Shown here one piece after another: positions 1 through 64,000 of a stretch of 64,000 bases of DNA. The stretch is taken from the NCBI GenBank assembly GCA_947495035.1, contig CANLXI010000021.1:62001-126000 (forward strand). Reading direction: 5' to 3'. A model generated the notes under the pieces. It had not been told where the DNA came from, ran no database searches, and was given only the letters and a program-made list of their open reading frames with translations. Source of the DNA: an uncultured Granulosicoccus sp. GTDB taxonomy: Bacteria > Pseudomonadota > Gammaproteobacteria > Granulosicoccales > Granulosicoccaceae. The first letter of the stretch is position 1, and each line of letters opens with the position of its first letter. Position numbers and translations under genes: made by a program.

Positions 1-348
1 TTTGCGGTCATAACCATCGAGCTGATGCTGCTGGCGCAGGGCGATTATGGCGCGCTCAGGCTTGACCCTCTGCGTCTGGTCGAGGCGGTGACGGGCGGAG
101 TTGCATTTCTGGCTGCCGGCATTGTCGTCTATACCAAGGGCAATGTGAAGGGGCTGACCACAGGCGCCGGCATGTGGCTGGCAGCGAGCATCGGACTTGC
201 CTGCGGACTCGGGTACTGGTCCATTGCACTGATTGCCTGCGTTGCCGGGATCATCGTCATCGGTTTGCTGCGGCACGTGGAGGTCGCCTGCGGATCGAAG
301 GAGCTGGCCGGGAAGTCGGTAACAGGTTCTCAGTCCTCCAGCGAATAG
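1..348 (+). CDS. MgtC/SapB family membrane protein, C-terminal part
   Basis: The reading frame is open from base 1, so only the C-terminal 115 residues are present. The visible part has hydrophobic segments and the motif RLVEAVTGGVAFLAAG followed by VKGLTTGAGMWLAASIGLACGLG, which is the conserved core of MgtC/SapB inner-membrane proteins. MgtC proteins are linked to Mg2+ limitation and modulation of the F-type ATPase; nothing here shows which role applies. The short charged tail ends at a TAG at 346-348. The last 19 bases overlap the 3' end of the convergent regulator gene on the other strand. Family assignment is firm; exact function is not. Confidence 0.85.
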   Translation, partial: FAVITIELMLLAQGDYGALRLDPLRLVEAVTGGVAFLAAGIVVYTKGNVKGLTTGAGMWLAASIGLACGLGYWSIALIACVAGIIVIGLLRHVEVACGSKELAGKSVTGSQSSSE

Positions 349-1748
349 GGCATCAATTCGCGACTGTTCTGATCGATGGTCAACGCCCGCTTCAGCGGTG
401 GCAAGGCGCGTTGCACACAGTGCTCCCGCTCGCAGATTCGGCAGGATATGCCGATAGGCTCGAAATTCTCCAGGGGTTGGCCGGCGAAATTGTCGCTGTA
501 CACGAACTCATCCTTGAAACGGTATTCGCAACCCAGTGCCAATGCGTACTGCTGGGTCGGATCCTTGAAACCGCCGGTGGGTTTGTCCACGGTGCAGGCC
601 AGACAGAGATATTGCACACCATCGGGTGTCTCGGCAAGCTGGCGAATGATCCGGCCCGGAGATTCGAACGCCCGGTGGGCATTCCACAAGGGGCAGGCGG
701 AACCGAAGCGGGCAAATTGCAATCGTGTGGCACTGTGGCGTTTGGTGATGTTTCCTGCGCGATCAAGCCGTGCGAAGAAGATCGGTACACCTGGCAGGCC
801 TGGTCGCTGCAGTGTACTCAAGCGGTGCGAGACCTGTTCGAGGCTGGTCTGGAAGCGATCTGCCATGTCAACCAGGTCGTGGCGCAGCTCGCGAGCCGAT
901 TTCTGGAAGCGGGTATAGGGCATCAACAGCGCGCCGGCAAAATAGTTGGCCAGGCCGATTCGGCAGACCTTGTCGGCTTCGGCATTGCCGAACCCGGCCT
1001 TTGCGATGATGTCGTTCATCGTGTCTGCCTGTTCCAGCAGGGCTATCTGGTGGGCCATCTGAAAGGCGCGGGTAGATGCCGGATGACGCCTGTTCAAATG
1101 CAGTTGTCGAGTCTCGGGGTCATAGGTACGAATGGTCTCGTTATCTGCCAGATCAATGCCGATGCTGACCTTGTGTTGACGTCGCAAGTGTTCCATGAGC
1201 AATTGGTCGCGATCGCTGGCGCTGGCATCGAAGAGCTGCTCGGACAGGCTCTCCGCGGCCAGGTCCAGCTCGTGAATATAGTTATCGTTGAAGTGAAAGT
1301 AATCGCGCACCTGCTCATAGGACGTCGCCTGCACGATGACGCCCGCTCGGGTGATGGTGTCATCCAGTTCGGCAAGTTGGTCATGCGCGCGTCGCAGTGC
1401 CTGATGCATGGAAACCAGCGCCATGGCCACAGCCGGCGAGTTCTGACTGGCAAGACGCAGTTCCCGGCTTGAGGGGCTCCTGTCCTTCAGCAGCGGGTCG
1501 GCGAAGACTTCGGTCAGAGTTGCCAGCAGGCGATCACTGTCCTGTCTGGAGAGGCTGGCAATATCGACGGAGAAATGCTCGGCCAGACCCAGCAGTACCG
1601 TGGCGGTGGCGTGCCGCTGGTTGTTTTCCAGCTGGTTCAGATAGCTGGTGGAAATGCCCAGCCGCTCGGCAAAACGCGCTTGCGTCAGGCGGTGCTCTTC
1701 ACGCAGCGCACGCAGTTTTTCACCAATGAAGAGTTTGTGTCCTCGCAT
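330..1748 (-). CDS. scfR: XRE-family short-chain fatty acyl regulator ScfR
   Basis: This 472-residue protein has an N-terminal helix-turn-helix of the XRE type (about residues 8-62, with LTQARFAERLGISTSYLNQLE). A central region resembles the ImmA/IrrE peptidase-like domain but does not show an intact HExxH motif. The C-terminal DUF2083-type region is cysteine-containing (GSACPLWNAHRAF and ISCRICEREHCVQRA). That architecture defines ScfR/PrpC-type regulators of short-chain acyl-CoA metabolism. It lies divergent from pccB, and the propionate genes that follow make propionyl-CoA or methylcitrate-type effectors a reasonable guess. An inverted repeat sits just upstream of its ATG, which suggests autoregulation. 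Assignment of family and pathway is strong; the effector is inferred. Confidence 0.9.
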   Translation of the reverse strand: MRGHKLFIGEKLRALREEHRLTQARFAERLGISTSYLNQLENNQRHATATVLLGLAEHFSVDIASLSRQDSDRLLATLTEVFADPLLKDRSPSSRELRLASQNSPAVAMALVSMHQALRRAHDQLAELDDTITRAGVIVQATSYEQVRDYFHFNDNYIHELDLAAESLSEQLFDASASDRDQLLMEHLRRQHKVSIGIDLADNETIRTYDPETRQLHLNRRHPASTRAFQMAHQIALLEQADTMNDIIAKAGFGNAEADKVCRIGLANYFAGALLMPYTRFQKSARELRHDLVDMADRFQTSLEQVSHRLSTLQRPGLPGVPIFFARLDRAGNITKRHSATRLQFARFGSACPLWNAHRAFESPGRIIRQLAETPDGVQYLCLACTVDKPTGGFKDPTQQYALALGCEYRFKDEFVYSDNFAGQPLENFEPIGISCRICEREHCVQRALPPLKRALTIDQNSRELMPYSLED

Positions 1749-1754
1749 TTCGCA

Positions 1755-1773
1755 AGTTTACTATTTGTAAACT
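1755..1773. promoter_or_regulatory. Inverted repeat between scfR and pccB, probable ScfR operator
   Basis: AGTTTAC-N5-GTAAACT is a perfect 7-bp inverted repeat that ends six bases before the scfR start codon. A second element with TTTTGCAA follows at 1777-1784, and TTGCAA there could also be a -35 box for pccB, with a weak -10 (TTAATA) near 1803-1808. ScfR/RamB-type regulators are known to bind TTTGC-type sites in such intergenic regions. Binding here is inferred from position and symmetry only. Confidence 0.55.
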
Positions 1774-1868
1774 GTGTTTTGCAATATTCACAACGGGACG
1801 CCTTAATACAGTTGCCATGAGACTCGAAAATTGCAATGGTTGTCAGATACCAATGAGGAGTAGCAACC

Positions 1869-3401
1869 ATGAATGCCATCACGCAGGAGTTGGAGAATCG
1901 GCGAGCGAAGGCTCGTCTCGGTGGTGGGCAGGCGCGGATCGACAAGCAACATGCCAAGGGCAAGCTGACAGCGCGCGAACGCATCGATGTTCTGCTTGAT
2001 GACGAGTCGTTCGAAGAATACGACATGTACAAGACGCATCGTTGCACGGATTTCGGCATGGCCGATGACCGACCGCCGGGTGATGGTGTTGTCACGGGCT
2101 GGGGCACGATCAATGGTCGACCCGTCTATGTCTTTTCGCAGGACTTCACCGTATTCGGCGGTTCGCTGTCGGAAACCCATGCGGAGAAGATCTGCAAGGT
2201 CATGGATCTGGCCGTACAGAACGGTGTGCCCGTGATCGGGCTCAATGATTCGGGTGGCGCTCGAATCCAGGAAGGCGTGGCGTCTCTGGGAGGCTACGCC
2301 GAAGTGTTCTACCGCAATGTACAGGCCTCGGGAGTCATCCCGCAGATCTCGGTCATCATGGGCCCCTGCGCGGGAGGCGCGGTGTACTCACCGGCCATGA
2401 CCGACTTCATCTTCATGGTCAGGGACACCAGCCACATGTTCGTCACCGGTCCTGACGTCGTGAAGACCGTGACCAATGAGGTGGTGACGGCCGAGGAACT
2501 GGGTGGCGCCGGTACGCATACCAAGACCTCGTCAGTGGCAGATGGCGCATTCGACAATGATGTCGATACCCTGCTCGAGATACGGCGCCTGTACGATTTC
2601 CTGCCTCAGTCCAGTCGCACCGCCGCGCCCGTCGTCGAGACCACTGATCCGTTTGATCGACTGGAGCCGGCGCTCGATACCCTGGTTCCGGATGACTCAA
2701 GCAAGGCCTATGACATGAAAGAGGCCGTGCGCAGTATTGCCGACGAAGGCAATTTCTTCGAGATCCAGGCTGATCATGCCGGTAATATTCTGTGCGGATT
2801 CATTCGCATCAATGGCGAGAGCATCGGTGTGGTGGCCAATCAGCCGATGGTGCTGGCGGGCTGTCTCGATATCCAGAGTGCTCGCAAGGCCGCGCGATTT
2901 GTCCGATTCTGCGACGCCTTCAATATCCCCCTGTTGACACTGGTCGATGTGCCGGGTTTTCTGCCGGGAACCGCTCAGGAATACGGTGGCATCATCAAGC
3001 ACGGTGCCAAGCTGTTGTTTGCCTATGCCGAAGCCACAGTGCCGAAGGTGACCGTCATCCTGAGAAAGGCCTACGGCGGCGCCTATGACGTCATGGCGTC
3101 CAAGCACATCCGTGCCGATGTGAATTATGCCTGGCCGACTGCCGAGATTGCGGTCATGGGGGCCAAGGGGGCGGCGGAGATTCTGTACCGCAGCGAGTTG
3201 GGTGATCCCGAGAAGATTGCAAAGCGCACGCTCGACTATGAAGAACGGTTTGCCAATCCCTTCATCGCTGCGCAACGCGGTTTCATCGATGAAGTGATTC
3301 AGCCGCATTCGACGCGGCGCCGGGTGGGCCGGGCGTTCGAATTATTGAAGAACAAATCGACCGTACGTCCTGACAGAAAACACGACAACATTCCACTGTG
3401 A
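1869..3401 (+). CDS. pccB: Propionyl-CoA carboxylase, beta (carboxyltransferase) subunit
   Basis: This 510-residue protein is the carboxyltransferase half of propionyl-CoA carboxylase. It moves CO2 from biotin on PccA to propionyl-CoA, giving (S)-methylmalonyl-CoA. The family signatures are present: [22 protein letters not shown] at the N-terminus, the acyl-CoA region [22 protein letters not shown] near residues 125-147, and the second crotonase-like half with [24 protein letters not shown] and [10 protein letters not shown]. Length is normal for the family. A GAGGAG ribosome-binding site at 1855-1860 fixes the ATG at 1869. It is the first gene of the propionate operon, and its stop codon is 11 bases before the likely pccA ATG. 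Confidence 0.97.
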
Positions 3402-3412
3402 GGCAGAAGCAC

Positions 3413-5422
3413 ATGTTTTCAAGAATACTTGTTGCCAACCGTGGCGAAATTGCCTGTCGTGTCTTCGCGACAGCGAAGCGAATGGGGATTCCCACGGTAG
3501 CCATTCATTCGGATGTCGACGCCGAAGCCCTGCATGTGAAAATGGCCGATACGGCCGTTGGCATCGGTGGCAAGACGGCGGCCGAAAGTTATCTGGATAT
3601 CGACAAGGTCATCGATGCCTGTCGCCAGAGCGGCGCCGATGCCGTGCATCCCGGCTATGGTTTTCTGTCGGAAAATGCGGAGTTTTCCGAACGGCTGGCA
3701 AAGGAAGGCATTACCTTCATCGGCCCGTCTGCCCACGCCATACTGTGCATGGGAGACAAGATCACCTCGAAGAAGCTCTCGGCGGAGGCCGGTGTCAATA
3801 CCGTGCCGGGATTCATGGGCATCATCGATGATGCTGATCAGTGCGTGCGAATCTCCTCGGATATCGGCTACCCGGTCATGATCAAGGCCAGCGCCGGTGG
3901 TGGTGGCAAGGGAATGCGGATTGCCTGGAATGATGACGAAGCAAGGGAAGGCTTCGAGCGGTCGCGCTCGGAAGCAAAGTCGTCATTTGGTGATGACAGG
4001 ATCTTCGTCGAAAAATTCATCACGCAACCCCGGCACATCGAAATACAGGTGATGGCAGACAGCCACGGCAACTGCATCTACCTTGGTGAGCGCGAATGCT
4101 CCATTCAGCGACGCAACCAGAAGGTGGTGGAAGAGGCGCCTTCACCATTTCTCGACGAGGCCACCCGTCGTGCCATGGGCGAGCAGGCGGTCGCGCTGGC
4201 CCGTGCCGTGGAGTATGTCAGCGCAGGGACCGTTGAATTCATCGTCGACAGTCAGAAGCAATTCTATTTTCTGGAGATGAACACGCGCTTGCAGGTCGAG
4301 CATCCGGTTACCGAACTGATTACCGGCGTTGATCTGGTTGAACAGATGATTCGCGTGGCGGCCGGCGAGAAGCTGAGCATGGCACAGGATGATGTCAAAT
4401 TGACCGGCTGGGCCATCGAGAGTCGTCTTTATGCCGAAGATCCGAAACGCAACTTTCTGCCCTCCATTGGCCGGTTGGCACGTTATCGTCCACCACAGAC
4501 CCTGACGACAGCCGAGCATGTCGTGCGCAACGATACCGGTGTCGAGGAAGGGGGCGAGATCTCGATGTATTACGACCCGATGATTGCCAAGCTCTGCACC
4601 TGGTCGACCACGAGGGAAGCCGCCATCGATGACATGTCCCGAGCCCTTGGCCAGTTCGATCTGGCCGGTGTGGGCAACAACCTGCAGTTTCTGTCCTCGA
4701 TCATGAAACACCCACGTTTTCGCACCGGTGATCTCAGCACGGCATTCATTGACGAGGAATATCCGGATGGTTTCCATGATACGGATCCGCCAGCCGAGAC
4801 CATGGCGCTGTTCGCGGTAGCCGCCGCGGTGATCGAGCACGCATCGTCACGCTCGCCTGCAATCAACCGTGATTCTGCCGTACTGTGCGGAAAACCGGCC
4901 AGTGCATCGCGCGATGTCGTGGTCATCATCGGGCAATCACAAACCCGACTGCAGGTGACAAACAGCGATGATGGTCTGGTGTTGCAGGATGAAACGGGCA
5001 AGGCCACGACAGCCTCCACCGATTGGACCGCAGGCCAGACGATTGCCACGATTCGTATCGACGGCAGGGAACATGATTTCAAGCTATGGCCTCGGGTGGC
5101 AGCGCTGGGGTTGGAACACGGTGGTTATCTGGTCAAGGCACAGGTGCTCAGTCCGCGCAAGGCGGAACTGGCGGCGCTGATGCCGATCAAGGCAGCGGCC
5201 GACCTGTCGAAGTTCCTGCTTTGCCCCATGCCGGGCCTGGTCACGACACTGATGGTCAAGGAAGGTGATCCGGTCGAACCCGGTCAGCCACTGGCGATTG
5301 TCGAAGCAATGAAGATGGAGAACGTGCTGCAGGCGGAAAAGTCCGGTGTGGTGTCGAGAATTCCAGTTGCCGCAGGTGATAGTCTGATGGTGGATGACAT
5401 CATCATGGAGTTTGAGACATGA
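3413..5422 (+). CDS. pccA: Propionyl-CoA carboxylase, alpha (biotin carboxylase/carrier) subunit
   Basis: This 669-residue protein carboxylates its own biotin using ATP and bicarbonate and feeds PccB. It opens with [16 protein letters not shown], the biotin carboxylase start, has the ATP-grasp glycine loop [12 protein letters not shown] near residue 163, and the catalytic region [18 protein letters not shown]. The C-terminus carries the biotin attachment motif EAMKMEN about 30 residues before the end, preceded by a PCC-type linker. I start it at ATG 3413 because homologues begin at this residue; a GTG at 3398 overlapping the pccB stop is the alternative. Its stop overlaps the mutase start (ATGA), implying translational coupling. 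Confidence 0.96.
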
Positions 5423-7554
5423 GCGACGCTAAAGATCAATGGGCCAGCATTGCCCAACGCGAGTTGAAGGATCGTCCGCTGGAATCCATCACCACGCAGA
5501 CGCCTGAGGGGATCAGTATCCAGCCCTTGTACACAGCTGAAGATTGCCCTGAGGAAGCTGCCGATGCGCTGCCGGGAGTTGCACCTTTCGTACGCGGTGT
5601 GCGAGGTACGATGTATACCGGCAGGCCATGGACAATACGTCAATACGCCGGTTTCTCCACCGCCGAAGAGTCCAATGCCTTCTATCGCAAGAATCTGGCG
5701 GCAGGACAGAAAGGCCTGTCGGTCGCCTTCGATCTGGCCACCCATCGCGGTTACGACAGTGATCATGAGCGGGTAGTCGGGGATGTCGGCAAGGCGGGAG
5801 TAGCCATCGACAGTGTCGAGGACATGAAGATCCTGTTTGATGGCATCCCGCTGGACCAGATGTCAGTGTCCATGACCATGAACGGAGCGGTTCTGCCGGT
5901 GCTGGCCATGTTCATCGTGGCTGGCGAGGAGCAGGGCGTGGATCGTGCGGTGTTGAGCGGTACGGTGCAGAACGATGTGCTCAAGGAGTTCATGGTTCGC
6001 AACACCTACATCTATCCACCTGAGCCTTCGATGCGCATCGTGGCCGACATCATCGAATACACCTCGAAGGAAATGCCGCGCTTCAACTCGATTTCCATTT
6101 CGGGCTACCACATGCAGGAGGCCGGCGCCAACCTGGCACAGGAACTGGCGTATACACTGGCTGACGGAATGGAGTATGTGCGTGCCGCTCAGTCGAAGGG
6201 GCTGGATATCGACGCATTTGCCGGTCGATTGTCGTTCTTCTTCTGTATCGGTATGGACTTCTTCATGGAAGTGTCCAAGTTGCGCGCAGCGCGTGCGCTG
6301 TGGGCGCGCATCATGACCGACCTGGGAGCACAGAAGGAAAGCTCCAAACTGCTGCGGACTCATTGCCAGACCTCTGGTGTGTCACTGACCGAACAGGATC
6401 CGTACAACAATGTGGTCAGAACTGCCTATGAGGCACTGGCGGCAGTGCTCGGCGGAACCCAGTCCCTGCATACCAATTCCTTTGACGAGGCCATCGCGCT
6501 ACCGACAGAGACATCGGCAAGAATTGCGCGCAATACGCAGCTGATATTGCAGCATGAGACGGGCGTGACACGAACGGTCGATCCGCTTGGCGGGTCCTAC
6601 TATGTGGAATCACTCACGGCCGAACTGATGGACAAGGCCTGGGAGATGATTCAGGAGATCGAATCCTACGGCGGCATGACGAAGGCATTGCTCGACGGAT
6701 TGCCCAAGCGACGGATCGAAGAGGCTGCCACCGGTAGGCAGGCGAGGGTGGACAAGGGGGATGATGTCATCGTCGGTGTCAATCGCTACCGGCTTGACGA
6801 AGAAGGTGCGATCGATGTGCATCAGGTGGACAATACGTCCGTGCGCCGACAGCAACTGGAACGCCTCGGGAGGATCCGGCAGAGTCGCGACAGCGAGGCG
6901 TGTTCTGCCTCGCTGCAACGCCTGACGGAAGTTGCCGAATCCCGTTCCGGCAATCTGCTGGAAGCGGCGGTGGAAGCGGCGCGTCATCGTGCCACACTGG
7001 GTGAGATATCCGATGCTCTGGAGGCATCCTTCGGGCGTCATCAGGCCAGAGCAGAGGTGGTCTCTGGCGTCTACGACAGCCAGAGTGACACGTCGGCCGA
7101 ATACGTGAACGTCAAACGTCGTGTGACGGATTTCCGGGACACCCACGGCAGGCCCCCTCATCTGCTGGTGGCCAAGATGGGGCAGGACGGGCATGACCGG
7201 GGAGCCAAGGTCATTGCTTCCTCATTCGGTGACATCGGTTTCAAGGTCGGCATGTCGGAACTGTTCATGACACCCGCTGAAGTGGCAAGCCTGTGTGTCG
7301 AGGAAAATGTCGATGTCGTGGGTGTCTCCAGTCTGGCGGGTGGTCACCAGACGCTCATTCCCCAGCTCATCGAACTGCTGGCCGAGCAGGGCCGAGAGGA
7401 TATCAAGGTGGTGTGCGGAGGCGTCATTCCCGAACAGGATTATCAGGCTCTGCGCGATGCGGGAGTTGCCGAGATATTCGGTCCGGGCACGAATGTAGTG
7501 GATGCGGCCAATGCGGTTCTGGGGCAGGTCCTGGGCGAACGTCGCAACCGCTGA
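5419..7554 (+). CDS. scpA: Methylmalonyl-CoA mutase, single-subunit B12 enzyme
   Basis: This 711-residue protein isomerises (R)-methylmalonyl-CoA to succinyl-CoA with adenosylcobalamin. The N-terminal TIM barrel includes [21 protein letters not shown] (substrate-binding region) and [14 protein letters not shown]. The C-terminal cobalamin domain (from about residue 570) has the DxHxxG motif in [11 protein letters not shown]. It is a full-length homodimeric-type enzyme, so no separate small subunit is expected. It overlaps pccA by four bases. Neither methylmalonyl-CoA epimerase nor a MeaB-type chaperone is encoded in the window, so both must lie elsewhere. A short tandem duplication begins exactly at its stop codon. 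Confidence 0.96.
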
Positions 7555-7615
7555 TTCACGGCACTGTGGTCAGAGTCATCATCTGATTCACGGCACAGTT
7601 GTCAGAGTCATCATC
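7552..7615. repeat. 32-bp tandem duplication starting at the mutase stop codon
   Basis: Two adjacent 32-base copies, 7552-7583 and 7584-7615, begin TGATTCACGGCAC and end CAGAGTCATCATC. They differ at two positions. The first three bases of copy one are the TGA stop of the mutase gene. Nothing in it looks like a transposon end, and each copy has no strong hairpin. Confidence 0.85.
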
Positions 7616-7706
7616 AGGAGGTCAGTCCGCTTCAGGCAGTCAAGCACGAAATCAGGTGTGATGACACGCATCCGAGCGGACCGGATGCTGTCGGGAAAAA
7701 ACCGGT

Positions 7707-7734
7707 GTTGAGCGCTCGGCAAGGAGGGCTCAAC
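7707..7734. other. Stem-loop upstream of prpE
   Basis: GTTGAGC at 7707-7713 and GCTCAAC at 7728-7734 form a 7-bp stem whose 14-base loop holds an AAGGAGGG purine tract. It lies 18 bases before the prpE start and just ahead of the real ribosome-binding site (AAGGAGAG, 7740-7747). It could be an mRNA processing or stability element between the mutase and ligase genes. No T-run follows, so it does not look like an intrinsic terminator. Confidence 0.35.
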
Positions 7735-7751
7735 CGAAAAAGGAGAGAATC

Positions 7752-9647
7752 ATGAGCAGTCACGATGAAGTGCTTCGTCGTTCACTTGAGGACCCGGAAG
7801 CGTTCTGGGCAGAGCAGGCCGAGTCTGTTCACTGGTACAGGAAATGGGACAAGGTACTTGATAGCAGTGATGCACCGCTGTATCGCTGGTTCTCCGGCGG
7901 CCAGCTCAATACCTGCTACAACGCGCTGGATGTGCATGTGGAACAAGGGCGTGGAGAGCTGACCGCACTGATCTACGACAGCCCGGTAACCGATACAAAA
8001 CGTAGCTACACTTATGTCGACCTCAGGGACAGGGTTGCAAAACTGGCAGGGGCCATGCAGGAGCAGGGTGTAGGTCGTGGCGATCGAGTCATCATCTACA
8101 TGCCGATGATTCCGGAGGCCGTCATGGCCATGCTGGCCTGTGCCCGCCTGGGTGTCATTCATTCTGTCGTGTTCGGCGGGTTTGCAGCCAACGAACTGGC
8201 GGTTCGTATCGATGATGCCCGGCCGAAGATGATTCTGAGCGCCTCCTGCGGAATCGAAGGCAGCCGTGTCATTGCCTACAAGCCTTTGCTGGATGCCGCC
8301 ATCGATGCCGCGACACACAAACCCGAGCGTTGTATCGTCTTGCAGCGTGAACAGTTGACGGCTGACATGGATGCGCCAAGAGATCTGGACTGGCAGAGTG
8401 CCGTCGATACAGCGACTCCCTGTGACTGTGTGCCGGTCGATGCAACGGATCCCTTGTACATTCTCTACACCTCCGGTACGACCGGCCAGCCCAAGGGGGT
8501 GGTCCGAGACAATGGTGGTCATGCAGTAGCGCTCACATGGAGCATGAAGAACATCTACAACATGCAACCGGGTGATGTCTTCTGGGCGGCGTCCGACGTG
8601 GGCTGGGTTGTGGGACATTCCTATATTGCCTATGCACCCTTGCTGTATGGCTGCACCACACTGGTCTATGAAGGCAAGCCGGTCGGCACACCCGATCCGG
8701 GTGCTTTCTGGCGTGTGATTGCCGAGCATGATGTGCGCACCCTGTTCACGGCGCCGACTGCCTTTCGGGCCATTCGCAAGGAAGACCCGGAGGCAGCCTG
8801 TCTGGCCAGGCATGACACCAGCCGATTGCGGGCACTTTTTCTGGCGGGGGAACGCTGTGATCCGGACACCCTGTTCTGGGCTCAGCAGAAGCTGGGTATT
8901 CCCGTGATCGATCACTGGTGGCAGACAGAGACCGGCTGGGCCATCGCGGCCAATTGTCTCGGGCTGGAAGAGTTGCCAGTCAAGCCCGGGTCACCGTCGC
9001 GGGCTGTGCCCGGCTATGACGTGCGCATACTCGACGAAGCGGGTGGTCCGGTGCCCGCCGGCGACATGGGCAGTATCGCCATCAAATTGCCCCTGCCACC
9101 AGGCTGTCTGCCGACTCTCTGGCAGAATGATGATCGCTACAAGCAGGCGTATCTCACGACCTATCCGGGTTATTACCTGACCGGTGATGCGGGATTCATG
9201 GATGAAGAGGGTTATCTGTACATCATGAGCCGCACCGATGATGTCATCAATGTGGCTGGGCATCGACTCTCGACCGGAGCGATGGAGGAAGTGCTGGCCT
9301 CTCATCCGGATGTGGCCGAATGCGCTGTCATCGGACCCCATTGTCCACTCAAGGGGCAGGCTCCACTGGGTCTGGTAGTACTGAAGGCCGGGGTGGATCG
9401 TCCCGATGCGGATATCGTGAGCGAGCTGATTCAACTGGTGCGGGACAGGATCGGTCCTGTCGCGGCCTTCAAGGATGCTGTCGTTGTCGAGCGTTTGCCC
9501 AAGACACGTTCGGGCAAGGTATTGCGAGCCACGATGAAGCAACTGGCCAATGGCGAAGACTACAAGGTGCCGCCGACCATCGATGATCCGGAGATTCTGG
9601 GCGAACTGGCCCGTTCACTCGACCCGATCGGCTACCCTCGGCATTGA
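7752..9647 (+). CDS. prpE: Propionate--CoA ligase (propionyl-CoA synthetase)
   Basis: This 631-residue AMP-forming acyl-CoA synthetase activates propionate to propionyl-CoA, the substrate of the upstream carboxylase. It has the P-loop-like adenylation motif YTSGTTGQPKGVVRDNGGHAV, which is typical of PrpE, the WWQTETGWAI motif, the hinge region TGDAGFMDEEGYLYIMSRTDDVINVAGHRLSTG, and the C-terminal catalytic lysine in KTRSGKVLR. An AAGGAGAG ribosome-binding site precedes the ATG by four bases. A 197-base gap from the mutase gene, holding repeats and a hairpin, suggests it may have partly independent expression. Acetate is the likely side substrate. Confidence 0.94.
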   Translation: MSSHDEVLRRSLEDPEAFWAEQAESVHWYRKWDKVLDSSDAPLYRWFSGGQLNTCYNALDVHVEQGRGELTALIYDSPVTDTKRSYTYVDLRDRVAKLAGAMQEQGVGRGDRVIIYMPMIPEAVMAMLACARLGVIHSVVFGGFAANELAVRIDDARPKMILSASCGIEGSRVIAYKPLLDAAIDAATHKPERCIVLQREQLTADMDAPRDLDWQSAVDTATPCDCVPVDATDPLYILYTSGTTGQPKGVVRDNGGHAVALTWSMKNIYNMQPGDVFWAASDVGWVVGHSYIAYAPLLYGCTTLVYEGKPVGTPDPGAFWRVIAEHDVRTLFTAPTAFRAIRKEDPEAACLARHDTSRLRALFLAGERCDPDTLFWAQQKLGIPVIDHWWQTETGWAIAANCLGLEELPVKPGSPSRAVPGYDVRILDEAGGPVPAGDMGSIAIKLPLPPGCLPTLWQNDDRYKQAYLTTYPGYYLTGDAGFMDEEGYLYIMSRTDDVINVAGHRLSTGAMEEVLASHPDVAECAVIGPHCPLKGQAPLGLVVLKAGVDRPDADIVSELIQLVRDRIGPVAAFKDAVVVERLPKTRSGKVLRATMKQLANGEDYKVPPTIDDPEILGELARSLDPIGYPRH

Positions 9648-9659
9648 CAGCACGGCCCG

Positions 9660-9815
9660 CCCGATCGGAATCCGCGGTGACCGTACCGTCTGCGATCCGA
9701 TCGGGCCTCGGTGCGGCAGTTCAGGGCTGAGACTCGAACAGGTCTCGGTGCTGGTGCTGACGGCTGAGATTCCATTCGGGGGCGCGGTGACCGTACCGCC
9801 TGCGATCCGATCGGG
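9660..9815. repeat. 33-bp direct repeat pair with inverted-repeat arms (REP-like)
   Basis: The 301 bases between prpE and the ATPase gene contain no credible gene. They hold two copies of a 33-base sequence beginning CGCGGTGACCGTACCG and ending GCGATCCGATCGGG, at 9673-9705 and 9783-9815, with one mismatch. Copy one is also bracketed by a 9-bp inverted repeat (CCCGATCGG at 9660-9668, CCGATCGGG at 9697-9705), so it can fold into a stem. This resembles small intergenic REP-type elements; no REP-associated transposase is nearby. Copies elsewhere in the genome would settle this. Confidence 0.7.
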
Positions 9816-9948
9816 AGTCGCGTGGGCGGGTATTGTCTGCGCCCCCGTTGGATGAAGGCTTTTGCCTTGACACCACCTGTCAAATCACGGTTCTCCGGGC
9901 TGTTTCGGGATATCCTTGACGTTTCAAGTGATCGCCATACCGTCAAGC

Positions 9949-11073
9949 ATGTTGAAGCGCCCCAGGTCTGCCAGTACCTTGCCCCGAACGCAACAAGACA
10001 CGGGCAACGGAGTTGTTCTGTCCATTGACAGTGTGACTCGTCGGTTTGGTGCCGAACCGGCGGTGGATCGCTTGTCACTGAATGCCGAGCCGGGCGAGTG
10101 CATTGTTGTTCTGGGCGCATCCGGCTGCGGCAAGAGTACCTTGTTGCGCATGGTGGCAGGTCTGGAGCGAGCGGATGAAGGCACCATCAGTCTGGATGGA
10201 AACATCGTGTCCGGACCTCGGACTTTCACACCGACCGAGGAAAGAGGTGTTGGGGTTGTATTTCAATCCTATGCGCTGTGGCCTCATCTGGATGTGGCTG
10301 CCCACGCACGGTTTCCACTGGATGCCGCGGGCATGCGCGGCACACAGGCAAGACGTCAGGTAGCCGAAGCACTGGAAATGGTCGGTTTGCAGGATCTGGC
10401 GGATCGGCGTCCTGCCGAGCTGTCAGGCGGTCAGCGACAGAGAGTGGCGCTGGCGCGTTGTCTGGCGCAGTCGGCCAGATTGATACTCATGGATGAACCC
10501 CTGGCGAACCTGGACCCTCACCTTCGAGGGACAATGGAACATGAGATCAACCGGGTACGTCATGATACCGGTGCGACCATGCTGTACATCACGCACGATC
10601 AGCGAGAAGCGATGGCCCTGGCAGATCGCATTGCTGTTCTGGATAACGGTCGTCTGCAACAGATTTCAACACCAGAGCAGTTGTATCGGGAACCGGCCAA
10701 TCGCACGGTTGCCGGATTCATCGGCTCAGGTTGTTTTCTCGACGCCCGACTTGTCGGACAGGGCCTGAATGCCGATCAGACGCTGGAGGTGGATATCGGC
10801 GGCCGTATCATCCCTGTGCGCGCCAGGGCTCGACCTGATCATGACAAGGTGTTGCTGTTGGTACGGCCCGAGGATGTCCGGCTGAGCGATGCCACGGCGT
10901 CAGCCGACAGGCCGACTGCCCGGGTGATGTCGGATGTGTATCGGGGTGACCATCACGAACTGGGTCTGCAGCTGCATTCAGGTCAGTTTCTGCAGGCCAG
11001 AAGTCGATACGGCTGGCCGCAAGGTATCGAGGTCAGTGTCGACATCAGCGATGCCTGGCTGGTGCCGGCATGA
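9949..11073 (+). CDS. ABC transporter ATP-binding protein, Fe3+/FbpC-like
   Basis: This cytoplasmic ATPase belongs to the FbpC/PotA branch. It shows Walker A GASGCGKST, the signature LSGGQRQRVALARCLAQ, Walker B LILMDEPLANLDP, the H-loop TLYITHDQ-type segment and a C-terminal TOBE-like region from about residue 250. I use ATG 9949; an upstream TTG at 9916 would add 11 residues. Its natural partners, a fused FbpB-like permease and an FbpA-like binding protein, lie just downstream but on the opposite strand. In most genomes these three genes form one operon, so the ATPase looks inverted. Substrate is unproved; ferric iron is the family default. Confidence 0.87.
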   Translation: MLKRPRSASTLPRTQQDTGNGVVLSIDSVTRRFGAEPAVDRLSLNAEPGECIVVLGASGCGKSTLLRMVAGLERADEGTISLDGNIVSGPRTFTPTEERGVGVVFQSYALWPHLDVAAHARFPLDAAGMRGTQARRQVAEALEMVGLQDLADRRPAELSGGQRQRVALARCLAQSARLILMDEPLANLDPHLRGTMEHEINRVRHDTGATMLYITHDQREAMALADRIAVLDNGRLQQISTPEQLYREPANRTVAGFIGSGCFLDARLVGQGLNADQTLEVDIGGRIIPVRARARPDHDKVLLLVRPEDVRLSDATASADRPTARVMSDVYRGDHHELGLQLHSGQFLQARSRYGWPQGIEVSVDISDAWLVPA

Positions 11074-11113
11074 CGCGGCAGATCGTGCTCGTCACGGCGC
11101 TCAAGTCATCAAG

Positions 11114-11321
11114 TGGAGTTGTGGAGTTGTGGAGTTGTGTAGTTGTGGAGCTGAGGGGCTGAGGAGCTGAGGGGCTGAGGGGCTGAGGAGCTGAGGGGCT
11201 GAGGGGCTGAGGGGCTGAGGAGCTGAGGAGCTGAGGGGCTGAGGGGCTGAGGGGCTGAGGGGCTGAGGAGCTGAGGGGCTGAGGGGCTGAGGGGCTGAGG
11301 AGCTGAGGAGCTGAGGAGCTG
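11114..11321. repeat. 8-bp tandem array of 26 units between convergent genes
   Basis: From 11114 to 11321 the sequence is a perfect 8-base periodic array. The first five units are TGGAGTTG-like (three identical, then TGTAGTTG and TGGAGCTG), and the remaining 21 alternate irregularly between AGGGGCTG and AGGAGCTG. It fills the gap between the ATPase stop (11073) and the permease stop, ending at the base next to the permease TGA. Because 8 is not a multiple of 3, all three frames on the minus strand read the same cyclic LSPSAPQP-type peptide with no stops, which creates long but meaningless open frames. Confidence 0.97.
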
Positions 11322-13010
11322 TCAGGCCCAGGGCACCACACCGGCGGGTAGCCGTCTGGCAAACAGACGAAGCAATGACATCATGACGATCGTTGCAATG
11401 ATGACCGTTACCGACATGGCCGCTGCCAGCGTCGTATAGCCACCATCCTCGTAGTTGAAAATGACAGTGCCGATGGTCTCGTTGCCGCTGGACCACAACA
11501 GTGCCGACACGGTGATCTCGTTGTACGCAGTCAGAAATACCAGTATGGCCCCGGAGACCGCCGGGGCGGCCAGCAGCGGGGCCTGGATACGCGTCAGTCT
11601 GCGCAGGTAACTGGCGCCACAGACCCTGGCTGCATCATCCAGAGCATCATCCAGCTGGCTGGAGGCGCTGACCACCGGTTTGAGGCCAACAGCCAGGAAA
11701 ACCGCTACATAGGCCAGACCGATCAGAGTCAGTGTGTTGTACAAGGAAACGTTCAGCAGCGGCAGAGGGCGCAGGAAGGTCAGGATGAAGGCCACTGACA
11801 TGACGATACCCGGGACGGAATAGGCCAGATCGGCCTGTACCGCGGATGCGGTGGCCACACGCCGTTGCCAGCCTGATGGCCGAGTCAATGTGAAGGCAAG
11901 GGGAATGGCGATCAGGGCAATGCACAAGGCAGCAATGGACGCTACCAGTGTGGAATTGGCAAAGGCGCGCAGAGTGACGGCTTGTTCACCGACCACCGCC
12001 ACGAAGTGTGAAAACGTCAGGGTGTCCAGACTCAGTGCAACTCCGTAGGTGGGTACCAGCGCCGAGCTCAGCAGTGAGAGCAGCGGGAATGCCAGGGTCA
12101 GGGCGACAAAGCACCACAGCAGGCATTCGGCCAGCGTGGGCCAGCCCTGATGGCTCGTGTTCAGCTGATCGATGGTCGCGCCAACGCCGGGTACCGTGCG
12201 TCTGGCGCGCGCCAGCCACCACCAGGAAACCAGCACCAGCAGGAGTGCCAGCAAGGCAAGGATGGTGGCAATGGCCGCGACTTCATCCAGTACGTCCGGG
12301 CCGAAGCTGGCGAGTTTCTGCCAGATCAGCACAGGCAGGGTGGTGTATCTCGCAGGCACCCCGATCAGTGCATTGATTCCGAAATTTCCCAGTGCCGCGA
12401 TGAAGGACAGTGTGGCCGCACCTATCATGGAGGGGGCCAGCAGTGGCAGCACGATGCGCCGCACCGTCAGAGACCGTGACGCTCCCGATACGCGAGCGGC
12501 TTCCAGAAGATCTGCGGGTAGAGAGCGCAAACTGGACTGTACGATGATCACGACCAGCGGGAAGTGCTGCAATGCCAGCAGCGTGATCAACCCGCCAACC
12601 GTGTGCACCGGGTTGTGGGAGCCGGCCGCAGGCGCCAGACCAACCCAGGACAGGACGCTGCTGCTGGGTCCCAGTGCCTGAGTCCAGGCAATGGCCGTGA
12701 CATGCGGCGGTATCATCATGGGGAGCAACAGGAGAAATACCAGCAGGCCTCGCCAGCGCAATGAAGCCAGGCGCAGGGTGAGAGCAATGGCTGTACCAAG
12801 CAGCGTTGCCAGAACGGCGGAAATGGCAGCACTGCTCAGTGAATGCCGCAGTGCTCGCAGCACCCTGGTTTCACCCATGGCTGCGATCACCCCATCGACG
12901 CCATGGCTCAGCAGCGCCGCCAGAGGCAGGCCGCACAGCAAAGTGAGCGCCAGTGCCAGCAGCAGCGGTGCGAATCGCTCCGCTGAACCGGCTTCAGTAA
13001 GTCTGCTCAA
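11322..13010 (-). CDS. Fused two-domain ABC permease, FbpB/AfuB-like
   Basis: This 562-residue inner-membrane protein contains two binding-protein-dependent permease domains in tandem, with about twelve hydrophobic segments. Each half has an EAA-type loop: LEAARVSGASRSLTVRRIVLPLL in the first and DDAARVCGASYLRRLTRIQAPLL in the second. The fused layout is typical of FbpB/AfuB iron(III) and related importers. No ATG is available near the N-terminus; the best start is a TTG at 13010, which overlaps a vestigial stop codon made by a local 44-bp duplication. It follows the binding-protein gene on the same strand. Confidence 0.88.
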   Translation of the reverse strand: MSRLTEAGSAERFAPLLLALALTLLCGLPLAALLSHGVDGVIAAMGETRVLRALRHSLSSAAISAVLATLLGTAIALTLRLASLRWRGLLVFLLLLPMMIPPHVTAIAWTQALGPSSSVLSWVGLAPAAGSHNPVHTVGGLITLLALQHFPLVVIIVQSSLRSLPADLLEAARVSGASRSLTVRRIVLPLLAPSMIGAATLSFIAALGNFGINALIGVPARYTTLPVLIWQKLASFGPDVLDEVAAIATILALLALLLVLVSWWWLARARRTVPGVGATIDQLNTSHQGWPTLAECLLWCFVALTLAFPLLSLLSSALVPTYGVALSLDTLTFSHFVAVVGEQAVTLRAFANSTLVASIAALCIALIAIPLAFTLTRPSGWQRRVATASAVQADLAYSVPGIVMSVAFILTFLRPLPLLNVSLYNTLTLIGLAYVAVFLAVGLKPVVSASSQLDDALDDAARVCGASYLRRLTRIQAPLLAAPAVSGAILVFLTAYNEITVSALLWSSGNETIGTVIFNYEDGGYTTLAAAMSVTVIIATIVMMSLLRLFARRLPAGVVPWA

Positions 13011-13089
13011 TCGTCAAACAATTCCGAGAAGTGTTCCCTGGCGAGTCTGCTCAACCGCCAAACAGATCCATGAAGTGTTCCTTGTTGGC
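13001..13089. repeat. 44-bp imperfect tandem duplication at the binding protein/permease junction
   Basis: Copy A (13001-13042) and copy B (13045-13089) both run from GTCTGCTCAA through GAAGTGTTCC. Copy B encodes the true end of the binding protein (KEHFMDLFGG-stop); copy A encodes a decayed version (REHFSELFDD-stop). Copy B also contains the permease-type TTGAGCAGACT start, but it runs into the copy A stop. Copy A supplies the start that is actually used. The duplication therefore spans an overlapping stop/start junction. Confidence 0.85.
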
Positions 13090-14055
13090 CCGATCATCCC
13101 TGAGCGCAGCGGCTGGATCAAACGGCATCAGGCTGATGTTGTCGCGTGATGGGAAGCCCTCTGGCACGGCGGTATCCGGGTGTGCCGGCAGGTATCCCAT
13201 GTCGGAAGCCAGTTGCTGGCCTTCTTCCGAGAGCAGAAATTCCACGAAGGCCCGAGCCGCTTCCGGGTTTCGTGCCGTGCTGAGTATGGCGACCGGTTCG
13301 GTTACCGCCGAGACGCCTTCTTCGGGAAAGACAAAGCTCACCGGAGCCCCATCGGCCTGATTGCGGATAGGCAGAAAATCGACCACGAATCCATACAGTT
13401 TGTCGCCACCGGCAACCGCCTTGTAGACACCTCCATTGCCACCGTCCGCCAGAGCCTTCTGATCGGCCAGGCCGGCATAGTAGTCCCAACCCAGATCCGG
13501 GTTACCGGTCAGGGTGGCCATGTGGATGGTCGCCGCACCGGATGTCAGTGGCGATGGCATGGCGATCTGGCCCTGTGCTTCGGTCTTGAGCAGATCTTTC
13601 CAGCTGGTGGGTTTCATGGGGGCGGCATCATTGACGATGATGCCGGTCGTGATGAGTTTGGTGGAGAACCAGTGATCCTGCTCATCCATCAGGGAGGCAT
13701 CGTAGGCAGATGTATCGAGTTCCGGAAAAGCCATCAGGTGACCGTCGGCTTCCAGTGATTCCATGTTGACGCTGTCGGCGATCAGCAGCACGTCGGGCCG
13801 TGGGTCCCCGGCAGCAATTTCCGAGCGCAATTTGGCCATGACCTTCGTTGTTCCGTCACGAAACCATTCAACCTCGACATCGGGATAGCTGGCCGTGAAG
13901 GCATCCACGGTTGCCTGAGCATCCGCATTGGGTTGGGATGTGTAGAGGACCAGCTTGCCATTGGGTGCTGCCAGCGCACTGGTTGCAGACAGGGACGTAG
14001 CGAGCGCTGTGGCAAGAGATACCGCGGCAAGTGACAGGCGATGGTGACTGGACAT
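13051..14055 (-). CDS. ABC transporter periplasmic binding protein, FbpA/AfuA-like
   Basis: This 334-residue protein is the solute receptor for the permease encoded downstream. It begins with a signal peptide (MSSHHRLSLAAVSLATALATSL, cleavage near SALA-AP). The mature part starts with the class-1 pattern KLVLYTSQPNADAQATVDAFTASYPDVEVEWFRDGTTKVMAKL, typical of iron(III) and related family-1 binding proteins. The usual pair of iron-binding tyrosines is not obvious, and no Fur-like site is visible upstream, so ferric iron is not certain; other small oxyanions or organic ligands are possible. I chose ATG 14055 because it places the signal peptide correctly; the longer open frame upstream has no family similarity. 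Confidence 0.85.
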   Translation of the reverse strand: MSSHHRLSLAAVSLATALATSLSATSALAAPNGKLVLYTSQPNADAQATVDAFTASYPDVEVEWFRDGTTKVMAKLRSEIAAGDPRPDVLLIADSVNMESLEADGHLMAFPELDTSAYDASLMDEQDHWFSTKLITTGIIVNDAAPMKPTSWKDLLKTEAQGQIAMPSPLTSGAATIHMATLTGNPDLGWDYYAGLADQKALADGGNGGVYKAVAGGDKLYGFVVDFLPIRNQADGAPVSFVFPEEGVSAVTEPVAILSTARNPEAARAFVEFLLSEEGQQLASDMGYLPAHPDTAVPEGFPSRDNISLMPFDPAAALRDDRANKEHFMDLFGG

Positions 14056-14234
14056 GGAGTGGTCTGGTTGCAGGTGGTGAAAATTGACGCTGCATGATCG
14101 ATGATCAAGGTGACAGGTATGTGTCAGCGTCGGGAAGGCGGTAGACGATAACATTGACAGAACCTTCATGGACGGTGCCGCCTGGTAAAAATGGGCCTGA
14201 GCTCGTCCTGAGACATTACCCCGCCAGTGGGTGT

Positions 14235-14696
14235 TCAGATGACCTCGCTTGGCAAGGCGCCTCGGGATTTGCATTCGCGCAACACGAAATTGCTGCGCGT
14301 TTCTCGGACCAGTCCGGTGGCCAGCAGTCGCTTCATCAGAAACCGTTCCAGGCCGGCAGGCGAATGGGCAACCACCTTCAGCATGAAATCATGGTCGCCG
14401 GTGATGGAGCAGCATTCGATGATCTGTTCACTGGTCTCGACGATGTGCAGAAAATCGCGCACGCTCTGTTCGCCGTGATCCTTCAGTGCGATATGAATAT
14501 AGGCCATGGCCTGCAATCCCATGGCACGTGAATCGAGCACTGCCTGGTAGCCCAGGATGACCCCCTGGTCCTGCAGGTGCCTGACTCGACGCCAGCACTG
14601 GGTCGACGAGCTGTTCACACGATCGGCAAGATCCTGCATCGATTGCTTGCCGTCCTTCTGCAGCTCGGCCAGGATCGATTTGTCCAGAGTGTCCAT
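14235..14696 (-). CDS. Lrp/AsnC-family regulator of the phenylalanine hydroxylase operon
   Basis: This 153-residue regulator has an N-terminal winged-helix of the AsnC type (LDKSILAELQKDGKQSMQDLADRVNSSSTQCWRRVRHLQDQGVI) and a C-terminal RAM ligand domain (AMAYIHIALK and CCSITGDHDFMLKVV). Such proteins form octamers that sense amino acids. It is divergent from phhA-phhB, so phenylalanine or tyrosine is the likely effector. The start at ATG 14696 matches homologues; the open frame extends further upstream but lacks similarity. A perfect 10-bp inverted repeat lies 35 bases upstream. Confidence 0.88.
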   Translation of the reverse strand: MDTLDKSILAELQKDGKQSMQDLADRVNSSSTQCWRRVRHLQDQGVILGYQAVLDSRAMGLQAMAYIHIALKDHGEQSVRDFLHIVETSEQIIECCSITGDHDFMLKVVAHSPAGLERFLMKRLLATGLVRETRSNFVLRECKSRGALPSEVI

Positions 14697-14730
14697 TGTC
14701 AATCGTTGCCAATTGGTTGAGATGAAGGTC

Positions 14731-14765
14731 AAACGTACCGCGAATCGAGCACCTTCGGTACGTTT
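14731..14765. promoter_or_regulatory. 10-bp inverted repeat between lrp-type gene and phhA
   Basis: AAACGTACCG at 14731-14740 and CGGTACGTTT at 14756-14765 are perfect inverted copies, with centres 25 bases apart. Together they sit in the divergent promoter region. The arrangement fits a dimeric regulator contacting two helical turns, most simply the adjacent Lrp-type protein. Binding is inferred. Confidence 0.55.
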
Positions 14766-14880
14766 ATTTCTCGAATGCCCGATCATTGAAATGAAAGCGA
14801 CAATATCAGTTGAAAACAGGGTTGGCACGAAATGAGTTTTCATTACTTGGGGACCATACTGTGATGAAGGAGGATTCATC

Positions 14881-15678
14881 ATGAAAAAGACAAGTCAGTA
14901 CGTTGCCAAGGTTCCCGATGCATCGGGGCATATCGACTATTCACCGGAGGAGAACGCGGTCTGGGCCGACCTGTATGCCGCTCAAGCCAGCCAAGTCAGG
15001 CAGTATTGTGCCAATGAATATCTGCAGGGGCTGAGCAAGGTCGGCCTGAGCAAGGACCGTGTGCCTTCCTGTGCCGACGTCAGCGACACCCTTCACGAGT
15101 TGACAGGCTGGACCGTCGAACCGGTACCAGCCTTGATCGGCTTTCAGCGTTTCTTCAGCATGCTGGCCAATCGCACCTTTCCCGCGGCATCCTTCATTCG
15201 TGATCGAAAAGATTTCGATTACATCGAAGAGCCCGATATCTTCCACGAATTGTTCGGACATACACCCCTTCTGGCCGATCAGCGGTTTGCGGACTTTTCG
15301 GAATGCATCGGCAAGGCCGGCATGCGCGCCAGGCCGGAAGATTATGCCTGGCTGATTCGACTCTACTGGTTCACCATCGAATTCGGTCTGACCCGTGAGA
15401 GTGGTCAATACAAGGCACTCGGCTCTGGGCTGGCTTCATCGCCGACCGAGCTGGTTTACAGTGTCGAGAGTGGGACACCCGAGCGACGGCCGTTCGACAT
15501 CATCGATATCCTGCGAACCCCGTATCGCATCGATATTCATCAGCCGATCTATTTCGTGCTGGAGCATGCCGACGAATTGTTTGCCGCAGGCGAACGCGAT
15601 CTGTTGGCAGATATCCAGACAGCTCGCCAGCTCGGCCTGCACGCACCTGCCTATCCGCCCATTGTAAAATCTGCCTAG
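14881..15678 (+). CDS. phhA: Phenylalanine-4-hydroxylase
   Basis: This 265-residue monomeric bacterial enzyme converts phenylalanine to tyrosine using tetrahydropterin, O2 and non-haem iron. The iron ligands are visible: the two histidines in HELFGHTPLL and the glutamate in WFTIEFGL. Length and N-terminus match the Pseudomonas/Chromobacterium type, which lacks the eukaryotic regulatory domain. A strong AAGGAGG ribosome-binding site at 14867-14873 fixes the ATG. phhB follows after eight bases, so the two are co-transcribed and probably controlled by the divergent Lrp-type regulator. Confidence 0.96.
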   Translation: MKKTSQYVAKVPDASGHIDYSPEENAVWADLYAAQASQVRQYCANEYLQGLSKVGLSKDRVPSCADVSDTLHELTGWTVEPVPALIGFQRFFSMLANRTFPAASFIRDRKDFDYIEEPDIFHELFGHTPLLADQRFADFSECIGKAGMRARPEDYAWLIRLYWFTIEFGLTRESGQYKALGSGLASSPTELVYSVESGTPERRPFDIIDILRTPYRIDIHQPIYFVLEHADELFAAGERDLLADIQTARQLGLHAPAYPPIVKSA

Positions 15679-15686
15679 AGAATCTC

Positions 15687-16028
15687 ATGTCAAACAAGAA
15701 GCTGTCCAATCAACATTGCAAGCCCTGCCATGGTGAGGTGCCTGCACTTTCGGCCAGTCAGATCACCGAGCTGGTCGCTGGTATCGATCCTCAATGGGCA
15801 GTCAGCGAGGCTGGTGATGCCCTGGTCCGGCGCTTCATCTTCAAGGGCTTTGCCAAGGCGGCCTATCTGGCCAATCTGTGTGCCTGGCTGGCTGACAAGG
15901 AAGGTCATCACCCGGATATCGCTTTCGGTTGGGGCTATTGCGAAGTGACCCTGACAACCCATGATCTGGGCGGTCTGTCGGAGAACGACTTCATCTGGGC
16001 TGCTCGTCTGGATGCCTTGCTGGAGTGA
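15687..16028 (+). CDS. phhB: Pterin-4a-carbinolamine dehydratase
   Basis: This 113-residue protein regenerates dihydropterin from the carbinolamine made by PhhA. It has the complete family signature: RFIFKGFAKAAYLANLCAWLADKEGHHPDI followed by EVTLTTHDLGGLSENDF, including the paired histidines of the active site. Its position immediately after phhA is the standard arrangement. The N-terminus (KLSNQHCKPCHGEVPALS) matches the usual C-x-PC start of bacterial PhhB proteins. Confidence 0.95.
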   Translation: MSNKKLSNQHCKPCHGEVPALSASQITELVAGIDPQWAVSEAGDALVRRFIFKGFAKAAYLANLCAWLADKEGHHPDIAFGWGYCEVTLTTHDLGGLSENDFIWAARLDALLE

Positions 16029-16198
16029 CCCTCGGATGTGGTAGACGCTCTGTGCTCTCCGTTAGGTGAATAGCCGTTTCTGCGATAGGCTAAGAGGTCT
16101 GATCGATACGGGCATCCGGCTGCGAGCCGCTTCAGTTCGAAAGGCAAGAAGTCCGTCGTTGCCCGTTCGGTCCTGTCCACGCAGCGAGAGACTTCGAT

Positions 16199-16897
16199 AT
16201 GCCAGGAAAAACGACGGAAAAGGCGCCCCTCTCGACGGCGGAAATTGGTGCTCTGGCGCATCTGTATCGAGGTGAGATGTATCGCAGCAAGATCTGGCGT
16301 ACACGTCTGGACATGACCACCAACTGGGCAGTGGTCACGACCGGCATCGCTCTGTCGGTGACATTCAGCAGTCGCGAGGCATCGCCACTGCCCATTGTTC
16401 TCGTGTCCCTGTTGCTTGGAGTTTTCCTGGTCTTCGAGGGGCGTCGGTACCGATTCTTCGATATCTGGCGTACTCGAGTGCGCGTGTTCGAAAATCATTT
16501 CTATGGGCCCATCCTGCGGGGCAAGGGGGTCAATACCGACAACGGCTGGAATGAGGTCATGGCTAATGACTATGAAACCCTGCATTTCCATATCAGCTTG
16601 CCGGAGGCCATGGGACGCCGTCTGCGGCGCAATTACAGCTGGATCTTCGGAATTCAGGCAATCAGCTATGGTGGCAAGCTTGCAATACACCCGGTGCCTC
16701 TGGCGTCGCTGGATGAATTGTGGGTTCGTGCAGCAGTGGGCCCCATCGATGGCCGTCTTGTGCTGCTGGCTGGCGCTGTCTGGTACCTGGCGCTCATTAC
16801 ACTGGCCTTGGCTACCTTGCGAGGACAGAAGGCCGTGGGGCGCGCCCTGGCGCAGGAGCATCGCAATGGCGATCGCATGCGCACGCTGGCCAAGTGA
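16199..16897 (+). CDS. DUF2270 family membrane protein
   Basis: This 232-residue protein has two hydrophobic segments near residues 43-80 (TNWAVVTTGIALSVTFS and LPIVLVSLLLGVFLVFEGRRYR) and a hydrophobic C-terminal segment around residue 185-205. Its core, HLYRGEMYRSKIWRTRLDMTTNWAV and RYRFFDIWRTRVRVFENHFYGPIL, is typical of DUF2270, whose function is unknown. It has no close functional partner here: phhB lies upstream and a VOC protein downstream. The last bases of the gene, including its stop codon, are repeated in tandem just downstream. Confidence 0.8.
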   Translation: MPGKTTEKAPLSTAEIGALAHLYRGEMYRSKIWRTRLDMTTNWAVVTTGIALSVTFSSREASPLPIVLVSLLLGVFLVFEGRRYRFFDIWRTRVRVFENHFYGPILRGKGVNTDNGWNEVMANDYETLHFHISLPEAMGRRLRRNYSWIFGIQAISYGGKLAIHPVPLASLDELWVRAAVGPIDGRLVLLAGAVWYLALITLALATLRGQKAVGRALAQEHRNGDRMRTLAK

Positions 16898-16915
16898 CCA
16901 TGCTGGTCAAGTGAC
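16883..16915. repeat. 17-bp tandem duplication of the DUF2270 gene end
   Basis: Bases 16883-16898 (ACGCTGGCCAAGTGAC) and 16900-16915 (ATGCTGGTCAAGTGAC) match at 14 of 16 positions with a one-base spacer. Copy one holds the last codons and the TGA of the DUF2270 gene. Copy two repeats them, so a second in-context stop follows. Confidence 0.7.
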
Positions 16916-17053
16916 AAGGTGTCTTACCCGTTCCAGCGAGAAGTCCGTCAGCTCTCCTGGAGGTCGGCATCCCGGAAGTGGCTGAGTGCCTGACAGTGCA
17001 GAGTCGGAAGCTTTATGATGGGGTGGGTATTCCGACTTTGACGGACAGGCAAG

Positions 17054-17434
17054 ATGCAGATAAAGAAGCTCGACCATGTCAACGTACGTACCGCGCAGCT
17101 GGAGCGGATGATTGACTGGTATACGGACGTTCTCGGTATGCGGTCGGGAAAACGACCGGATTTTCCGTTTCCCGGTGCGTGGATGTATGCAGCTGATTCA
17201 CCGGTGGTACATCTTGTCGGGGTCGATGGAGAAGCGGGTGTCGGTTCGGAAACGACGTTGAAGCTGGAGCATTTCGCGTTTTCGGCCTCGGATGCCGGAC
17301 GCTTCGAAGCCCATCTGCAGTCCAGGGGCATACGTTATGAACGTGCTGAAGTGCCATCTGCCAATCTTGTTCAGTACAATGTATGGGATCCGGATGGCAA
17401 TCATGTTCATGTGGATTTCCCGGCCGACGAATGA
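17054..17434 (+). CDS. VOC (glyoxalase/dioxygenase fold) family protein
   Basis: This 126-residue protein is a single vicinal-oxygen-chelate domain made of two beta-alpha-beta-beta-beta halves. The first half opens with KKLDHVNVRTAQLERMIDWYTDVLGM and the second contains LEHFAFSASDAG, ending DPDGNHVHVDF. The likely metal ligands are the histidine in LDHVNV, the histidine in LEHFAF and a C-terminal residue of the NHVHVDF strand. VOC proteins include lyases, isomerases, dioxygenases and antibiotic-binding proteins, so the substrate cannot be read from sequence. It precedes an efflux operon by 99 bases, which permits but does not prove a resistance role. Confidence 0.8.
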   Translation: MQIKKLDHVNVRTAQLERMIDWYTDVLGMRSGKRPDFPFPGAWMYAADSPVVHLVGVDGEAGVGSETTLKLEHFAFSASDAGRFEAHLQSRGIRYERAEVPSANLVQYNVWDPDGNHVHVDFPADE

Positions 17435-17533
17435 TCCGGCTGCAAGGGGCTTGCGGGGTCGTGCGCAAGCGGCTGCCGCTCGACAGGCCGACCAGCGACT
17501 GCGCCTGCCTGATTTCTCTCGAGGTGAGTAATA

Positions 17534-18598
17534 GTGTGGAAATACATGGCCGGCGGGCTGATCATGCTTGTCGGGTCCGGAGCCTACTGGTGGCAGGCTG
17601 GCGAGTCCGTACGCGTGGTGGACACCCTGACGGTGGAACGCGGCCGCATCGACTCGCAATTGCAATTGACCGGCAAGGTGATCAATGACCGTACGGTAAC
17701 GCTGACCGCATTGCTGGATGGCGAAATCATGGCCATTCGTGCGCGCGAAGGTGACGTTGTCAAGGCTGGCACTGTATTGGCCGAGCTCGATAGCAGGCAG
17801 GCTCGCGCGCTGCTGGACAAGGCCAGAGCCGAAGTCGTGCTGCAACAGCAGGCTGTCGATGCTGCCACGCGCAACTTCGAGCGCACCAGTCGCCTGTTCG
17901 GTGTTGGTGATGCATCCGAGCAGGCACAGGATGACAGTCTTGACAAGAAACTGGCCGCGGAGGCGTCGCTGCAGGCAGCACAGGCAACACTGACACTCAA
18001 TCAGTTACGATTTGACAATGCCCTGATCAGATCCCCGTTTGACGGCACGGTGATTCAACAGAGTGCGGAAACCGGGCAATGGCTGGAGGCAGGTCAACCC
18101 CTGTTCACCGTGGTGGCAACCGAGGGCATCGTGATCGAGGCACCGGTCAGTGCCAGCGATTGGCCGAAATTGAGTATAGGGCAGTCTGTCGAGTTGTCGC
18201 TGGAAGCCAGTGCAGAGGCAAGCTGGCACAGTGAGGTCAGCTGGATTGCACCAACGGTCGTCGAGAACGAGTCGGAGGGGCAGGTTGTGGCGGTGCGTTT
18301 TCCCCCCGGTGATGATGCACCGGATCTGTTGCTGGGACAGGAGGTGGACGTGGATCTGTCACTGAAGCATCTGGAAGATGCCCTGGTCGTACCCTTTCAG
18401 GTGTTGAGCGAACTGCCATCCGGAGCGTTCACGGCGTTCGTGCTGGAAGAGGGTAAGGCCGCGTTGCGGCATATCGAACCGGGGCTGTCCAACCTGAACG
18501 AGGTTGCCGTGGTCAGTGGTCTGGCAGAGGGCGAACAGATCATCATTCCTGATGGCGGGATCATTGAAGATGGGCAGACGGTGAGGTTGGCCCAATGA
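17534..18598 (+). CDS. Periplasmic adaptor of a MacAB-type export system (HlyD/RND adaptor family)
   Basis: This 354-residue membrane-fusion protein has an N-terminal membrane anchor (YMAGGLIMLVGSGAYWW) and a split lipoyl domain (ITLTALLDGEIMAIRAREGDVVKAGTVLAELDS and later FDNALIRSPFDGTVIQQSAETGQWLEAGQPLFTV). An alpha-helical hairpin lies between them, followed by a beta-barrel. It would bridge the inner-membrane MacB-like permease and an outer-membrane channel. I take the GTG at 17534 because GAGGTGA lies seven bases upstream; an ATG four codons later is the alternative. It leads a three-gene operon with the ABC ATPase and permease. Confidence 0.87.
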   Translation: MWKYMAGGLIMLVGSGAYWWQAGESVRVVDTLTVERGRIDSQLQLTGKVINDRTVTLTALLDGEIMAIRAREGDVVKAGTVLAELDSRQARALLDKARAEVVLQQQAVDAATRNFERTSRLFGVGDASEQAQDDSLDKKLAAEASLQAAQATLTLNQLRFDNALIRSPFDGTVIQQSAETGQWLEAGQPLFTVVATEGIVIEAPVSASDWPKLSIGQSVELSLEASAEASWHSEVSWIAPTVVENESEGQVVAVRFPPGDDAPDLLLGQEVDVDLSLKHLEDALVVPFQVLSELPSGAFTAFVLEEGKAALRHIEPGLSNLNEVAVVSGLAEGEQIIIPDGGIIEDGQTVRLAQ

Positions 18599-18644
18599 CC
18601 ACTGCTCGTCGCGAGCATGGCCTGGTCACGGGGCGCAGCGACCG

Positions 18645-19388
18645 GTGGATATCGTGATCAATCTGTCACGTGTCTGCAAATCATTCAGAACCGGCAATGT
18701 CACCGTCGATGTTCTGCACGGTATCGATTTGCAGATAGAAGCCGGTGAGTTCGTTGCCATCATGGGACCATCCGGCTCGGGCAAGAGTACTTTGCTGAAT
18801 CTGATCGCCTGTCTGGATGTGATCGATGAGGGTGAATATCGATTTTCAGGGCAACTGGTCAGCACGCTGGATAGCGACGGGCTTGCACAACTGAGGCGAC
18901 AGCGCATCGGATTTGTTTTCCAGAATTTCAACCTGATCCCGCAGTTCAGCGCGTTGCGAAATGTCGAATTACCACTGATCTATGCCGGGGTGAGCCGCAG
19001 GGAACGGCGTGACAGGGCGTTGGCCAGGCTGCAGGGCGTCGGTCTGGGTGAACGTGTATCTCACCGGCCGGTGGAGTTATCGGGTGGTCAGCAGCAACGC
19101 GTTGCCATTGCGCGAGCTCTGGTCAATCAACCGGATGTGATCATCGCCGATGAGCCGACCGGTAGCCTGGACAGCGAAACGGGGCTGGAGATCATGGATC
19201 TGTTCTGCCAGTTGCATGCTCAGGGCAAGACCATTGTCATGGTGACTCATGAGCAGGAGATTGCAGAATATGCAGCTCGCACCATTCGTCTGAAGGACGG
19301 ACGAATACTGGACGATCGTCAAAGCCGTCGTACGCGAGAGTCTCTGGTCGCGTCTTCCGACAAGCGTGACGGGGAAAACAGATCATGA
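18645..19388 (+). CDS. ABC exporter ATPase, MacB/LolD type
   Basis: This 247-residue ATPase has Walker A GPSGSGKST, the Q-loop in FVFQNFNLIPQ, signature LSGGQQQRVAIARALVNQPD and Walker B VIIADEPTGSLD. These are hallmarks of the MacB/LolD/FtsE group rather than of importers. The start is GTG at 18645 or a second GTG nine bases later. It overlaps the following permease gene by four bases (ATGA). With the adaptor upstream, it powers export of a drug, peptide or lipid-like substrate that cannot be named from sequence. Confidence 0.92.
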   Translation: MDIVINLSRVCKSFRTGNVTVDVLHGIDLQIEAGEFVAIMGPSGSGKSTLLNLIACLDVIDEGEYRFSGQLVSTLDSDGLAQLRRQRIGFVFQNFNLIPQFSALRNVELPLIYAGVSRRERRDRALARLQGVGLGERVSHRPVELSGGQQQRVAIARALVNQPDVIIADEPTGSLDSETGLEIMDLFCQLHAQGKTIVMVTHEQEIAEYAARTIRLKDGRILDDRQSRRTRESLVASSDKRDGENRS

Positions 19389-20623
19389 ATCGTTTTCTGG
19401 ACAGCCTGCGACAGGCCATGGATGCCTTGTTCGATCACAAGCTGCGTACAGCCTTGAGCGTACTGGGCATCACCATCGGCATAGCTGCGGTGATGGCCGT
19501 CAGTACCATCAGCAAGGGAGGAAACCATGTCATCTATTCCGAACTGGAGACCTTCGGCCTCAACTCCGTCTGGGTATATCGTGACTGGCACAATGAGAAT
19601 CATGGTCGCACACAGCGCAGTGGCAGCGGAATCGTTGCGCGGGATTTTCTCAGTCTGCAACCACAGAAGCAGGAGCTGGGCATACGCCACATGACACCCA
19701 TCGTTTACCCTCCGAATCGCTGGCAGGCCAGTCAGGCTCGACGGAACAGTGATGCGCAGGTGCTGGGTGTCGGCCGTGACTATCCGGCCATCGTCAATGA
19801 CGAGTTGCTCAGTGGCAGGCTGTTTACAGCACTGGATATCAGGGAACGTCGTCCGGTCGCGCTGTTGGCCCCTACCATCGTGGAACGGGTACTGGACGGC
19901 AGCCGGGATGCCGTTGGCCAGAGTGTGCGCATCAATGGGCGCAGGTTTCTCGTCATCGGCGTGCTGGCCACGAAGAGCCGGGATTTTCTGTCCAGCATCG
20001 GTTCGGCTGGTGGGCAGAATGCGAACGACCGTGTCATCGTTCCCTATACGACATTGCAGGCCATGACCGGCAGCAAGGATATCGGCACGTTGCAGTTGGA
20101 AGTCGAGCGTTTCGATGACGCTGCGGCGGTAGCCGAGCGCGTCAAGCAACGCCTGCTTCAGCGTCATCCGGATGGTTTTCGCTACAGCTCGGAAACCATG
20201 GCAAGCTACATCGTTACCACCAACCGGATTCTGGGTGGGGTTGCTGTCATCGGCATTGTCGCTGCCTCCATATCATTGCTGGTGGGCGGCATGGGCATCA
20301 TGAACATGATGGGTACTTCGGTTCTGGAGCGAACCCGTGAGATCGGTGTCAGGAAAGCCATCGGCGCTACCGAGAGAGATATCCTGTTGCAGTTTCTGCT
20401 TGAAGCCGGGTTGATCAGCATCACCGGTGGAGTACTTGGTCTGCTGATCGGCGGTCTGGCCAGTGTCGCTCTGGCGCTGATGACCGGGTTTCCGGTGATG
20501 CCATCGCTGGTGAGTATCGTTGGTGCATTGGTGACGTCGATTCTCGTGGGTGTGCTGTCCGGTTATCTGCCGGCTCGCAGGGCGGCCAGGATGAAGCCGG
20601 TGCAGGCATTGCAGACCAGCTAG
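19385..20623 (+). CDS. MacB-like FtsX-family ABC permease
   Basis: This 412-residue permease has the MacB plan: a first membrane helix (LRTALSVLGITIGIAAVMAVSTISKGG), a large periplasmic domain (about residues 45-280) and three C-terminal helices with the FtsX signature VGGMGIMNMMGTSVLERTREIGVRKAIGATERDILLQFLLEA. Unlike E. coli MacB, the ATPase is a separate polypeptide encoded just upstream with a four-base overlap. It probably works by the mechanotransmission mechanism known for MacB, with an unlinked or shared TolC channel; a tolC gene lies at 44992-46347. Confidence 0.9.
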   Translation: MNRFLDSLRQAMDALFDHKLRTALSVLGITIGIAAVMAVSTISKGGNHVIYSELETFGLNSVWVYRDWHNENHGRTQRSGSGIVARDFLSLQPQKQELGIRHMTPIVYPPNRWQASQARRNSDAQVLGVGRDYPAIVNDELLSGRLFTALDIRERRPVALLAPTIVERVLDGSRDAVGQSVRINGRRFLVIGVLATKSRDFLSSIGSAGGQNANDRVIVPYTTLQAMTGSKDIGTLQLEVERFDDAAAVAERVKQRLLQRHPDGFRYSSETMASYIVTTNRILGGVAVIGIVAASISLLVGGMGIMNMMGTSVLERTREIGVRKAIGATERDILLQFLLEAGLISITGGVLGLLIGGLASVALALMTGFPVMPSLVSIVGALVTSILVGVLSGYLPARRAARMKPVQALQTS

Positions 20624-20693
20624 CGCCGCTGCATCTGAAAGATCGGACGGGCTTGTATCCCGTCTGACACATCCGGCTGTACACACGATCAAG

Positions 20694-20716
20694 GCACGCC
20701 TGCCGATCAGGCGTGC
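20694..20716. terminator. Hairpin between convergent macB-like gene and caiD operon
   Basis: GCACGCCTG (20694-20702) and CAGGCGTGC (20708-20716) form a perfect 9-bp stem with a five-base loop, placed between two convergent stop codons. A second stem, GACGGG/CCCGTC at 20646-20664, lies closer to the permease gene. Neither is followed by a clear T-run, so a bidirectional terminator is likely by position but unproved. Confidence 0.5.
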
Positions 20717-20720
20717 ATGC

Positions 20721-21500
20721 TCAACGCCCCTTCCAGACGGGTTCGCGCTTCTCGGCGAAGGCGCGAGCACCTTCCAGCTGGTCTTCCGAAGCATACAGAC
20801 GGTCGACGGTGGCGAATTGCCGACGGGTGACACGGTTCATGGCGTCCTGGAATTTCATCGATTCGGCTTCGCGAACGATTTCCTTGATGGCAGCCTGCAC
20901 CAGGGGTGGTCCATTTGCCAGCGTGCGGGCCAGATCCCAGATACAGGGTTGGAGCTCTGCCAGCGTCGTGACCTGACGCAGCAGGCCCCAGCGCAAGGCC
21001 TCTTCTGCATCGAACCAGCGTCCGGTCAGCAGCAGGTCCATGGCGACATGGTAGGGAATGCGTTTTGGCAGCTTGATGGAGGCGGCATCGGCGACCGTTC
21101 CCGAGCGGATCTCCGGCAGGGCGAAGGTCGCCGTGTCAGCGGCAACGATCAGATCGCAGGACAGGGCCAGCTCCAGCCCACCGCCACAGCAGATACCGTT
21201 GACGGCACAGATTACCGGCTTGTTGATGTGCGGCAGTTCCTGCAGCCCCCCGAACCCACCGACCCCGTAGTCACCGTCGACGGCGTCACCGTCTGCGGCG
21301 GCCTTGAGGTCCCAGCCCGGACAGAAAAATCGATCACCTTCTGCACGAAGTATGGCCACCCGACAACTGTCGTCATCACGAAAGTCGCGGAAGGTTTCAC
21401 CCATGATGCGGCTGGTGGCCAGATCGATGGCATTGGCCTTGGGTCGATCGAGCGTGATTTCGAGTATGGCGCCTTCGCGACGCGTACGAATGGGATTCAT
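20721..21500 (-). CDS. caiD: Crotonobetainyl-CoA hydratase (CaiD-like crotonase)
   Basis: This 259-residue crotonase-family enzyme closely resembles E. coli CaiD. Matching stretches include ILEITLDRPKANAID, FRDD, GWDLKAAA, GGFGGL, KPVICAVNG, the oxyanion-hole turn GGGLELALSCDLIVAAD, the AEEALRWGL segment and the C-terminal AFAEKREPVWKGR. It is predicted to hydrate crotonobetainyl-CoA to L-carnitinyl-CoA. It is the last gene of the carnitine operon, and its ATG directly abuts the ligase stop. An AAGGAGAA ribosome-binding site lies inside the ligase 3' end. Conserved acidic residues typical of hydratases should be checked structurally: the CaiD catalytic-loop glutamate region here reads PEIRSGTVADAAS. 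Confidence 0.88.
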   Translation of the reverse strand: MNPIRTRREGAILEITLDRPKANAIDLATSRIMGETFRDFRDDDSCRVAILRAEGDRFFCPGWDLKAAADGDAVDGDYGVGGFGGLQELPHINKPVICAVNGICCGGGLELALSCDLIVAADTATFALPEIRSGTVADAASIKLPKRIPYHVAMDLLLTGRWFDAEEALRWGLLRQVTTLAELQPCIWDLARTLANGPPLVQAAIKEIVREAESMKFQDAMNRVTRRQFATVDRLYASEDQLEGARAFAEKREPVWKGR

Positions 21501-23543
21501 CTAGATTCTCCTTCGGATAACGGCATCGACCGCGATGGCCCCTCTGGTGCGCAGGATCAGTGGGTTGACTTCGATATCGACCCATTCCGGCTCATTCATG
21601 GCAAGTGTCTGCAAGCGCAGCACCGTATCGATCGCGGCATTCACATCGGCGCGGGCTCTGCCTCGATACCCGTCGAGCAGGGGCCACAGGCGCAAGGCCT
21701 GCAGGGCCGATGCCACCTCGGTTGCCGTGACCGGTGCGATCAGCGTGACGGTGTCTTCCAGCAGTTCGGCTGCGGTGCCTCCCGATCCCACCGTTACCGT
21801 CAGGCCGTACGGTCTCGCCCGACGAAATCCGACAAACAGTTCGGCAACGGCGTCAGTCACCATCTCTTCGAGCAGATAGCCCGTGGCCCCCGGCATCTCC
21901 ACCTGATCGTCGATGCAAGCCAGCCCGAGGCGGACTGCATCTGCCTCACTCTTGTGCAGGAAACCCAGGCCCTTGAGCACCAGGGGAGCTGACAGGCTCT
22001 CAGCCTGTTCCTGCAGCGCGGCGAGGGTCGTGGCAGTGACGAATCGCGGCACGTTCACACCATGAACCTTCAGCAGTGTCTTCGCCTGAGCTTCGTCGAG
22101 CAACTGCAACTGCGCCTGCGCCCGCTGATGCTCTCGGTTGCCGGATGCTGTGTCTGCCTGGTGATGAGCTGTCTGACAGGCTATCGGTCGCCAGCCCGTG
22201 GAGCCTGCTGGTGTGGACGCAGCAGCTACTGCGCGAATGGCGCACTCGAGACCGAACAGCGGCACCATGCCGCGATCGATCATGGATCTGGCACGCGCTT
22301 CGCCAAAGTTCTCAGGCAGAGAAGCCACTGGAAAGGCGGGTATGTCCAGCTGCCTCGATGCAACCTCCATGGCCGTCAGGGCCGGTTCGAAGGACGTCGG
22401 ATCGCAGCGGTCGGTTCGTGGTATGTCGATGACGAAGAGACCGGCATCGTACTCTGTCAGCATGGCCTGGAAAACACGAGCGCTGGCATCCGCATCTCCC
22501 CATAGAAACGTCTGGTAATCCAGCGGATTGGCAATCGTCACCTGCGAGCCGAGTTCGTTCGACAGGTTTTCACACTGCAAGGACGTCGGTGGAGGAAGTT
22601 CAAGGACACCGTCCGCCAGATCGGCCAGTAGCGCCGCTTCACCACCAGAGCAGGTCACGGCGCAGAAACGTCGGGCAGAGAGTGGGCCGTGCACATGCAG
22701 TATCTTCAGGGTTTCTACCAGCGCATCCAGGGTTGTCACCTCGGCGATACCTGCCTGAGCCAGAAAGGCTCGGGAAGCCACGTTGTCACCGGCCAGTGCG
22801 GCGGTATGGGTGGCAGCCGCCGCTGCGCCTGTCTGCGTCCGTCCGCTGCGCAGGGCCACGAGTCCCGTGTTCCTGGCTCGGGCACGCTCGGCAACGGCCG
22901 TTAAGGCCACAGGGTCGTCGATTCCTTCGATGTAGAAGCCCAATGCGCTGATGCGAGCATCGTCGAGCAGTTCATCGAGCAGGTCCGCCAGTTTCATCTG
23001 TGCCGCATTGCCGAGACAGATGATCATGGCCACTGGCAGCCCGCGAGCCTGCATACTCAGATTGATGGCGACATTGGATGACTGACAGACAATGGCCACG
23101 CCTTGATCCAGGCGGTAACCGCCGTGCTGATCGGGCCAGAGCAGGGCACCATCGAGGTAATTGATGAAGCCATAGCAGTTGGGTCCGAGCAGGGCCATGT
23201 CACCAGCCGCTGCGAGCAGCTTGTCCTGCAGAGTGAATTCCGCTCGCTCGGACCAGCCGGATGCAAAGCAGACGGCGCCGCCGGCATTCATGTTCGACAG
23301 CGCCTGAACGCAGTCGATGGTGGCGTGCCGATTCACGCCGATGAAGGTGGCATCCGGGGATTCGGGTAACTGATCCAACGAGGGCAGGCAGGCAAGTCCT
23401 GCAATCTTCTTGCGAGTCGGGTGGATCGGGTATATCGAACCGGTGAAACCGATACCGAGAAGTTGTTCGATCACGTTCTGCGCCCAGTGGCCTCCGAGTA
23501 CGGCAACCGAGCGTGGACGAAGCAACCGGTTCAGATGAGTCAT
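21501..23543 (-). CDS. ADP-forming acyl-CoA synthetase (acetate--CoA ligase family)
   Basis: This 680-residue enzyme joins a CoA-binding domain (LLRPRSVAVLGG, about residues 1-130), succinyl-CoA-ligase-like domains with the phosphohistidine loop ATHTAALAGDN, and a C-terminal ATP-grasp domain from about residue 470 (LKVHGVNVPRF, PLVLKGLGFLHKSEADAVRLGL, WVDIEVNPLI). It makes an acyl-CoA with ATP and releases ADP. In this operon it probably activates gamma-butyrobetaine, crotonobetaine or carnitine, replacing the AMP-forming CaiC ligase of E. coli. I start it at ATG 23543, just after the acyl-CoA dehydrogenase stop; the open frame upstream is a shadow. Confidence 0.87.
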   Translation of the reverse strand: MTHLNRLLRPRSVAVLGGHWAQNVIEQLLGIGFTGSIYPIHPTRKKIAGLACLPSLDQLPESPDATFIGVNRHATIDCVQALSNMNAGGAVCFASGWSERAEFTLQDKLLAAAGDMALLGPNCYGFINYLDGALLWPDQHGGYRLDQGVAIVCQSSNVAINLSMQARGLPVAMIICLGNAAQMKLADLLDELLDDARISALGFYIEGIDDPVALTAVAERARARNTGLVALRSGRTQTGAAAAATHTAALAGDNVASRAFLAQAGIAEVTTLDALVETLKILHVHGPLSARRFCAVTCSGGEAALLADLADGVLELPPPTSLQCENLSNELGSQVTIANPLDYQTFLWGDADASARVFQAMLTEYDAGLFVIDIPRTDRCDPTSFEPALTAMEVASRQLDIPAFPVASLPENFGEARARSMIDRGMVPLFGLECAIRAVAAASTPAGSTGWRPIACQTAHHQADTASGNREHQRAQAQLQLLDEAQAKTLLKVHGVNVPRFVTATTLAALQEQAESLSAPLVLKGLGFLHKSEADAVRLGLACIDDQVEMPGATGYLLEEMVTDAVAELFVGFRRARPYGLTVTVGSGGTAAELLEDTVTLIAPVTATEVASALQALRLWPLLDGYRGRARADVNAAIDTVLRLQTLAMNEPEWVDIEVNPLILRTRGAIAVDAVIRRRI

Positions 23544-23553
23544 CAACGGGCTC

Positions 23554-24714
23554 TCAGGCACCCAGGGGGCGTAGAAGTTCTCGTGAAATGATGTGCCTCT
23601 GGATCTCTGAGGTACCATCCCAGATACGTTCCACACGAGCATCGCGCCAGAAGCGCTCGATGGGCAGATCGTCCATCAGACCGGCACCGCCGAAGATCTG
23701 CAGCGTCGCATCGGTGACTCGACCCAGCATCTCCGAGGCATACAACTTGGCAGAGGCAATTTCCCGATTGGCAGGCAGGCTCTGATCCAGTCGCCAGGCG
23801 GCAGAGAGAGTCAAGCAGTCGGCAGCATCGATCTCGGTGATCATGTCGGCGAGTTGAAATCCGATACCCTGAAAACGTCCGATTGGCTGTCCGAACTGTC
23901 GACGTTCCGCAGCATATTCCAGACCCAGGTCGAAGCAGCGGCGGGCTCGACCGACAGCCATGGCCGCCACGGTGATTCGCGTGGCGGATAGCCATTCGTT
24001 CATCACGGCAAACCCGCCATCGACATCACCAAGCACCTGTTCCTCAGGCAGTCGGCAATTGTCGAACTCGAGCACAGAGTTGGCATAACCGTGATGGCTG
24101 ACAGACTGGTATCCATCGCGAATCTCGAATCCCGGCGTACCCCGGTCGACGAGGAATGTGGTGATACGCTTCTTCGGTCCGTGCGGTGTATCATCTTCGC
24201 CTGTGGCCACGAAGACGATGACGAAATCAGCGTGTTCGGCACCGGATATGAAATGCTTGCTGCCATTCAGCACCCAGTCTCCGCCCTGGCGATGTGCGCG
24301 GCAGCTCATCGAACGAATATCCGATCCGGCGCCAGGTTCGGTCATGGCCAGTGCATCTGACTTTTCACCGCGAACCGCTGGCAGCAGATAGCGCTCGATC
24401 TGGGTACCACTGCAGGCCATCAGAATATTCTGCGGGCGTCCGAAAAAATGAGTCAGTGCCATCGAGCCACGGCCCAGTTCACGTTCCACCAGGGCAACAT
24501 CGACATGAGACAGCCCGGCACCGCCTACAGACTCCGGAAAATTGCAGGCATAAAAGCCCATGTCGAGGGTCTTGTCGCGAATGGCCCTGGCAAGCTCCGG
24601 TCTGACGCAGCCGGTCTTCTCGACCTCCGCCTCGAAAGGATAGATCTCCTGCTCCACGAAGCTGCGTACCGTGGAGACGATCATCGCCTGTTCTTCACTC
24701 AGACCGAAGTTCAT
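23554..24714 (-). CDS. Acyl-CoA dehydrogenase, probable gamma-butyrobetainyl-CoA dehydrogenase
   Basis: This 386-residue FAD enzyme has the family plan: an N-terminal helical domain, the FAD/substrate motif ALAMTEPGAGSDIRSM, a middle beta domain and a C-terminal bundle with RRQFGQPIGRFQGIGFQLADM and RFWRDARVERIWDGTSEIQRH. The usual catalytic base is the Glu of IYEGT; here the motif reads IWDGT, an Asp. Its operon position suggests that it interconverts gamma-butyrobetainyl-CoA and crotonobetainyl-CoA. Homologous CaiA works as a reductase, but with electron-transferring flavoprotein it could run as a dehydrogenase in an aerobe. The start ATG overlaps the upstream stop (ATGA). Confidence 0.87.
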   Translation of the reverse strand: MNFGLSEEQAMIVSTVRSFVEQEIYPFEAEVEKTGCVRPELARAIRDKTLDMGFYACNFPESVGGAGLSHVDVALVERELGRGSMALTHFFGRPQNILMACSGTQIERYLLPAVRGEKSDALAMTEPGAGSDIRSMSCRAHRQGGDWVLNGSKHFISGAEHADFVIVFVATGEDDTPHGPKKRITTFLVDRGTPGFEIRDGYQSVSHHGYANSVLEFDNCRLPEEQVLGDVDGGFAVMNEWLSATRITVAAMAVGRARRCFDLGLEYAAERRQFGQPIGRFQGIGFQLADMITEIDAADCLTLSAAWRLDQSLPANREIASAKLYASEMLGRVTDATLQIFGGAGLMDDLPIERFWRDARVERIWDGTSEIQRHIISRELLRPLGA

Positions 24715-26435
24715 GAAGGCGCTCTCTGGTGAGCCTGGGCAAGAGATGTCAGGCGTTGTTCGATCACTGAATCGGGGTCGCAGGAGCGGCGCGTTTCGAG
24801 ACTGACATGCAACAGGAACTGTTCGCAGGTGGACAGTGTCTGTCCGTCCGAGACGCGATGCATAGCGTGCTGTAGTTTGAGCTTCCTGCCGCGGGACAGG
24901 ACAACCCGGGTGTGTACCGCAATCTGCTCGGATGCCCGTGTTTCTTCCAGATAACGAATGTTGTTTTCCACGGTGAACCAGCTCAGGCCACCGGCAACAT
25001 AGGCAGCATCGCAACCGACCTGCAACAGCACTGCATCGGCGGCATCGGAGAACACCTGTCCATAGCGGCTCTCGTTCATGTGTTGGTTGTAATCGGTCCA
25101 GTCCACAGGGATGGAGCGGTGAACGGTGAGCAGGTAGCTGCCGATGTCTTTGTCGCGTTTGTGATCATTGGCCACTGATACGCCCTGTCTGGACGGCGGC
25201 GAAGTCGTCAGAGGCGGCAGGCTTGATTCGTGGTTGCTGATCAACACACCTGCTGCAGCTCCCTGACCCTTCAGGGCTCGCAGTATGGCCACCAGATTGT
25301 CGTCGCGCAGCTGTTCGAGTTCGCGAATACTGCGTTGACCCGACTGTTCATCGGATTGTGCGGCAATCCTCGCGATGAGATCATCTGACAACTCTGGCAC
25401 ATCGGTCAGCCTGGTCCAGGGCCATTGCAGACAGGGGCCGAACTGCTTGACAAAGTGGGCCATACCGCCTTCACCGCCGGCAATCCGGTAGGTTTCGAAC
25501 AGGCCCATTTGCGCCCAGCGAAGGCCGAAGCCATAGCGGATCGCATCATCGATCTCTCGGGTACTGGCATATCCGTCGCGTACCAGCCAGAGTGATTCTC
25601 GCCAGACCGCTTCCAGCAAGCGATCGGCGATATGCGCATCGTTTTCGCGGCGCAGCGTCAACGGATACATGCCGATGCTCTGCAGTATTGTCGACGCCTT
25701 GACATTGCTTGCGCTATCGCCCCCTGCCAATTCGACCAATGGCAGCAGATAAACGGGGTTGAATGGGTGGGCAACCAGAATGCGCTCAGGGTGTGCGGCA
25801 CCGTCGCCGAGCTCGCTGGGGCGAAAGCCGGAGGTCGAGGAGGCAATCGGCAGATCTGCTGCGCTCACCGCCTCGATGGCGTCCCTTACTGCGTGTTTCA
25901 GTTCCAGCCGTTCGGGTACACTCTCCTGCACCCACTGGACGCCGTCCAGGGCGGCTTCCAGAGTTTCGCAGTGGTGTATGTCGGCTTCCTCGGGAAGAAC
26001 GCGTTCATACAACATTGGCAGGGTACGACGAGCATTGGCCATGACCGCGCTCAACTGTCTTGCCGCATCAGGTGCCGGGTCATACACATTGACCTGCCAG
26101 CCGTTCAGCGCGAATCGGGCGGCCCAGCCGCCACCGATGACGCCGCCACCGACAATCGCAACCCGGCGTTTTCCGGGAATGTGTGAATTGTCCGTCGCGA
26201 ATGCGTTCTGCGTGGATGTTCCCGGTACAGATGTACCTGGTGTGGATGTTCCCGGTGCGAATGTACCTGCTGCGGATGTTCCCGGTGCGGATGTACCTGG
26301 TGCGGATGTACCTGGTGTGGATGTACCTGGTGTGGATGTACCCGGTGTGGATGTACCCGGTGTGGATGTTCCCGGTGCGGATGAGCCCGGCGTGAACTTG
26401 CGCAGACGGTCTTCCTTTGAGTTGGTCTCGTTCAT
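24711..26435 (-). CDS. L-carnitine dehydrogenase fused to a thioesterase, with repetitive N-terminus
   Basis: This 574-residue protein has three parts. Residues 16-75 are twelve PGTST-type pentapeptides. Residues 90-400 form a 3-hydroxyacyl-CoA dehydrogenase-type NAD enzyme (VAIVGGGVIGGGWAARFALNG, SSTSGFRPSEL, VAHPFNPVYLLPLVEL), the class that oxidises L-carnitine to 3-dehydrocarnitine. Residues 430-574 are a hot-dog thioesterase (VDWTDYNQHMNESRYGQVFSDA), equivalent to the CdhB-type thioesterase. Fused carnitine dehydrogenase-thioesterases are known in rhizobia; the thioesterase would hydrolyse betainyl-CoA to glycine betaine. No start codon exists between the repeat and the dehydrogenase domain, so the repeat is translated if ATG 26435 is used. 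Confidence 0.88.
   Translation of the reverse strand: MNETNSKEDRLRKFTPGSSAPGTSTPGTSTPGTSTPGTSTPGTSAPGTSAPGTSAAGTFAPGTSTPGTSVPGTSTQNAFATDNSHIPGKRRVAIVGGGVIGGGWAARFALNGWQVNVYDPAPDAARQLSAVMANARRTLPMLYERVLPEEADIHHCETLEAALDGVQWVQESVPERLELKHAVRDAIEAVSAADLPIASSTSGFRPSELGDGAAHPERILVAHPFNPVYLLPLVELAGGDSASNVKASTILQSIGMYPLTLRRENDAHIADRLLEAVWRESLWLVRDGYASTREIDDAIRYGFGLRWAQMGLFETYRIAGGEGGMAHFVKQFGPCLQWPWTRLTDVPELSDDLIARIAAQSDEQSGQRSIRELEQLRDDNLVAILRALKGQGAAAGVLISNHESSLPPLTTSPPSRQGVSVANDHKRDKDIGSYLLTVHRSIPVDWTDYNQHMNESRYGQVFSDAADAVLLQVGCDAAYVAGGLSWFTVENNIRYLEETRASEQIAVHTRVVLSRGRKLKLQHAMHRVSDGQTLSTCEQFLLHVSLETRRSCDPDSVIEQRLTSLAQAHQRAPS
26211..26390 (-). repeat. 15-bp coding tandem array, 12 pentapeptide units
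   Basis: Twelve consecutive 15-base units encode PGSSA, then PGTST four times, PGTSA three times, the diverged AGTFA, then PGTST, PGTSV and PGTST. All lie near the N-terminus of the carnitine dehydrogenase fusion. Unit length is a multiple of three, so copy-number changes keep the frame. The opposite strand is also open across it, reading VPGxD-type repeats, which is a consequence of the periodicity. Confidence 0.95.
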
Positions 26436-26526
26436 GCCTGTCGAGCTCGATGCCTTCGATGGTGAATCCCCGGGCAGAGTCTGATGTCCCGGTAGGGTAC
26501 GACCGCCAGCGACGCGGATTGCATGC

Positions 26527-27438
26527 TCATAGTGGCGCTCTTTTTGTCAGCTGTAGTTTCTCTCTCACTTCGGCAGGCCCCATGAGGCTGGCGCCCAATC
26601 CTTCGATTATCCTGGCTGCACGCTCGACCAGTTGCGCATTGCTTGCCAGCACACCTTTTTCCAGGTAGAGGTTATCCTCGAGTCCGACCCGGACATTCCC
26701 CCCGGCGAGTACCGAGCCAGCGACGTACGGCATCTGATCGCGACCAAGGCTGAATGCCGACCAGGTCCAGTCTTGTGGTATCTGGTTGACCATGGCTAGA
26801 AAGGTTCCCAGATCGTTGGGCGCGCCCCAGGGGACACCCATGCAGAGTTGCAGTAGTGCGGGAGTCGGCAGACAGCCTTCCCTGGCCAGTTCTCTGGCAA
26901 ACCACAGATGCCCGCTGTCGAATGCTTCGATTTCGGGCGTGATGCCCAGCTCGATCATTCGCGAGCACATGGCTCTGAGCATGCCTGGCGTATTGGTCAT
27001 GACATAGTCCGCTTCGGAAAAGTTCATGGTGCCGCAATCCAGTGTGCATATCTCGGGACGACAACTGACCAGATGTTCGACACGTTCGCTGGCTCCTGCC
27101 ATGTCCGTAGCGGAAGGGTCCAGAGGCAATGGGTTTTCGACCGGGCCGAACACCATGTCACCACCCATGCCGGCGCTCAGATTCAGTACGACGTCGGTAT
27201 CGGACTCTCTGATGCGCTCGGTTAGCTCACGGTACAAGGCGGGATCTCGCGATGGCGCGCCGGTATCCGGGTCTCTGACGTGACAATGCACCACGGCCGC
27301 TCCGGCTTTTGCAGCTTCGATGGCACTCTGTGCTATCTGAGCCGGACTGCGCGGCACATGTGGTGAGCGGTCCTGGGTAGCGCCGGAGCCTGTCACTGCG
27401 CAGGTGATGAACACGGAGCGGTTGATCTGCAAGGGCAT
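26527..27438 (-). CDS. cdhC: Beta-keto acid cleavage enzyme (BKACE, DUF849), dehydrocarnitine type
   Basis: This 303-residue TIM-barrel enzyme has the BKACE zinc motif HCHVRDPDTG near residue 47 and the downstream signatures LNLSAGMGG, PEICTLDCGTMNF and EAFDSGHLWFA. BKACE enzymes condense a beta-keto acid with acetyl-CoA and release acetoacetate plus a new CoA ester. With 3-dehydrocarnitine the products would be betainyl-CoA and acetoacetate. The adjoining carnitine dehydrogenase-thioesterase makes this substrate very likely. ATG 27438 matches homologues. It is the first gene of the operon and is divergent from the regulator. Confidence 0.88.
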   Translation of the reverse strand: MPLQINRSVFITCAVTGSGATQDRSPHVPRSPAQIAQSAIEAAKAGAAVVHCHVRDPDTGAPSRDPALYRELTERIRESDTDVVLNLSAGMGGDMVFGPVENPLPLDPSATDMAGASERVEHLVSCRPEICTLDCGTMNFSEADYVMTNTPGMLRAMCSRMIELGITPEIEAFDSGHLWFARELAREGCLPTPALLQLCMGVPWGAPNDLGTFLAMVNQIPQDWTWSAFSLGRDQMPYVAGSVLAGGNVRVGLEDNLYLEKGVLASNAQLVERAARIIEGLGASLMGPAEVREKLQLTKRAPL

Positions 27439-27535
27439 GCCGATTTCTCTCAGAGGACAAGGACAGATGCTGTACAAACAGTAGCAGACGTCGTAATGTT
27501 TCAATTTGCCTTGTCTGCCAAATCCATTGCCGTTC
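27439..27535. promoter_or_regulatory. Divergent promoter region, carnitine operon/regulator
   Basis: These 97 bases separate the BKACE and CdhR-like genes. They contain a near-palindrome, TGCTGT-ACAA-ACAG-T-AGCA, at 27468-27486, and a wider inverted pair GACAAGG (27456-27462) and CCTTGTC (27509-27515). Either could be recognised by the AraC-type regulator. No consensus promoter stands out. Confidence 0.4.
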
Positions 27536-28507
27536 ATGCCAAACAAACCGCTGCTGGTGAATGTCCTGTTGTGTGAAGGGTTTTCCAATCTGGTGCTGGC
27601 CTGCGCGCTCGAGCCGCTGAGAGTGGTACGCGATCAACGAGACGGCAGCGTCGACTGGTCGGTGCTCACCATCGATGGCCAGTCGGTGCACTCCTCCAGT
27701 GGTTTGAATCTGGCTTCCGACGGGGCAATCGATGACGTCCGGAAGTCTGATGTGCTGATCGTCATCAGCGGTTACGGCTATCGTGAGCATGCTTGCACGA
27801 GCACGAGCAGACAGATTCGACGACTTGCCCGGGCCAGTGATACGATCATCGGTGTCGATACCGGGGCATGGCTGCTTGCCGCGGCGGGTCTTCTGCAGGG
27901 CCGTGAAGCAACGATCCACTGGCAGGTAGAAGCCTCGTTTGCAGATGCCTTTCCATCCGTGCGATCGAGGCCGGAGCGTTTCGTCAGAGACGGCAGGCTA
28001 TGGACGGGCGGGGGAGCTTCCACGGTACTGGATCTGATGACCGTGCTGATTGAAGAGCGTTTCGGCACGGCCATCGCATTTGATGTCTCCACACTGTTCC
28101 TGCACGACAGCGCGAGGCAGTTCCGCGACAGAAGAGGTCCCGGTCATCTCAACAGCCCGGAGACGCCGGAGTTGCACACGGCCATCAACTGCATGGTGGA
28201 GAACATCGAAAAACCGGCTTCTCTCGCTCACATCGCCCGGGCGGCCGGTCTGTCCTTGCGCACCATGCACCGCCAGTTCATGACACGCCTGGGCATGCCA
28301 CCCGGGCGCTACTATCAGTCACTGCGACTGGCGCGGGCCAAGGATCTGGCCGAGACGACCGATCTGTCCATGCAGCAGCTCGCCGTACTGACGGGGTTCT
28401 CCATGCCGGCGACCTTGAGCCGGGCGTACAAGGCACACTTCGGCACAACGGTCAGACGTTCCAGATCAGCGCAACAGAGCCGTATGCCTGTGGATTCATC
28501 TATCTGA
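27536..28507 (+). CDS. cdhR: GlxA-family AraC-type regulator, CdhR-like
   Basis: This 323-residue regulator has an N-terminal DJ-1/PfpI-like domain (LLVNVLLCEGFSNLVLACALEPLRV, and VDTGAWLLAAAGLLQGREATIHW near residue 105-130) and a C-terminal AraC helix-turn-helix pair (IARAAGLSLRTMHRQFMTRLGMPPGRYYQSLRLARAKDL and MQQLAVLTGFSMPATLSRAYKAHFG). CdhR and GbdR, which control carnitine and glycine betaine use in Pseudomonas, share this architecture. Divergence from the carnitine operon supports the call. I use ATG 27536; an in-frame TTG at 27506 is possible. Its 3' end overlaps the next gene on the other strand by eight bases. Confidence 0.82.
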   Translation: MPNKPLLVNVLLCEGFSNLVLACALEPLRVVRDQRDGSVDWSVLTIDGQSVHSSSGLNLASDGAIDDVRKSDVLIVISGYGYREHACTSTSRQIRRLARASDTIIGVDTGAWLLAAAGLLQGREATIHWQVEASFADAFPSVRSRPERFVRDGRLWTGGGASTVLDLMTVLIEERFGTAIAFDVSTLFLHDSARQFRDRRGPGHLNSPETPELHTAINCMVENIEKPASLAHIARAAGLSLRTMHRQFMTRLGMPPGRYYQSLRLARAKDLAETTDLSMQQLAVLTGFSMPATLSRAYKAHFGTTVRRSRSAQQSRMPVDSSI

Positions 28508-29336
28508 ATGTACCCAGATCACTGATCCGGTAACCCGTCGGGTAGGTAGACCTTCGGCGTCTTGTGATCAGTCGTGGCCGTCGGCGCGCAGGGATCAGCC
28601 GCAGAATTCGCGCCCGGATACCCAGCCCGGCAAGCACCAGACATTCCACCCAGCGCGGTGCCTGTGCAAATCCCATGGCGGATCGCAGGGGCGGGTCACA
28701 CAGGGCATGCACGGCAGGGCGGCCCAGGGGCACAAGACAGCGTGGCAGGTACAGCGATAGCAACATGTCCCGCGTCAGGCAGCCTATCTCCGCATTGGAT
28801 CTGGCGTAGCGAAAACGGGCTGCCTCATGATCCCGATGGAATGCTTCGAATTCCGCAAAACTGTCGGGAATCTCCTTGATGTGCATCCTTGCCGCGAGGG
28901 CGCGGTAGTAGTGGACGCAGGCGTCGATTTCGCGAGGTGTCATGGCGCGCTTGCCGAAACGCGCCAGCCAATGCACGGGCTCGACCACGAAGGTTGACAG
29001 GACATAGAGCATGTCATCGTTGGCGATGCGATAGCGGCCGTGCATGTCGTTTATCCGCTCGATGGCCGCCTGGCCGCGTTCGCTGCTCTGACCGTTTTCG
29101 CTGATCTCGGACAGCAACAACTCCGTGTCATCGTAGCGCTTGCGCGTACGATCGCGAAACTCGCCGGTCGAAGACAGAAGCCCGGAGATCGACGGTACGG
29201 CGTAGGTCCGGAAAAGTGCAAATTCCAGCGCCTTTTCGATATCCCACGAAAATTCGCAGGTATGCAGGATGAAACAGATCCGTTCATGATCGACTTGCGG
29301 ATCCAGCGTTTCGATTTCTCTGGCCCATCGTGACAT
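28500..29336 (-). CDS. Oxygenase MpaB/rubber-oxygenase (DUF2236) family protein
   Basis: This 278-residue protein matches the DUF2236 (MpaB/Lcp latex-clearing) fold. The marker region is EFALFRTYAVPSISGLLSSTGEF near residues 37-60, followed by the helical core with DMLYVLSTFVVEPVHWLARFGKR and MTPREIDACVHYYR. Characterised relatives are b-type haem oxygenases acting on polyisoprenoids or meroterpenoids, but most bacterial members have no known substrate. The C-terminus is arginine-rich (RARILRLIPARRRPRLITRRRR). It converges on the carnitine regulator and has no obvious operon partner, since the gap to the upstream sulfatase-like gene is 78 bases on the same strand. Confidence 0.75.
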   Translation of the reverse strand: MSRWAREIETLDPQVDHERICFILHTCEFSWDIEKALEFALFRTYAVPSISGLLSSTGEFRDRTRKRYDDTELLLSEISENGQSSERGQAAIERINDMHGRYRIANDDMLYVLSTFVVEPVHWLARFGKRAMTPREIDACVHYYRALAARMHIKEIPDSFAEFEAFHRDHEAARFRYARSNAEIGCLTRDMLLSLYLPRCLVPLGRPAVHALCDPPLRSAMGFAQAPRWVECLVLAGLGIRARILRLIPARRRPRLITRRRRSTYPTGYRISDLGTFR

Positions 29337-29414
29337 GCTCAGGATTTCCGCGCTTCGATGTCGACGAATGATGCCTCAAGCCGTCTGCTGCCGCAAGAAA
29401 CCGGGCTGCTGTCC

Positions 29415-31076
29415 TCAAGTGGTGGAGTCGGACCCCGTCAGCGGCTGCCAGTGCGAGGGTGTCGCCTCGAAGACCGTGCCCAGCAGACCACGAATGGATT
29501 CCATGGGCAGGGCGGTGGCCTGCTCTGCGGGCAGCATGCCGTGACTGAACATGTCGTCGGGGAGTCGTTCGAGCAGCGCTTCGTCCGCAGAGAAAACGTG
29601 CATGGGAACGTGTGCGTTGGGTGCCCAGCCGGCAATCACGCTGGCCGGCTGGTGATCGCCCAGCACGATGACCAGCGCATCATCCGCATACCTGGCCAGG
29701 TATTCACCCACCAGTTTGAGATTCTGTTCAACCGCGGTCCCGTAGGCCTTGCGTACCGGTTCGGCCCTGGCCCAGCTATGACGCTCACCGTAACGCTGTG
29801 TCCCATCGAAGAGGCTGCCATCTTCGATGTCTTCCCATGCCTGATGGCGAGGCAAGGGCCCCCAGGGGGCGTGAGAGTCGAGCAGACCGATGTGTGCCAT
29901 CAGCGGTGCATCGGCCGTGGCACGCACCTGTCGCTCGAAGGCTGTGAGTGTGTACTGGTCCGGCATGGTCACGAAGCCGAAACCCTCGCCCTGATAATCG
30001 AGTGCTGCATGATCGAAGAAGCGATCCACCTGATACCAGGCACCTTCCACCCAGTGTGATTTCACCACGGGTAGTACCACGGAGGTAGTCCATCCCGCCT
30101 GCTTGAACAGGCGCGGCAGTGACTTCCGGTCAGAGGAAATCAGTCGGTCGAATCGCGCATGATTTGTCAGGCGCAGGCCGGACGCTACCGTGGAGTGTGC
30201 GAGCCAGCTGCGTCCGCCACGTATGGGGGAATCGACCCATGCGCTTCTGACATGCAGGCCGGCACTGACAGTCTCGTTCTGAACAGCTTGCAGTCTGTGT
30301 CTGGCCTGCTCCCGGAATTGCGGGTTGTCCACGAACGATCGCCCATACGACTCCACGTAGATAATGATGACATCACGCCCACTCAGTGCCGCGAACGCAG
30401 GTTCTCGACCCTCCAGCTCGTCCACCTGCAGAGCCTCGGAGAATCGGGCCTGGTCGCGTACGGCCCATTGGGTGTACTGGATTCGATCGATCAATTCACC
30501 CGCCAGCACCCATTGTGTGTCCAGGGAAAGCACATGCCGGCCAGGTCCGCCGGCGGTGGCCATGGCACTGAGCAAGGGAATGCAGCAGAGGAGCAGCCAG
30601 CTGCGACGCCATTGTCGATTCAGCTGGTCGAGATAGCCCAGGCCACGATACAACAAGACGGCCAGAGTCAGTAGTATCCCGATGCCCAGGCCTGTCAGGG
30701 CAATGGCTTCTGCCTTGCCAATCGTATCCGATGTCAGTGTCCAGCCCTGTTGAATGAGGTGCCATTCAGCCAGCGGGTTGAAGGCACGACCAAAGGCGGC
30801 GCGAGAGATCAGATCACCGAGACGAAGCAGCAGGAGACACAGCACGGCACCCGTCACCAGCAGGCGGACCATCGTTGACAGAGTCCTGTTCAGCAGCAAC
30901 AACAGCAGAACAATGAGTGGTACATCCAGAGGCAGTTCCTGCAACCGTGACAGCGTGAACTGATCCGGGTGTCCTGGTATCAACAGGAGAACCAGCAGCA
31001 GGCAGATTGCCAGGGATGACAATATCGCTGCCCGCCGTGGTTTCGTCGTCGGCGAGGCAGTTCTTGTTTTCGGCAT
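29415..31076 (-). CDS. Membrane-anchored sulfatase/alkaline-phosphatase-superfamily protein
   Basis: This 553-residue protein has about five N-terminal membrane helices (ILSSLAICLLLVLLLIPG, VPLIVLLLLLL and others to about residue 180) and a periplasmic catalytic domain beginning DVIIIYVESYGRSFVDN. The later PLMAHIGLLDSHAPWGP and VIVLGDHQP motifs supply the expected metal-binding Asp/His residues. This is the topology of LtaS, EptA-type and related headgroup transferases. The usual nucleophile is a Thr or Ser in the N-terminal loop; the segment GGRSWLAHST is the likely place. It could modify lipid, glycan or lipopolysaccharide. No partner gene tells which. Confidence 0.78.
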   Translation of the reverse strand: MPKTRTASPTTKPRRAAILSSLAICLLLVLLLIPGHPDQFTLSRLQELPLDVPLIVLLLLLLNRTLSTMVRLLVTGAVLCLLLLRLGDLISRAAFGRAFNPLAEWHLIQQGWTLTSDTIGKAEAIALTGLGIGILLTLAVLLYRGLGYLDQLNRQWRRSWLLLCCIPLLSAMATAGGPGRHVLSLDTQWVLAGELIDRIQYTQWAVRDQARFSEALQVDELEGREPAFAALSGRDVIIIYVESYGRSFVDNPQFREQARHRLQAVQNETVSAGLHVRSAWVDSPIRGGRSWLAHSTVASGLRLTNHARFDRLISSDRKSLPRLFKQAGWTTSVVLPVVKSHWVEGAWYQVDRFFDHAALDYQGEGFGFVTMPDQYTLTAFERQVRATADAPLMAHIGLLDSHAPWGPLPRHQAWEDIEDGSLFDGTQRYGERHSWARAEPVRKAYGTAVEQNLKLVGEYLARYADDALVIVLGDHQPASVIAGWAPNAHVPMHVFSADEALLERLPDDMFSHGMLPAEQATALPMESIRGLLGTVFEATPSHWQPLTGSDSTT

Positions 31077-31186
31077 GTGCTGGCGTCGGCGAAATGAGGC
31101 TGTAGGGAAACGTGATTCAGGGCTCGGACCACAAGCAGCTGAATTAGTTTGATTCGATTTCGCGACGTGCGAGGTTCATTGCCAGT

Positions 31187-31211
31187 GATGCCGTTCTGTG
31201 TGAACGGCATC
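31187..31211 (-). terminator. Hairpin after the DUF1479 gene
   Basis: GATGCCGTTC (31187-31196) and GAACGGCATC (31202-31211) make a perfect 10-bp stem with a five-base loop, 36 bases past the DUF1479 stop on the minus strand. No U-tract follows, so it may be a weak terminator or an mRNA 3'-end stabiliser. Confidence 0.55.
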
Positions 31212-31246
31212 TCAACTTCTTCTCCGGCTTGCCCGACAGGAACCGC

Positions 31247-32491
31247 TCAGCTGTCCAGGGCCATCTGACGTCTGCCAAGCTCGGTCAGGTCATCGATGGT
31301 TGCACGACCCTTGAAGTCGACTTCATGATCTTCGGCGGCAAAATCCGGTGCGCTGCGTCCACTGAGGAAGCTTGATGATTGGCGCAATGCATAGGCACGG
31401 TTCTTGGCACACGCAGGGCTGGCTCCGATGTAAATGACGTTGGCGTAGTCCTTGCCATGATGCTCATTGCCAACGGCGTGCACGACATCGGGATGCCACC
31501 AGACAGTATCGCCCGGGCTGACGGTCTGAATGGGTACGATACCCGGCATCAGATCAGGGTGCCAATGTGCATCCACGCCCAGCGCGCGCCCGGGCCTTGC
31601 CAGGCACAACTCATCAACAGGCACATCCGACTGCAGTGCACGCAGCAGGAGGTAGGCAATGCCATTGGCTATCGGCAGCAATTCCAGGGTTCCATCCCCC
31701 GGGCCTTGCTCGGTCAATGCTGTCCAGCCCTGAAAGGTGCGAAACATCGAACTGACCGCTGGAGACGCATATTCGCGAGTCTGCGTACGGTAGGCTGCAC
31801 GCCAGGGGTCATAGGCGTCCAGGTCCCCGGCAAAGATGCTGGCGTAGATCTTCTGGAATGCCGGGTCGACCCAGCGTTCATACGAACCGGCATCGATATG
31901 AGGTGACAATCCCAGGGTTGTATCACCTGGTGCGCGCCGCCGAGTCCGGTCTGCATAGGCATAATCCAGGTCGGGATCGAACTCCGGCCCGGCCGGTGCG
32001 CTGATGTCCCACAATCCATTCAGGAATCGCTTGGTCCGAGCCATCGATTCCGCCTGGCGAGCCATGACTTGAGGGCGGGACCAGTAGACGCCATAGATCT
32101 GCGGGCGGGCATCCTTCAGATCGCCGAAGTAATCGTCAAGTCCGGCCTTCTCTCGTGCACGTTCCACGTAGTTGTTGCTGTCGAGGTAATCTCCCAGTTC
32201 GCTGTTCCAGTCCTCTGCCTGCTGGCGGGCAAAGACGTTCCTGACAATGACGCAGCCTCGCTGCCGAATGGCAGCGATGTCCTTCCTGCTCACCGTGTTG
32301 TCGAGGATGGCGGCATGCGAGATTTCGGGAACGACCGCTGCGGTGCGTGCCTGTGCATCGACGACCTCGTCAACGGCCGCCCGCATCCGGTCTCGTACGC
32401 TCAGAAACGCTTTTTCGAGATCGTTGTTGCTGGCCAGTTCCTGCCTGGTTCGGGCGATGAAGGTAGCTGTGTCGGGAATCGTCTTGTTCAT
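31247..32491 (-). CDS. DUF1479 (YbiU-like) non-haem Fe(II) dioxygenase-like protein
   Basis: This 414-residue protein matches DUF1479/YbiU. It has the marks of a cupin-type Fe(II)/2-oxoglutarate oxygenase: HID in LGLSPHIDAGSYERWVDPAFQ near residue 197 and the distal histidine in DTVWWHPDVVHAVGNEH. Other family motifs are IYGVYWSRPQVMARQ and TFQGWTALTEQGPGDGTLELLPI. The substrate is unknown. It follows the LacI-family gene by 12 bases on the same strand, so it is probably co-transcribed with it and controlled by the same sugar signal. That points to a role in carbohydrate or glycoside oxidation, by context only. Confidence 0.8.
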   Translation of the reverse strand: MNKTIPDTATFIARTRQELASNNDLEKAFLSVRDRMRAAVDEVVDAQARTAAVVPEISHAAILDNTVSRKDIAAIRQRGCVIVRNVFARQQAEDWNSELGDYLDSNNYVERAREKAGLDDYFGDLKDARPQIYGVYWSRPQVMARQAESMARTKRFLNGLWDISAPAGPEFDPDLDYAYADRTRRRAPGDTTLGLSPHIDAGSYERWVDPAFQKIYASIFAGDLDAYDPWRAAYRTQTREYASPAVSSMFRTFQGWTALTEQGPGDGTLELLPIANGIAYLLLRALQSDVPVDELCLARPGRALGVDAHWHPDLMPGIVPIQTVSPGDTVWWHPDVVHAVGNEHHGKDYANVIYIGASPACAKNRAYALRQSSSFLSGRSAPDFAAEDHEVDFKGRATIDDLTELGRRQMALDS

Positions 32492-32503
32492 GAGCTGATG
32501 GCC

Positions 32504-33571
32504 TCAGTTGGCTGTGTCGCAGTCGGTCGACAGGCGTAGTCGGGGTTCGGGTTGAATGATCGTTCGCAGCTCTTCATCGAGAGTCTGGCCAGACAACAGT
32601 TGCAGGAGTGTCTGGCCCAGCCGGCGGCCTGTCATGTCGATATCCTCGAACCAGGAATCGATGGCGGGGAGCATGTGATCAAGGGCTGCCGAGGTCTGCT
32701 TGGCGACGACATCGACATCGGTGCCGGGTATCAGGCCCGCATCACGAATCCCAGCCAACGTGGCAATGGAGGCGGTCTCTCCAGCGCAGACGATTCCGTC
32801 CGGATGGTTGGCGGATGAAAACAGTGTGCGAATCCATTGTCTGAGCTCGTCAAGCGGTGTTTCCAGATCCGGCGGCCTGTCAGCGACATGGCACTGCAGG
32901 GCGTTGCGGATGACGGCACGGCTGAATCCGTTCAGCAGGTGCGTCTGGTAGGTGAGGTTGGCGGGCGCGCCGATGAGCATGAGGTGACGACGCCCTCGAT
33001 GCAGAAGTCGAGTGGCTGCGAGCTCGGCAAATCGCTCGTTGTCGAAATCGACCGATGCATGCTGTGTTGCCAGTTCGGTACGACCGTGCGTGACGAAAGG
33101 AAAATCGTTCTCCAGCAGATAGCGTACTCGCAGATCCTGTGGCGAGGTGCGTGACAGGACGATACCGTCAGCACGCCGATTCTCGACAATCGAACGCACC
33201 ACGGTCAGTTCATCCTGATGCGGCACATCGGGGGTTGCGGAAAGCTCGTAGCCGTGGTCACGGCAGATCTCGCCCAGACCGGAGATGATGGAAGCGGTAT
33301 AGCCGGTGATCTCCCGTTGCGGGGCCAGTACCAGACTGAGTGTATGGGTGCGTCCGGTTCGAAGTCCGCGACCTGCGCGGTCGGGTACATAGCCGATGTC
33401 ATTGGCGACCTGCTGCACACGTTGTCGGGTGGCGAGCGCGATGTCACTGCGGTTGTTCAGGGCGCGGGAAACCGTGGTGACCGCCAGACCGCAGGCCTGG
33501 GCGACCGTGCGCAAGGTCGGTCTGTCTCGGCGCTGCTTGTTTCCCGGTGGTGTCGAGGGTGGTGTGTTCAC
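32504..33571 (-). CDS. LacI-family transcriptional repressor of the sugar ABC operon
   Basis: This 355-residue repressor has the LacI helix-turn-helix and hinge (TLRTVAQACGLAVTTVSRALNNRSDIALATRQRVQQVANDIGYVPDRAGRGLRTG) and a periplasmic-binding-protein-like effector domain (SLVLAPQREITGYTASIISGL, GIVLSRTSPQDLRVRYLLENDFPFVTHGR). The start is GTG at 33571. The gene is divergent from the sugar binding-protein gene. A perfect 18-bp palindrome lies 12 bases upstream of its start, so it very likely represses both itself and the transporter. The inducer is presumably a sugar carried by the ABC system. Confidence 0.92.
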   Translation of the reverse strand: MNTPPSTPPGNKQRRDRPTLRTVAQACGLAVTTVSRALNNRSDIALATRQRVQQVANDIGYVPDRAGRGLRTGRTHTLSLVLAPQREITGYTASIISGLGEICRDHGYELSATPDVPHQDELTVVRSIVENRRADGIVLSRTSPQDLRVRYLLENDFPFVTHGRTELATQHASVDFDNERFAELAATRLLHRGRRHLMLIGAPANLTYQTHLLNGFSRAVIRNALQCHVADRPPDLETPLDELRQWIRTLFSSANHPDGIVCAGETASIATLAGIRDAGLIPGTDVDVVAKQTSAALDHMLPAIDSWFEDIDMTGRRLGQTLLQLLSGQTLDEELRTIIQPEPRLRLSTDCDTAN

Positions 33572-33582
33572 GCTTACATGGT

Positions 33583-33600
33583 ATCTGTAACGTTACAGAT
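33583..33600. promoter_or_regulatory. LacI-family operator palindrome
   Basis: ATCTGTAACGTTACAGAT is a perfect 18-bp palindrome with the central CG typical of LacI-family operators. It lies between lacI and the transporter operon, close to the lacI start. A degenerate copy, TTGTATCGTTACTA (10 of 14 positions matching the core CTGTAACGTTACAG), lies at 33640-33653. Confidence 0.85.
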
Positions 33601-33625
33601 GTCAATCGGAATGCGTTGAGATACT

Positions 33626-33654
33626 TTGACTCCATTGGTTTGTATCGTTACTAT
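33626..33654 (+). promoter_or_regulatory. Sigma-70 type promoter of the sugar ABC operon
   Basis: TTGACT at 33626-33631 and TACTAT at 33649-33654 are spaced by 17 bases, a good match to the sigma-70 consensus. The degenerate operator at 33640-33653 covers the -10 box, so repressor binding there would block polymerase. The binding-protein start codon is 47 bases downstream. Confidence 0.65.
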
Positions 33655-33700
33655 TTATGCAGGCAATAATCATTGCCATACCACGAGGAGACAGATCAGC

Positions 33701-34948
33701 ATGAGATTGACGACTATTGCCGCAAGCTTTGCGCTTGCGGCAGGTATGACCAGTGCCGTGTCCAGCGCCGTTGCTGCCGATGTGGAAGTCCTGCACTGGT
33801 GGACCTCCGGTGGCGAGGCCGCCGCGCTGGATGTTCTGAAGCAGGATCTCGAATCGCAGGGTGTCGGCTGGAAGGACATGCCTGTGGCCGGTGGTGGCGG
33901 TGAGGCCGCAATGACGACTCTGCGTGCCAGGGTGACGGCGGGCAACGCCCCCACGGCGGTGCAGATGCTGGGATTCGATATCACCGATTGGGCCAATGAG
34001 GGCGTCCTGGGCAATCTGAATGCCGTGGCGGAAGAGGAAAACTGGGATGCCGTTGTACCCACGGCGCTGCAGGCGTTCTCCCGACACGATGACAACTGGA
34101 TTGCGGCACCGGTCAATGTGCATTCCACCAATTGGGTCTGGATCAACAAGGCAGCGCTGGACGCAGCCGGTGGCAAGGCGCCCGAGACCTGGGAGGAACT
34201 GCTTGCCGTGCTTGATGCCATGCAGGCAAACGGCATTACACCTCTGGCACACGGCGGACAACCCTGGCAGGACGCCACCATTTTCGACGCCGTTGTCCTG
34301 TCCATGGGCAATGATTTCTACCAGCAGTCAATGATCGAGCTGGACATGGATGCACTGTCCGGTGAAAAGATGGTTGAGGTGTTCCAGCGTATGGAAACCC
34401 TGCGTTCCTATGTCGATGACAATTTTTCCGGTCGTGACTGGAACCTGGCATCCGCCATGGTCATCGAAGGCAAGGCCGGCATGCAGATGATGGGCGACTG
34501 GGCCAAGGGGGAATTCCTGAAAGCCGGACAGACACCGGGCGAGGATTTTCTCTGCATTCGTTTTCCCGGTACGCAGGGTGCCGTGACGTTCAACTCCGAT
34601 CAGTTCGCCATGTTCGGTCAGGAAGGTGACAACGATGCACAACAGAAGATGGCTGCAGCCATCCTCAGTCCGGGTTTTCAGTCCGCGTTCAATGTGGTCA
34701 AGGGATCGGTGCCTGCCCGTACCGACGTATCCGATGCCGATTTTGACGATTGCGGCAAGAAGGGCATGAATGACCTGGCTGAAGCCAACGAAGCTGGAAG
34801 TCTGTTCGGATCCATGGCTCACGGACATGCCGCACCGGCGGCTGTCAAGAACGCGGTCTATGATGTCGTGACTCAGCACTTCAATGGTGGCTTGAGCAAC
34901 GAGGAAGCTGCCGAAGAGCTGGCCAATGCGGTTGACGCGGTTCTGTAG
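33701..34948 (+). CDS. Sugar ABC transporter substrate-binding protein (GtsA-like)
   Basis: This 415-residue periplasmic receptor has a signal peptide ([20 protein letters not shown], cleavage near AVAA-D). The mature start, [30 protein letters not shown], is highly characteristic of glucose/mannose-type receptors of the Pseudomonas GtsA group. Other family marks are [21 protein letters not shown] and [21 protein letters not shown] ribosome-binding site at 33685-33690 fixes ATG 33701. It heads the operon with two permeases and an ATPase. Glucose or a related aldose or disaccharide is likely; the exact sugar is inferred. Confidence 0.92.
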
Positions 34949-35030
34949 GACAGCGTAGCGGTCAGGCCGGCATACAGGCGAGTGGACGAGCCGCATCTCG
35001 CCGTACCTGGCTGACAAGCATGAAGGTGGG

Positions 35031-35060
35031 GCCGGCAGGGCATGTATCTGTCTTGCCGGC
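35031..35060 (+). other. Stem-loop between binding protein and permease genes
   Basis: GCCGGCA (35031-35037) and TGCCGGC (35054-35060) form a 7-bp GC-rich stem in the 158-base gap after the binding-protein gene. Such hairpins often protect the upstream message and keep receptor levels higher than permease levels. That role is inferred here. Confidence 0.45.
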
Positions 35061-35106
35061 GTCGCCTGGTCTGGTTTGCCCATCACTTTCCGAGTCACTG
35101 ATCGCC

Positions 35107-35982
35107 ATGAAAGAGCGTTTGCAGGCCTGGGTGCCCAAGTTGGTACTCGGCCCGAGTTTTCTGCTGATCCTGTTCTTCGTGTACGGGTTCATCCTGTATA
35201 CCGGCTACCTGTCGGTCTCCGATTCGCGCATGTTGCCCTCTTACGGGTTCGTCGGGCTGGAGAACTACGAAAAGCTCTGGGGGTTGCGGCACTGGACCGG
35301 TTCCTTGAAGAATCTGGCCATCTTCGGCGTTCTGTATATCGTGATCTGCAGTGTGCTGGGACTGATGCTGGCGATTCTGCTGGATCAGAAAATACGCGCC
35401 GAAGGGTTTCTGCGGCCCATCTATCTGTATCCCATGGCCTTGTCATTCATCGTGACGGGCACCGCCTGGAAATGGTTTCTCGATCCGGGCATCGGTATCG
35501 AGCAGACCATGCATTCCTGGGGCTGGGAGAGCTTCGAGTTCGACTGGATCAAGAGTCGCACTCATGCCATCTATACGGTGGTGATTGCCGCAGTTTGGCA
35601 AAGCTCGGGATTTGTCATGGCCATGTTTCTGGCGGGCCTTCGAGGCGTTGATCCGGATATCATTCGCGCTGCGGAAATCGACGGCGCCTCTCGTGCACGC
35701 ATCTACCGTCGCATCATCATCCCCATGATGCGTCCGGTCTTTCTGTCAGCCTTCGTTGTGCTGGCGCATCTGGCCATCAAATCCTATGACCTGGTCATCG
35801 CGCTGACAGGTGGCGGGCCGGGCAAGGCAACCGAGCTGCCTGCCACGTTCATGTATTCCTATACATTCAGCCGCAATCTGATGGGAATCGGTGCGGCCTC
35901 GGCCATCATCATGCTGATCATGATCTTCTCCATCATCGTGCCGTATCTGTATTCCGAGCTGCGTGCGGACAGACAATCATGA
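35107..35982 (+). CDS. Sugar ABC transporter permease 1 (GtsB-like)
   Basis: This 291-residue inner-membrane permease has six predicted helices (first KLVLGPSFLLILFFVYGFILYTGYL). The EAA loop that docks on the ATPase is FLAGLRGVDPDIIRAAEIDGASRARIYRRIIIPMMRP. It is in the MalF/UgpA class. ATG 35107 is chosen because homologues start at MKERLQAW; the open frame begins earlier at 35020 without similarity. The stop overlaps the next permease gene by four bases. It forms a heterodimer with the next gene product. Confidence 0.9.
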   Translation: MKERLQAWVPKLVLGPSFLLILFFVYGFILYTGYLSVSDSRMLPSYGFVGLENYEKLWGLRHWTGSLKNLAIFGVLYIVICSVLGLMLAILLDQKIRAEGFLRPIYLYPMALSFIVTGTAWKWFLDPGIGIEQTMHSWGWESFEFDWIKSRTHAIYTVVIAAVWQSSGFVMAMFLAGLRGVDPDIIRAAEIDGASRARIYRRIIIPMMRPVFLSAFVVLAHLAIKSYDLVIALTGGGPGKATELPATFMYSYTFSRNLMGIGAASAIIMLIMIFSIIVPYLYSELRADRQS

Positions 35983-36887
35983 GTGATCAGTCTACCGGGG
36001 CCTTGAACGGCTCGACACCACTGTCTTCACAGGCTCGCCGTCTGTCGCCCACCCGCATCCTTCTATACCTGGTGCTGGTGTTGTTTGCGGTCTATTATCT
36101 GTTGCCGCTGTACGTCATGCTGGTCAATTCCTTCAAACCGCTCGAGGAGATCCGTGGTGGTGACATGCTTGCGTTACCACAGGCATGGACCCTGGCCCCC
36201 TGGAGCAGTGCCTGGTCCACGGCGCAGATCGGCGTGCAGGCGACCGGACTGAAACCTTACTTCATGAATTCCATCGCCATGGTCATACCAGCGGTGCTCC
36301 TGTCTACCATTCTGGGTGCCCTGAATGGTTATGTGCTGACCAAGTGGCGTTTCCGCGGTGACGGGATTGTATTCGGTCTGTTGCTGCTGTCCTGCTTCAT
36401 CCCGTTCCAGATCGTACTCATCCCGATGGCACGCATGCTGGGCATTCTCGGACTTGCCGGTACAACCTCCGGTCTGGTACTGGTACACCTGGTCTACGGC
36501 CTGGGTTTCACGACCTTGTTCTTTCGCAACTATTATGCGGCGTTTCCGACCGAGCTTGTCAGGGCGGCGCAGATCGATGGCGCCGGTTTCTTTCGCATAT
36601 TCGGGCGTATTCTGTTGCCATCCTCGGGACCGATCATCGTCGTATCGGTTATCTGGCAATTCACCAACATCTGGAACGACTTTCTGTTCGGAGCCAGTTT
36701 TGCCGATGTCGACTCGGTACCGATGACCGTGGCACTGAACAATCTGGTCAGTTCCTCCACCGGGGTCAAGGAATACAATGTGCATTTTGCCGGGGCTGTT
36801 CTGGCGGCCTTGCCAACGCTGGTGGTGTACGTCGTCTCAGGACGATATTTCGTGCGGGGCCTGATGGCCGGCGCTGTCAAGGGCTGA
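35979..36887 (+). CDS. Sugar ABC transporter permease 2 (GtsC-like)
   Basis: This 302-residue MalG-type permease has six helices and the EAA loop FRNYYAAFPTELVRAAQIDGAGFFRIFGRILLPSSGPIIVV. N-terminal features PLYVMLVNSFKPLEEIR and the C-terminal GRYFVRGLMAGAVKG are typical of carbohydrate uptake CUT1 transporters. It overlaps the first permease gene (ATGA) and is followed by the ATPase gene after 17 bases, as expected for subunits made in fixed ratio. Confidence 0.92.
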   Translation: MSDQSTGALNGSTPLSSQARRLSPTRILLYLVLVLFAVYYLLPLYVMLVNSFKPLEEIRGGDMLALPQAWTLAPWSSAWSTAQIGVQATGLKPYFMNSIAMVIPAVLLSTILGALNGYVLTKWRFRGDGIVFGLLLLSCFIPFQIVLIPMARMLGILGLAGTTSGLVLVHLVYGLGFTTLFFRNYYAAFPTELVRAAQIDGAGFFRIFGRILLPSSGPIIVVSVIWQFTNIWNDFLFGASFADVDSVPMTVALNNLVSSSTGVKEYNVHFAGAVLAALPTLVVYVVSGRYFVRGLMAGAVKG

Positions 36888-36904
36888 TCGGGACAAGGTA
36901 GATC

Positions 36905-38032
36905 ATGACAATGAACAGTACGAGCGAACATTTTCTCGAAATCGATTCGCTGAGCAAACAGTTTGCCGGTGTCGATGCGCTCAGGAATGTCTCCATCGAT
37001 GTGGAAGAAGGCGGCTTTCTGGTGTTGATCGGACCTTCCGGCTGTGGCAAGTCGACCTTGCTAAACATGCTGGCCGGATTCGAACCGGCAAGCTCAGGAG
37101 ACATACGCATTGCCGGAAAATCCATTGCCGATCTGCATCCGTCGAAACGTGATATCGCCATGGTGTTTCAGTCCTATGCCCTGTATCCGAACATGACGGT
37201 GGCCGGCAACATCGGCTTTGGCATGGAAACCCGTGGGGTACCCAAGGCAGAGCGCCTCAGGAAAATAGACGAAGTCGCGGCCATCCTGCAGATCGAACCG
37301 CTGTTGAAACGCAAGCCTGCCCAGCTTTCCGGTGGGCAACGCCAGCGTGTGGCCATGGGGCGTGCCCTGGTGCGTGATCCACGGGCCTTTCTGTTCGATG
37401 AACCACTGTCGAATCTGGACGCTCGTTTGCGTGTGGACATGCGTGCCGAGATCAAGAAGCTGCATGCCCGACTGGGTACCACCATTGTCTATGTGACGCA
37501 TGATCAGATAGAGGCGATGACACTGGCCACGAAAATTGCTGTCCTCAAGCACGGTGAAGTGCAACAGGTGGGTACTCCGGATGACATCTATCATCGGCCT
37601 GCCAATACCTTCGTCGCGGACTTCATGGGATCGCCTGCCATGAATCGGGTCACCGGGCATCTGCGGCAATCGGAAAACGGACTGAAGGTGTCTTTCGGCG
37701 ATTTTTCGCTGAACCTCCATGCACCGAGTACCGCCCTTCAGGATCGCGCGCGCAACCAGCCCATCATCGATTTCGGTATTCGGGCGGAGAATATCAATGA
37801 CAGTCGCGATGAGGCGATGGCCATGGCCGGGTCCTCGACTCTGCCATTGACCATCGAACTGGTCGAACCAACCGGATCGGATACTTTCATCGGCACGCGT
37901 GATGGCGATGTGCATTTCACGGCTCGTGTGGCCAATCATCTGCACCCGCGTGCCGGGGAGAGGATCACGCTGAATTTCGACATGAGCAAGGCTCATTTCT
38001 TCGACACGGAGTCCGGTGTCAGGGTGGAGTGA
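36905..38032 (+). CDS. Sugar ABC transporter ATPase (UgpC/MsmK/GtsD type)
   Basis: This 375-residue ATPase shows Walker A GPSGCGKST, the Q-loop VFQSYALYPNMTVAGNIGFGMETRG, signature LSGGQRQRVAMGRALVRDP, Walker B AFLFDEPLSNLDARLR and the switch histidine in VYVTHDQIEAMTLA. A long C-terminal TOBE/regulatory domain follows (IDFGIRAENINDSRDEA, ITLNFDMSKAHFFD). These features are typical of CUT1 carbohydrate importers. It completes the four-gene transporter. Confidence 0.94.
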   Translation: MTMNSTSEHFLEIDSLSKQFAGVDALRNVSIDVEEGGFLVLIGPSGCGKSTLLNMLAGFEPASSGDIRIAGKSIADLHPSKRDIAMVFQSYALYPNMTVAGNIGFGMETRGVPKAERLRKIDEVAAILQIEPLLKRKPAQLSGGQRQRVAMGRALVRDPRAFLFDEPLSNLDARLRVDMRAEIKKLHARLGTTIVYVTHDQIEAMTLATKIAVLKHGEVQQVGTPDDIYHRPANTFVADFMGSPAMNRVTGHLRQSENGLKVSFGDFSLNLHAPSTALQDRARNQPIIDFGIRAENINDSRDEAMAMAGSSTLPLTIELVEPTGSDTFIGTRDGDVHFTARVANHLHPRAGERITLNFDMSKAHFFDTESGVRVE

Positions 38033-38125
38033 ATGCTGTTGGCAACTGGCGCTGGGTGCCGGTTTGCTGATCTGCAGCCGGCCAGTCCTGACTGTTCACA
38101 CTGACAACCTGATCAGGAAACGTTG

Positions 38126-39187
38126 ATGGATTCTCGCAAATTACGAATCGGACTGGTCGGTTATGGTCTTGCCGGCAAGGTGTTCCACTCACCCTTGTAT
38201 GCGGCTGCAGGTGTGGAACTGGTTGCCGTTGCTTCCAGTGATGCCGCCAAGGTGCATGTCGACCATCCCGGTGTGCGTGTCCATGCGGATGCCGCCACGC
38301 TGCTGGCTGATTCGGACGTGGAACTGGTGGTACTGGCCACGCCCAGCTTCACGCATGCGCCGTTGATGCTCGAGGCACTGGCGGCCGGCAAGCATGTACT
38401 CAGTGACAAGCCATTCACCGCGACCGTTGCCGAGGCCGATGCCGTGATTGCAGCGGCTGATTCGGCAGGGCGTGTTGCCAGCTGCTATCAGAATCGTCGT
38501 TACGATGCGGACTTTCTGACCTTGAGGAATCTGATCGACTCGGGACGATTGGGGGAGATCGTGCATCATGAGTCGCACTACGATCGATTCAATCCAGCGC
38601 CAAGGGATCGCTGGCAGGAACAGGCACGTCCTGGCGTGGGTTTGCACTATGACCTGGGTGCCCATCTGATCGATCAGGCGCTGGTGTTGTTCGGGCTGCC
38701 GGACTGGTTGCAGGCCGATGTCCAGAAACAACGCGAAGGCTCGGCAATCATCGACAATTTTCATGTGCGCATGGGCAAGGGGCGGTGCAGGATCGAGCTC
38801 AGTGCCGGCATGCTGGTGGCCGACAACAGTCTGCGCTACCGAGTACATGGAACTGCGGCATCCTGGAGCAAACACCATGTCGACCCCCAGGAGGACCAGT
38901 TGCGACATCAGGGAATCGGACCTGAGGACGCCTCCTATGGTCGGGAGCCGGAAGCGCACTGGGGCACCCTGACCGAGGCAGGTGCAGGGCAGTCGAAAAC
39001 CAGCCGTACAGAGGCGCTGCGTGGTGACTGGCCTCGGTTCTATCGTGAGTTGAGCATTGCGATTCGCCAGGGCACGCCGCCACCGGTAACCGCTAGCGAG
39101 GCGCGCAATGTCATCGCTGTCATCGAGGCCATGCTGGAGTCGTCTCGAACCGGCAGCAGGGTAAGCGTTGCGGATCGACTGAGCTGA
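38126..39187 (+). CDS. Gfo/Idh/MocA family sugar oxidoreductase
   Basis: This 353-residue NAD(P)-dependent oxidoreductase has an N-terminal Rossmann fold (LRIGLVGYGLAGKVFHSPLYAAAGVELVAVAS), the conserved lysine motif HVLSDKPFTATVAEADAVI and a C-terminal Gfo/Idh domain (GEIVHHESHYDRFNP, GVGLHYDLGAHLIDQALVLFG with the catalytic Asp and His). It follows the transporter genes by 93 bases and is likely part of the same sugar route, oxidising the imported sugar or derivative. ATG 38126 has AGGAAA five bases upstream. The substrate cannot be assigned. Confidence 0.88.
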   Translation: MDSRKLRIGLVGYGLAGKVFHSPLYAAAGVELVAVASSDAAKVHVDHPGVRVHADAATLLADSDVELVVLATPSFTHAPLMLEALAAGKHVLSDKPFTATVAEADAVIAAADSAGRVASCYQNRRYDADFLTLRNLIDSGRLGEIVHHESHYDRFNPAPRDRWQEQARPGVGLHYDLGAHLIDQALVLFGLPDWLQADVQKQREGSAIIDNFHVRMGKGRCRIELSAGMLVADNSLRYRVHGTAASWSKHHVDPQEDQLRHQGIGPEDASYGREPEAHWGTLTEAGAGQSKTSRTEALRGDWPRFYRELSIAIRQGTPPPVTASEARNVIAVIEAMLESSRTGSRVSVADRLS

Positions 39188-39296
39188 CGGCTGCACAATC
39201 CGGGTGTCGGTGTGATCGTCCTGTGCAACTGCTGCACGGGCACGTCATGTCGTCGAGGAAATCAGAGCGACAGCGCTGCGCCAAATGCGCGATAAT

Positions 39297-39311
39297 GCGC
39301 ACCCTGTGCGC
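39297..39311. promoter_or_regulatory. GCGCAC-N3-GTGCGC site upstream of lysR
   Basis: GCGCACCCTGTGCGC is a 6-bp inverted repeat with a three-base spacer, 21 bases before the LysR-type start codon. An almost identical copy is at 40383-40397 before the RND operon. This is the position of a LysR autoregulatory site. Confidence 0.65.
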
Positions 39312-39332
39312 GCAATATGATCAAGCATTTCA

Positions 39333-40223
39333 ATGGATAAATGGGCAGAACTACGAACCGCCTATCAGGTTGCGAGACTGGGAACGGTGAGTGCCGCTGC
39401 CGAGGCGCTGGGTTTTCATCGAGCGACTGTCAATCGTCATATCGATGTACTCGAACAGGAGATGGGGGATCGCATCTTCATCCGACACTCCAGGGGGTAT
39501 ACCCTGACCGAACTGGGTGAGGATGTGCTGAAGGTGGCCCAGCAGGCAGAGGCACTGATCGACGACCTGGCGGGCAGGGTTCAGGGCCGCAAGGCGCAGG
39601 TGGAAGGTGAGGTCAAGCTGGCCATTCTGGTGCCTTTCGCCGGGTTGATCATGCAATCGATTGCCGAGTTCCGTCGGCTTAACCCGCATTGCCGTGTCTG
39701 CATCACAGCCACGGAGAATCTGGCCAAGCTGGAATACGGTGAGGCCCATGTCGCCTTGCGTGCAGGGACTCGCCCTGAGCATCCGGATTATGTGGTGCGG
39801 GAGTTTCTGCGAGTGACGTTCAATCTGTACGCTCATGACAGCTATGTTCAGCGGTATGGAATACCTGCTGATGTGCATGATCTCGCTGGCCACGCTTTCG
39901 TGACACCCGATCTGACAAATTCGCGGGCCCCCTTTTCGAACTGGTTTGATGAGCAGGTGAAGGACGAACAGATAGCCTTTTCGTCCAACAATTTCCAGGT
40001 CTGTCATGAGGCAATAGCAGCGGGTCTGGGAATAGGTGTCATGAGCGACATGGAAGCAGAGGGGCGTAAGGACATGCATCGTGTTCTGGCCGATGAGGCT
40101 GGCTGGTCGCTGACGATTTGGCAGGTCACTCACGTGGACCTGCATCGCACGGAAAAAGTGCAAGCACTGTTGTCGTGCATCAGGGATCATCTGGACGTCA
40201 AAGCGCGGCCCTACACCTTGTAA
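39333..40223 (+). CDS. LysR-family transcriptional regulator
   Basis: This 296-residue protein has the LysR winged helix-turn-helix (LRTAYQVARLGTVSAAAEALGFHRATVNRHIDVLEQEMGDRIFIRHSRGYTLTELGEDVL) and an effector domain (VKLAILVPFAGLIMQSIAEFRRLNPHCRVCI, and EAIAAGLGIGVMSDMEAEG). It precedes an RND efflux operon on the same strand with a 316-base gap. Similar palindromes lie before its own start and in that gap, so it probably regulates both. The inducer is unknown. Confidence 0.9.
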   Translation: MDKWAELRTAYQVARLGTVSAAAEALGFHRATVNRHIDVLEQEMGDRIFIRHSRGYTLTELGEDVLKVAQQAEALIDDLAGRVQGRKAQVEGEVKLAILVPFAGLIMQSIAEFRRLNPHCRVCITATENLAKLEYGEAHVALRAGTRPEHPDYVVREFLRVTFNLYAHDSYVQRYGIPADVHDLAGHAFVTPDLTNSRAPFSNWFDEQVKDEQIAFSSNNFQVCHEAIAAGLGIGVMSDMEAEGRKDMHRVLADEAGWSLTIWQVTHVDLHRTEKVQALLSCIRDHLDVKARPYTL

Positions 40224-40539
40224 GCCCTCGAACAGGCATTATATTCCGTCGCCTGCAAGTTCCAGGTTTCAAGGACCTCAAACGATACGTCCTGCAGGTG
40301 GTGTATGGCAATTTGCGCAGCATGATACTGAGTCGCGAGGGTTTCCCGCATTGCACTACAGTACGGCTCTTGTCGCAGCAACGCGCACTCTGTGCGCACT
40401 TGCTTGGCATACGAAGTTGTCGCATCCTGACATAATCCTGCGATTCGAGGTTCCCGTGCTCGCAGGAATCCCTGGCTTCCGGTAAACCTCACCTTCACTG
40501 TTCCTTTTAATACAAGCCCCGAGAAAGTGCCTCTTCGCC
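40224..40539. other. Intergenic region before the RND operon, with LysR-type site
   Basis: These 316 bases hold no credible gene. The notable element is GCGCACTCTGTGCGC at 40383-40397, one base different from the site upstream of lysR. Flanking bases also match, giving A-Y-GCGCAC-Y-CTGTGCGC-R-C in both places. A possible -10 (CATAAT) is at 40431-40436, but no well-spaced -35 was found. The rest shows no clear structure. Confidence 0.6.
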
Positions 40540-41727
40540 ATGAAATCCATTGACGTCCCGTTTCCGCGAGCCAGCAAAGTGCTGGCTGGTTCTATCCTCG
40601 TTGCTCTGCTGAGCGCCAACCCGGCTGTCGTGCTGGCTCAGAATGCACCACCACCCGCCGCTGTCAGTGTCATGCAGGTAGAGCCGCAATCGGTGCTGCT
40701 GACGGCTACTCTGCCAGGACGTGTCGTGGCTGCCGCCGTCGCGGAAGTTCGTCCACAGGTCAACGGAATCATCACCGAGAGAAACTTCACGGAAGGCAGT
40801 GCGGTCGAGCAGGGCGATGTCTTGTACAAGATCGACTCTGCCACTTATGAGGCTACCGTGGCGCAGGCAAGAGCGGCAGTGGCTCAGGCGCAGGCCCAGT
40901 ACAAGGCAACGGAACGTGAGGCCGAGCGGATTCAGGAGTTGAAACAGCGCAATGTGTCTACCCAGCGCGAGCTTGATGAAGCCATCGCTGCGCGTGATGT
41001 CTCAGCGGCCGCCATCGCGGTTGCCGAGGCACAGTTGAAATCGGCAGAAATCGAACTCGACCGCACGACCATCGTGGCGCCATTGAGTGGCGAAATCGGT
41101 CTGGCAATGACCACTCGCGGTGCTCTGGTGACAGCCGGTCAGGCGTCTCCGCTGGCGACCATTCGCAACATCGATACCGTCTATGTGGACGTGACCGCTT
41201 CTGCTTCCCGGGTTCTGGAATTCAGACGGAACAATCTCGATGTGGATTGGCGCAATTCCGAACGCAAGGTCGTGCTGCATCTGGCCGACGGTGAAATCTA
41301 CCCGGAGCAAGGCTTGCTGACGGCTGCCGAACCGCAAGTCGACATGCAGACCGGTGTCGTTGTCCTGCGCATGGAGTTTCCCAATCCTGACAAGCTGCTG
41401 CTGCCCGGAACCTATGTGAAAGTCGATCTGCAGACAGACGAGGTTGATGGCGCATTCGTGATTCCACAGCAGGCGGTCAGCCGGGATCGTCAGGGTAAGC
41501 CGACCGCTCTGGTCGTCAATGATGAGGACGTCGTGGAGCTTCGTCAGCTGGATGTGCTGCAAGCCTCGGGCAATGACTGGATCGTACGCGGCGGGCTTGC
41601 CGCTGGTGAGCGAATCATCATGGAAGGCAGTCAGAAGGCACCTCCGGGCTCGAAGGTACAGGCCGAGCTTGTGACCGACGGTGCGGCTGATGCTGCATCA
41701 GACACCGCTCCGGAAGCTGCCCAATAG
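40540..41727 (+). CDS. RND efflux periplasmic adaptor (AcrA/MexA type)
   Basis: This 395-residue adaptor has a signal peptide (MKSIDVPFPRASKVLAGSILVALLSANPAVVLA) and the full plan of lipoyl domain, helical hairpin, beta-barrel and membrane-proximal domain: TLPGRVVAAAVAEVRPQVNGIITERNFTEGSAVEQGDVLYKIDSATYEA, the hairpin with VAQARAAVAQAQAQYKATEREAERIQELKQRNVSTQRELDEA, and LDRTTIVAPLSGEIG. The usual lipobox cysteine is absent, so it is probably a soluble or signal-anchored version. It leads the adaptor-pump-channel operon. Confidence 0.93.
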   Translation: MKSIDVPFPRASKVLAGSILVALLSANPAVVLAQNAPPPAAVSVMQVEPQSVLLTATLPGRVVAAAVAEVRPQVNGIITERNFTEGSAVEQGDVLYKIDSATYEATVAQARAAVAQAQAQYKATEREAERIQELKQRNVSTQRELDEAIAARDVSAAAIAVAEAQLKSAEIELDRTTIVAPLSGEIGLAMTTRGALVTAGQASPLATIRNIDTVYVDVTASASRVLEFRRNNLDVDWRNSERKVVLHLADGEIYPEQGLLTAAEPQVDMQTGVVVLRMEFPNPDKLLLPGTYVKVDLQTDEVDGAFVIPQQAVSRDRQGKPTALVVNDEDVVELRQLDVLQASGNDWIVRGGLAAGERIIMEGSQKAPPGSKVQAELVTDGAADAASDTAPEAAQ

Positions 41728-41807
41728 GCAAGCGCTCTGGCAGGGCGCGAGCCCTGTGGTGTCACTCCTTCTCCTGAACTCTCATACGATTCCGCCAGAG
41801 AACCCTT

Positions 41808-44800
41808 ATGGCTCGTTTTTTCATCAATCGCCCTATTTTTGCCTGGGTGCTTTCCATCCTCCTGATGGGGGTGGGGATCATCTCCATACTCAATCTACCG
41901 GTAGCCCAGTACCCGCAGATCGCGCCGCCCACGGTCAGCGTCTCTGCCGCTTATCCGGGTGCGTCCGCTGAAACGGTTGCCAATACCGTTACCCAGGTCA
42001 TCGAACAACAGATGACGGGGCTGGACGGAATGCGCTATTTTTCCTCCAGCTCGACCTCGGCGGGCACGGCCAATGTCACGCTGACCTTCGAGACCGGAAC
42101 CGATGCCGATATCGCGCAGGTGCAAGTGCAGAACAAGCTGGCCAAGGCAACGGCCTTGCTGCCCGAGACGGTGCAGCGTCTCGGGCTGACCGTCGAGAAG
42201 TCATCCAGCGGCTTTCTGATGGTGGTAGCACTGGTGTCCGAAGACGAGACACTGGGCGCGGCTGATCTGTCCGATTATGTCTCCAGCAATCTGGTGGACG
42301 AGATCAGTCGCATAGACGGCGTTGGCAGTGTGCAGCTGTTCGGCTCGCCATACGCCATGCGTATCTGGTTGGACCCGTCACTGCTGGCGGCCTACGAGTT
42401 GACGACCAGTGATGTGGTCGCGGCCGTCAGTGCCGAGAACACGCAGATCGCAGCCGGCGCCTTCGGCGCACGACCAGCCGAAGAAGGACAGCAGTTGAAT
42501 GCAACGGTAACAGCTCAGTCATTGCTGCAGACGCCGGAGGATTTTCGTCAGGTTGTGCTCAAGGCAGAAACCGACGGCGGACTGGTGCTGCTCGAAGATG
42601 TGGCTCGGGTGGAAATCGGTTCTGAAGACTATTCCGTCATTCCACGCTACAAGCGACAGCCTGCTGCCGGTTTTGCCGTCAGTCTGGCTACTGGAGCCAA
42701 TGCCCTGGACACCGCAGTCGCGGTGGAAGAACGCGTTCAGGAGTTGGCGGAATTCTTCCCGGCAGGGGTCAAGGCCGTTGTGCCATACAACACGGCACCG
42801 TTCGTCAGGATCTCGATCGAGGAAGTGATCCAGACCCTGCTGGAAGCGATTGTTCTGGTGTTCCTGGTGATGCTGCTGTTTCTGCAGAACTTTCGCGCCA
42901 CGCTCATTCCGACGCTGGCGATACCGGTGGTTCTACTGGGAACCTTCGGCATTCTGGCGATCGCCGGCTTCTCGATCAACACCCTCACCATGCTGGCCAT
43001 GGTGCTGGCAATCGGTCTGCTGGTTGATGACGCCATCGTCGTGGTGGAGAACGTCGAGCGCATCATGGAGGAGGAAGGGCTCAACCCGCTGGAGGCTACC
43101 CGCAAGTCCATGGATCAGGTATCCAGCTCACTGATCGGTATCGCGGTGGTCATTTCGGCCGTATTCGTACCCATGGCATTCTTCGGCGGGTCCACGGGCG
43201 TCATCTACAAGCAGTTTGCCATCACGATCGTATCAGCCATGGTGCTGTCGGTCTTCGTGGCACTGACATTGACGCCAGCCTTGTGCGCCACGATGCTGAA
43301 GAAGCCGAGTGAAAATGGCAAGAGCCGTGTCTTCGGCCCCTTCAATCGTGGCTTTGCCGCAGTGCAGAGCCGCTATACCGGTTCCATCGGCTGGATTACA
43401 CGCCGTCCCATACGCGTCGGGATCATCTACCTGTTGCTGGCAGGTGCAATGGCCGTGTTGTTCCTGCGCACGCCAACGGGCTTTCTGCCGGACGAAGATC
43501 AGGGAATACTGTTCACACTGATTCAGACTCCCAGTGGCTCTACGGCGGAGCGCACACTGGAATCGCTGAAGCAGGTGGAAGATTATTACCTGGAGCAGGA
43601 AGCGGATTCGGTTGAAGCGGTATTCGGTGTCGTGGGGTTCAGTTTCGCCGGACAGGGACAGAACATGGGGCTGGTATTCGTCAACCTGAAAGACTGGTCA
43701 GAACGAACCAGTCCTGCGCAGAATGTGCAGGCCCTTGCCGGCAGGGCATTCGGTGCGCTGTCTCAGGTCAAGGACGCCTTTGTCTTCCCCATCGTTCCGC
43801 CGTCGGTCATCGAGCTGGGTAATGTTTCCGGATTCGACATGTACCTGCAGGGACGAGGCGGTCAGACGCATGAGCAACTCCTGAATGCACGTAACCAGTT
43901 ACTCGGTGCCATGGCACAGAGCCCCTTGATCGCCTCTGCGCGACCCAATGGCCTTGAGGATGCGGCGCAGTTCAACCTGGACCTCGACTGGCGTCGGGCA
44001 GGTGCATTGGGTGTGACCGCCAACGATGTCAGTCAGTTGCTGACTACCGCCTGGTCAGGCAGTTATGTCAATGACTTCCTGGATCAGGGGCGCATCAAGA
44101 AGGTCTATGTTCAGGGTGAAGCCAACTCGCGCTCCAATCCCACTGACTTCGATCTGTGGCGGGTACGTAATGCGACCGGCGGACTGGTGCCTCTGTCCGA
44201 GTTCTCGAAGGGTGACTGGAGTTTCGGGCCACAGGGGGTGTCTCGCTACAACGGTGTGCCAGCCATGCAGATTCAAGGGGCGCCTGCTCCTGGCGTCAGT
44301 ACCGGTGAGGCTCTGGCAGAAATAGAACGACTGGCAGCAGACCTGCCGGCTGGGTTCAGCGTCGCCTGGACAGGGCTGTCGCTGGAAGAACAGGATTCGG
44401 GAAGCCAGGCGCCAATCCTGTTCGCTCTGGCCCTGGCGGTCGTGTTTCTGTCTCTGGCGGCATTGTACGAGAGCTGGAGCATTCCGTTCGCCGTCATGCT
44501 GGCCATGCCCATCGGTATTTTCGGTGCTCTGGTTGGTGCCCAGTTGGGAGGCTTCGACAATGGCGTGTTCTTTCAGATCGGTCTGCTGGCCGTCATGGGC
44601 CTGACAGGCAAGAACGCCATATTGATTGTCGAATTTGCCAAGGAAAGGCGCGCAGAGGGCATGGAGCTGTATCAGGCAGTCAGTGAAGCGGCACGGCAGC
44701 GCTTTCGTCCGATACTGATGACCTCCATTGCCTTTTCACTGGGTGTTCTGCCACTGGTACTCAGTAGCGGTGCCGGCTCCGGCGGTCGTACAGCCATTGG

Positions 44801-44906
44801 TTCCGGTGTGCTGGGTGGCACGATTTCAGCAACGGTTCTGGGCATTCTGTTCGTGCCACTGTTCTTCGTTATCGTGTCTCGCCTGGCGGGCAAGAGCAAA
44901 GACTAG
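41808..44906 (+). CDS. RND multidrug efflux pump (AcrB/MexB, HAE1 type)
   Basis: This 1032-residue pump has twelve membrane helices, the N-terminus MARFFINRPIFAWVLSILLMGVGIISI, and the proton-relay aspartates in the fourth helix (LAIGLLVDDAIVVVENVERIMEEEG). Two large periplasmic loops carry the porter and docking domains, with the standard GSVQLFGSPYAMRIWLDPSLLAAYELT motif. The second half ends LTGKNAILIVEFAKERRAEGMELYQAVSEAARQRFRPILMTSIAF. Length and motifs match hydrophobe/amphiphile exporters. It would carry drugs, dyes or host- or plant-derived toxicants out with TolC. Confidence 0.97.
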   Translation: MARFFINRPIFAWVLSILLMGVGIISILNLPVAQYPQIAPPTVSVSAAYPGASAETVANTVTQVIEQQMTGLDGMRYFSSSSTSAGTANVTLTFETGTDADIAQVQVQNKLAKATALLPETVQRLGLTVEKSSSGFLMVVALVSEDETLGAADLSDYVSSNLVDEISRIDGVGSVQLFGSPYAMRIWLDPSLLAAYELTTSDVVAAVSAENTQIAAGAFGARPAEEGQQLNATVTAQSLLQTPEDFRQVVLKAETDGGLVLLEDVARVEIGSEDYSVIPRYKRQPAAGFAVSLATGANALDTAVAVEERVQELAEFFPAGVKAVVPYNTAPFVRISIEEVIQTLLEAIVLVFLVMLLFLQNFRATLIPTLAIPVVLLGTFGILAIAGFSINTLTMLAMVLAIGLLVDDAIVVVENVERIMEEEGLNPLEATRKSMDQVSSSLIGIAVVISAVFVPMAFFGGSTGVIYKQFAITIVSAMVLSVFVALTLTPALCATMLKKPSENGKSRVFGPFNRGFAAVQSRYTGSIGWITRRPIRVGIIYLLLAGAMAVLFLRTPTGFLPDEDQGILFTLIQTPSGSTAERTLESLKQVEDYYLEQEADSVEAVFGVVGFSFAGQGQNMGLVFVNLKDWSERTSPAQNVQALAGRAFGALSQVKDAFVFPIVPPSVIELGNVSGFDMYLQGRGGQTHEQLLNARNQLLGAMAQSPLIASARPNGLEDAAQFNLDLDWRRAGALGVTANDVSQLLTTAWSGSYVNDFLDQGRIKKVYVQGEANSRSNPTDFDLWRVRNATGGLVPLSEFSKGDWSFGPQGVSRYNGVPAMQIQGAPAPGVSTGEALAEIERLAADLPAGFSVAWTGLSLEEQDSGSQAPILFALALAVVFLSLAALYESWSIPFAVMLAMPIGIFGALVGAQLGGFDNGVFFQIGLLAVMGLTGKNAILIVEFAKERRAEGMELYQAVSEAARQRFRPILMTSIAFSLGVLPLVLSSGAGSGGRTAIGSGVLGGTISATVLGILFVPLFFVIVSRLAGKSKD

Positions 44907-44991
44907 CGCGGCCACCGTTCGAGAGCCTTTCCACACGGGTGGGAAGGTTCTCCATATTCTCGATTCAGACCTATCTGGTATTCGATTTCCA

Positions 44992-46347
44992 ATGACACCA
45001 CTATCCATTCTTGTAAGACGTTACATGGCCGGTACTTCAGGCAAGGCACTTGTACTGGGGTCGACGCTGCTTGCGGCACCGCTGTTGTGGAGCGGGAATG
45101 CATCCGCCGCCGGTCTCAAGGAAGTCTATGAGCTGGCAGTGCAATACGATGCAGAGTATTCGGCCGCAGCCTATGATCTGCAGGCGGCTCGCGAGTCCTT
45201 GCCATTGGCACGCTCGACATTCAGACCGCAGGCATCCTTTGTCGGCGAGGCCGGGCTGGGCACTCTGGCCGATGATGGCGAAGGGTCCTACGGCGAGACA
45301 TCATTGGCTCTGTCGCTGAGCCAGTCACTGTTCAATCGGGCCAACAGCAAGTTGGTGGATCAGGCAGAGATCGGTGTGCTGCAAGCCGAGGCTCAGTATG
45401 CGGCCCTGGGCCAGGCACTGATTCTGCGCGTGGCCAACGCCTATTTCGATGTCTTGCGGGCTGAAGCCAATCTCGAATTCAGCCAATCGGAGCTGGAGGC
45501 CATCAGACGGCAGCTGGAGCAGGCAGAAGGGCGTTTCGAAGTCGGGCTCGTACCAGTGACGGATGTGCGGGCGGCGCAGGCTCAGCGCGACCTGGCCGTG
45601 GCTCAGGAAATCGATGCCCGCAATCAGCTGTCCACGGCCCGGGAAGCCCTGCTGTTGATCAGCGGTGTCAATCCCGGAGAGCTGGCAACCCTGGCTGAAG
45701 ACCTGCCTCTGCAGTCTCCGGATCCAGCGGAAATCGATAGCTGGGTCGATCTGGCCAGAGATCAGAACCTCGAGCTGGTGATCGCGCGATATGCACAGGA
45801 CAGCAGTGAGGCACAACTGGCCATTCAACGAGCCGGCCGATATCCGACGCTGGATCTGGTCGGTTCTGCCGCCTCTACCCAGACAGATAATGTCAGCAGT
45901 TCCGATGCGGACGTCGCCGAGATCAAGCTGCAATTGAGCGTGCCTCTGCTCACGGGGGGACGCATCAAGGCGCAAGTGGCTCAGGCGCGGGCCGAGTCAC
46001 TGTCCGCCGGAGAGCAGGTAATGGCTCAGGAACGTGCCACCGTGCAGCAGACCAGAGACGGCTACCGTGGTGTGCAGGCATCGATCAGTCGCGTCAAGGC
46101 TCTGCGTCAGGCGCTGGTATCGACCCAGCAGTCGGCCGATGCGACAGAAGCCGGATTCCGTGCAGGTACCCGGACGTCGGTGGAAGTATTGCAGGCACTG
46201 CGCGATACCTACAGCGCCCGTTCGGATTACGCCAGCGCACGTTATGACTACATTCTCAATCGGCTCAATCTGCAGGCTGCCGCAGGCACTTTGTCGGAAA
46301 GCGATATCACGGCCATCGACCAATACCTGCTGGAAGAGGCCGAATAA
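44992..46347 (+). CDS. TolC-family outer-membrane efflux channel
   Basis: This 451-residue protein has a signal peptide (after ATG 44992; a second ATG is at 45025) and the duplicated TolC repeat. The halves start GLKEVYELAVQYDAEYSAAAYDLQAARESLPLARSTFRPQASF and EIDSWVDLARDQNLELVIARYAQDSSEAQLAIQRAGRYPTLDLVGS. The equatorial helices AQRDLAVAQEIDARNQLSTAREALLLISG and FRAGTRTSVEVLQALRDTYSARSDYASARYDYILNRLNLQAAAGTL are typical. It closes the RND operon and could also serve the MacAB-like system upstream. Confidence 0.93.
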   Translation: MTPLSILVRRYMAGTSGKALVLGSTLLAAPLLWSGNASAAGLKEVYELAVQYDAEYSAAAYDLQAARESLPLARSTFRPQASFVGEAGLGTLADDGEGSYGETSLALSLSQSLFNRANSKLVDQAEIGVLQAEAQYAALGQALILRVANAYFDVLRAEANLEFSQSELEAIRRQLEQAEGRFEVGLVPVTDVRAAQAQRDLAVAQEIDARNQLSTAREALLLISGVNPGELATLAEDLPLQSPDPAEIDSWVDLARDQNLELVIARYAQDSSEAQLAIQRAGRYPTLDLVGSAASTQTDNVSSSDADVAEIKLQLSVPLLTGGRIKAQVAQARAESLSAGEQVMAQERATVQQTRDGYRGVQASISRVKALRQALVSTQQSADATEAGFRAGTRTSVEVLQALRDTYSARSDYASARYDYILNRLNLQAAAGTLSESDITAIDQYLLEEAE

Positions 46348-46620
46348 GGCCCGGCGAAAATCGAATGACGCCTTCAGGTCGGAGCGGATCTGCAGGCGAA
46401 ATCGATCACGCCACCTGTGATGCAGCGGCTGTATCGATCGGGACCGGGTGGCGCTCATCCCGCTTGCAGAGCACATGCTGTGTAATACAGGCCGCTACCG
46501 GATCGTCGGCCATGGCATCGCGTATCATTTCCGAAAATCCGCAAAGCGGCTTCCTTCCTCTACTTCTCGACTCTTTCAGTGACCACCCGATCCTGCCTGC
46601 GAACATTGTCTTCTCCCATC

Positions 46621-47652
46621 ATGTGTTCGAAAGGATGTCTGTTGGCCATACTGCTCGTGTTGTTTCCAGCGGCATTCACTCAGGCTCAGCAGGAGCAGAC
46701 CGTCGATGGGGTGCCAGGCAATGAAGTACCACGCTATTTCACGTTTACCTTCGAAAACGACCTGTTCGTCGGGGAAGACAACGGGTATACCAATGGCCTG
46801 GGCCTGACCTTCGGCAAGGGACCTTTCCGCGAGTTCAACGATACCAATCTGCCTCGCTGGTTACAGCCGCTCATCAGTAACAGCTATCTCAATCGCGGTG
46901 AGGGGATGCGTCGCGGGGTGGCACATATGTACGCGCAGCGCATGCAGACGCCTCAGGACATCACCGTGGCCGAGCCGATCGAAGGGGACTTGCCCTATGC
47001 CGGCTTGCTGGCATGGCAGGGAACGTTCTATGAATACAACGAGTTTCGCTCGGATCAGGTTTCGCTGTCCCTCGGCATCGTCGGACCGGCATCGCTGGCC
47101 GAACAGGGCCAATCCATCATTCATACGATTACCGGCTCGGATCAGCCCGAGGGCTGGAACCTTCAGTTGAAGAATGAGCTGGTTGGCAGAGTCGAGGCCT
47201 TGAGGGTGTGGAAGCTGGCTCGATCCACTGCCGGACCCCGTGGCTGGGATGTGCTTGGGTTGGGCGGCGTGGGTCTGGGAACCCTGCAATCAGGCATGGG
47301 TGCTGGCATTGCCATGCGCTGGGGGTCGAACCTGGAGTACACGCATTCCACCTTCTCTCTGGAGGCTGACCGACAGGTCAACCCTCTGGCCATCAGGGAA
47401 TCCAATGGCTTCTATGCCTATGCAGGCGCGAAGGCTGGTGTGGTTTTCAATGATGTACTTGTTCAGGGGAACACCTTCACCGACAGTCACTCGGCCGAAC
47501 TGGAGCATTGGCAGAACCAGCTATCGGCAGGGCTGGTATGGAGCATGGGTAAGCTGGCTTATGTCTTTCAGCTGTCCACTTTCAGCTCGCATATCGAGTC
47601 CACCGACAAGCGTGAAAAATACGGCGCATTGAGTGTGACCTTCCGATACTGA
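46621..47652 (+). CDS. LpxR-family lipid A deacylase-like outer-membrane protein (DUF2219)
   Basis: This 343-residue protein begins with a signal peptide (MCSKGCLLAILLVLFPAAFTQA) and a beta-barrel that starts YFTFTFENDLFVGEDNGYTNGLGLTFG, the conserved N-terminal strand of LpxR, where Asn, Asp and Thr residues build the active site. Later repeats of alternating hydrophobic strands and a C-terminal aromatic (VTFRY) fit an outer-membrane barrel. LpxR removes the 3'-acyloxyacyl chain of lipid A. Whether this one is active needs the catalytic His/Ser aligned. I prefer ATG 46621; an upstream GTG at 46579 adds 14 residues that break the signal peptide. Confidence 0.83.
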   Translation: MCSKGCLLAILLVLFPAAFTQAQQEQTVDGVPGNEVPRYFTFTFENDLFVGEDNGYTNGLGLTFGKGPFREFNDTNLPRWLQPLISNSYLNRGEGMRRGVAHMYAQRMQTPQDITVAEPIEGDLPYAGLLAWQGTFYEYNEFRSDQVSLSLGIVGPASLAEQGQSIIHTITGSDQPEGWNLQLKNELVGRVEALRVWKLARSTAGPRGWDVLGLGGVGLGTLQSGMGAGIAMRWGSNLEYTHSTFSLEADRQVNPLAIRESNGFYAYAGAKAGVVFNDVLVQGNTFTDSHSAELEHWQNQLSAGLVWSMGKLAYVFQLSTFSSHIESTDKREKYGALSVTFRY

Positions 47653-47701
47653 AACGCCATGCGCGGTGGCTGGCGTCAGTGCATCACGTTTGCAGCGCGG
47701 C

Positions 47702-48457
47702 CTATTGACGATGACCAGCGGTATCTTGCAGATAGAACTGCGTCATCAGTGAATACAACTCGGGGTAGGCCGCAATCAGATTGTCAGGTGTTTCGAAAAA
47801 CACCTCACTGAGCACGGCGAAGAACTCCGCCGGGTCGGTTGCACCGTAGCGATCGAGTCCTTGCTTGGGGTGTAGCTGGAAATCCTCGAAGGCCTCGTTC
47901 ATCAGTTGCGACCAGTTGCCAGGGCTCATGTCGCGTTGCAAGGGTGGGAATCCGTTTGCAAGGCCATTCATCATGTCCAGCTTGTGCACGAATTCGTGAA
48001 TGACGACATTGTGACCGTCCACATGACCAGCCTGTTCGGCATCCCTCCAGGACAGGACTACGGGTCCTCGCAGCCAGGCTTCCCCGCTGAGATGTCGGCT
48101 GCCCGAGTGCGTCACTCCGAACTCGTCGACAATACTGCTTTCACGGGTAAAGGCGTCGGGGTACACAATGATATCGGACCAGCCGTCGTACCAGTCCAGA
48201 CCCAGATTGAGAATGGGCAGGCAAGCTTGCAAGGAGATGGACTGGCGCATCGAATCGCTGAGCACAAGACCACCAGCTCCGCTGAATCGCTTGGCATGCA
48301 GAAACAGGGTCGCCAGCTCGTACAGGCTCAGTCTCTGCCTGCTGCTCAATCGATCAAGGACTGGCAGACGAGCAGCGGCCTGTTGCCAATCGGATGTGGA
48401 AAATGGGCTGTTGGCAAGGATTCGTCCTTTTCGCCACTGCCTGAAGAACTCGAACAT
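47702..48457 (-). CDS. mtfA: MtfA-type zinc peptidase
   Basis: This 251-residue cytosolic metallopeptidase has the HExxH motif HEFVHKLDMMNG near residue 150. It also shows the family pattern LSSRQRLSLYELATLFLHAKRFSGAGGLVL, YPDAFTRESSIVDEFGVTHSG, AWLRGPVVLSWRDAEQ and the C-terminal EFFAVLSEVFFETPDNLIAAYPELYSLMTQFY, which holds the third zinc ligand. In E. coli MtfA binds and inactivates the glucose-repressor Mlc; no Mlc gene is seen here. ATG 48457 fits homologues, and a TTG at 48472 is the alternative. Confidence 0.93.
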   Translation of the reverse strand: MFEFFRQWRKGRILANSPFSTSDWQQAAARLPVLDRLSSRQRLSLYELATLFLHAKRFSGAGGLVLSDSMRQSISLQACLPILNLGLDWYDGWSDIIVYPDAFTRESSIVDEFGVTHSGSRHLSGEAWLRGPVVLSWRDAEQAGHVDGHNVVIHEFVHKLDMMNGLANGFPPLQRDMSPGNWSQLMNEAFEDFQLHPKQGLDRYGATDPAEFFAVLSEVFFETPDNLIAAYPELYSLMTQFYLQDTAGHRQ

Positions 48458-48600
48458 GCAAGACTCGAACAATTCACCGATTGCACAGGAAGTGTTGGCG
48501 CAAGTCGACTTTACAAGATCCCGGACACAATCAGGAGCCCCTGATGAGCACTGGGGGTGTTGCCCGTGACGTAATGTCGCTCTGTCGCAATCCGCTCAGA

Positions 48601-49170
48601 CTACTGCGCGGGGTAGTCTCGTCCGGCACGTGCCCGGTAGGCTGGTAACGACAAACCCCGTATCAGTCCCAATGCGCGTACGGCAAAGCAGGTCATGACG
48701 CCGCAGAACTCCGGCATCAGATAAGGTAACTGTGTGTATGCCGTCAGGCAGGCGTAGACGAGAGCGCCAGTCAGAGCTGCTGTCGCGTAGATCTCGTGAC
48801 GCAGGATGAGCGGAATCTCGCCGCAGAGAACGTCGCGAATCAGACCGCCGAAAGTGGCAGTGGACAAACCCATGACAATGGCGATGGTCGTGCCGAACCC
48901 TGAGCTGATAGCCAGTTTCGCCCCCAGTACGCTGAACAGGCTGAGTCCTATGGCGTCAGCCCACAACAGCACTCGGTAACGGTACTCGACGAAAGGTGCA
49001 GTGAAGTACACCAGTATGGATACGATGACACACAGTCCCACGAAGTGAGGCTGGCTGACCCAGAAAACCGGGAGTCCCAGCAGGAGGTCGCGCAGCGTGC
49101 CGCCGCCAATACCCGTAACCGTGGCAATGAGTGCGAAACCGACAGGGTCGAGACACTTGCGGGATGCCAC
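48601..49170 (-). CDS. TRIC-type (UPF0126/YadS) cation-channel family protein
   Basis: This protein carries two UPF0126 repeats, each with the glycine-rich signature: IATVTGIGGGTLRDLLLGLPVFW and LSTATFGGLIRDVLCGEIPLIL. It would have seven hydrophobic helices and act as a K+ or organic-ion channel. The only standard start in frame is GTG 49170, giving 189 residues. Homology clearly continues upstream (LVWLDLAGVAVFAISGAL to about 49227) with no ATG, GTG or TTG there. Either an unusual start (CTG 49224 or ATA 49227) is used or a frameshift has disconnected the true start. Confidence 0.8.
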   Translation of the reverse strand: MASRKCLDPVGFALIATVTGIGGGTLRDLLLGLPVFWVSQPHFVGLCVIVSILVYFTAPFVEYRYRVLLWADAIGLSLFSVLGAKLAISSGFGTTIAIVMGLSTATFGGLIRDVLCGEIPLILRHEIYATAALTGALVYACLTAYTQLPYLMPEFCGVMTCFAVRALGLIRGLSLPAYRARAGRDYPAQ

Positions 49171-49447
49171 CAGCGCGCCACTGATTGCGAAGACAGCAAC
49201 GCCGGCAAGATCGAGCCAGACCAGTATCTGGTCAACTGTTTGAGCTATGTTGTCGATGGTCTGACATTCTTCCGCAAGTAATGAGACGTCAAGGTCTGCT
49301 GTCAGTCAGCGGCGACCCTGCGGCTGCCCATTGGCCACAGGTACAGTTCTGCAAGCTGGCTGGAACACGCCGAGCGGGAGTATACAGGTTCTCGACAACT
49401 CATCAAGACAGCTGCTTCAGCCGGTGTGCGGAACCCGGGAACCTGTG

Positions 49448-51766
49448 TCAGGTTCCCTGGATCGACTGCAATACGGACTCCGGCGTGATGGGCAGATGGC
49501 GTATCCGGACACCGACGGCGTTGTAGATGGCATTGGCGATGGCGGGCGCAATGACAGTGGTTCCGGGTTCGCCCAGTCCTACCGGTACTTCCTGGCTGTC
49601 GATGAACTCGATTTCCATATCGGGGGTATCGATCATGCGCAGCGGCGTATAGGTGTTGAGGTTGCGCGCCTGTACATTGCCGTTCTCGAATGCAGTGCCC
49701 TCGTGCAGGGCCATCGACAGACCCCACAGTGCAGCGCCTTCGCATTGCGCCCGAGCGCCATCCGGGTCAACCACCGTTCCGCAGTCGAAAACCAGCCAGA
49801 GTTTCTGCACGTCGATGGTGCCGCTGGTTCGGTCGACGTGCAGTTGCACGGCAGCCGCTGTCCATGTCGGCATGTCCCGCGACTGACCGAAGGTTGTCGC
49901 AATGCCGATGGCGGAGTCACTCTCCAGATCGTCGTGTGCCGGGGCGGACAGCTGAGCCAGTCGTTGCAGCACGGCCGCCTGGCGTCCGGCACCACCCACC
50001 GAGTTCGGCGACGAACCGGCGTTCATGCCCTCTGCCTTCAGATGCTCCAGTCGAAAGGCCAGGGGGTCCTTGCCCAGCCGGTGTGCGGCTTCATCCATGA
50101 AGCTCTCAACGGCAAAGTTGGTCCAGCCCGGGCCGACCGAGCGCAACCAGCCGGGACGAAAGGTCTTGTTGGCCAGGTCATTCGGAATGGCGCGAACGCG
50201 ATGAGCGCCAAGCGAATACCAATGATCCGCGCCGTCGATGGCGAATGGATCGTAGGCGATACCATTGACGCCCTTGGGCATGAAGGAGGGCACCAGAACA
50301 CCGGTCGGCCAGCCGGCCGCCGCATGATGTTCCATGGCGGTCACGGCCTGCGCGCTGTCGAATGCCATGCGCAGCCGTTGCACGCTGGGCGAACGTGGGC
50401 TGTCGAACTGTGCGTCCTGCTCGCGAAACAGCATCAGTTTCACCGGTTTGCCGCCCAGAGCGCTGGATGCCAGAGCAGCCGGTACTGCATAATCGCCGTT
50501 CAAGCGCCGGCCGAAGCCACCTCCCAGCATGTAGGAACGCATGACGATCTTCGACGTGTCTTCGCCGAGCGCCTTGGACAGTGTGGGCAATATCAGTGAC
50601 TGCCACTGGTTGCCCGTGTGAATTTCCCAGATACCTTCAGCGTTGCGATAGGCCGTTGCGTTGACCGGTTCGAGTTGAAAGTGCAGCACGGTGGATGTCG
50701 TGTATTCGGCTTCCAGTGTGTCACTGGCCTTGGCAAATGCGGCACCGGTCTCGGTGTTGCCGGTGTCCAGAATCGCACCGCTACTCTCGTCCTCGATGAG
50801 AGCCCGTGAGCGCTCCTGAATGTCGGCTTCTGAAACGTCTGCCGTGTCGCCTGCATTCCAGCTGACCCGGACCTTGTCCGATGCCCACTTGGCGGCCATC
50901 AGCGATTTGCCGATGACCACGACCCAGCCGGGTACCGTGTCAGACGGGTCGTCCAGGGTCAGGGTTTGCAGGTATCCCTGGACTGATCTGGCCTCGCTAT
51001 CGTCCACCGAGGCAACGCTGGATCCCAGCCGTGTCGGCGGGAGCAGGGGGACACCATAGACCATGCCCTCGATACTGGCATCGATACCGTAGATTGCCTT
51101 GCCATTGGTCTTGTTGGCGATATCCAGAGCCTTGACGTCCTTGCCGATCAGTTGCATGTCGGCATGCTGCTTCAGCGGCAACTGATCCAGTTCTTCCTCG
51201 CTGAAACGGCGAGACAGTCCTGCCTCGACCAGTTCACCGTAACTGATGGTCCGACCTCCGCCCACGACACGACCCCGGCTGGCGGAGCATTGCGACGCCT
51301 CTATGCCCCAGCGTTCGGCTGCCGCTGCGATCAGGGCGGTACGACCCGCGGCACCAGCCTTGCGGTATACCGACCAGCTTTGCCAGACCGACCAACTGCC
51401 ACCGGTGACCATGGTGCCCCATTTCTCGTCGGTATCGACGTGCGTGATATGTACATCTTCCCAGGCCACTTCCAGCTCATCGGCCAGTATCCTGGCAATG
51501 GCCGTGCCCACGTGCTGACCCATCTCGGCACGGATGATGTTCACCGTGACCTGTCCATCGGTATCGATGCCGTACCACAGGGTGGGCTCGAATTTTTGCC
51601 CTGCAGGCTCGATGGGCGCTCCATCGGCCTCTTCCGGATCCATGGCTGCCTGAGCGGCCACCGGGAAACCGAATGTGGCGCCGCTGACAGCCATGGAGAT
51701 CAGGAAACCTCGTCGTGCCATGTCAGGCTGGGAAGAGGCCTTCTCGCGTAATCTGTCAATGATCAT
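49448..51766 (-). CDS. Molybdopterin hydroxylase large subunit (IorB-like, Tat-exported)
   Basis: This 772-residue protein belongs to the xanthine-dehydrogenase/aldehyde-oxidase family in the isoquinoline 1-oxidoreductase beta type. The N-terminus carries a twin-arginine signal ([18 protein letters not shown]), so it is exported with its cofactor. Family marks include [55 protein letters not shown] and the C-terminal active-site glutamate in [31 protein letters not shown]. It overlaps the small 2Fe-2S gene by four bases. The true substrate (an N-heterocycle or aldehyde) is not visible. Confidence 0.9.
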
Positions 51767-52236
51767 TCGCTGATCGTCTCCTGGTTGGCGGCAGCGGCCT
51801 GGCGAACAGCGTTTCGGATACGAGGGTAGGTCATGCAGCGGCACAGATTGCCCGTCATGACTGCATCGATGTCCTCATCGCTCGGGTCGGGAATGTCCTG
51901 CAGCAGTGCGGCTGCCTGCATGATCTGACCCGATTGACAGTAGCCGCACTGGGGAACTCGCAAATCGTTCCAGGCGATCTGCACCGGGTGCTGGTCATCA
52001 GCATCCAGACCTTCGATCGTTGTGATGTCTGTTCCTGCGACGGCCGACAGGGGGGTGATGCAGGAACGGGTCGCTCGACCGCCGACATGCACGGTACACG
52101 CACCACACAGTCCGATTCCACAACCGAATTTCGTGCCGGTCAGACCGATCTCGTCCCGAATGGCCCAGAGCAGGGGCGTTGCGGGATCGGCGTCGATGCT
52201 GACATCGCGCCCGTTCACCTTGAAGTTGATCATCAT
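51763..52236 (-). CDS. 2Fe-2S subunit of molybdenum hydroxylase (IorA-like)
   Basis: This 157-residue protein has a ferredoxin-type cluster near residues 38-62 ([24 protein letters not shown]) and the second helical-domain cluster with [10 protein letters not shown] and [12 protein letters not shown]. Both [2Fe-2S] sites are complete. It passes electrons from the large subunit to the cytochrome encoded upstream. It has no signal peptide and is expected to be co-exported with the Tat-signal-bearing large subunit. The start is ATG 52236, with a second ATG one codon later. Confidence 0.94.
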
Positions 52237-52251
52237 CTATCCTGTGTTTGC

Positions 52252-53538
52252 TCAGTGAGCTCTGATGGCGGAGACGGTATCGCCGAGATCCGGCCATGGT
52301 GTTCTGTCGGTTCGAGTACGACGCAGATACGCCGCAATGGCGGCGACCTCCTGATCGTCCAGCGCGCTTCGAAAGCCAGGCATGACGATGCCGGGCAAAC
52401 CCTCTTGATTGCCCACCCCATCCAGTATCACGTGTATCAGATTGTCGGGCTGATCCAGTCGAGTGGCCGAGTTGACGCCCAGATCGGGTCGGCCCAGTTC
52501 GATCTGCTCACTGTTGTAATGGCACGATGCGCAGGCTGTCACGTACAGTCGTTCGCCCTGATCCTGGCGATAACTCTTCTTCGGTTGTCCCTTTGCAAGG
52601 CTGGCAGCGATGATCTGTGCAGGCTCTTCGCCCGTCCTGATGTCGTCGTTCTGCGCGGCGAGGTAGGTGCCAATGGCCTGCAGATCACTGTCGGGCAGTT
52701 CTCGCAAGCCGGCATGCACGACCGGGCCCATGGGGCCGGCGGCAACGCCGTGCGCACGCGTACCACCATGCTTGAGGTATTCGCTGAAATCCCGAGCCGT
52801 CCAGCGAATGGCTGCTGCATTGCTGCCATTCAGTGCCGGAGCCGTCCAGCGGTCGATGGTTGCACCATCGAAGTGCTCACTGTCGATTTCTGCACCCAGG
52901 GCATTGCGTGGCGTGTGACAAGCGCCGCAATGCGTCACTCCCTCGACCAGGTAAGCGCCACGATTCCACTCATCGGACTGCTGTGGATCCTTCTCGTACC
53001 TGCCGCTATCGACGAACAACAGCTTCCAGCCGGCTTGCAGAATGCGTTGATCAAGAGGGAATGGCAGTTCGTTGTCCTTCTGCGTGGATCTTGCCGGTGC
53101 CACCTCGCTCATGATGTAGGCATATACATCATCGACATCCTGATCGCTCATCAGTGTGAAATGGTTGTAGGGGAATGCCGGAAACAGGTGGCGGCCCTCG
53201 CGATCCACGCCGTCCTGCATGGCTCGTTTGAAGGCCTGTGCCGACCAGGCACCGATGCCGGACTCGGGATCCGGGGTGATGTTGGTGGAGTACACGGTGC
53301 CGAAATCGGTCTCCATGGGATAATTGCCCGCCCAGGGCTCTCCACCGACGGCGGTATGACAGCTTGCGCAATACCCGGCAGCGGCGATGACTCGGCCTCT
53401 TTCCACGGCGTCATCGTCGAATGCCTGTTGCGTGCCCGTGGCCACCTCTTCCATTGCCGGGTGGTAGGCGTAAACGGCAAATGCGCCCGCAGCCAGCAGT
53501 GCCAGTATGGCCGCGCTGACGAGTATGTGTTTGATCAT
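52252..53538 (-). CDS. Tri-haem cytochrome c, electron acceptor of the molybdenum hydroxylase
   Basis: This 428-residue protein has an N-terminal membrane anchor (MIKHILVSAAILALLAAGAFAVYAY) and three CxxCH haem sites: CASCHT, CGACHT and CASCHY. The domain arrangement matches cytochrome subunits of periplasmic alcohol, aldehyde and gluconate dehydrogenases. The conserved YSTNITPDPESGIGAWSAQAFKRAMQDGVDREGRHLFPAFPYNHF segment is typical. Being first in the operon with IorA/IorB-like genes 15 bases behind it, it likely carries electrons to the respiratory chain. ATG 53538 places the signal anchor at the N-terminus. Confidence 0.92.
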   Translation of the reverse strand: MIKHILVSAAILALLAAGAFAVYAYHPAMEEVATGTQQAFDDDAVERGRVIAAAGYCASCHTAVGGEPWAGNYPMETDFGTVYSTNITPDPESGIGAWSAQAFKRAMQDGVDREGRHLFPAFPYNHFTLMSDQDVDDVYAYIMSEVAPARSTQKDNELPFPLDQRILQAGWKLLFVDSGRYEKDPQQSDEWNRGAYLVEGVTHCGACHTPRNALGAEIDSEHFDGATIDRWTAPALNGSNAAAIRWTARDFSEYLKHGGTRAHGVAAGPMGPVVHAGLRELPDSDLQAIGTYLAAQNDDIRTGEEPAQIIAASLAKGQPKKSYRQDQGERLYVTACASCHYNSEQIELGRPDLGVNSATRLDQPDNLIHVILDGVGNQEGLPGIVMPGFRSALDDQEVAAIAAYLRRTRTDRTPWPDLGDTVSAIRAH

Positions 53539-53846
53539 TGAACAAGGGTTTCCCGGCCATGCCGTCAGCGACAGCCGGGATCGCAGTGGAAACCGGGCAG
53601 CGCGGAGGGGTGAAATCAATAGCGTCGGCAGGCGACGACATCGTCGGGGGATTATCCGGTTCTGACACCGGTTTGAACGTGGAATGCCAGATCTACACGG
53701 TGTGTGTTGTCGAACATCCGGCAAGGAGTGGCGATGGCGGGCGCAGGGTAGCCTTGTCCGTTCACATCATCGGCGCTGAAAGTACACCAAAGCGTGTCTG
53801 TGGCACCGCGCCATTGGCTGATGAGATCGGTTTGTCGGCAGTGGCT

Positions 53847-53940
53847 GGCTTGATGCCCAGCTCTTCTTGGGTCTTGAGGAGGCTAGATGCCCAGCTCTTC
53901 ATGGGTCTTGGGGGCTAGATGTCCAGCTCTTCGAGTTCAG
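53847..53940. repeat. Three tandem copies of the marR gene end
   Basis: Three copies, at 53847-53880, 53881-53912 and 53913-53940, share GGCTxGATGxCCAGCTCTTC with periods of 34 and 32 bases. The third contains the real end of the MarR-type gene (ELEELDI-stop on the minus strand). The first two would encode KTQEELGIK and KTHEELGI-stop. The rest of the 376-base gap (53539-53914) shows no gene I can support; a 126-codon open frame there lacks any family features. Confidence 0.8.
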
Positions 53941-54373
53941 TCAGCAGGTCCAGCAGAGTTTCGTATTTCTCTTCGCCGAGCGCCTGCTTGAAGGAAGCTG
54001 ATATCTGTGCTGATCTTTCATGGTTGTCGTGAATCAGCTGTTGGCCTTTGGCCGTGATGGCCAATGTCAGCCGTCGACGATCGCGCGTGTCAGTGGTCCG
54101 TGAGATGTACCCTTTCTCCAGCATGGAATGCGATATGCGGGTGAGACTGGGCAAGAGCAGGCAGGTTCGATGTGCAAGTCTGGAGGAATCCTGTGGCCCG
54201 AGTTCGGACAGAACGCGCAGGACACGCCATTGTTGTTCGGTGATATCCGTCTTCGACAGCATCTCCCGAAAGGGTGCCATCACCTTCTCGCGTGCTCGTA
54301 GCAGCACAATGGGCAGCGACCGGGCTGTAGGCGGTAGTGCAAGAGTGGATGGGTTCGTCTCGTCTCTGTTCAT
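53915..54373 (-). CDS. MarR-family regulator, HpaR-like
   Basis: This 152-residue winged-helix regulator has SLPIVLLRAREKVMAPFREMLSKTDITEQQWRVLRVLSELGPQDSSRLAHRTCLLLPSLTRISHSMLEKGYISRTTDTRDRRRLTLAITAKGQQLI. This is close to HpaR, the repressor of homoprotocatechuate catabolism. No aromatic-ring genes are present, so the target is more likely the upstream-neighbour molybdenum hydroxylase/cytochrome operon on the same strand or the gbcA-type gene on the other side. The gap to each is several hundred bases. Confidence 0.88.
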   Translation of the reverse strand: MNRDETNPSTLALPPTARSLPIVLLRAREKVMAPFREMLSKTDITEQQWRVLRVLSELGPQDSSRLAHRTCLLLPSLTRISHSMLEKGYISRTTDTRDRRRLTLAITAKGQQLIHDNHERSAQISASFKQALGEEKYETLLDLLTELEELDI

Positions 54374-56123
<1,750 letters not shown>

Positions 56124-56127
56124 GCCC

Positions 56128-57204
56128 ATGGATGATCTCGTTGCTTCAAACCGTCATGCCGTCTGGACTGACTCGGAAGAGCTTGAGTGCGTATCCGTAC
56201 TTCCCGAAGTGCCCAATACCGCAAGCTTTACCTTTCGAGCCGTATCGGGTGCCTTGTTCGATTTCCAGCCTGGTCAGTTCATGACGCTGGAGCTGCCGTT
56301 GCCCGATGGGGTCATTCATCGGACGTATACGATCTCTTCATCGCCGTCGCGACCTCGCTCCATTTCCATCACGGTCAAGGCGCAGCCGGACAGTATCGGT
56401 ACGCGCTGGATGCTGGATCACCTGGTGCCGGGAACCCGCATCAGGGCCATGGGACCCGCAGGCCAGTTCACTCTGCTGAACTATCCGGCCGAGAAGTATC
56501 TTTTCATCTCGGCGGGCTCCGGTATCACTCCCATGATGTCCATGACGACGTGGATGTTCGATCATGGAACGGAACCTGACATCGTCTTCATCAATTGCGC
56601 GCGGCGCCCATCGGAAATCCTGTTTCGCGGTCTGCTTGAGCACATGGCAACACGGTTACCGGGGCTGTACGTCAAGTGGGTGATCGAAGAGCCGGAACGA
56701 TTCATACCCTGGACCGGTTTTCAGGGACGCTTCAACCAGTTGTTACTGGGCCTTGTGGCACCGGATTATCTTGAGCGAGAGGTCTTCTGCTGCGGTCCGG
56801 AACCGTTCATGCACTCGGTGCGGGATGCGCTGAGCGGGCTGGGCTACGACATGGACCACTATCATCAGGAAAGCTTTCAGGCTCCTGTCGCCACCGAAGC
56901 CGAGATTCCGGAACTTGATGATGTCACGCCCGATGGCAGTATCGATGCAGAAATCGTTTTCGCACAGTCCCAGCGGACGGAACGCTGTACGCAAAACGAC
57001 ACGGTGCTGGCCGTGACACGTGCCTCGGGACTCAACATTCCCTCGGGTTGTACCTTCGGGGTATGTGGTACCTGCAGAATCAGAAAGCTCGAAGGGGAAG
57101 TGCACATGGTGCACAACGGTGGTATTTCCGAGGATGACATAGCCGAAGGTTACATTCTTGCCTGCTGTTCCTACCCGATGGGCAAGGTAACGGTTGACGT
57201 ATAG
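56128..57204 (+). CDS. gbcB: GbcB-like ferredoxin reductase with fused 2Fe-2S domain
   Basis: This 358-residue reductase delivers electrons from NAD(P)H to the Rieske oxygenase. It has an FAD-binding barrel (RTYTISSSPSRPRSISITVK), an NAD-binding domain (YLFISAGSGITPMMSM, FCCGPEPFMHSV) and a C-terminal plant-type ferredoxin domain with GCTFGVCGTCRIRKLEGEV and the distal cysteine pair in ILACCSYPMGK. The start is ATG 56128, five bases after the oxygenase stop. The two genes form one unit. Confidence 0.9.
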   Translation: MDDLVASNRHAVWTDSEELECVSVLPEVPNTASFTFRAVSGALFDFQPGQFMTLELPLPDGVIHRTYTISSSPSRPRSISITVKAQPDSIGTRWMLDHLVPGTRIRAMGPAGQFTLLNYPAEKYLFISAGSGITPMMSMTTWMFDHGTEPDIVFINCARRPSEILFRGLLEHMATRLPGLYVKWVIEEPERFIPWTGFQGRFNQLLLGLVAPDYLEREVFCCGPEPFMHSVRDALSGLGYDMDHYHQESFQAPVATEAEIPELDDVTPDGSIDAEIVFAQSQRTERCTQNDTVLAVTRASGLNIPSGCTFGVCGTCRIRKLEGEVHMVHNGGISEDDIAEGYILACCSYPMGKVTVDV

Positions 57205-57326
57205 AGCCGTATCGACCTGAGCCGGTATTCCGGCAGTTCAATCGCCTTGCCTGGCTGACACAGGGCAGCCAGTGTTTCCGTTTAGCGTCAGCTGGTGGTT
57301 CTCTTCGTCATGTGGATTGCCTGTCG

Positions 57327-57893
57327 TCAATCGGCCGTCGGGTTCTGCTTGTCGAAGGCAATGAGTATTTCGCCAACTCGGACGCCGAATTTTCGCATGA
57401 CGGCTCGATTGATCAGTACATCATCCTGCAGGTACATCCAGTCGTCGAGTTGGACCGCCAGTGTTCTCTGTTTCCAGGGAATGTTCAGCGTGTATTGCCA
57501 ATTCAGTGCATTACCCCGGCTGAAGCCGATGGCGACACCTTCCACATCGTCTGCCGTGCCAGTGTACCTGCTTTTTTCCATGCGTTTGATTTCCCATATG
57601 CGCTGACTGATTTCGCCGTCGTCGAAGATGAAATCCTCGTTCAGCGTCAACGTTCGAGTCTGCTCGTCCCAGAGGCCCTCGATGTGCACCTTGAAATAGC
57701 GAATCGGTGAGCCACCGCGATTCAGAACGATGCCGTGCGCTCGTGTATTGCCAGCGAAATACTCCTCTACCAGGAAGTCCTGACCGTTGATCGGGATGGT
57801 GTCAATCTTCATCGTGGAGCAGGCACTTGCCATCAGCGTGATCAGAAGGACGGCGAGCGAGCACGGGCGCATCATGCGGTTGAGTCGCATCAT
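57327..57893 (-). CDS. DUF3833 family lipoprotein
   Basis: This 188-residue protein begins with a lipoprotein signal (MMRPCSLAVLLITLMASAC, cysteine in MASAC-S). The body is DUF3833-like: FLVEEYFAGNTRAHGIVLNRGGSPIRYFKVHIEGLWDEQTRTLTLNEDFIFDDGEISQRIWEIKR, a beta-rich domain. Function is unknown. It overlaps the upstream chalcone-isomerase-like gene by four bases, and the two are often found as neighbours, which suggests a shared envelope role. Confidence 0.85.
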   Translation of the reverse strand: MMRLNRMMRPCSLAVLLITLMASACSTMKIDTIPINGQDFLVEEYFAGNTRAHGIVLNRGGSPIRYFKVHIEGLWDEQTRTLTLNEDFIFDDGEISQRIWEIKRMEKSRYTGTADDVEGVAIGFSRGNALNWQYTLNIPWKQRTLAVQLDDWMYLQDDVLINRAVMRKFGVRVGEILIAFDKQNPTAD

Positions 57894-58399
57894 CCATTAC
57901 CTGCGTGTCCACCGATGAGCTTGTGTCTGATGTCCGGGCGAGAGGTATCAACCGATAGCCAGATGGCCAGAAACGACATCGAGAAATCGGGGTCGTCGAC
58001 ACTGCCTATCGCCTGGCCGTTATGCAGAAAGCGGTTGGCTCCGCTCGCATCGACTTCCAGTCGCAGCGTGTCATGCTTTCTGATATCGGGCCAGAGTTCG
58101 GCAAGTGTTGCCAACCAGGGCTGGAACCTGTTTTCGGGTATTCCCAGTTGCTGCCATTGATCCCTGGTTGCGTTGATCAGATCGTGCCGGTCGATGTTGC
58201 GGTAGTAGACTATCTCCAGCGCCTGAGGATAGTCGTCGGATGCGTAGGTCCCGTCATCGGTCAGCAATGTCACGTTGTAGAGCTTGAAAAATGCCCAGCG
58301 CATGTCGCTGTCGCCCACGGGTACCCAAATCTGTTGCCTGGCAGAAATCGGGGTGGCGATCGTCATAAGCAACAGGGCTGAAAACAGCAGGTTTTTCAT
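57890..58399 (-). CDS. Chalcone isomerase-like periplasmic protein
   Basis: This 169-residue protein has a signal peptide (MKNLLFSALLLMTIATPISA) and the chalcone-isomerase-like fold: VPVGDSDMRWAFFKLYNVTLLTDDGTY and LEIVYYRNIDRHDLINATRDQWQQLGI. Bacterial relatives lack the flavonoid pathway and probably bind fatty acids or small lipids. It is followed by the DUF3833 lipoprotein with a four-base overlap. Confidence 0.82.
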   Translation of the reverse strand: MKNLLFSALLLMTIATPISARQQIWVPVGDSDMRWAFFKLYNVTLLTDDGTYASDDYPQALEIVYYRNIDRHDLINATRDQWQQLGIPENRFQPWLATLAELWPDIRKHDTLRLEVDASGANRFLHNGQAIGSVDDPDFSMSFLAIWLSVDTSRPDIRHKLIGGHAGNG

Positions 58400-58650
58400 G
58401 TCGTGAATCCGGATGATGTCTGCATGCCAGTGAGCACTCGACGGGTCTGATGTGCGACCCGGGTGTCCGGCAAGCTGTGTAGTGATCCTTACGGTTGCGG
58501 CAAGCGAGCGGATCTGCGCCTTGTTCGCAAAAGGCGTTAGCTCGGTCAGCAGATCTCCGGGGCCGATGTGTTAGTGTTTTCGATCAGGGCTTGCTCAGGC
58601 TTTGTGGCAGAGCAGGCATTCTCGACAACAGAACTCAGGGACATGAACGC

Positions 58651-59277
58651 ATGAAGCCAGCATCTCTTTGGATAGTGTCAGTGGCGGCATTGACTCTCGG
58701 CGCCTGTGCCACCTCGACGCCCGACGTGTCGGACACCAGCATGAGTTTCTTCATCACCAGTGCCAATCCCGGCAAGGGAGCAGACCTGGGCGGACTTGAC
58801 GGGGCTGATGCCTATTGCGGCGCTCTGGCCACTGCAGCGGGCGTCACGGGCAAGACATGGAAGGCCTATCTGTCCTCCAGTTCGGAAGATGCTCGCGATC
58901 GCATCGGTTCCGGCCCCTGGTACAACGCCAGCGGTGTCATGGTGGCATCCAGTGTCGAAAATCTGTTGGGAGACAGCAACAATCTGACGAAACAGACCTC
59001 AGTCAACGAGAATGGAGATATTGTCAATGGCCGTGGTGATGAGCCCAATCGTCATGACATTCTCACCGGCTCGGCGGCCAATGGTCGATCGACTGGCAGT
59101 CATTGTGAGGGCTGGACCAGCAGCGGGGAGGGCAGTGCAACCGTCGGGCATCACGACCGCACGGGGGGTGGGGATGATCCGACTTCCTGGAGCTCGGCGC
59201 ACAATTCACGCGGTTGCAGTATCGAGGCATTGCAGGCAACTGGCGGCGATGGACTCTTCTATTGCTTCGCGCAATAG
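58651..59277 (+). CDS. Endostatin/lectin-like secreted lipoprotein
   Basis: This 208-residue protein has a lipoprotein signal (LWIVSVAALTLGAC, lipobox LGAC). Its body, SFFITSANPGKGADLGGLDGADAYCGALATAAGVTGKTWKAYLSSSS, followed by ARDRIGSGPWYNASGVMVASSVENLLGD and ending in SRGCSIEALQATGGDGLFYCFAQ, is a family found in many bacteria and distantly like the endostatin/collagen XVIII C-type-lectin fold. Five cysteines, four of them past the lipobox, would form disulphides. Function is unknown; surface binding is a guess. It converges on the cyclase gene, with stop codons adjacent. Confidence 0.75.
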   Translation: MKPASLWIVSVAALTLGACATSTPDVSDTSMSFFITSANPGKGADLGGLDGADAYCGALATAAGVTGKTWKAYLSSSSEDARDRIGSGPWYNASGVMVASSVENLLGDSNNLTKQTSVNENGDIVNGRGDEPNRHDILTGSAANGRSTGSHCEGWTSSGEGSATVGHHDRTGGGDDPTSWSSAHNSRGCSIEALQATGGDGLFYCFAQ

Positions 59278-60972
59278 TCATTGTCCGACGGCTGGTGGGG
59301 TCAGGCTGACCTCCTGCAACAGTCTCAGGTCATCGATGATGATGATGTCGAGAGGTTTTCCGCGTCCACGGACATGAACCGTATGTCTGGGCCAGGTAGG
59401 ATGAAAATGTCCTGCCTGGCGTAGTGCCTGCTCCGAGACGATGAGTCCGCATTCGAATTCCTTGGTCAGGGCTTCCAGTCTGGCGGTGATATTGATGTTG
59501 TCGCCAAGAGCGGATACCGTCGGCGCGTCCGGTGGACCCATCGTCCCCACGATGGCATCGCCGCAATGAATACCGATACCGACTCTGAGTGGTTCCTCCA
59601 GTTCATCCGCCAGCCATTCACTGAGTTGCACCATTCTGCTCTGAATCTGCACGGCCCCAGCCAGCGCCTTGCGACAACCGTTGGCAAGATCACCATCCAG
59701 ACCATACAGTGCCATCAGTCCATCGCCGTTGAACGTGGCATAGTGTCCACCCGTGGCACGCAGGGCTTCGTCCAGCTGGATGAAGAACTGGTTGAGTATG
59801 AAGACAACGTCATAGGGAAGCTTCTGTTCGGCCAGGCGGGTAGAGCCGCGCAGATCCACGAACATGCAGGCAACCTTCTGTTCATGTCCCATGACACCCA
59901 CCGAGACGCGGGCGGCAGGTGCCGACACATCTGCCTGTAACAGGGGCGTGATGGTGATGTCCCGCTGTGGTTTCAGCTGGCAGGCCAGCCTGACGTTGGG
60001 GGCGGCTCTGACGCGTTGCAGGGCTCGACGTTCCAGTTCCTCGGGTTCCGGAAGACTCTGGTCGACATCGATGATGCGAACTCGACAGGTGGTGCAGCGG
60101 CCCCGTCCTCCGCAGATGGCGGTATGGGGAATGCCCGCCTCGCGCAGCGTTTCCAGAACCGTCTGTCCCTGTCGTGCGGGCAACTGCCTGCTGCTGGGTG
60201 TATGAGTGACGAAGAAGCCGCCGCGTTTTCTGTCCCTGTGGTTGCGCAGAGCCCGCATGAGCAGCACCGCGATGAGCAGCACGGCAAACAACCAGAGGAG
60301 TCCTTTCTCGGTCTGCATCAGCAGCTGGATCCGGTCCGGGTCGGCGCTGCTGATGGCCTGTCGAAACTCGATTATCGCAGGTGTGTCGGCAGGCAACTGC
60401 CGGCTTTCAACCCCGGCTCGCAGAAAGCCGAGAGCCGCCAACAGAGGAATGACGAGGCACAAGGGGTAGAGGATCGATTTCCAGCGTGAATAATCCGGCT
60501 TGTGCCGGAGCCAGAAGTGGATGCCGATGCACATGTGCGTCCACGCCAGGGTGAGCAGCAGGTATTGGCGAACGACTCCCGACGGATTGTTCCAGAGTCC
60601 TGATACCACGACCGTATAGTTTCTGTAGATATCGAGAAATTCGTAGGTTCCGCGGGTGCCGGCAACGTGTGCGAACAACAGGATCGGCAATGCCAGTGCC
60701 ATACCGATCTGCGTCAGGTTCCAGCCAGGCAGGCGCAGACTGCGTCGGCGGTACAAGGCAACGAACATCAGTCCGATGTGCACGATGAATGCGGTGTACA
60801 GCAGCAACTGCATCACGGGTATCGACCAGAACGCTGCCAGCGCGTTGCCCATGACATTCATGGCTGACAGGGAGATGATGCCGAGTCCGGCGTTGAGCAG
60901 GTGCAGGACGAGAAAGAAGGCGATGACCAGTCCGCTGGAGATTCGAAGGCGGTGTTCCTGTTTCGAGTTCAC
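59278..60972 (-). CDS. Membrane-anchored ferredoxin-adenylate cyclase fusion
   Basis: This 564-residue protein has three parts. Residues 1-245 contain about six hydrophobic segments with several histidines (VLHLLNAG, FIVHIGLMF, WTHMCIGIHFWLRH) that resemble b-type haem-binding cytochrome subunits. Residues 250-345 are a [2Fe-2S] ferredoxin domain (CGGRGRCTTCRVRI and RLACQL). Residues 360-550 are a class III cyclase with the two metal-binding aspartates (CMFVDLRGSTRLAE and FNGDGLMALYG) and the transition-state Asn/Arg in GDNINITARLEAL, so it should be active. It probably makes cAMP in response to redox or quinone state. Signal and product are inferred. Confidence 0.9.
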   Translation of the reverse strand: MNSKQEHRLRISSGLVIAFFLVLHLLNAGLGIISLSAMNVMGNALAAFWSIPVMQLLLYTAFIVHIGLMFVALYRRRSLRLPGWNLTQIGMALALPILLFAHVAGTRGTYEFLDIYRNYTVVVSGLWNNPSGVVRQYLLLTLAWTHMCIGIHFWLRHKPDYSRWKSILYPLCLVIPLLAALGFLRAGVESRQLPADTPAIIEFRQAISSADPDRIQLLMQTEKGLLWLFAVLLIAVLLMRALRNHRDRKRGGFFVTHTPSSRQLPARQGQTVLETLREAGIPHTAICGGRGRCTTCRVRIIDVDQSLPEPEELERRALQRVRAAPNVRLACQLKPQRDITITPLLQADVSAPAARVSVGVMGHEQKVACMFVDLRGSTRLAEQKLPYDVVFILNQFFIQLDEALRATGGHYATFNGDGLMALYGLDGDLANGCRKALAGAVQIQSRMVQLSEWLADELEEPLRVGIGIHCGDAIVGTMGPPDAPTVSALGDNINITARLEALTKEFECGLIVSEQALRQAGHFHPTWPRHTVHVRGRGKPLDIIIIDDLRLLQEVSLTPPAVGQ

Positions 60973-61586
60973 TGTTTCTCCGGCATGGCAAGGATCAATC
61001 GCGCAGGACTACAGGCGGGAACACCACGGCATGATGCCAGATTGTTCAAGGCTGCGGGTGAGGCCTTTGTCAGTGTGACACCGCCAGTGGTGCCGGTCTT
61101 GGCTGTCGGGTTCTGCCTGAGCTGTTCTGACCTATCTGTAGAGCAGCGATCGTCGGCAGTGCTGCAACGGGCTGACTCTTGCGAAGGTGTATTGCAATCT
61201 GCAGCGTGCTGGTCGGCGCAATGATCCCGACGATGGCCATCCGTTTTCGCGCAGGCGGAAGAAGGGGCTGAGCAAGATGTCGTAAGTCGGAGCCTTGTGT
61301 TGTCGCGTTGAGACTGTCATGAATGCTGGTCACGTCAGCTCAGGTTACAAGCGGGGTTTGCACGGTTTAGCAAGTGGAGTAGGCTGCCGTTATATGGAAC
61401 TGATTACTTGCGCCAAGTACCATTTTCGAAGCAAGGCAGGTTAAGATACACGCTGTCCCATCCAAGCGCAGCTCGATTCCGCCGCGGGTCGTGCAGCATC
61501 AACACACCACGATTTACCATGAGGAGCATCTCTTTGCCAATCTGGGGTCTAGTGCTGCGTTGCTCTACCTACCGAGGCGAGCAACC
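60973..61586. other. Intergenic region upstream of nqrA
   Basis: These 614 bases contain no gene I can support; the longest open frame (61070-61333, minus) has no family similarity. A weak promoter candidate, TTTAGC with TTATAT after 18 bases, lies around 61357-61386. No hairpin, tRNA or riboswitch fold was recognised. It should hold the nqr promoter. Confidence 0.4.
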
Positions 61587-62963
61587 ATGAGTTCGATAAC
61601 CATCGACAAGGGTCTTGATCTGCCTCTCGACGGCAAGCCCGAACAAACAATCCACGACGCAAGGCCGGTGACGGCAGTGGCCCTGACGGGTCGTGACTAC
61701 CTGGGTCTGCGTCCGACAATGGCAGTGGCAGAAGGTGACCATGTCACGCTTGGTCAGCCACTGTTTTCCGCCAAGCACGACGCAGCTGTCAAATTCACGG
61801 CACCCGGCTCGGGTGTGGTCGAATCCATCCATCGAGGAGCTCGTCGTGTCCTGCAATCGGTCGTCATCAGGTTGGACGCCGATGAAGAAATACCGACGCT
61901 GACCGATCCCGTGTCGCCTGACGAACTGTTCAGGCTCGAACCGCAAGTGGTTCGCGAGACACTGTGTCGTACCGGTCTCTGGACGGCATTCCGCACTCGA
62001 CCCTACAGCAAGATACCGCACTCCGACTCTGCAGCAGATGCGATCTTCGTGACGGCCATGGATACCAATCCCCTGGCGGCCGATCCTCAGGTTGTCATCG
62101 CCGAGCAGGCTGACGCCTTCGGTCATGGTCTGCAGGTGCTGACCAAGCTGACCGACGGCAAGGTGCATGTCTGCAAGGCCGTCGGTGCCAATGTACCTGT
62201 TCCGGAAAACCAGCCATCGACACACGGTGGTGGAATTCACAGCAGTGAATTTGCCGGTCCACATCCGGCCGGTCTGCCGGGTACACACATACATCACCTG
62301 CATCCGGTCAACGAATCCCGCACGGTCTGGCACCTGGGTTATCAGGATGTCATTGCCATTGGCAAGTTGTTCACCACTGGCAAGCTCTGGACAGAGCGTG
62401 TCATTGCGCTGGCCGGCCCGGTAGTCACGAAGCCGCGGCTGCTGCGGACACGCCTGGGTGCCAGTACGGAAGAACTGGTCGCTGATTCACTCGAAAAAAC
62501 CGAATGCCGGATCATTACCGGTTCTGTTCTCTCCGGTCGTCGCGCTGCCAATCAGACGGCCTATCTGGGTCGTTATCACACGCAGTTGTCGGTGCTGGCC
62601 GAAGGCCGCAAGCGCGAGTTGCTGGGATGGATCAACCCGAAAAGCAACAAGTTCTCCATCACCAATGTGCTGTTCTCCAGCTTCAATCGAGAACGAGCCG
62701 ACTTCGAGTTTCACACGTCCACCAACGGCAGTCCGCGGGCCATGGTACCCACCGGCAATTTCGAACGCGTCATGCCGCTGGATATCCTGCCGACACAGCT
62801 GCTGCGTGCGCTGCTGGTGAGTGACACGGACATGGCGCAGAAGCTGGGCTGTATGGAGCTGGACGAAGAAGACCTCGCATTATGTGCCTTCGTGTGTTCC
62901 GGAAAATACGACTACGGGCCGGTACTGCGCAGTAACCTCGAACAGATCGAGAAGGAAGGCTGA
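61587..62963 (+). CDS. nqrA: Na+-translocating NADH:quinone reductase subunit A
   Basis: This 458-residue membrane-associated subunit of Na+-NQR has the family start [21 protein letters not shown], the lipoyl-like [31 protein letters not shown] and the conserved [11 protein letters not shown]-type and [13 protein letters not shown] segments; here the first reads [16 protein letters not shown]. It binds quinone. ATG 61587 matches homologues. nqrB follows after four bases, so the full nqrABCDEF operon is expected to continue past the window. It suggests a sodium-rich, marine-type lifestyle. Confidence 0.96.
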
Positions 62964-62967
62964 TACT

Positions 62968-64000
62968 ATGTCATCGATGCGACGCTGGCTGGACCGCGTA
63001 CACCCGCTCTTTGCAAAGGGTGGTCAGTACGAGAAGTACTATGCCTTGTACGAGATGGTGGATACATTTCTGTATACCCCATCCGATGTAACCCGAACCT
63101 CACCTCATGTGCGCGATGCGATCGACCTCAAACGGGTCATGAGCTATGTCGTGCTTGCCACCTTGCCGTGCATCTTTGCCGGCTTGTGGAACGTCGGCTA
63201 TCAGGCCAACCTGGCCATGGCAGACATGGGTGTTGCCAACGCCGAAGGCTGGCGAGGGGCCGTGCTTGGTTTGCTGGGTGTCGACTACGACCCCTCGAGC
63301 CTCTATGACAGCTTTCTCCACGGTCTGATGTATTTTCTGCCGATCTACATCGTCACGCTGGCGGCGGGTGGATTCTGGGAAGTCACCTTTGCTGCCGTGC
63401 GCAATCACGAAGTCAACGAAGGCTTTCTCGTGACATCCATGCTGTACGCCCTGATACTGCCCCCGACCGTGCCGTTGTGGCAGGCGGCTCTGGGTATCTC
63501 CTTCGGCGTCGTGATCGGCAAGGAAGTCTTTGGCGGTACCGGCAAGAACTTCCTGAATCCGGCATTGACCGGACGTGCTTTCCTGTTCTTTGCCTATCCG
63601 GCGCAGATGTCCGGAGACGCGGTCTGGACTGCAGTCGACGGCTTCAGTGGTGCCACTGCCCTGAGCCTCGGCGCGCAGGGTGGTATGGAGGCAATCCGTG
63701 CCGGTGGCATCGAATGGATGGATGCCTTCTTCGGTTCCATTCAGGGTTCCATCGGTGCAACATCCACACTGGCCTGTCTGCTGGGCGCCGCGTTCCTGAT
63801 CTATACCCGCATTGCATCGTGGCGCATCATTCTGGGTGTCTTTCTCGGCATGGTGGGCACCAGTGTCCTGCTGAACCTGATTGGCAGTGATACCAACCCG
63901 ATGTTCGGCATGCCCTGGTACTGGCACCTGGTGGTGGGTGGTTTTGCGTTCGGCATGGTCTTCATGGCAACGGATCCAGTCAGCGCATCAATGACCAATA
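62968..64000 (+). CDS. nqrB: Na+-translocating NADH:quinone reductase subunit B, 5' part
   Basis: The gene starts at ATG 62968 and is cut by the window end after about 344 codons; the family length is near 410. The visible part has the N-terminus [33 protein letters not shown], several membrane helices, [24 protein letters not shown] and the flavinylation motif [10 protein letters not shown]. The Thr of SGAT, near residue 230, would carry covalent FMN. It ends within [13 protein letters not shown], the last shared region before the final helices. Confidence 0.95.

Follow-up and report, generated by a model that had tools for sequence, protein, structure and literature searches.

Architecture of the cyclase gene

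The window, i.e., the whole 64,000-nucleotide stretch of DNA analysed here, carries a gene for a protein of 564 residues in which a membrane anchor is followed by a [2Fe-2S] ferredoxin domain and then by a class III nucleotidyl cyclase domain (Table 1). The open reading frame, the Pfam matches and the hydropathy profile all bear out the predicted fusion of a histidine-bearing membrane domain, a ferredoxin and a cyclase in one protein. The host draft genome comprises 7.16 Mb in 159 contigs (completeness 99.03, contamination 6.89). Against two orthologues, the dN/dS of the cyclase gene is 0.117 and 0.121 (synonymous change was not estimable against a third, with 63% identity), so that the coding of this reading frame is not a product of chance and the gene is under purifying selection.

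Table 1. Features of the cyclase gene and of its divergent neighbours, in window coordinates
Feature	Position	Strand	Evidence
cyaC-type gene, 564 aa, GTG start	59278..60972	-	single ORF, 564 codons
Membrane anchor, residues 7-247, read as six hydrophobic helices	60232..60954	-	hydropathy of the protein and family mean
His24 codon, candidate haem ligand, helix 1	60901..60903	-	73/73 rows with a letter
His65 codon, candidate haem ligand, helix 2	60778..60780	-	73/73 rows with a letter
His102 codon, candidate haem ligand, helix 3	60667..60669	-	73/73 rows with a letter
His146 codon, candidate haem ligand, helix 4	60535..60537	-	74/74 rows
[2Fe-2S] ferredoxin domain Fer2, residues 256-336	59965..60207	-	Pfam PF00111, E 1.9e-11
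Candidate cluster cysteines C287, C293, C296, C331 in Fer2		-	74/74 rows
Class III nucleotidyl cyclase domain Guanylate_cyc, residues 363-540	59353..59886	-	Pfam PF00211, E 3.3e-16
Metal Asp373/Asp417, with Asn494 and Arg498, in the cyclase domain		-	74/74 rows
Thr413-Phe414-Asn415 (Thr at the purine-selecting Lys site)	59728..59736	-	alignments to solved cyclases, census
Ser487, second base-selecting position	59512..59514	-	Thr in 56/74 rows
nqrA and start of nqrB, divergent neighbours, context only	61491..63999	+	Pfam NQRA domains, NQR2_RnfD_RnfE

The six helices, all before residue 250, are a reading of hydropathy only, and a hydrophobic stretch at residues 28-59 blurs the boundary between helices 1 and 2. 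Because loops 76-83, 157-163, and 242-252 are rich in Lys/Arg (3, 2, and 5 residues, compared with 0, 1, and 2 in the other loops), the topology suggests that both termini of the protein are cytoplasmic.

The similarity of the anchor to diheme succinate dehydrogenase anchors is weak. The anchors compared were that of the window and those of 48 of the 72 references. Of these 49, 15 are recognised at E up to 0.1 by TIGR02046, the profile of the SdhC b558 family (best 1.3e-5), and the window anchor scores E 0.016 and 14.8 bits against a curated cut-off of 96; Pfam Sdh_cyt matches 4 of the 49 (best 0.0045) and gives no match to the window anchor at E up to 0.1. A family profile compared with the PDB retrieved one chain at E up to 1, SdhC 6lum_C at 0.35, and a search for SdhC b558 in 150 genomes of the phylum yielded matches in two, each of them weak and incomplete. 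An AlphaFold model built from four sequences (the window protein and three orthologues, L018-L020) has a mean pLDDT of 49, too poor for haem geometry.

Conservation and distribution of the family

The family alignment comprises 74 rows, the window and 73 loci, 72 of which are also aligned over the anchor, one row being a fragment. Since the rows are the best-scoring loci returned, the sample leans to close relatives. Within this best-scoring sample, H24, H65, and H102 are found in all 73 rows with a letter at these positions and H146 in all 74, in keeping with the histidine-bearing membrane domain of the original prediction; no less strictly kept, each in 74 of 74 rows, are C287, C293, C296, and C331 of the ferredoxin domain and D373, D417, N494, and R498 of the cyclase domain.

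Outside the genus, the order of the three domains and the alignment are shared at 35-48% identity. Copies are present in 8 of the 27 sampled genomes of the genus at E up to 1e-40, with the own genome counted and one of the eight (G016) encoding solely a paralogue of the K type, i.e., with lysine at position 413. The phylum sample contains relatives in 51 of 398 genomes at the same threshold (own included, seven matching the protein only in part) and the class sample in 4 of 369 at E up to 1e-60 (own included). In the class of G306, relatives occur in 78 of 289 sampled genomes at E up to 1e-60, including four where just part of the protein is matched; this class is probably Alphaproteobacteria, because the G306 copy pairs with that of Rhizobium etli in the tree. 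A relative with less than 60% identity was detected in 166 of 72,556 plasmid records, 142 of these from Rhizobium, and the viral contigs scanned contained no relative.

An altered base-selecting pocket

According to the accessible part of PMC4215837, the base-selecting pair is Lys-Asp in adenylate cyclases and Glu-Gly in Cya2. Alignments with five solved class III cyclases, gap-free around the sites concerned, pair Thr413 of the window protein with Lys in 6fht, 1wc0, 1wc1, and 3r5g and with Glu in 2w01; the counterpart of Ser487 is Thr in 1wc0, 1wc1, and 3r5g and Gly in the other two. The best PDB match of the protein is 2w01 (E 8.6e-18), which we take to be Cya2. The original prediction credited the cyclase with all catalytic residues, and this holds for both metal aspartates and for the Asn/Arg pair but not for the pocket, where Thr413 replaces the purine-selecting lysine and Ser487 is the partner residue. 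Because an ATP-specific adenylate cyclase combines that lysine with an Asp or Thr partner, we file the protein as a CyaC-type cyclase and not as an established adenylate cyclase; nor does it have, with Thr413, the Glu that marks class III guanylate cyclases at the lysine position.

Across the 74 rows, position 413 is occupied by K in 47, Q in 17, T in 7, and S, N, and A in 1 each, and position 487 by T in 56, S in 17, and Q in 1. All 47 rows with K413 have Ile or Leu two positions downstream, at 415, whereas neither these two nor Val occupies 415 in 19 of the 27 rows without the lysine. In a tree of 73 rows from which six pocket columns had been removed, the window belongs to a clade of 17 rows (support 100/99) that lacks K altogether (Q 8, T 7, S 1, N 1), and the eight rows with T or S form one group (100/99), all from the window's genus; the label K requires three changes on this tree. 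The genus also has a K-L-T paralogue (L015, L017), and one genome, G023, encodes both K-type and altered-type forms. The K-type paralogue of G023 (L063:7227-10074) adjoins a gene of the phage integrase family and may have been acquired through a mobile element. Outside the window's clade, further lineages (L043, L044, L047, L048, and L050; L046 and L049) have Gln at the lysine position together with Val or Ile at 415. In L054, on a plasmid of Azospirillum argentinense, the base-selecting pair is Ala and Gln, and a divergent gene for a Crp/Fnr-family regulator adjoins the cyclase gene.

How unusual such a pocket is can be gauged from the own genome, for which a census of cyclase domains started from 15 Pfam matches, with L124 left out. 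At the lysine position, the 13 other distinct domains have K in 7, Q in 2, N in 2, R in 1, E in 1, and T in none, the most distant of these domains, two of them lacking the first metal Asp, being weakly aligned. Given that these domains often lack the lysine (6 of 13), the rarity of the non-Lys pocket is lowered and we regard it as moderately unusual: loss of the lysine alone is not strange, and the T-N-S set in an otherwise strictly kept redox family is noteworthy. On contig C34 of the same genome (57564-59212, L111/L112), two cyclase domains lie within 2 kb on opposite strands, one with a Cya2-like, guanylate-type Glu-Gly pair and the other with Gln-Thr. In the literature searched, which mostly excluded subscription papers, we found no report of an altered pocket in the CyaC-type family.

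The co-occurrence of K413 with Ile or Leu at 415, the lysine-free clade to which the window belongs, and the coexistence of the K-L-T and altered forms in the genus and in G023, which would fit a division of labour, all lend some weight to a different product of the same redox machine. Here, the T413/N415/S487 pocket would accept GTP or a pyrimidine triphosphate, or be promiscuous, and the messenger would not be cAMP. Nevertheless, we consider this unlikely: the guanylate-type Glu is absent from all 74 rows, Gln at this position is also seen in two of the further cyclase domains that this genome encodes, and Gln in place of the lysine is compatible with ATP in the mycobacterial Rv0386. Profiles of the Pycsar cyclase PycC do match the window cyclase domain (best E 2.7e-15), although any class III cyclase might give such a match, and membership in a Pycsar system was rejected since no Pycsar-type effector was detected among the seven scanned neighbours in the window. 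The accessible portions of PMC11224242 and PMC4886424 contain neither the base-selecting residues of PycC nor a Thr-Ser pair. A cyclase domain that is dead or very weak, leaving the protein as a redox-dependent binding partner, is quite improbable; the lysine is lost, and exchanges of substrate-binding residues often lower the activity rather than convert it (PMC4215837, accessible part), but metal aspartates and an Asn/Arg pair kept in every row, under strong purifying selection, are hard to square with such a loss.

Genomic neighbourhood

The seven neighbours scanned in the window are nqrA, nqrB, a DUF1554-like gene, and genes for a DUF3833 protein, a chalcone-isomerase-like protein, a MarR regulator, and a Rieske oxygenase, with no LysR or TetR gene among them. 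The quinone link originally drawn from the nearby nqr genes is weak: nqrA and nqrB are indeed present, divergent from the cyclase gene, and also lie divergently near the ~80%-identical copies in both other genomes with such copies (~3 kb away in G012 and ~0.4 kb in G024), but nqrAB was not found in the stretches, several on short contigs, around five copies with 58-63% identity or two K-type paralogues. A conserved partnership with nqr was accordingly rejected, the synteny being confined to the closest relatives.

On the other side, a gene for a DUF1554/endostatin-like protein (58648-59277, + strand; both Pfam matches below the cut-off) converges on the cyclase gene without a gap, ending one base before its stop codon, and holds this place in the two closest relatives as well. 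Farther away lie the MarR regulator (53915-54373) and the Rieske ring-hydroxylating oxygenase (54894-56123), the latter followed by an open reading frame (56116-57204) whose translation reads like an FNR/ferredoxin reductase; perhaps, and this is a guess, the two form a pair of the glycine-betaine-demethylase type.

A partner gene conserved in the genus was sought among ten adjacent genes at five altered-type loci and one K-type locus. These genes encode GntR, an EamA transporter, an epimerase, a glycosyltransferase, a radical SAM protein, and an integrase, and three have no match. The EamA gene alone occurs more than once, next to the near-copies L058 and L059, and the idea of a conserved partner was dropped. 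No CRP-type box (TGTGA-N6-TCACA, at most one mismatch) is present near the gene, and the single one in the window, at 31199, compares with 2.81 expected by chance. The genome encodes 19 matches to cNMP-binding domains, and possible receivers of a cyclic nucleotide therefore exist.

Discussion

Here, we examined a three-domain protein that had been put forward as a new kind of sensor, in an arrangement with no measured function. Neither claim survives comparison with the literature. The architecture was described in 2016: in its accessible part, PMC4821796 reports a cluster 1 of 30 class IIIb cyclases from alpha- and betaproteobacteria, e.g., Rhodopseudomonas palustris Q132R4, in which a ferredoxin separates the 6TM anchor from the cyclase, four histidines have a precise spacing, and two haems were predicted. 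Furthermore, Sinorhizobium meliloti CyaC (SMc01818) has been reported, in the accessible part of PMC10463352, to possess a 6TM domain that binds two haem B, with ubiquinone oxidising or reducing the haem and thereby affecting the cyclase activity; a figure legend in the same source assigns it a [2Fe-2S] cluster and activation once quinones have oxidised it, and the text, citing a 2019 paper, refers to a diheme, quinone-responsive adenylate cyclase. The accessible parts of PMC9552081 and PMC13259868 agree with this account. Because the idea of a redox-to-cyclic-nucleotide switch was thus already reported for CyaC, the main gain of our analysis is a correction. The mechanism is not new; the variation in the base pocket is real and can be tested. 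The 2019 work of Wissig reportedly found that haem and activity are lost when the signature histidines of CyaC are mutated, and guanylate cyclase activity of CyaC was reportedly not detectable.

The cyaC gene of S. meliloti is part of a LysR-cyaC-TetR set, SMc01817-01818-01819 (PMC10463352, accessible part). Locus L052 of Sinorhizobium sp. K101, whose alignment covers 95% of the window protein with ~36% identity, likewise has a LysR gene on one side of the cyaC-type gene and a TetR gene on the other, and we use it as a stand-in for S. meliloti CyaC because the gene set is the same.

The window protein belongs to the CyaC-type family, with a six-helix anchor bearing four histidines, Fer2 in between, and a class III cyclase with the metal Asp pair and Asn/Arg, and it is probably a quinone/redox-sensing membrane nucleotide cyclase of this type. 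This reading is favoured by the four histidines and four cysteines kept across the family, the gene set of L052, the data on CyaC, the purifying selection, and the 19 cNMP-binding matches, and is opposed by the absent lysine (T413, N415, S487), the sub-threshold match to SdhC, and the lack of a LysR/TetR neighbour. The anchor would bind two haem B via His24, His65, His102, and His146 of helices 1-4, as in the diheme succinate/fumarate:quinone oxidoreductases; the quinone pool would oxidise or reduce these haems, and electrons would equilibrate between them and the [2Fe-2S] cluster, held by the ferredoxin domain immediately on the inner side of the membrane. The resulting redox change would alter the homodimeric class III cyclase, with the cyclic nucleotide made mainly when the pool is oxidised. 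We infer haem and cluster binding by this copy, the direction of the switch, and cAMP as the product: the invariant candidate ligands and the characterised relative, CyaC, point to the redox input, and the intact metal and transition-state residues to a cyclic-nucleotide output. Homology to CyaC thus supports the originally proposed route from a quinol or haem through the Fe-S cluster to the cyclase, if not its novelty. The product is probably still cAMP; however, this is the weakest step of the explanation because the ATP-selecting lysine is Thr413, and with the nucleotide specificity uncertain, cAMP is less secure than had been claimed. An anchor that acts as a lipid or small-ligand receptor, a function proposed for other six-helix cyclase anchors (PMC4821796, accessible part), or that is purely structural, with the ferredoxin off any quinone electron path, is very improbable despite the weak similarity to SdhC, given the precedent of CyaC and the four intramembrane histidines and four cysteines invariant in the sample, which ligand binding alone does not explain.

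The CyaC-type family is widespread, and part of it lacks the ATP-selecting residue. It is a speculative and, on balance, unlikely proposition that one clade has rebuilt its base pocket (Gln, Thr, Ser, or Asn for Lys; Asn, Thr, or Glu for Ile) while keeping the redox input, so that the quinone state is linked to some cyclic nucleotide that is not cAMP, and that a canonical and an altered redox cyclase operate together in at least one genome of the Granulosicoccus type, G023. Should the altered members make another nucleotide, an entire clade would be misnamed as adenylate cyclases, and there would be a second messenger linked to redox state; should their product still be cAMP, they would offer a natural test of base choice by class III cyclases without the lysine.

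Relationship to known systems

The b558 anchors of SdhC/FrdC consist of five helices, whereas the window anchor has six, lacks a dehydrogenase partner, and lies far below the curated cut-off of the family, the profile similarity being weak. What the two have in common is four intramembrane histidines, stated for SdhC/FrdC in the accessible part of PMC4821796, and with the window anchor below the SdhC cut-off, the claim that it works like SdhC rests on these histidines and on the precedent of CyaC. Guanylate cyclases of the Cya2 type and the Pycsar PycC share with the window protein a class III cyclase domain, with a Glu-Gly pair in Cya2 (PMC4215837, accessible part) as opposed to Thr-Ser in the window. 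Cluster 1, by its description in the accessible part of PMC4821796, has the 6TM anchor, the ferredoxin, the class III cyclase, and the four spaced histidines, but it is an alpha- and betaproteobacterial set, whereas the window protein comes from a Granulosicoccus-type genome and has a changed base pocket.

CyaC (SMc01818) itself is compared here via its stand-in L052. The CyaC and L052 genes are flanked by LysR and TetR genes, whereas the window gene adjoins nqrAB in a Granulosicoccus-type genome, with neither regulator among the seven scanned neighbours; and in the pocket, L052 has K/I/T where the window has T413/N415/S487. Regardless of these differences, CyaC and the window protein share the six-helix anchor, the [2Fe-2S] ferredoxin domain, and the C-terminal class III cyclase, and all four histidines and all four cysteines are present in L052.
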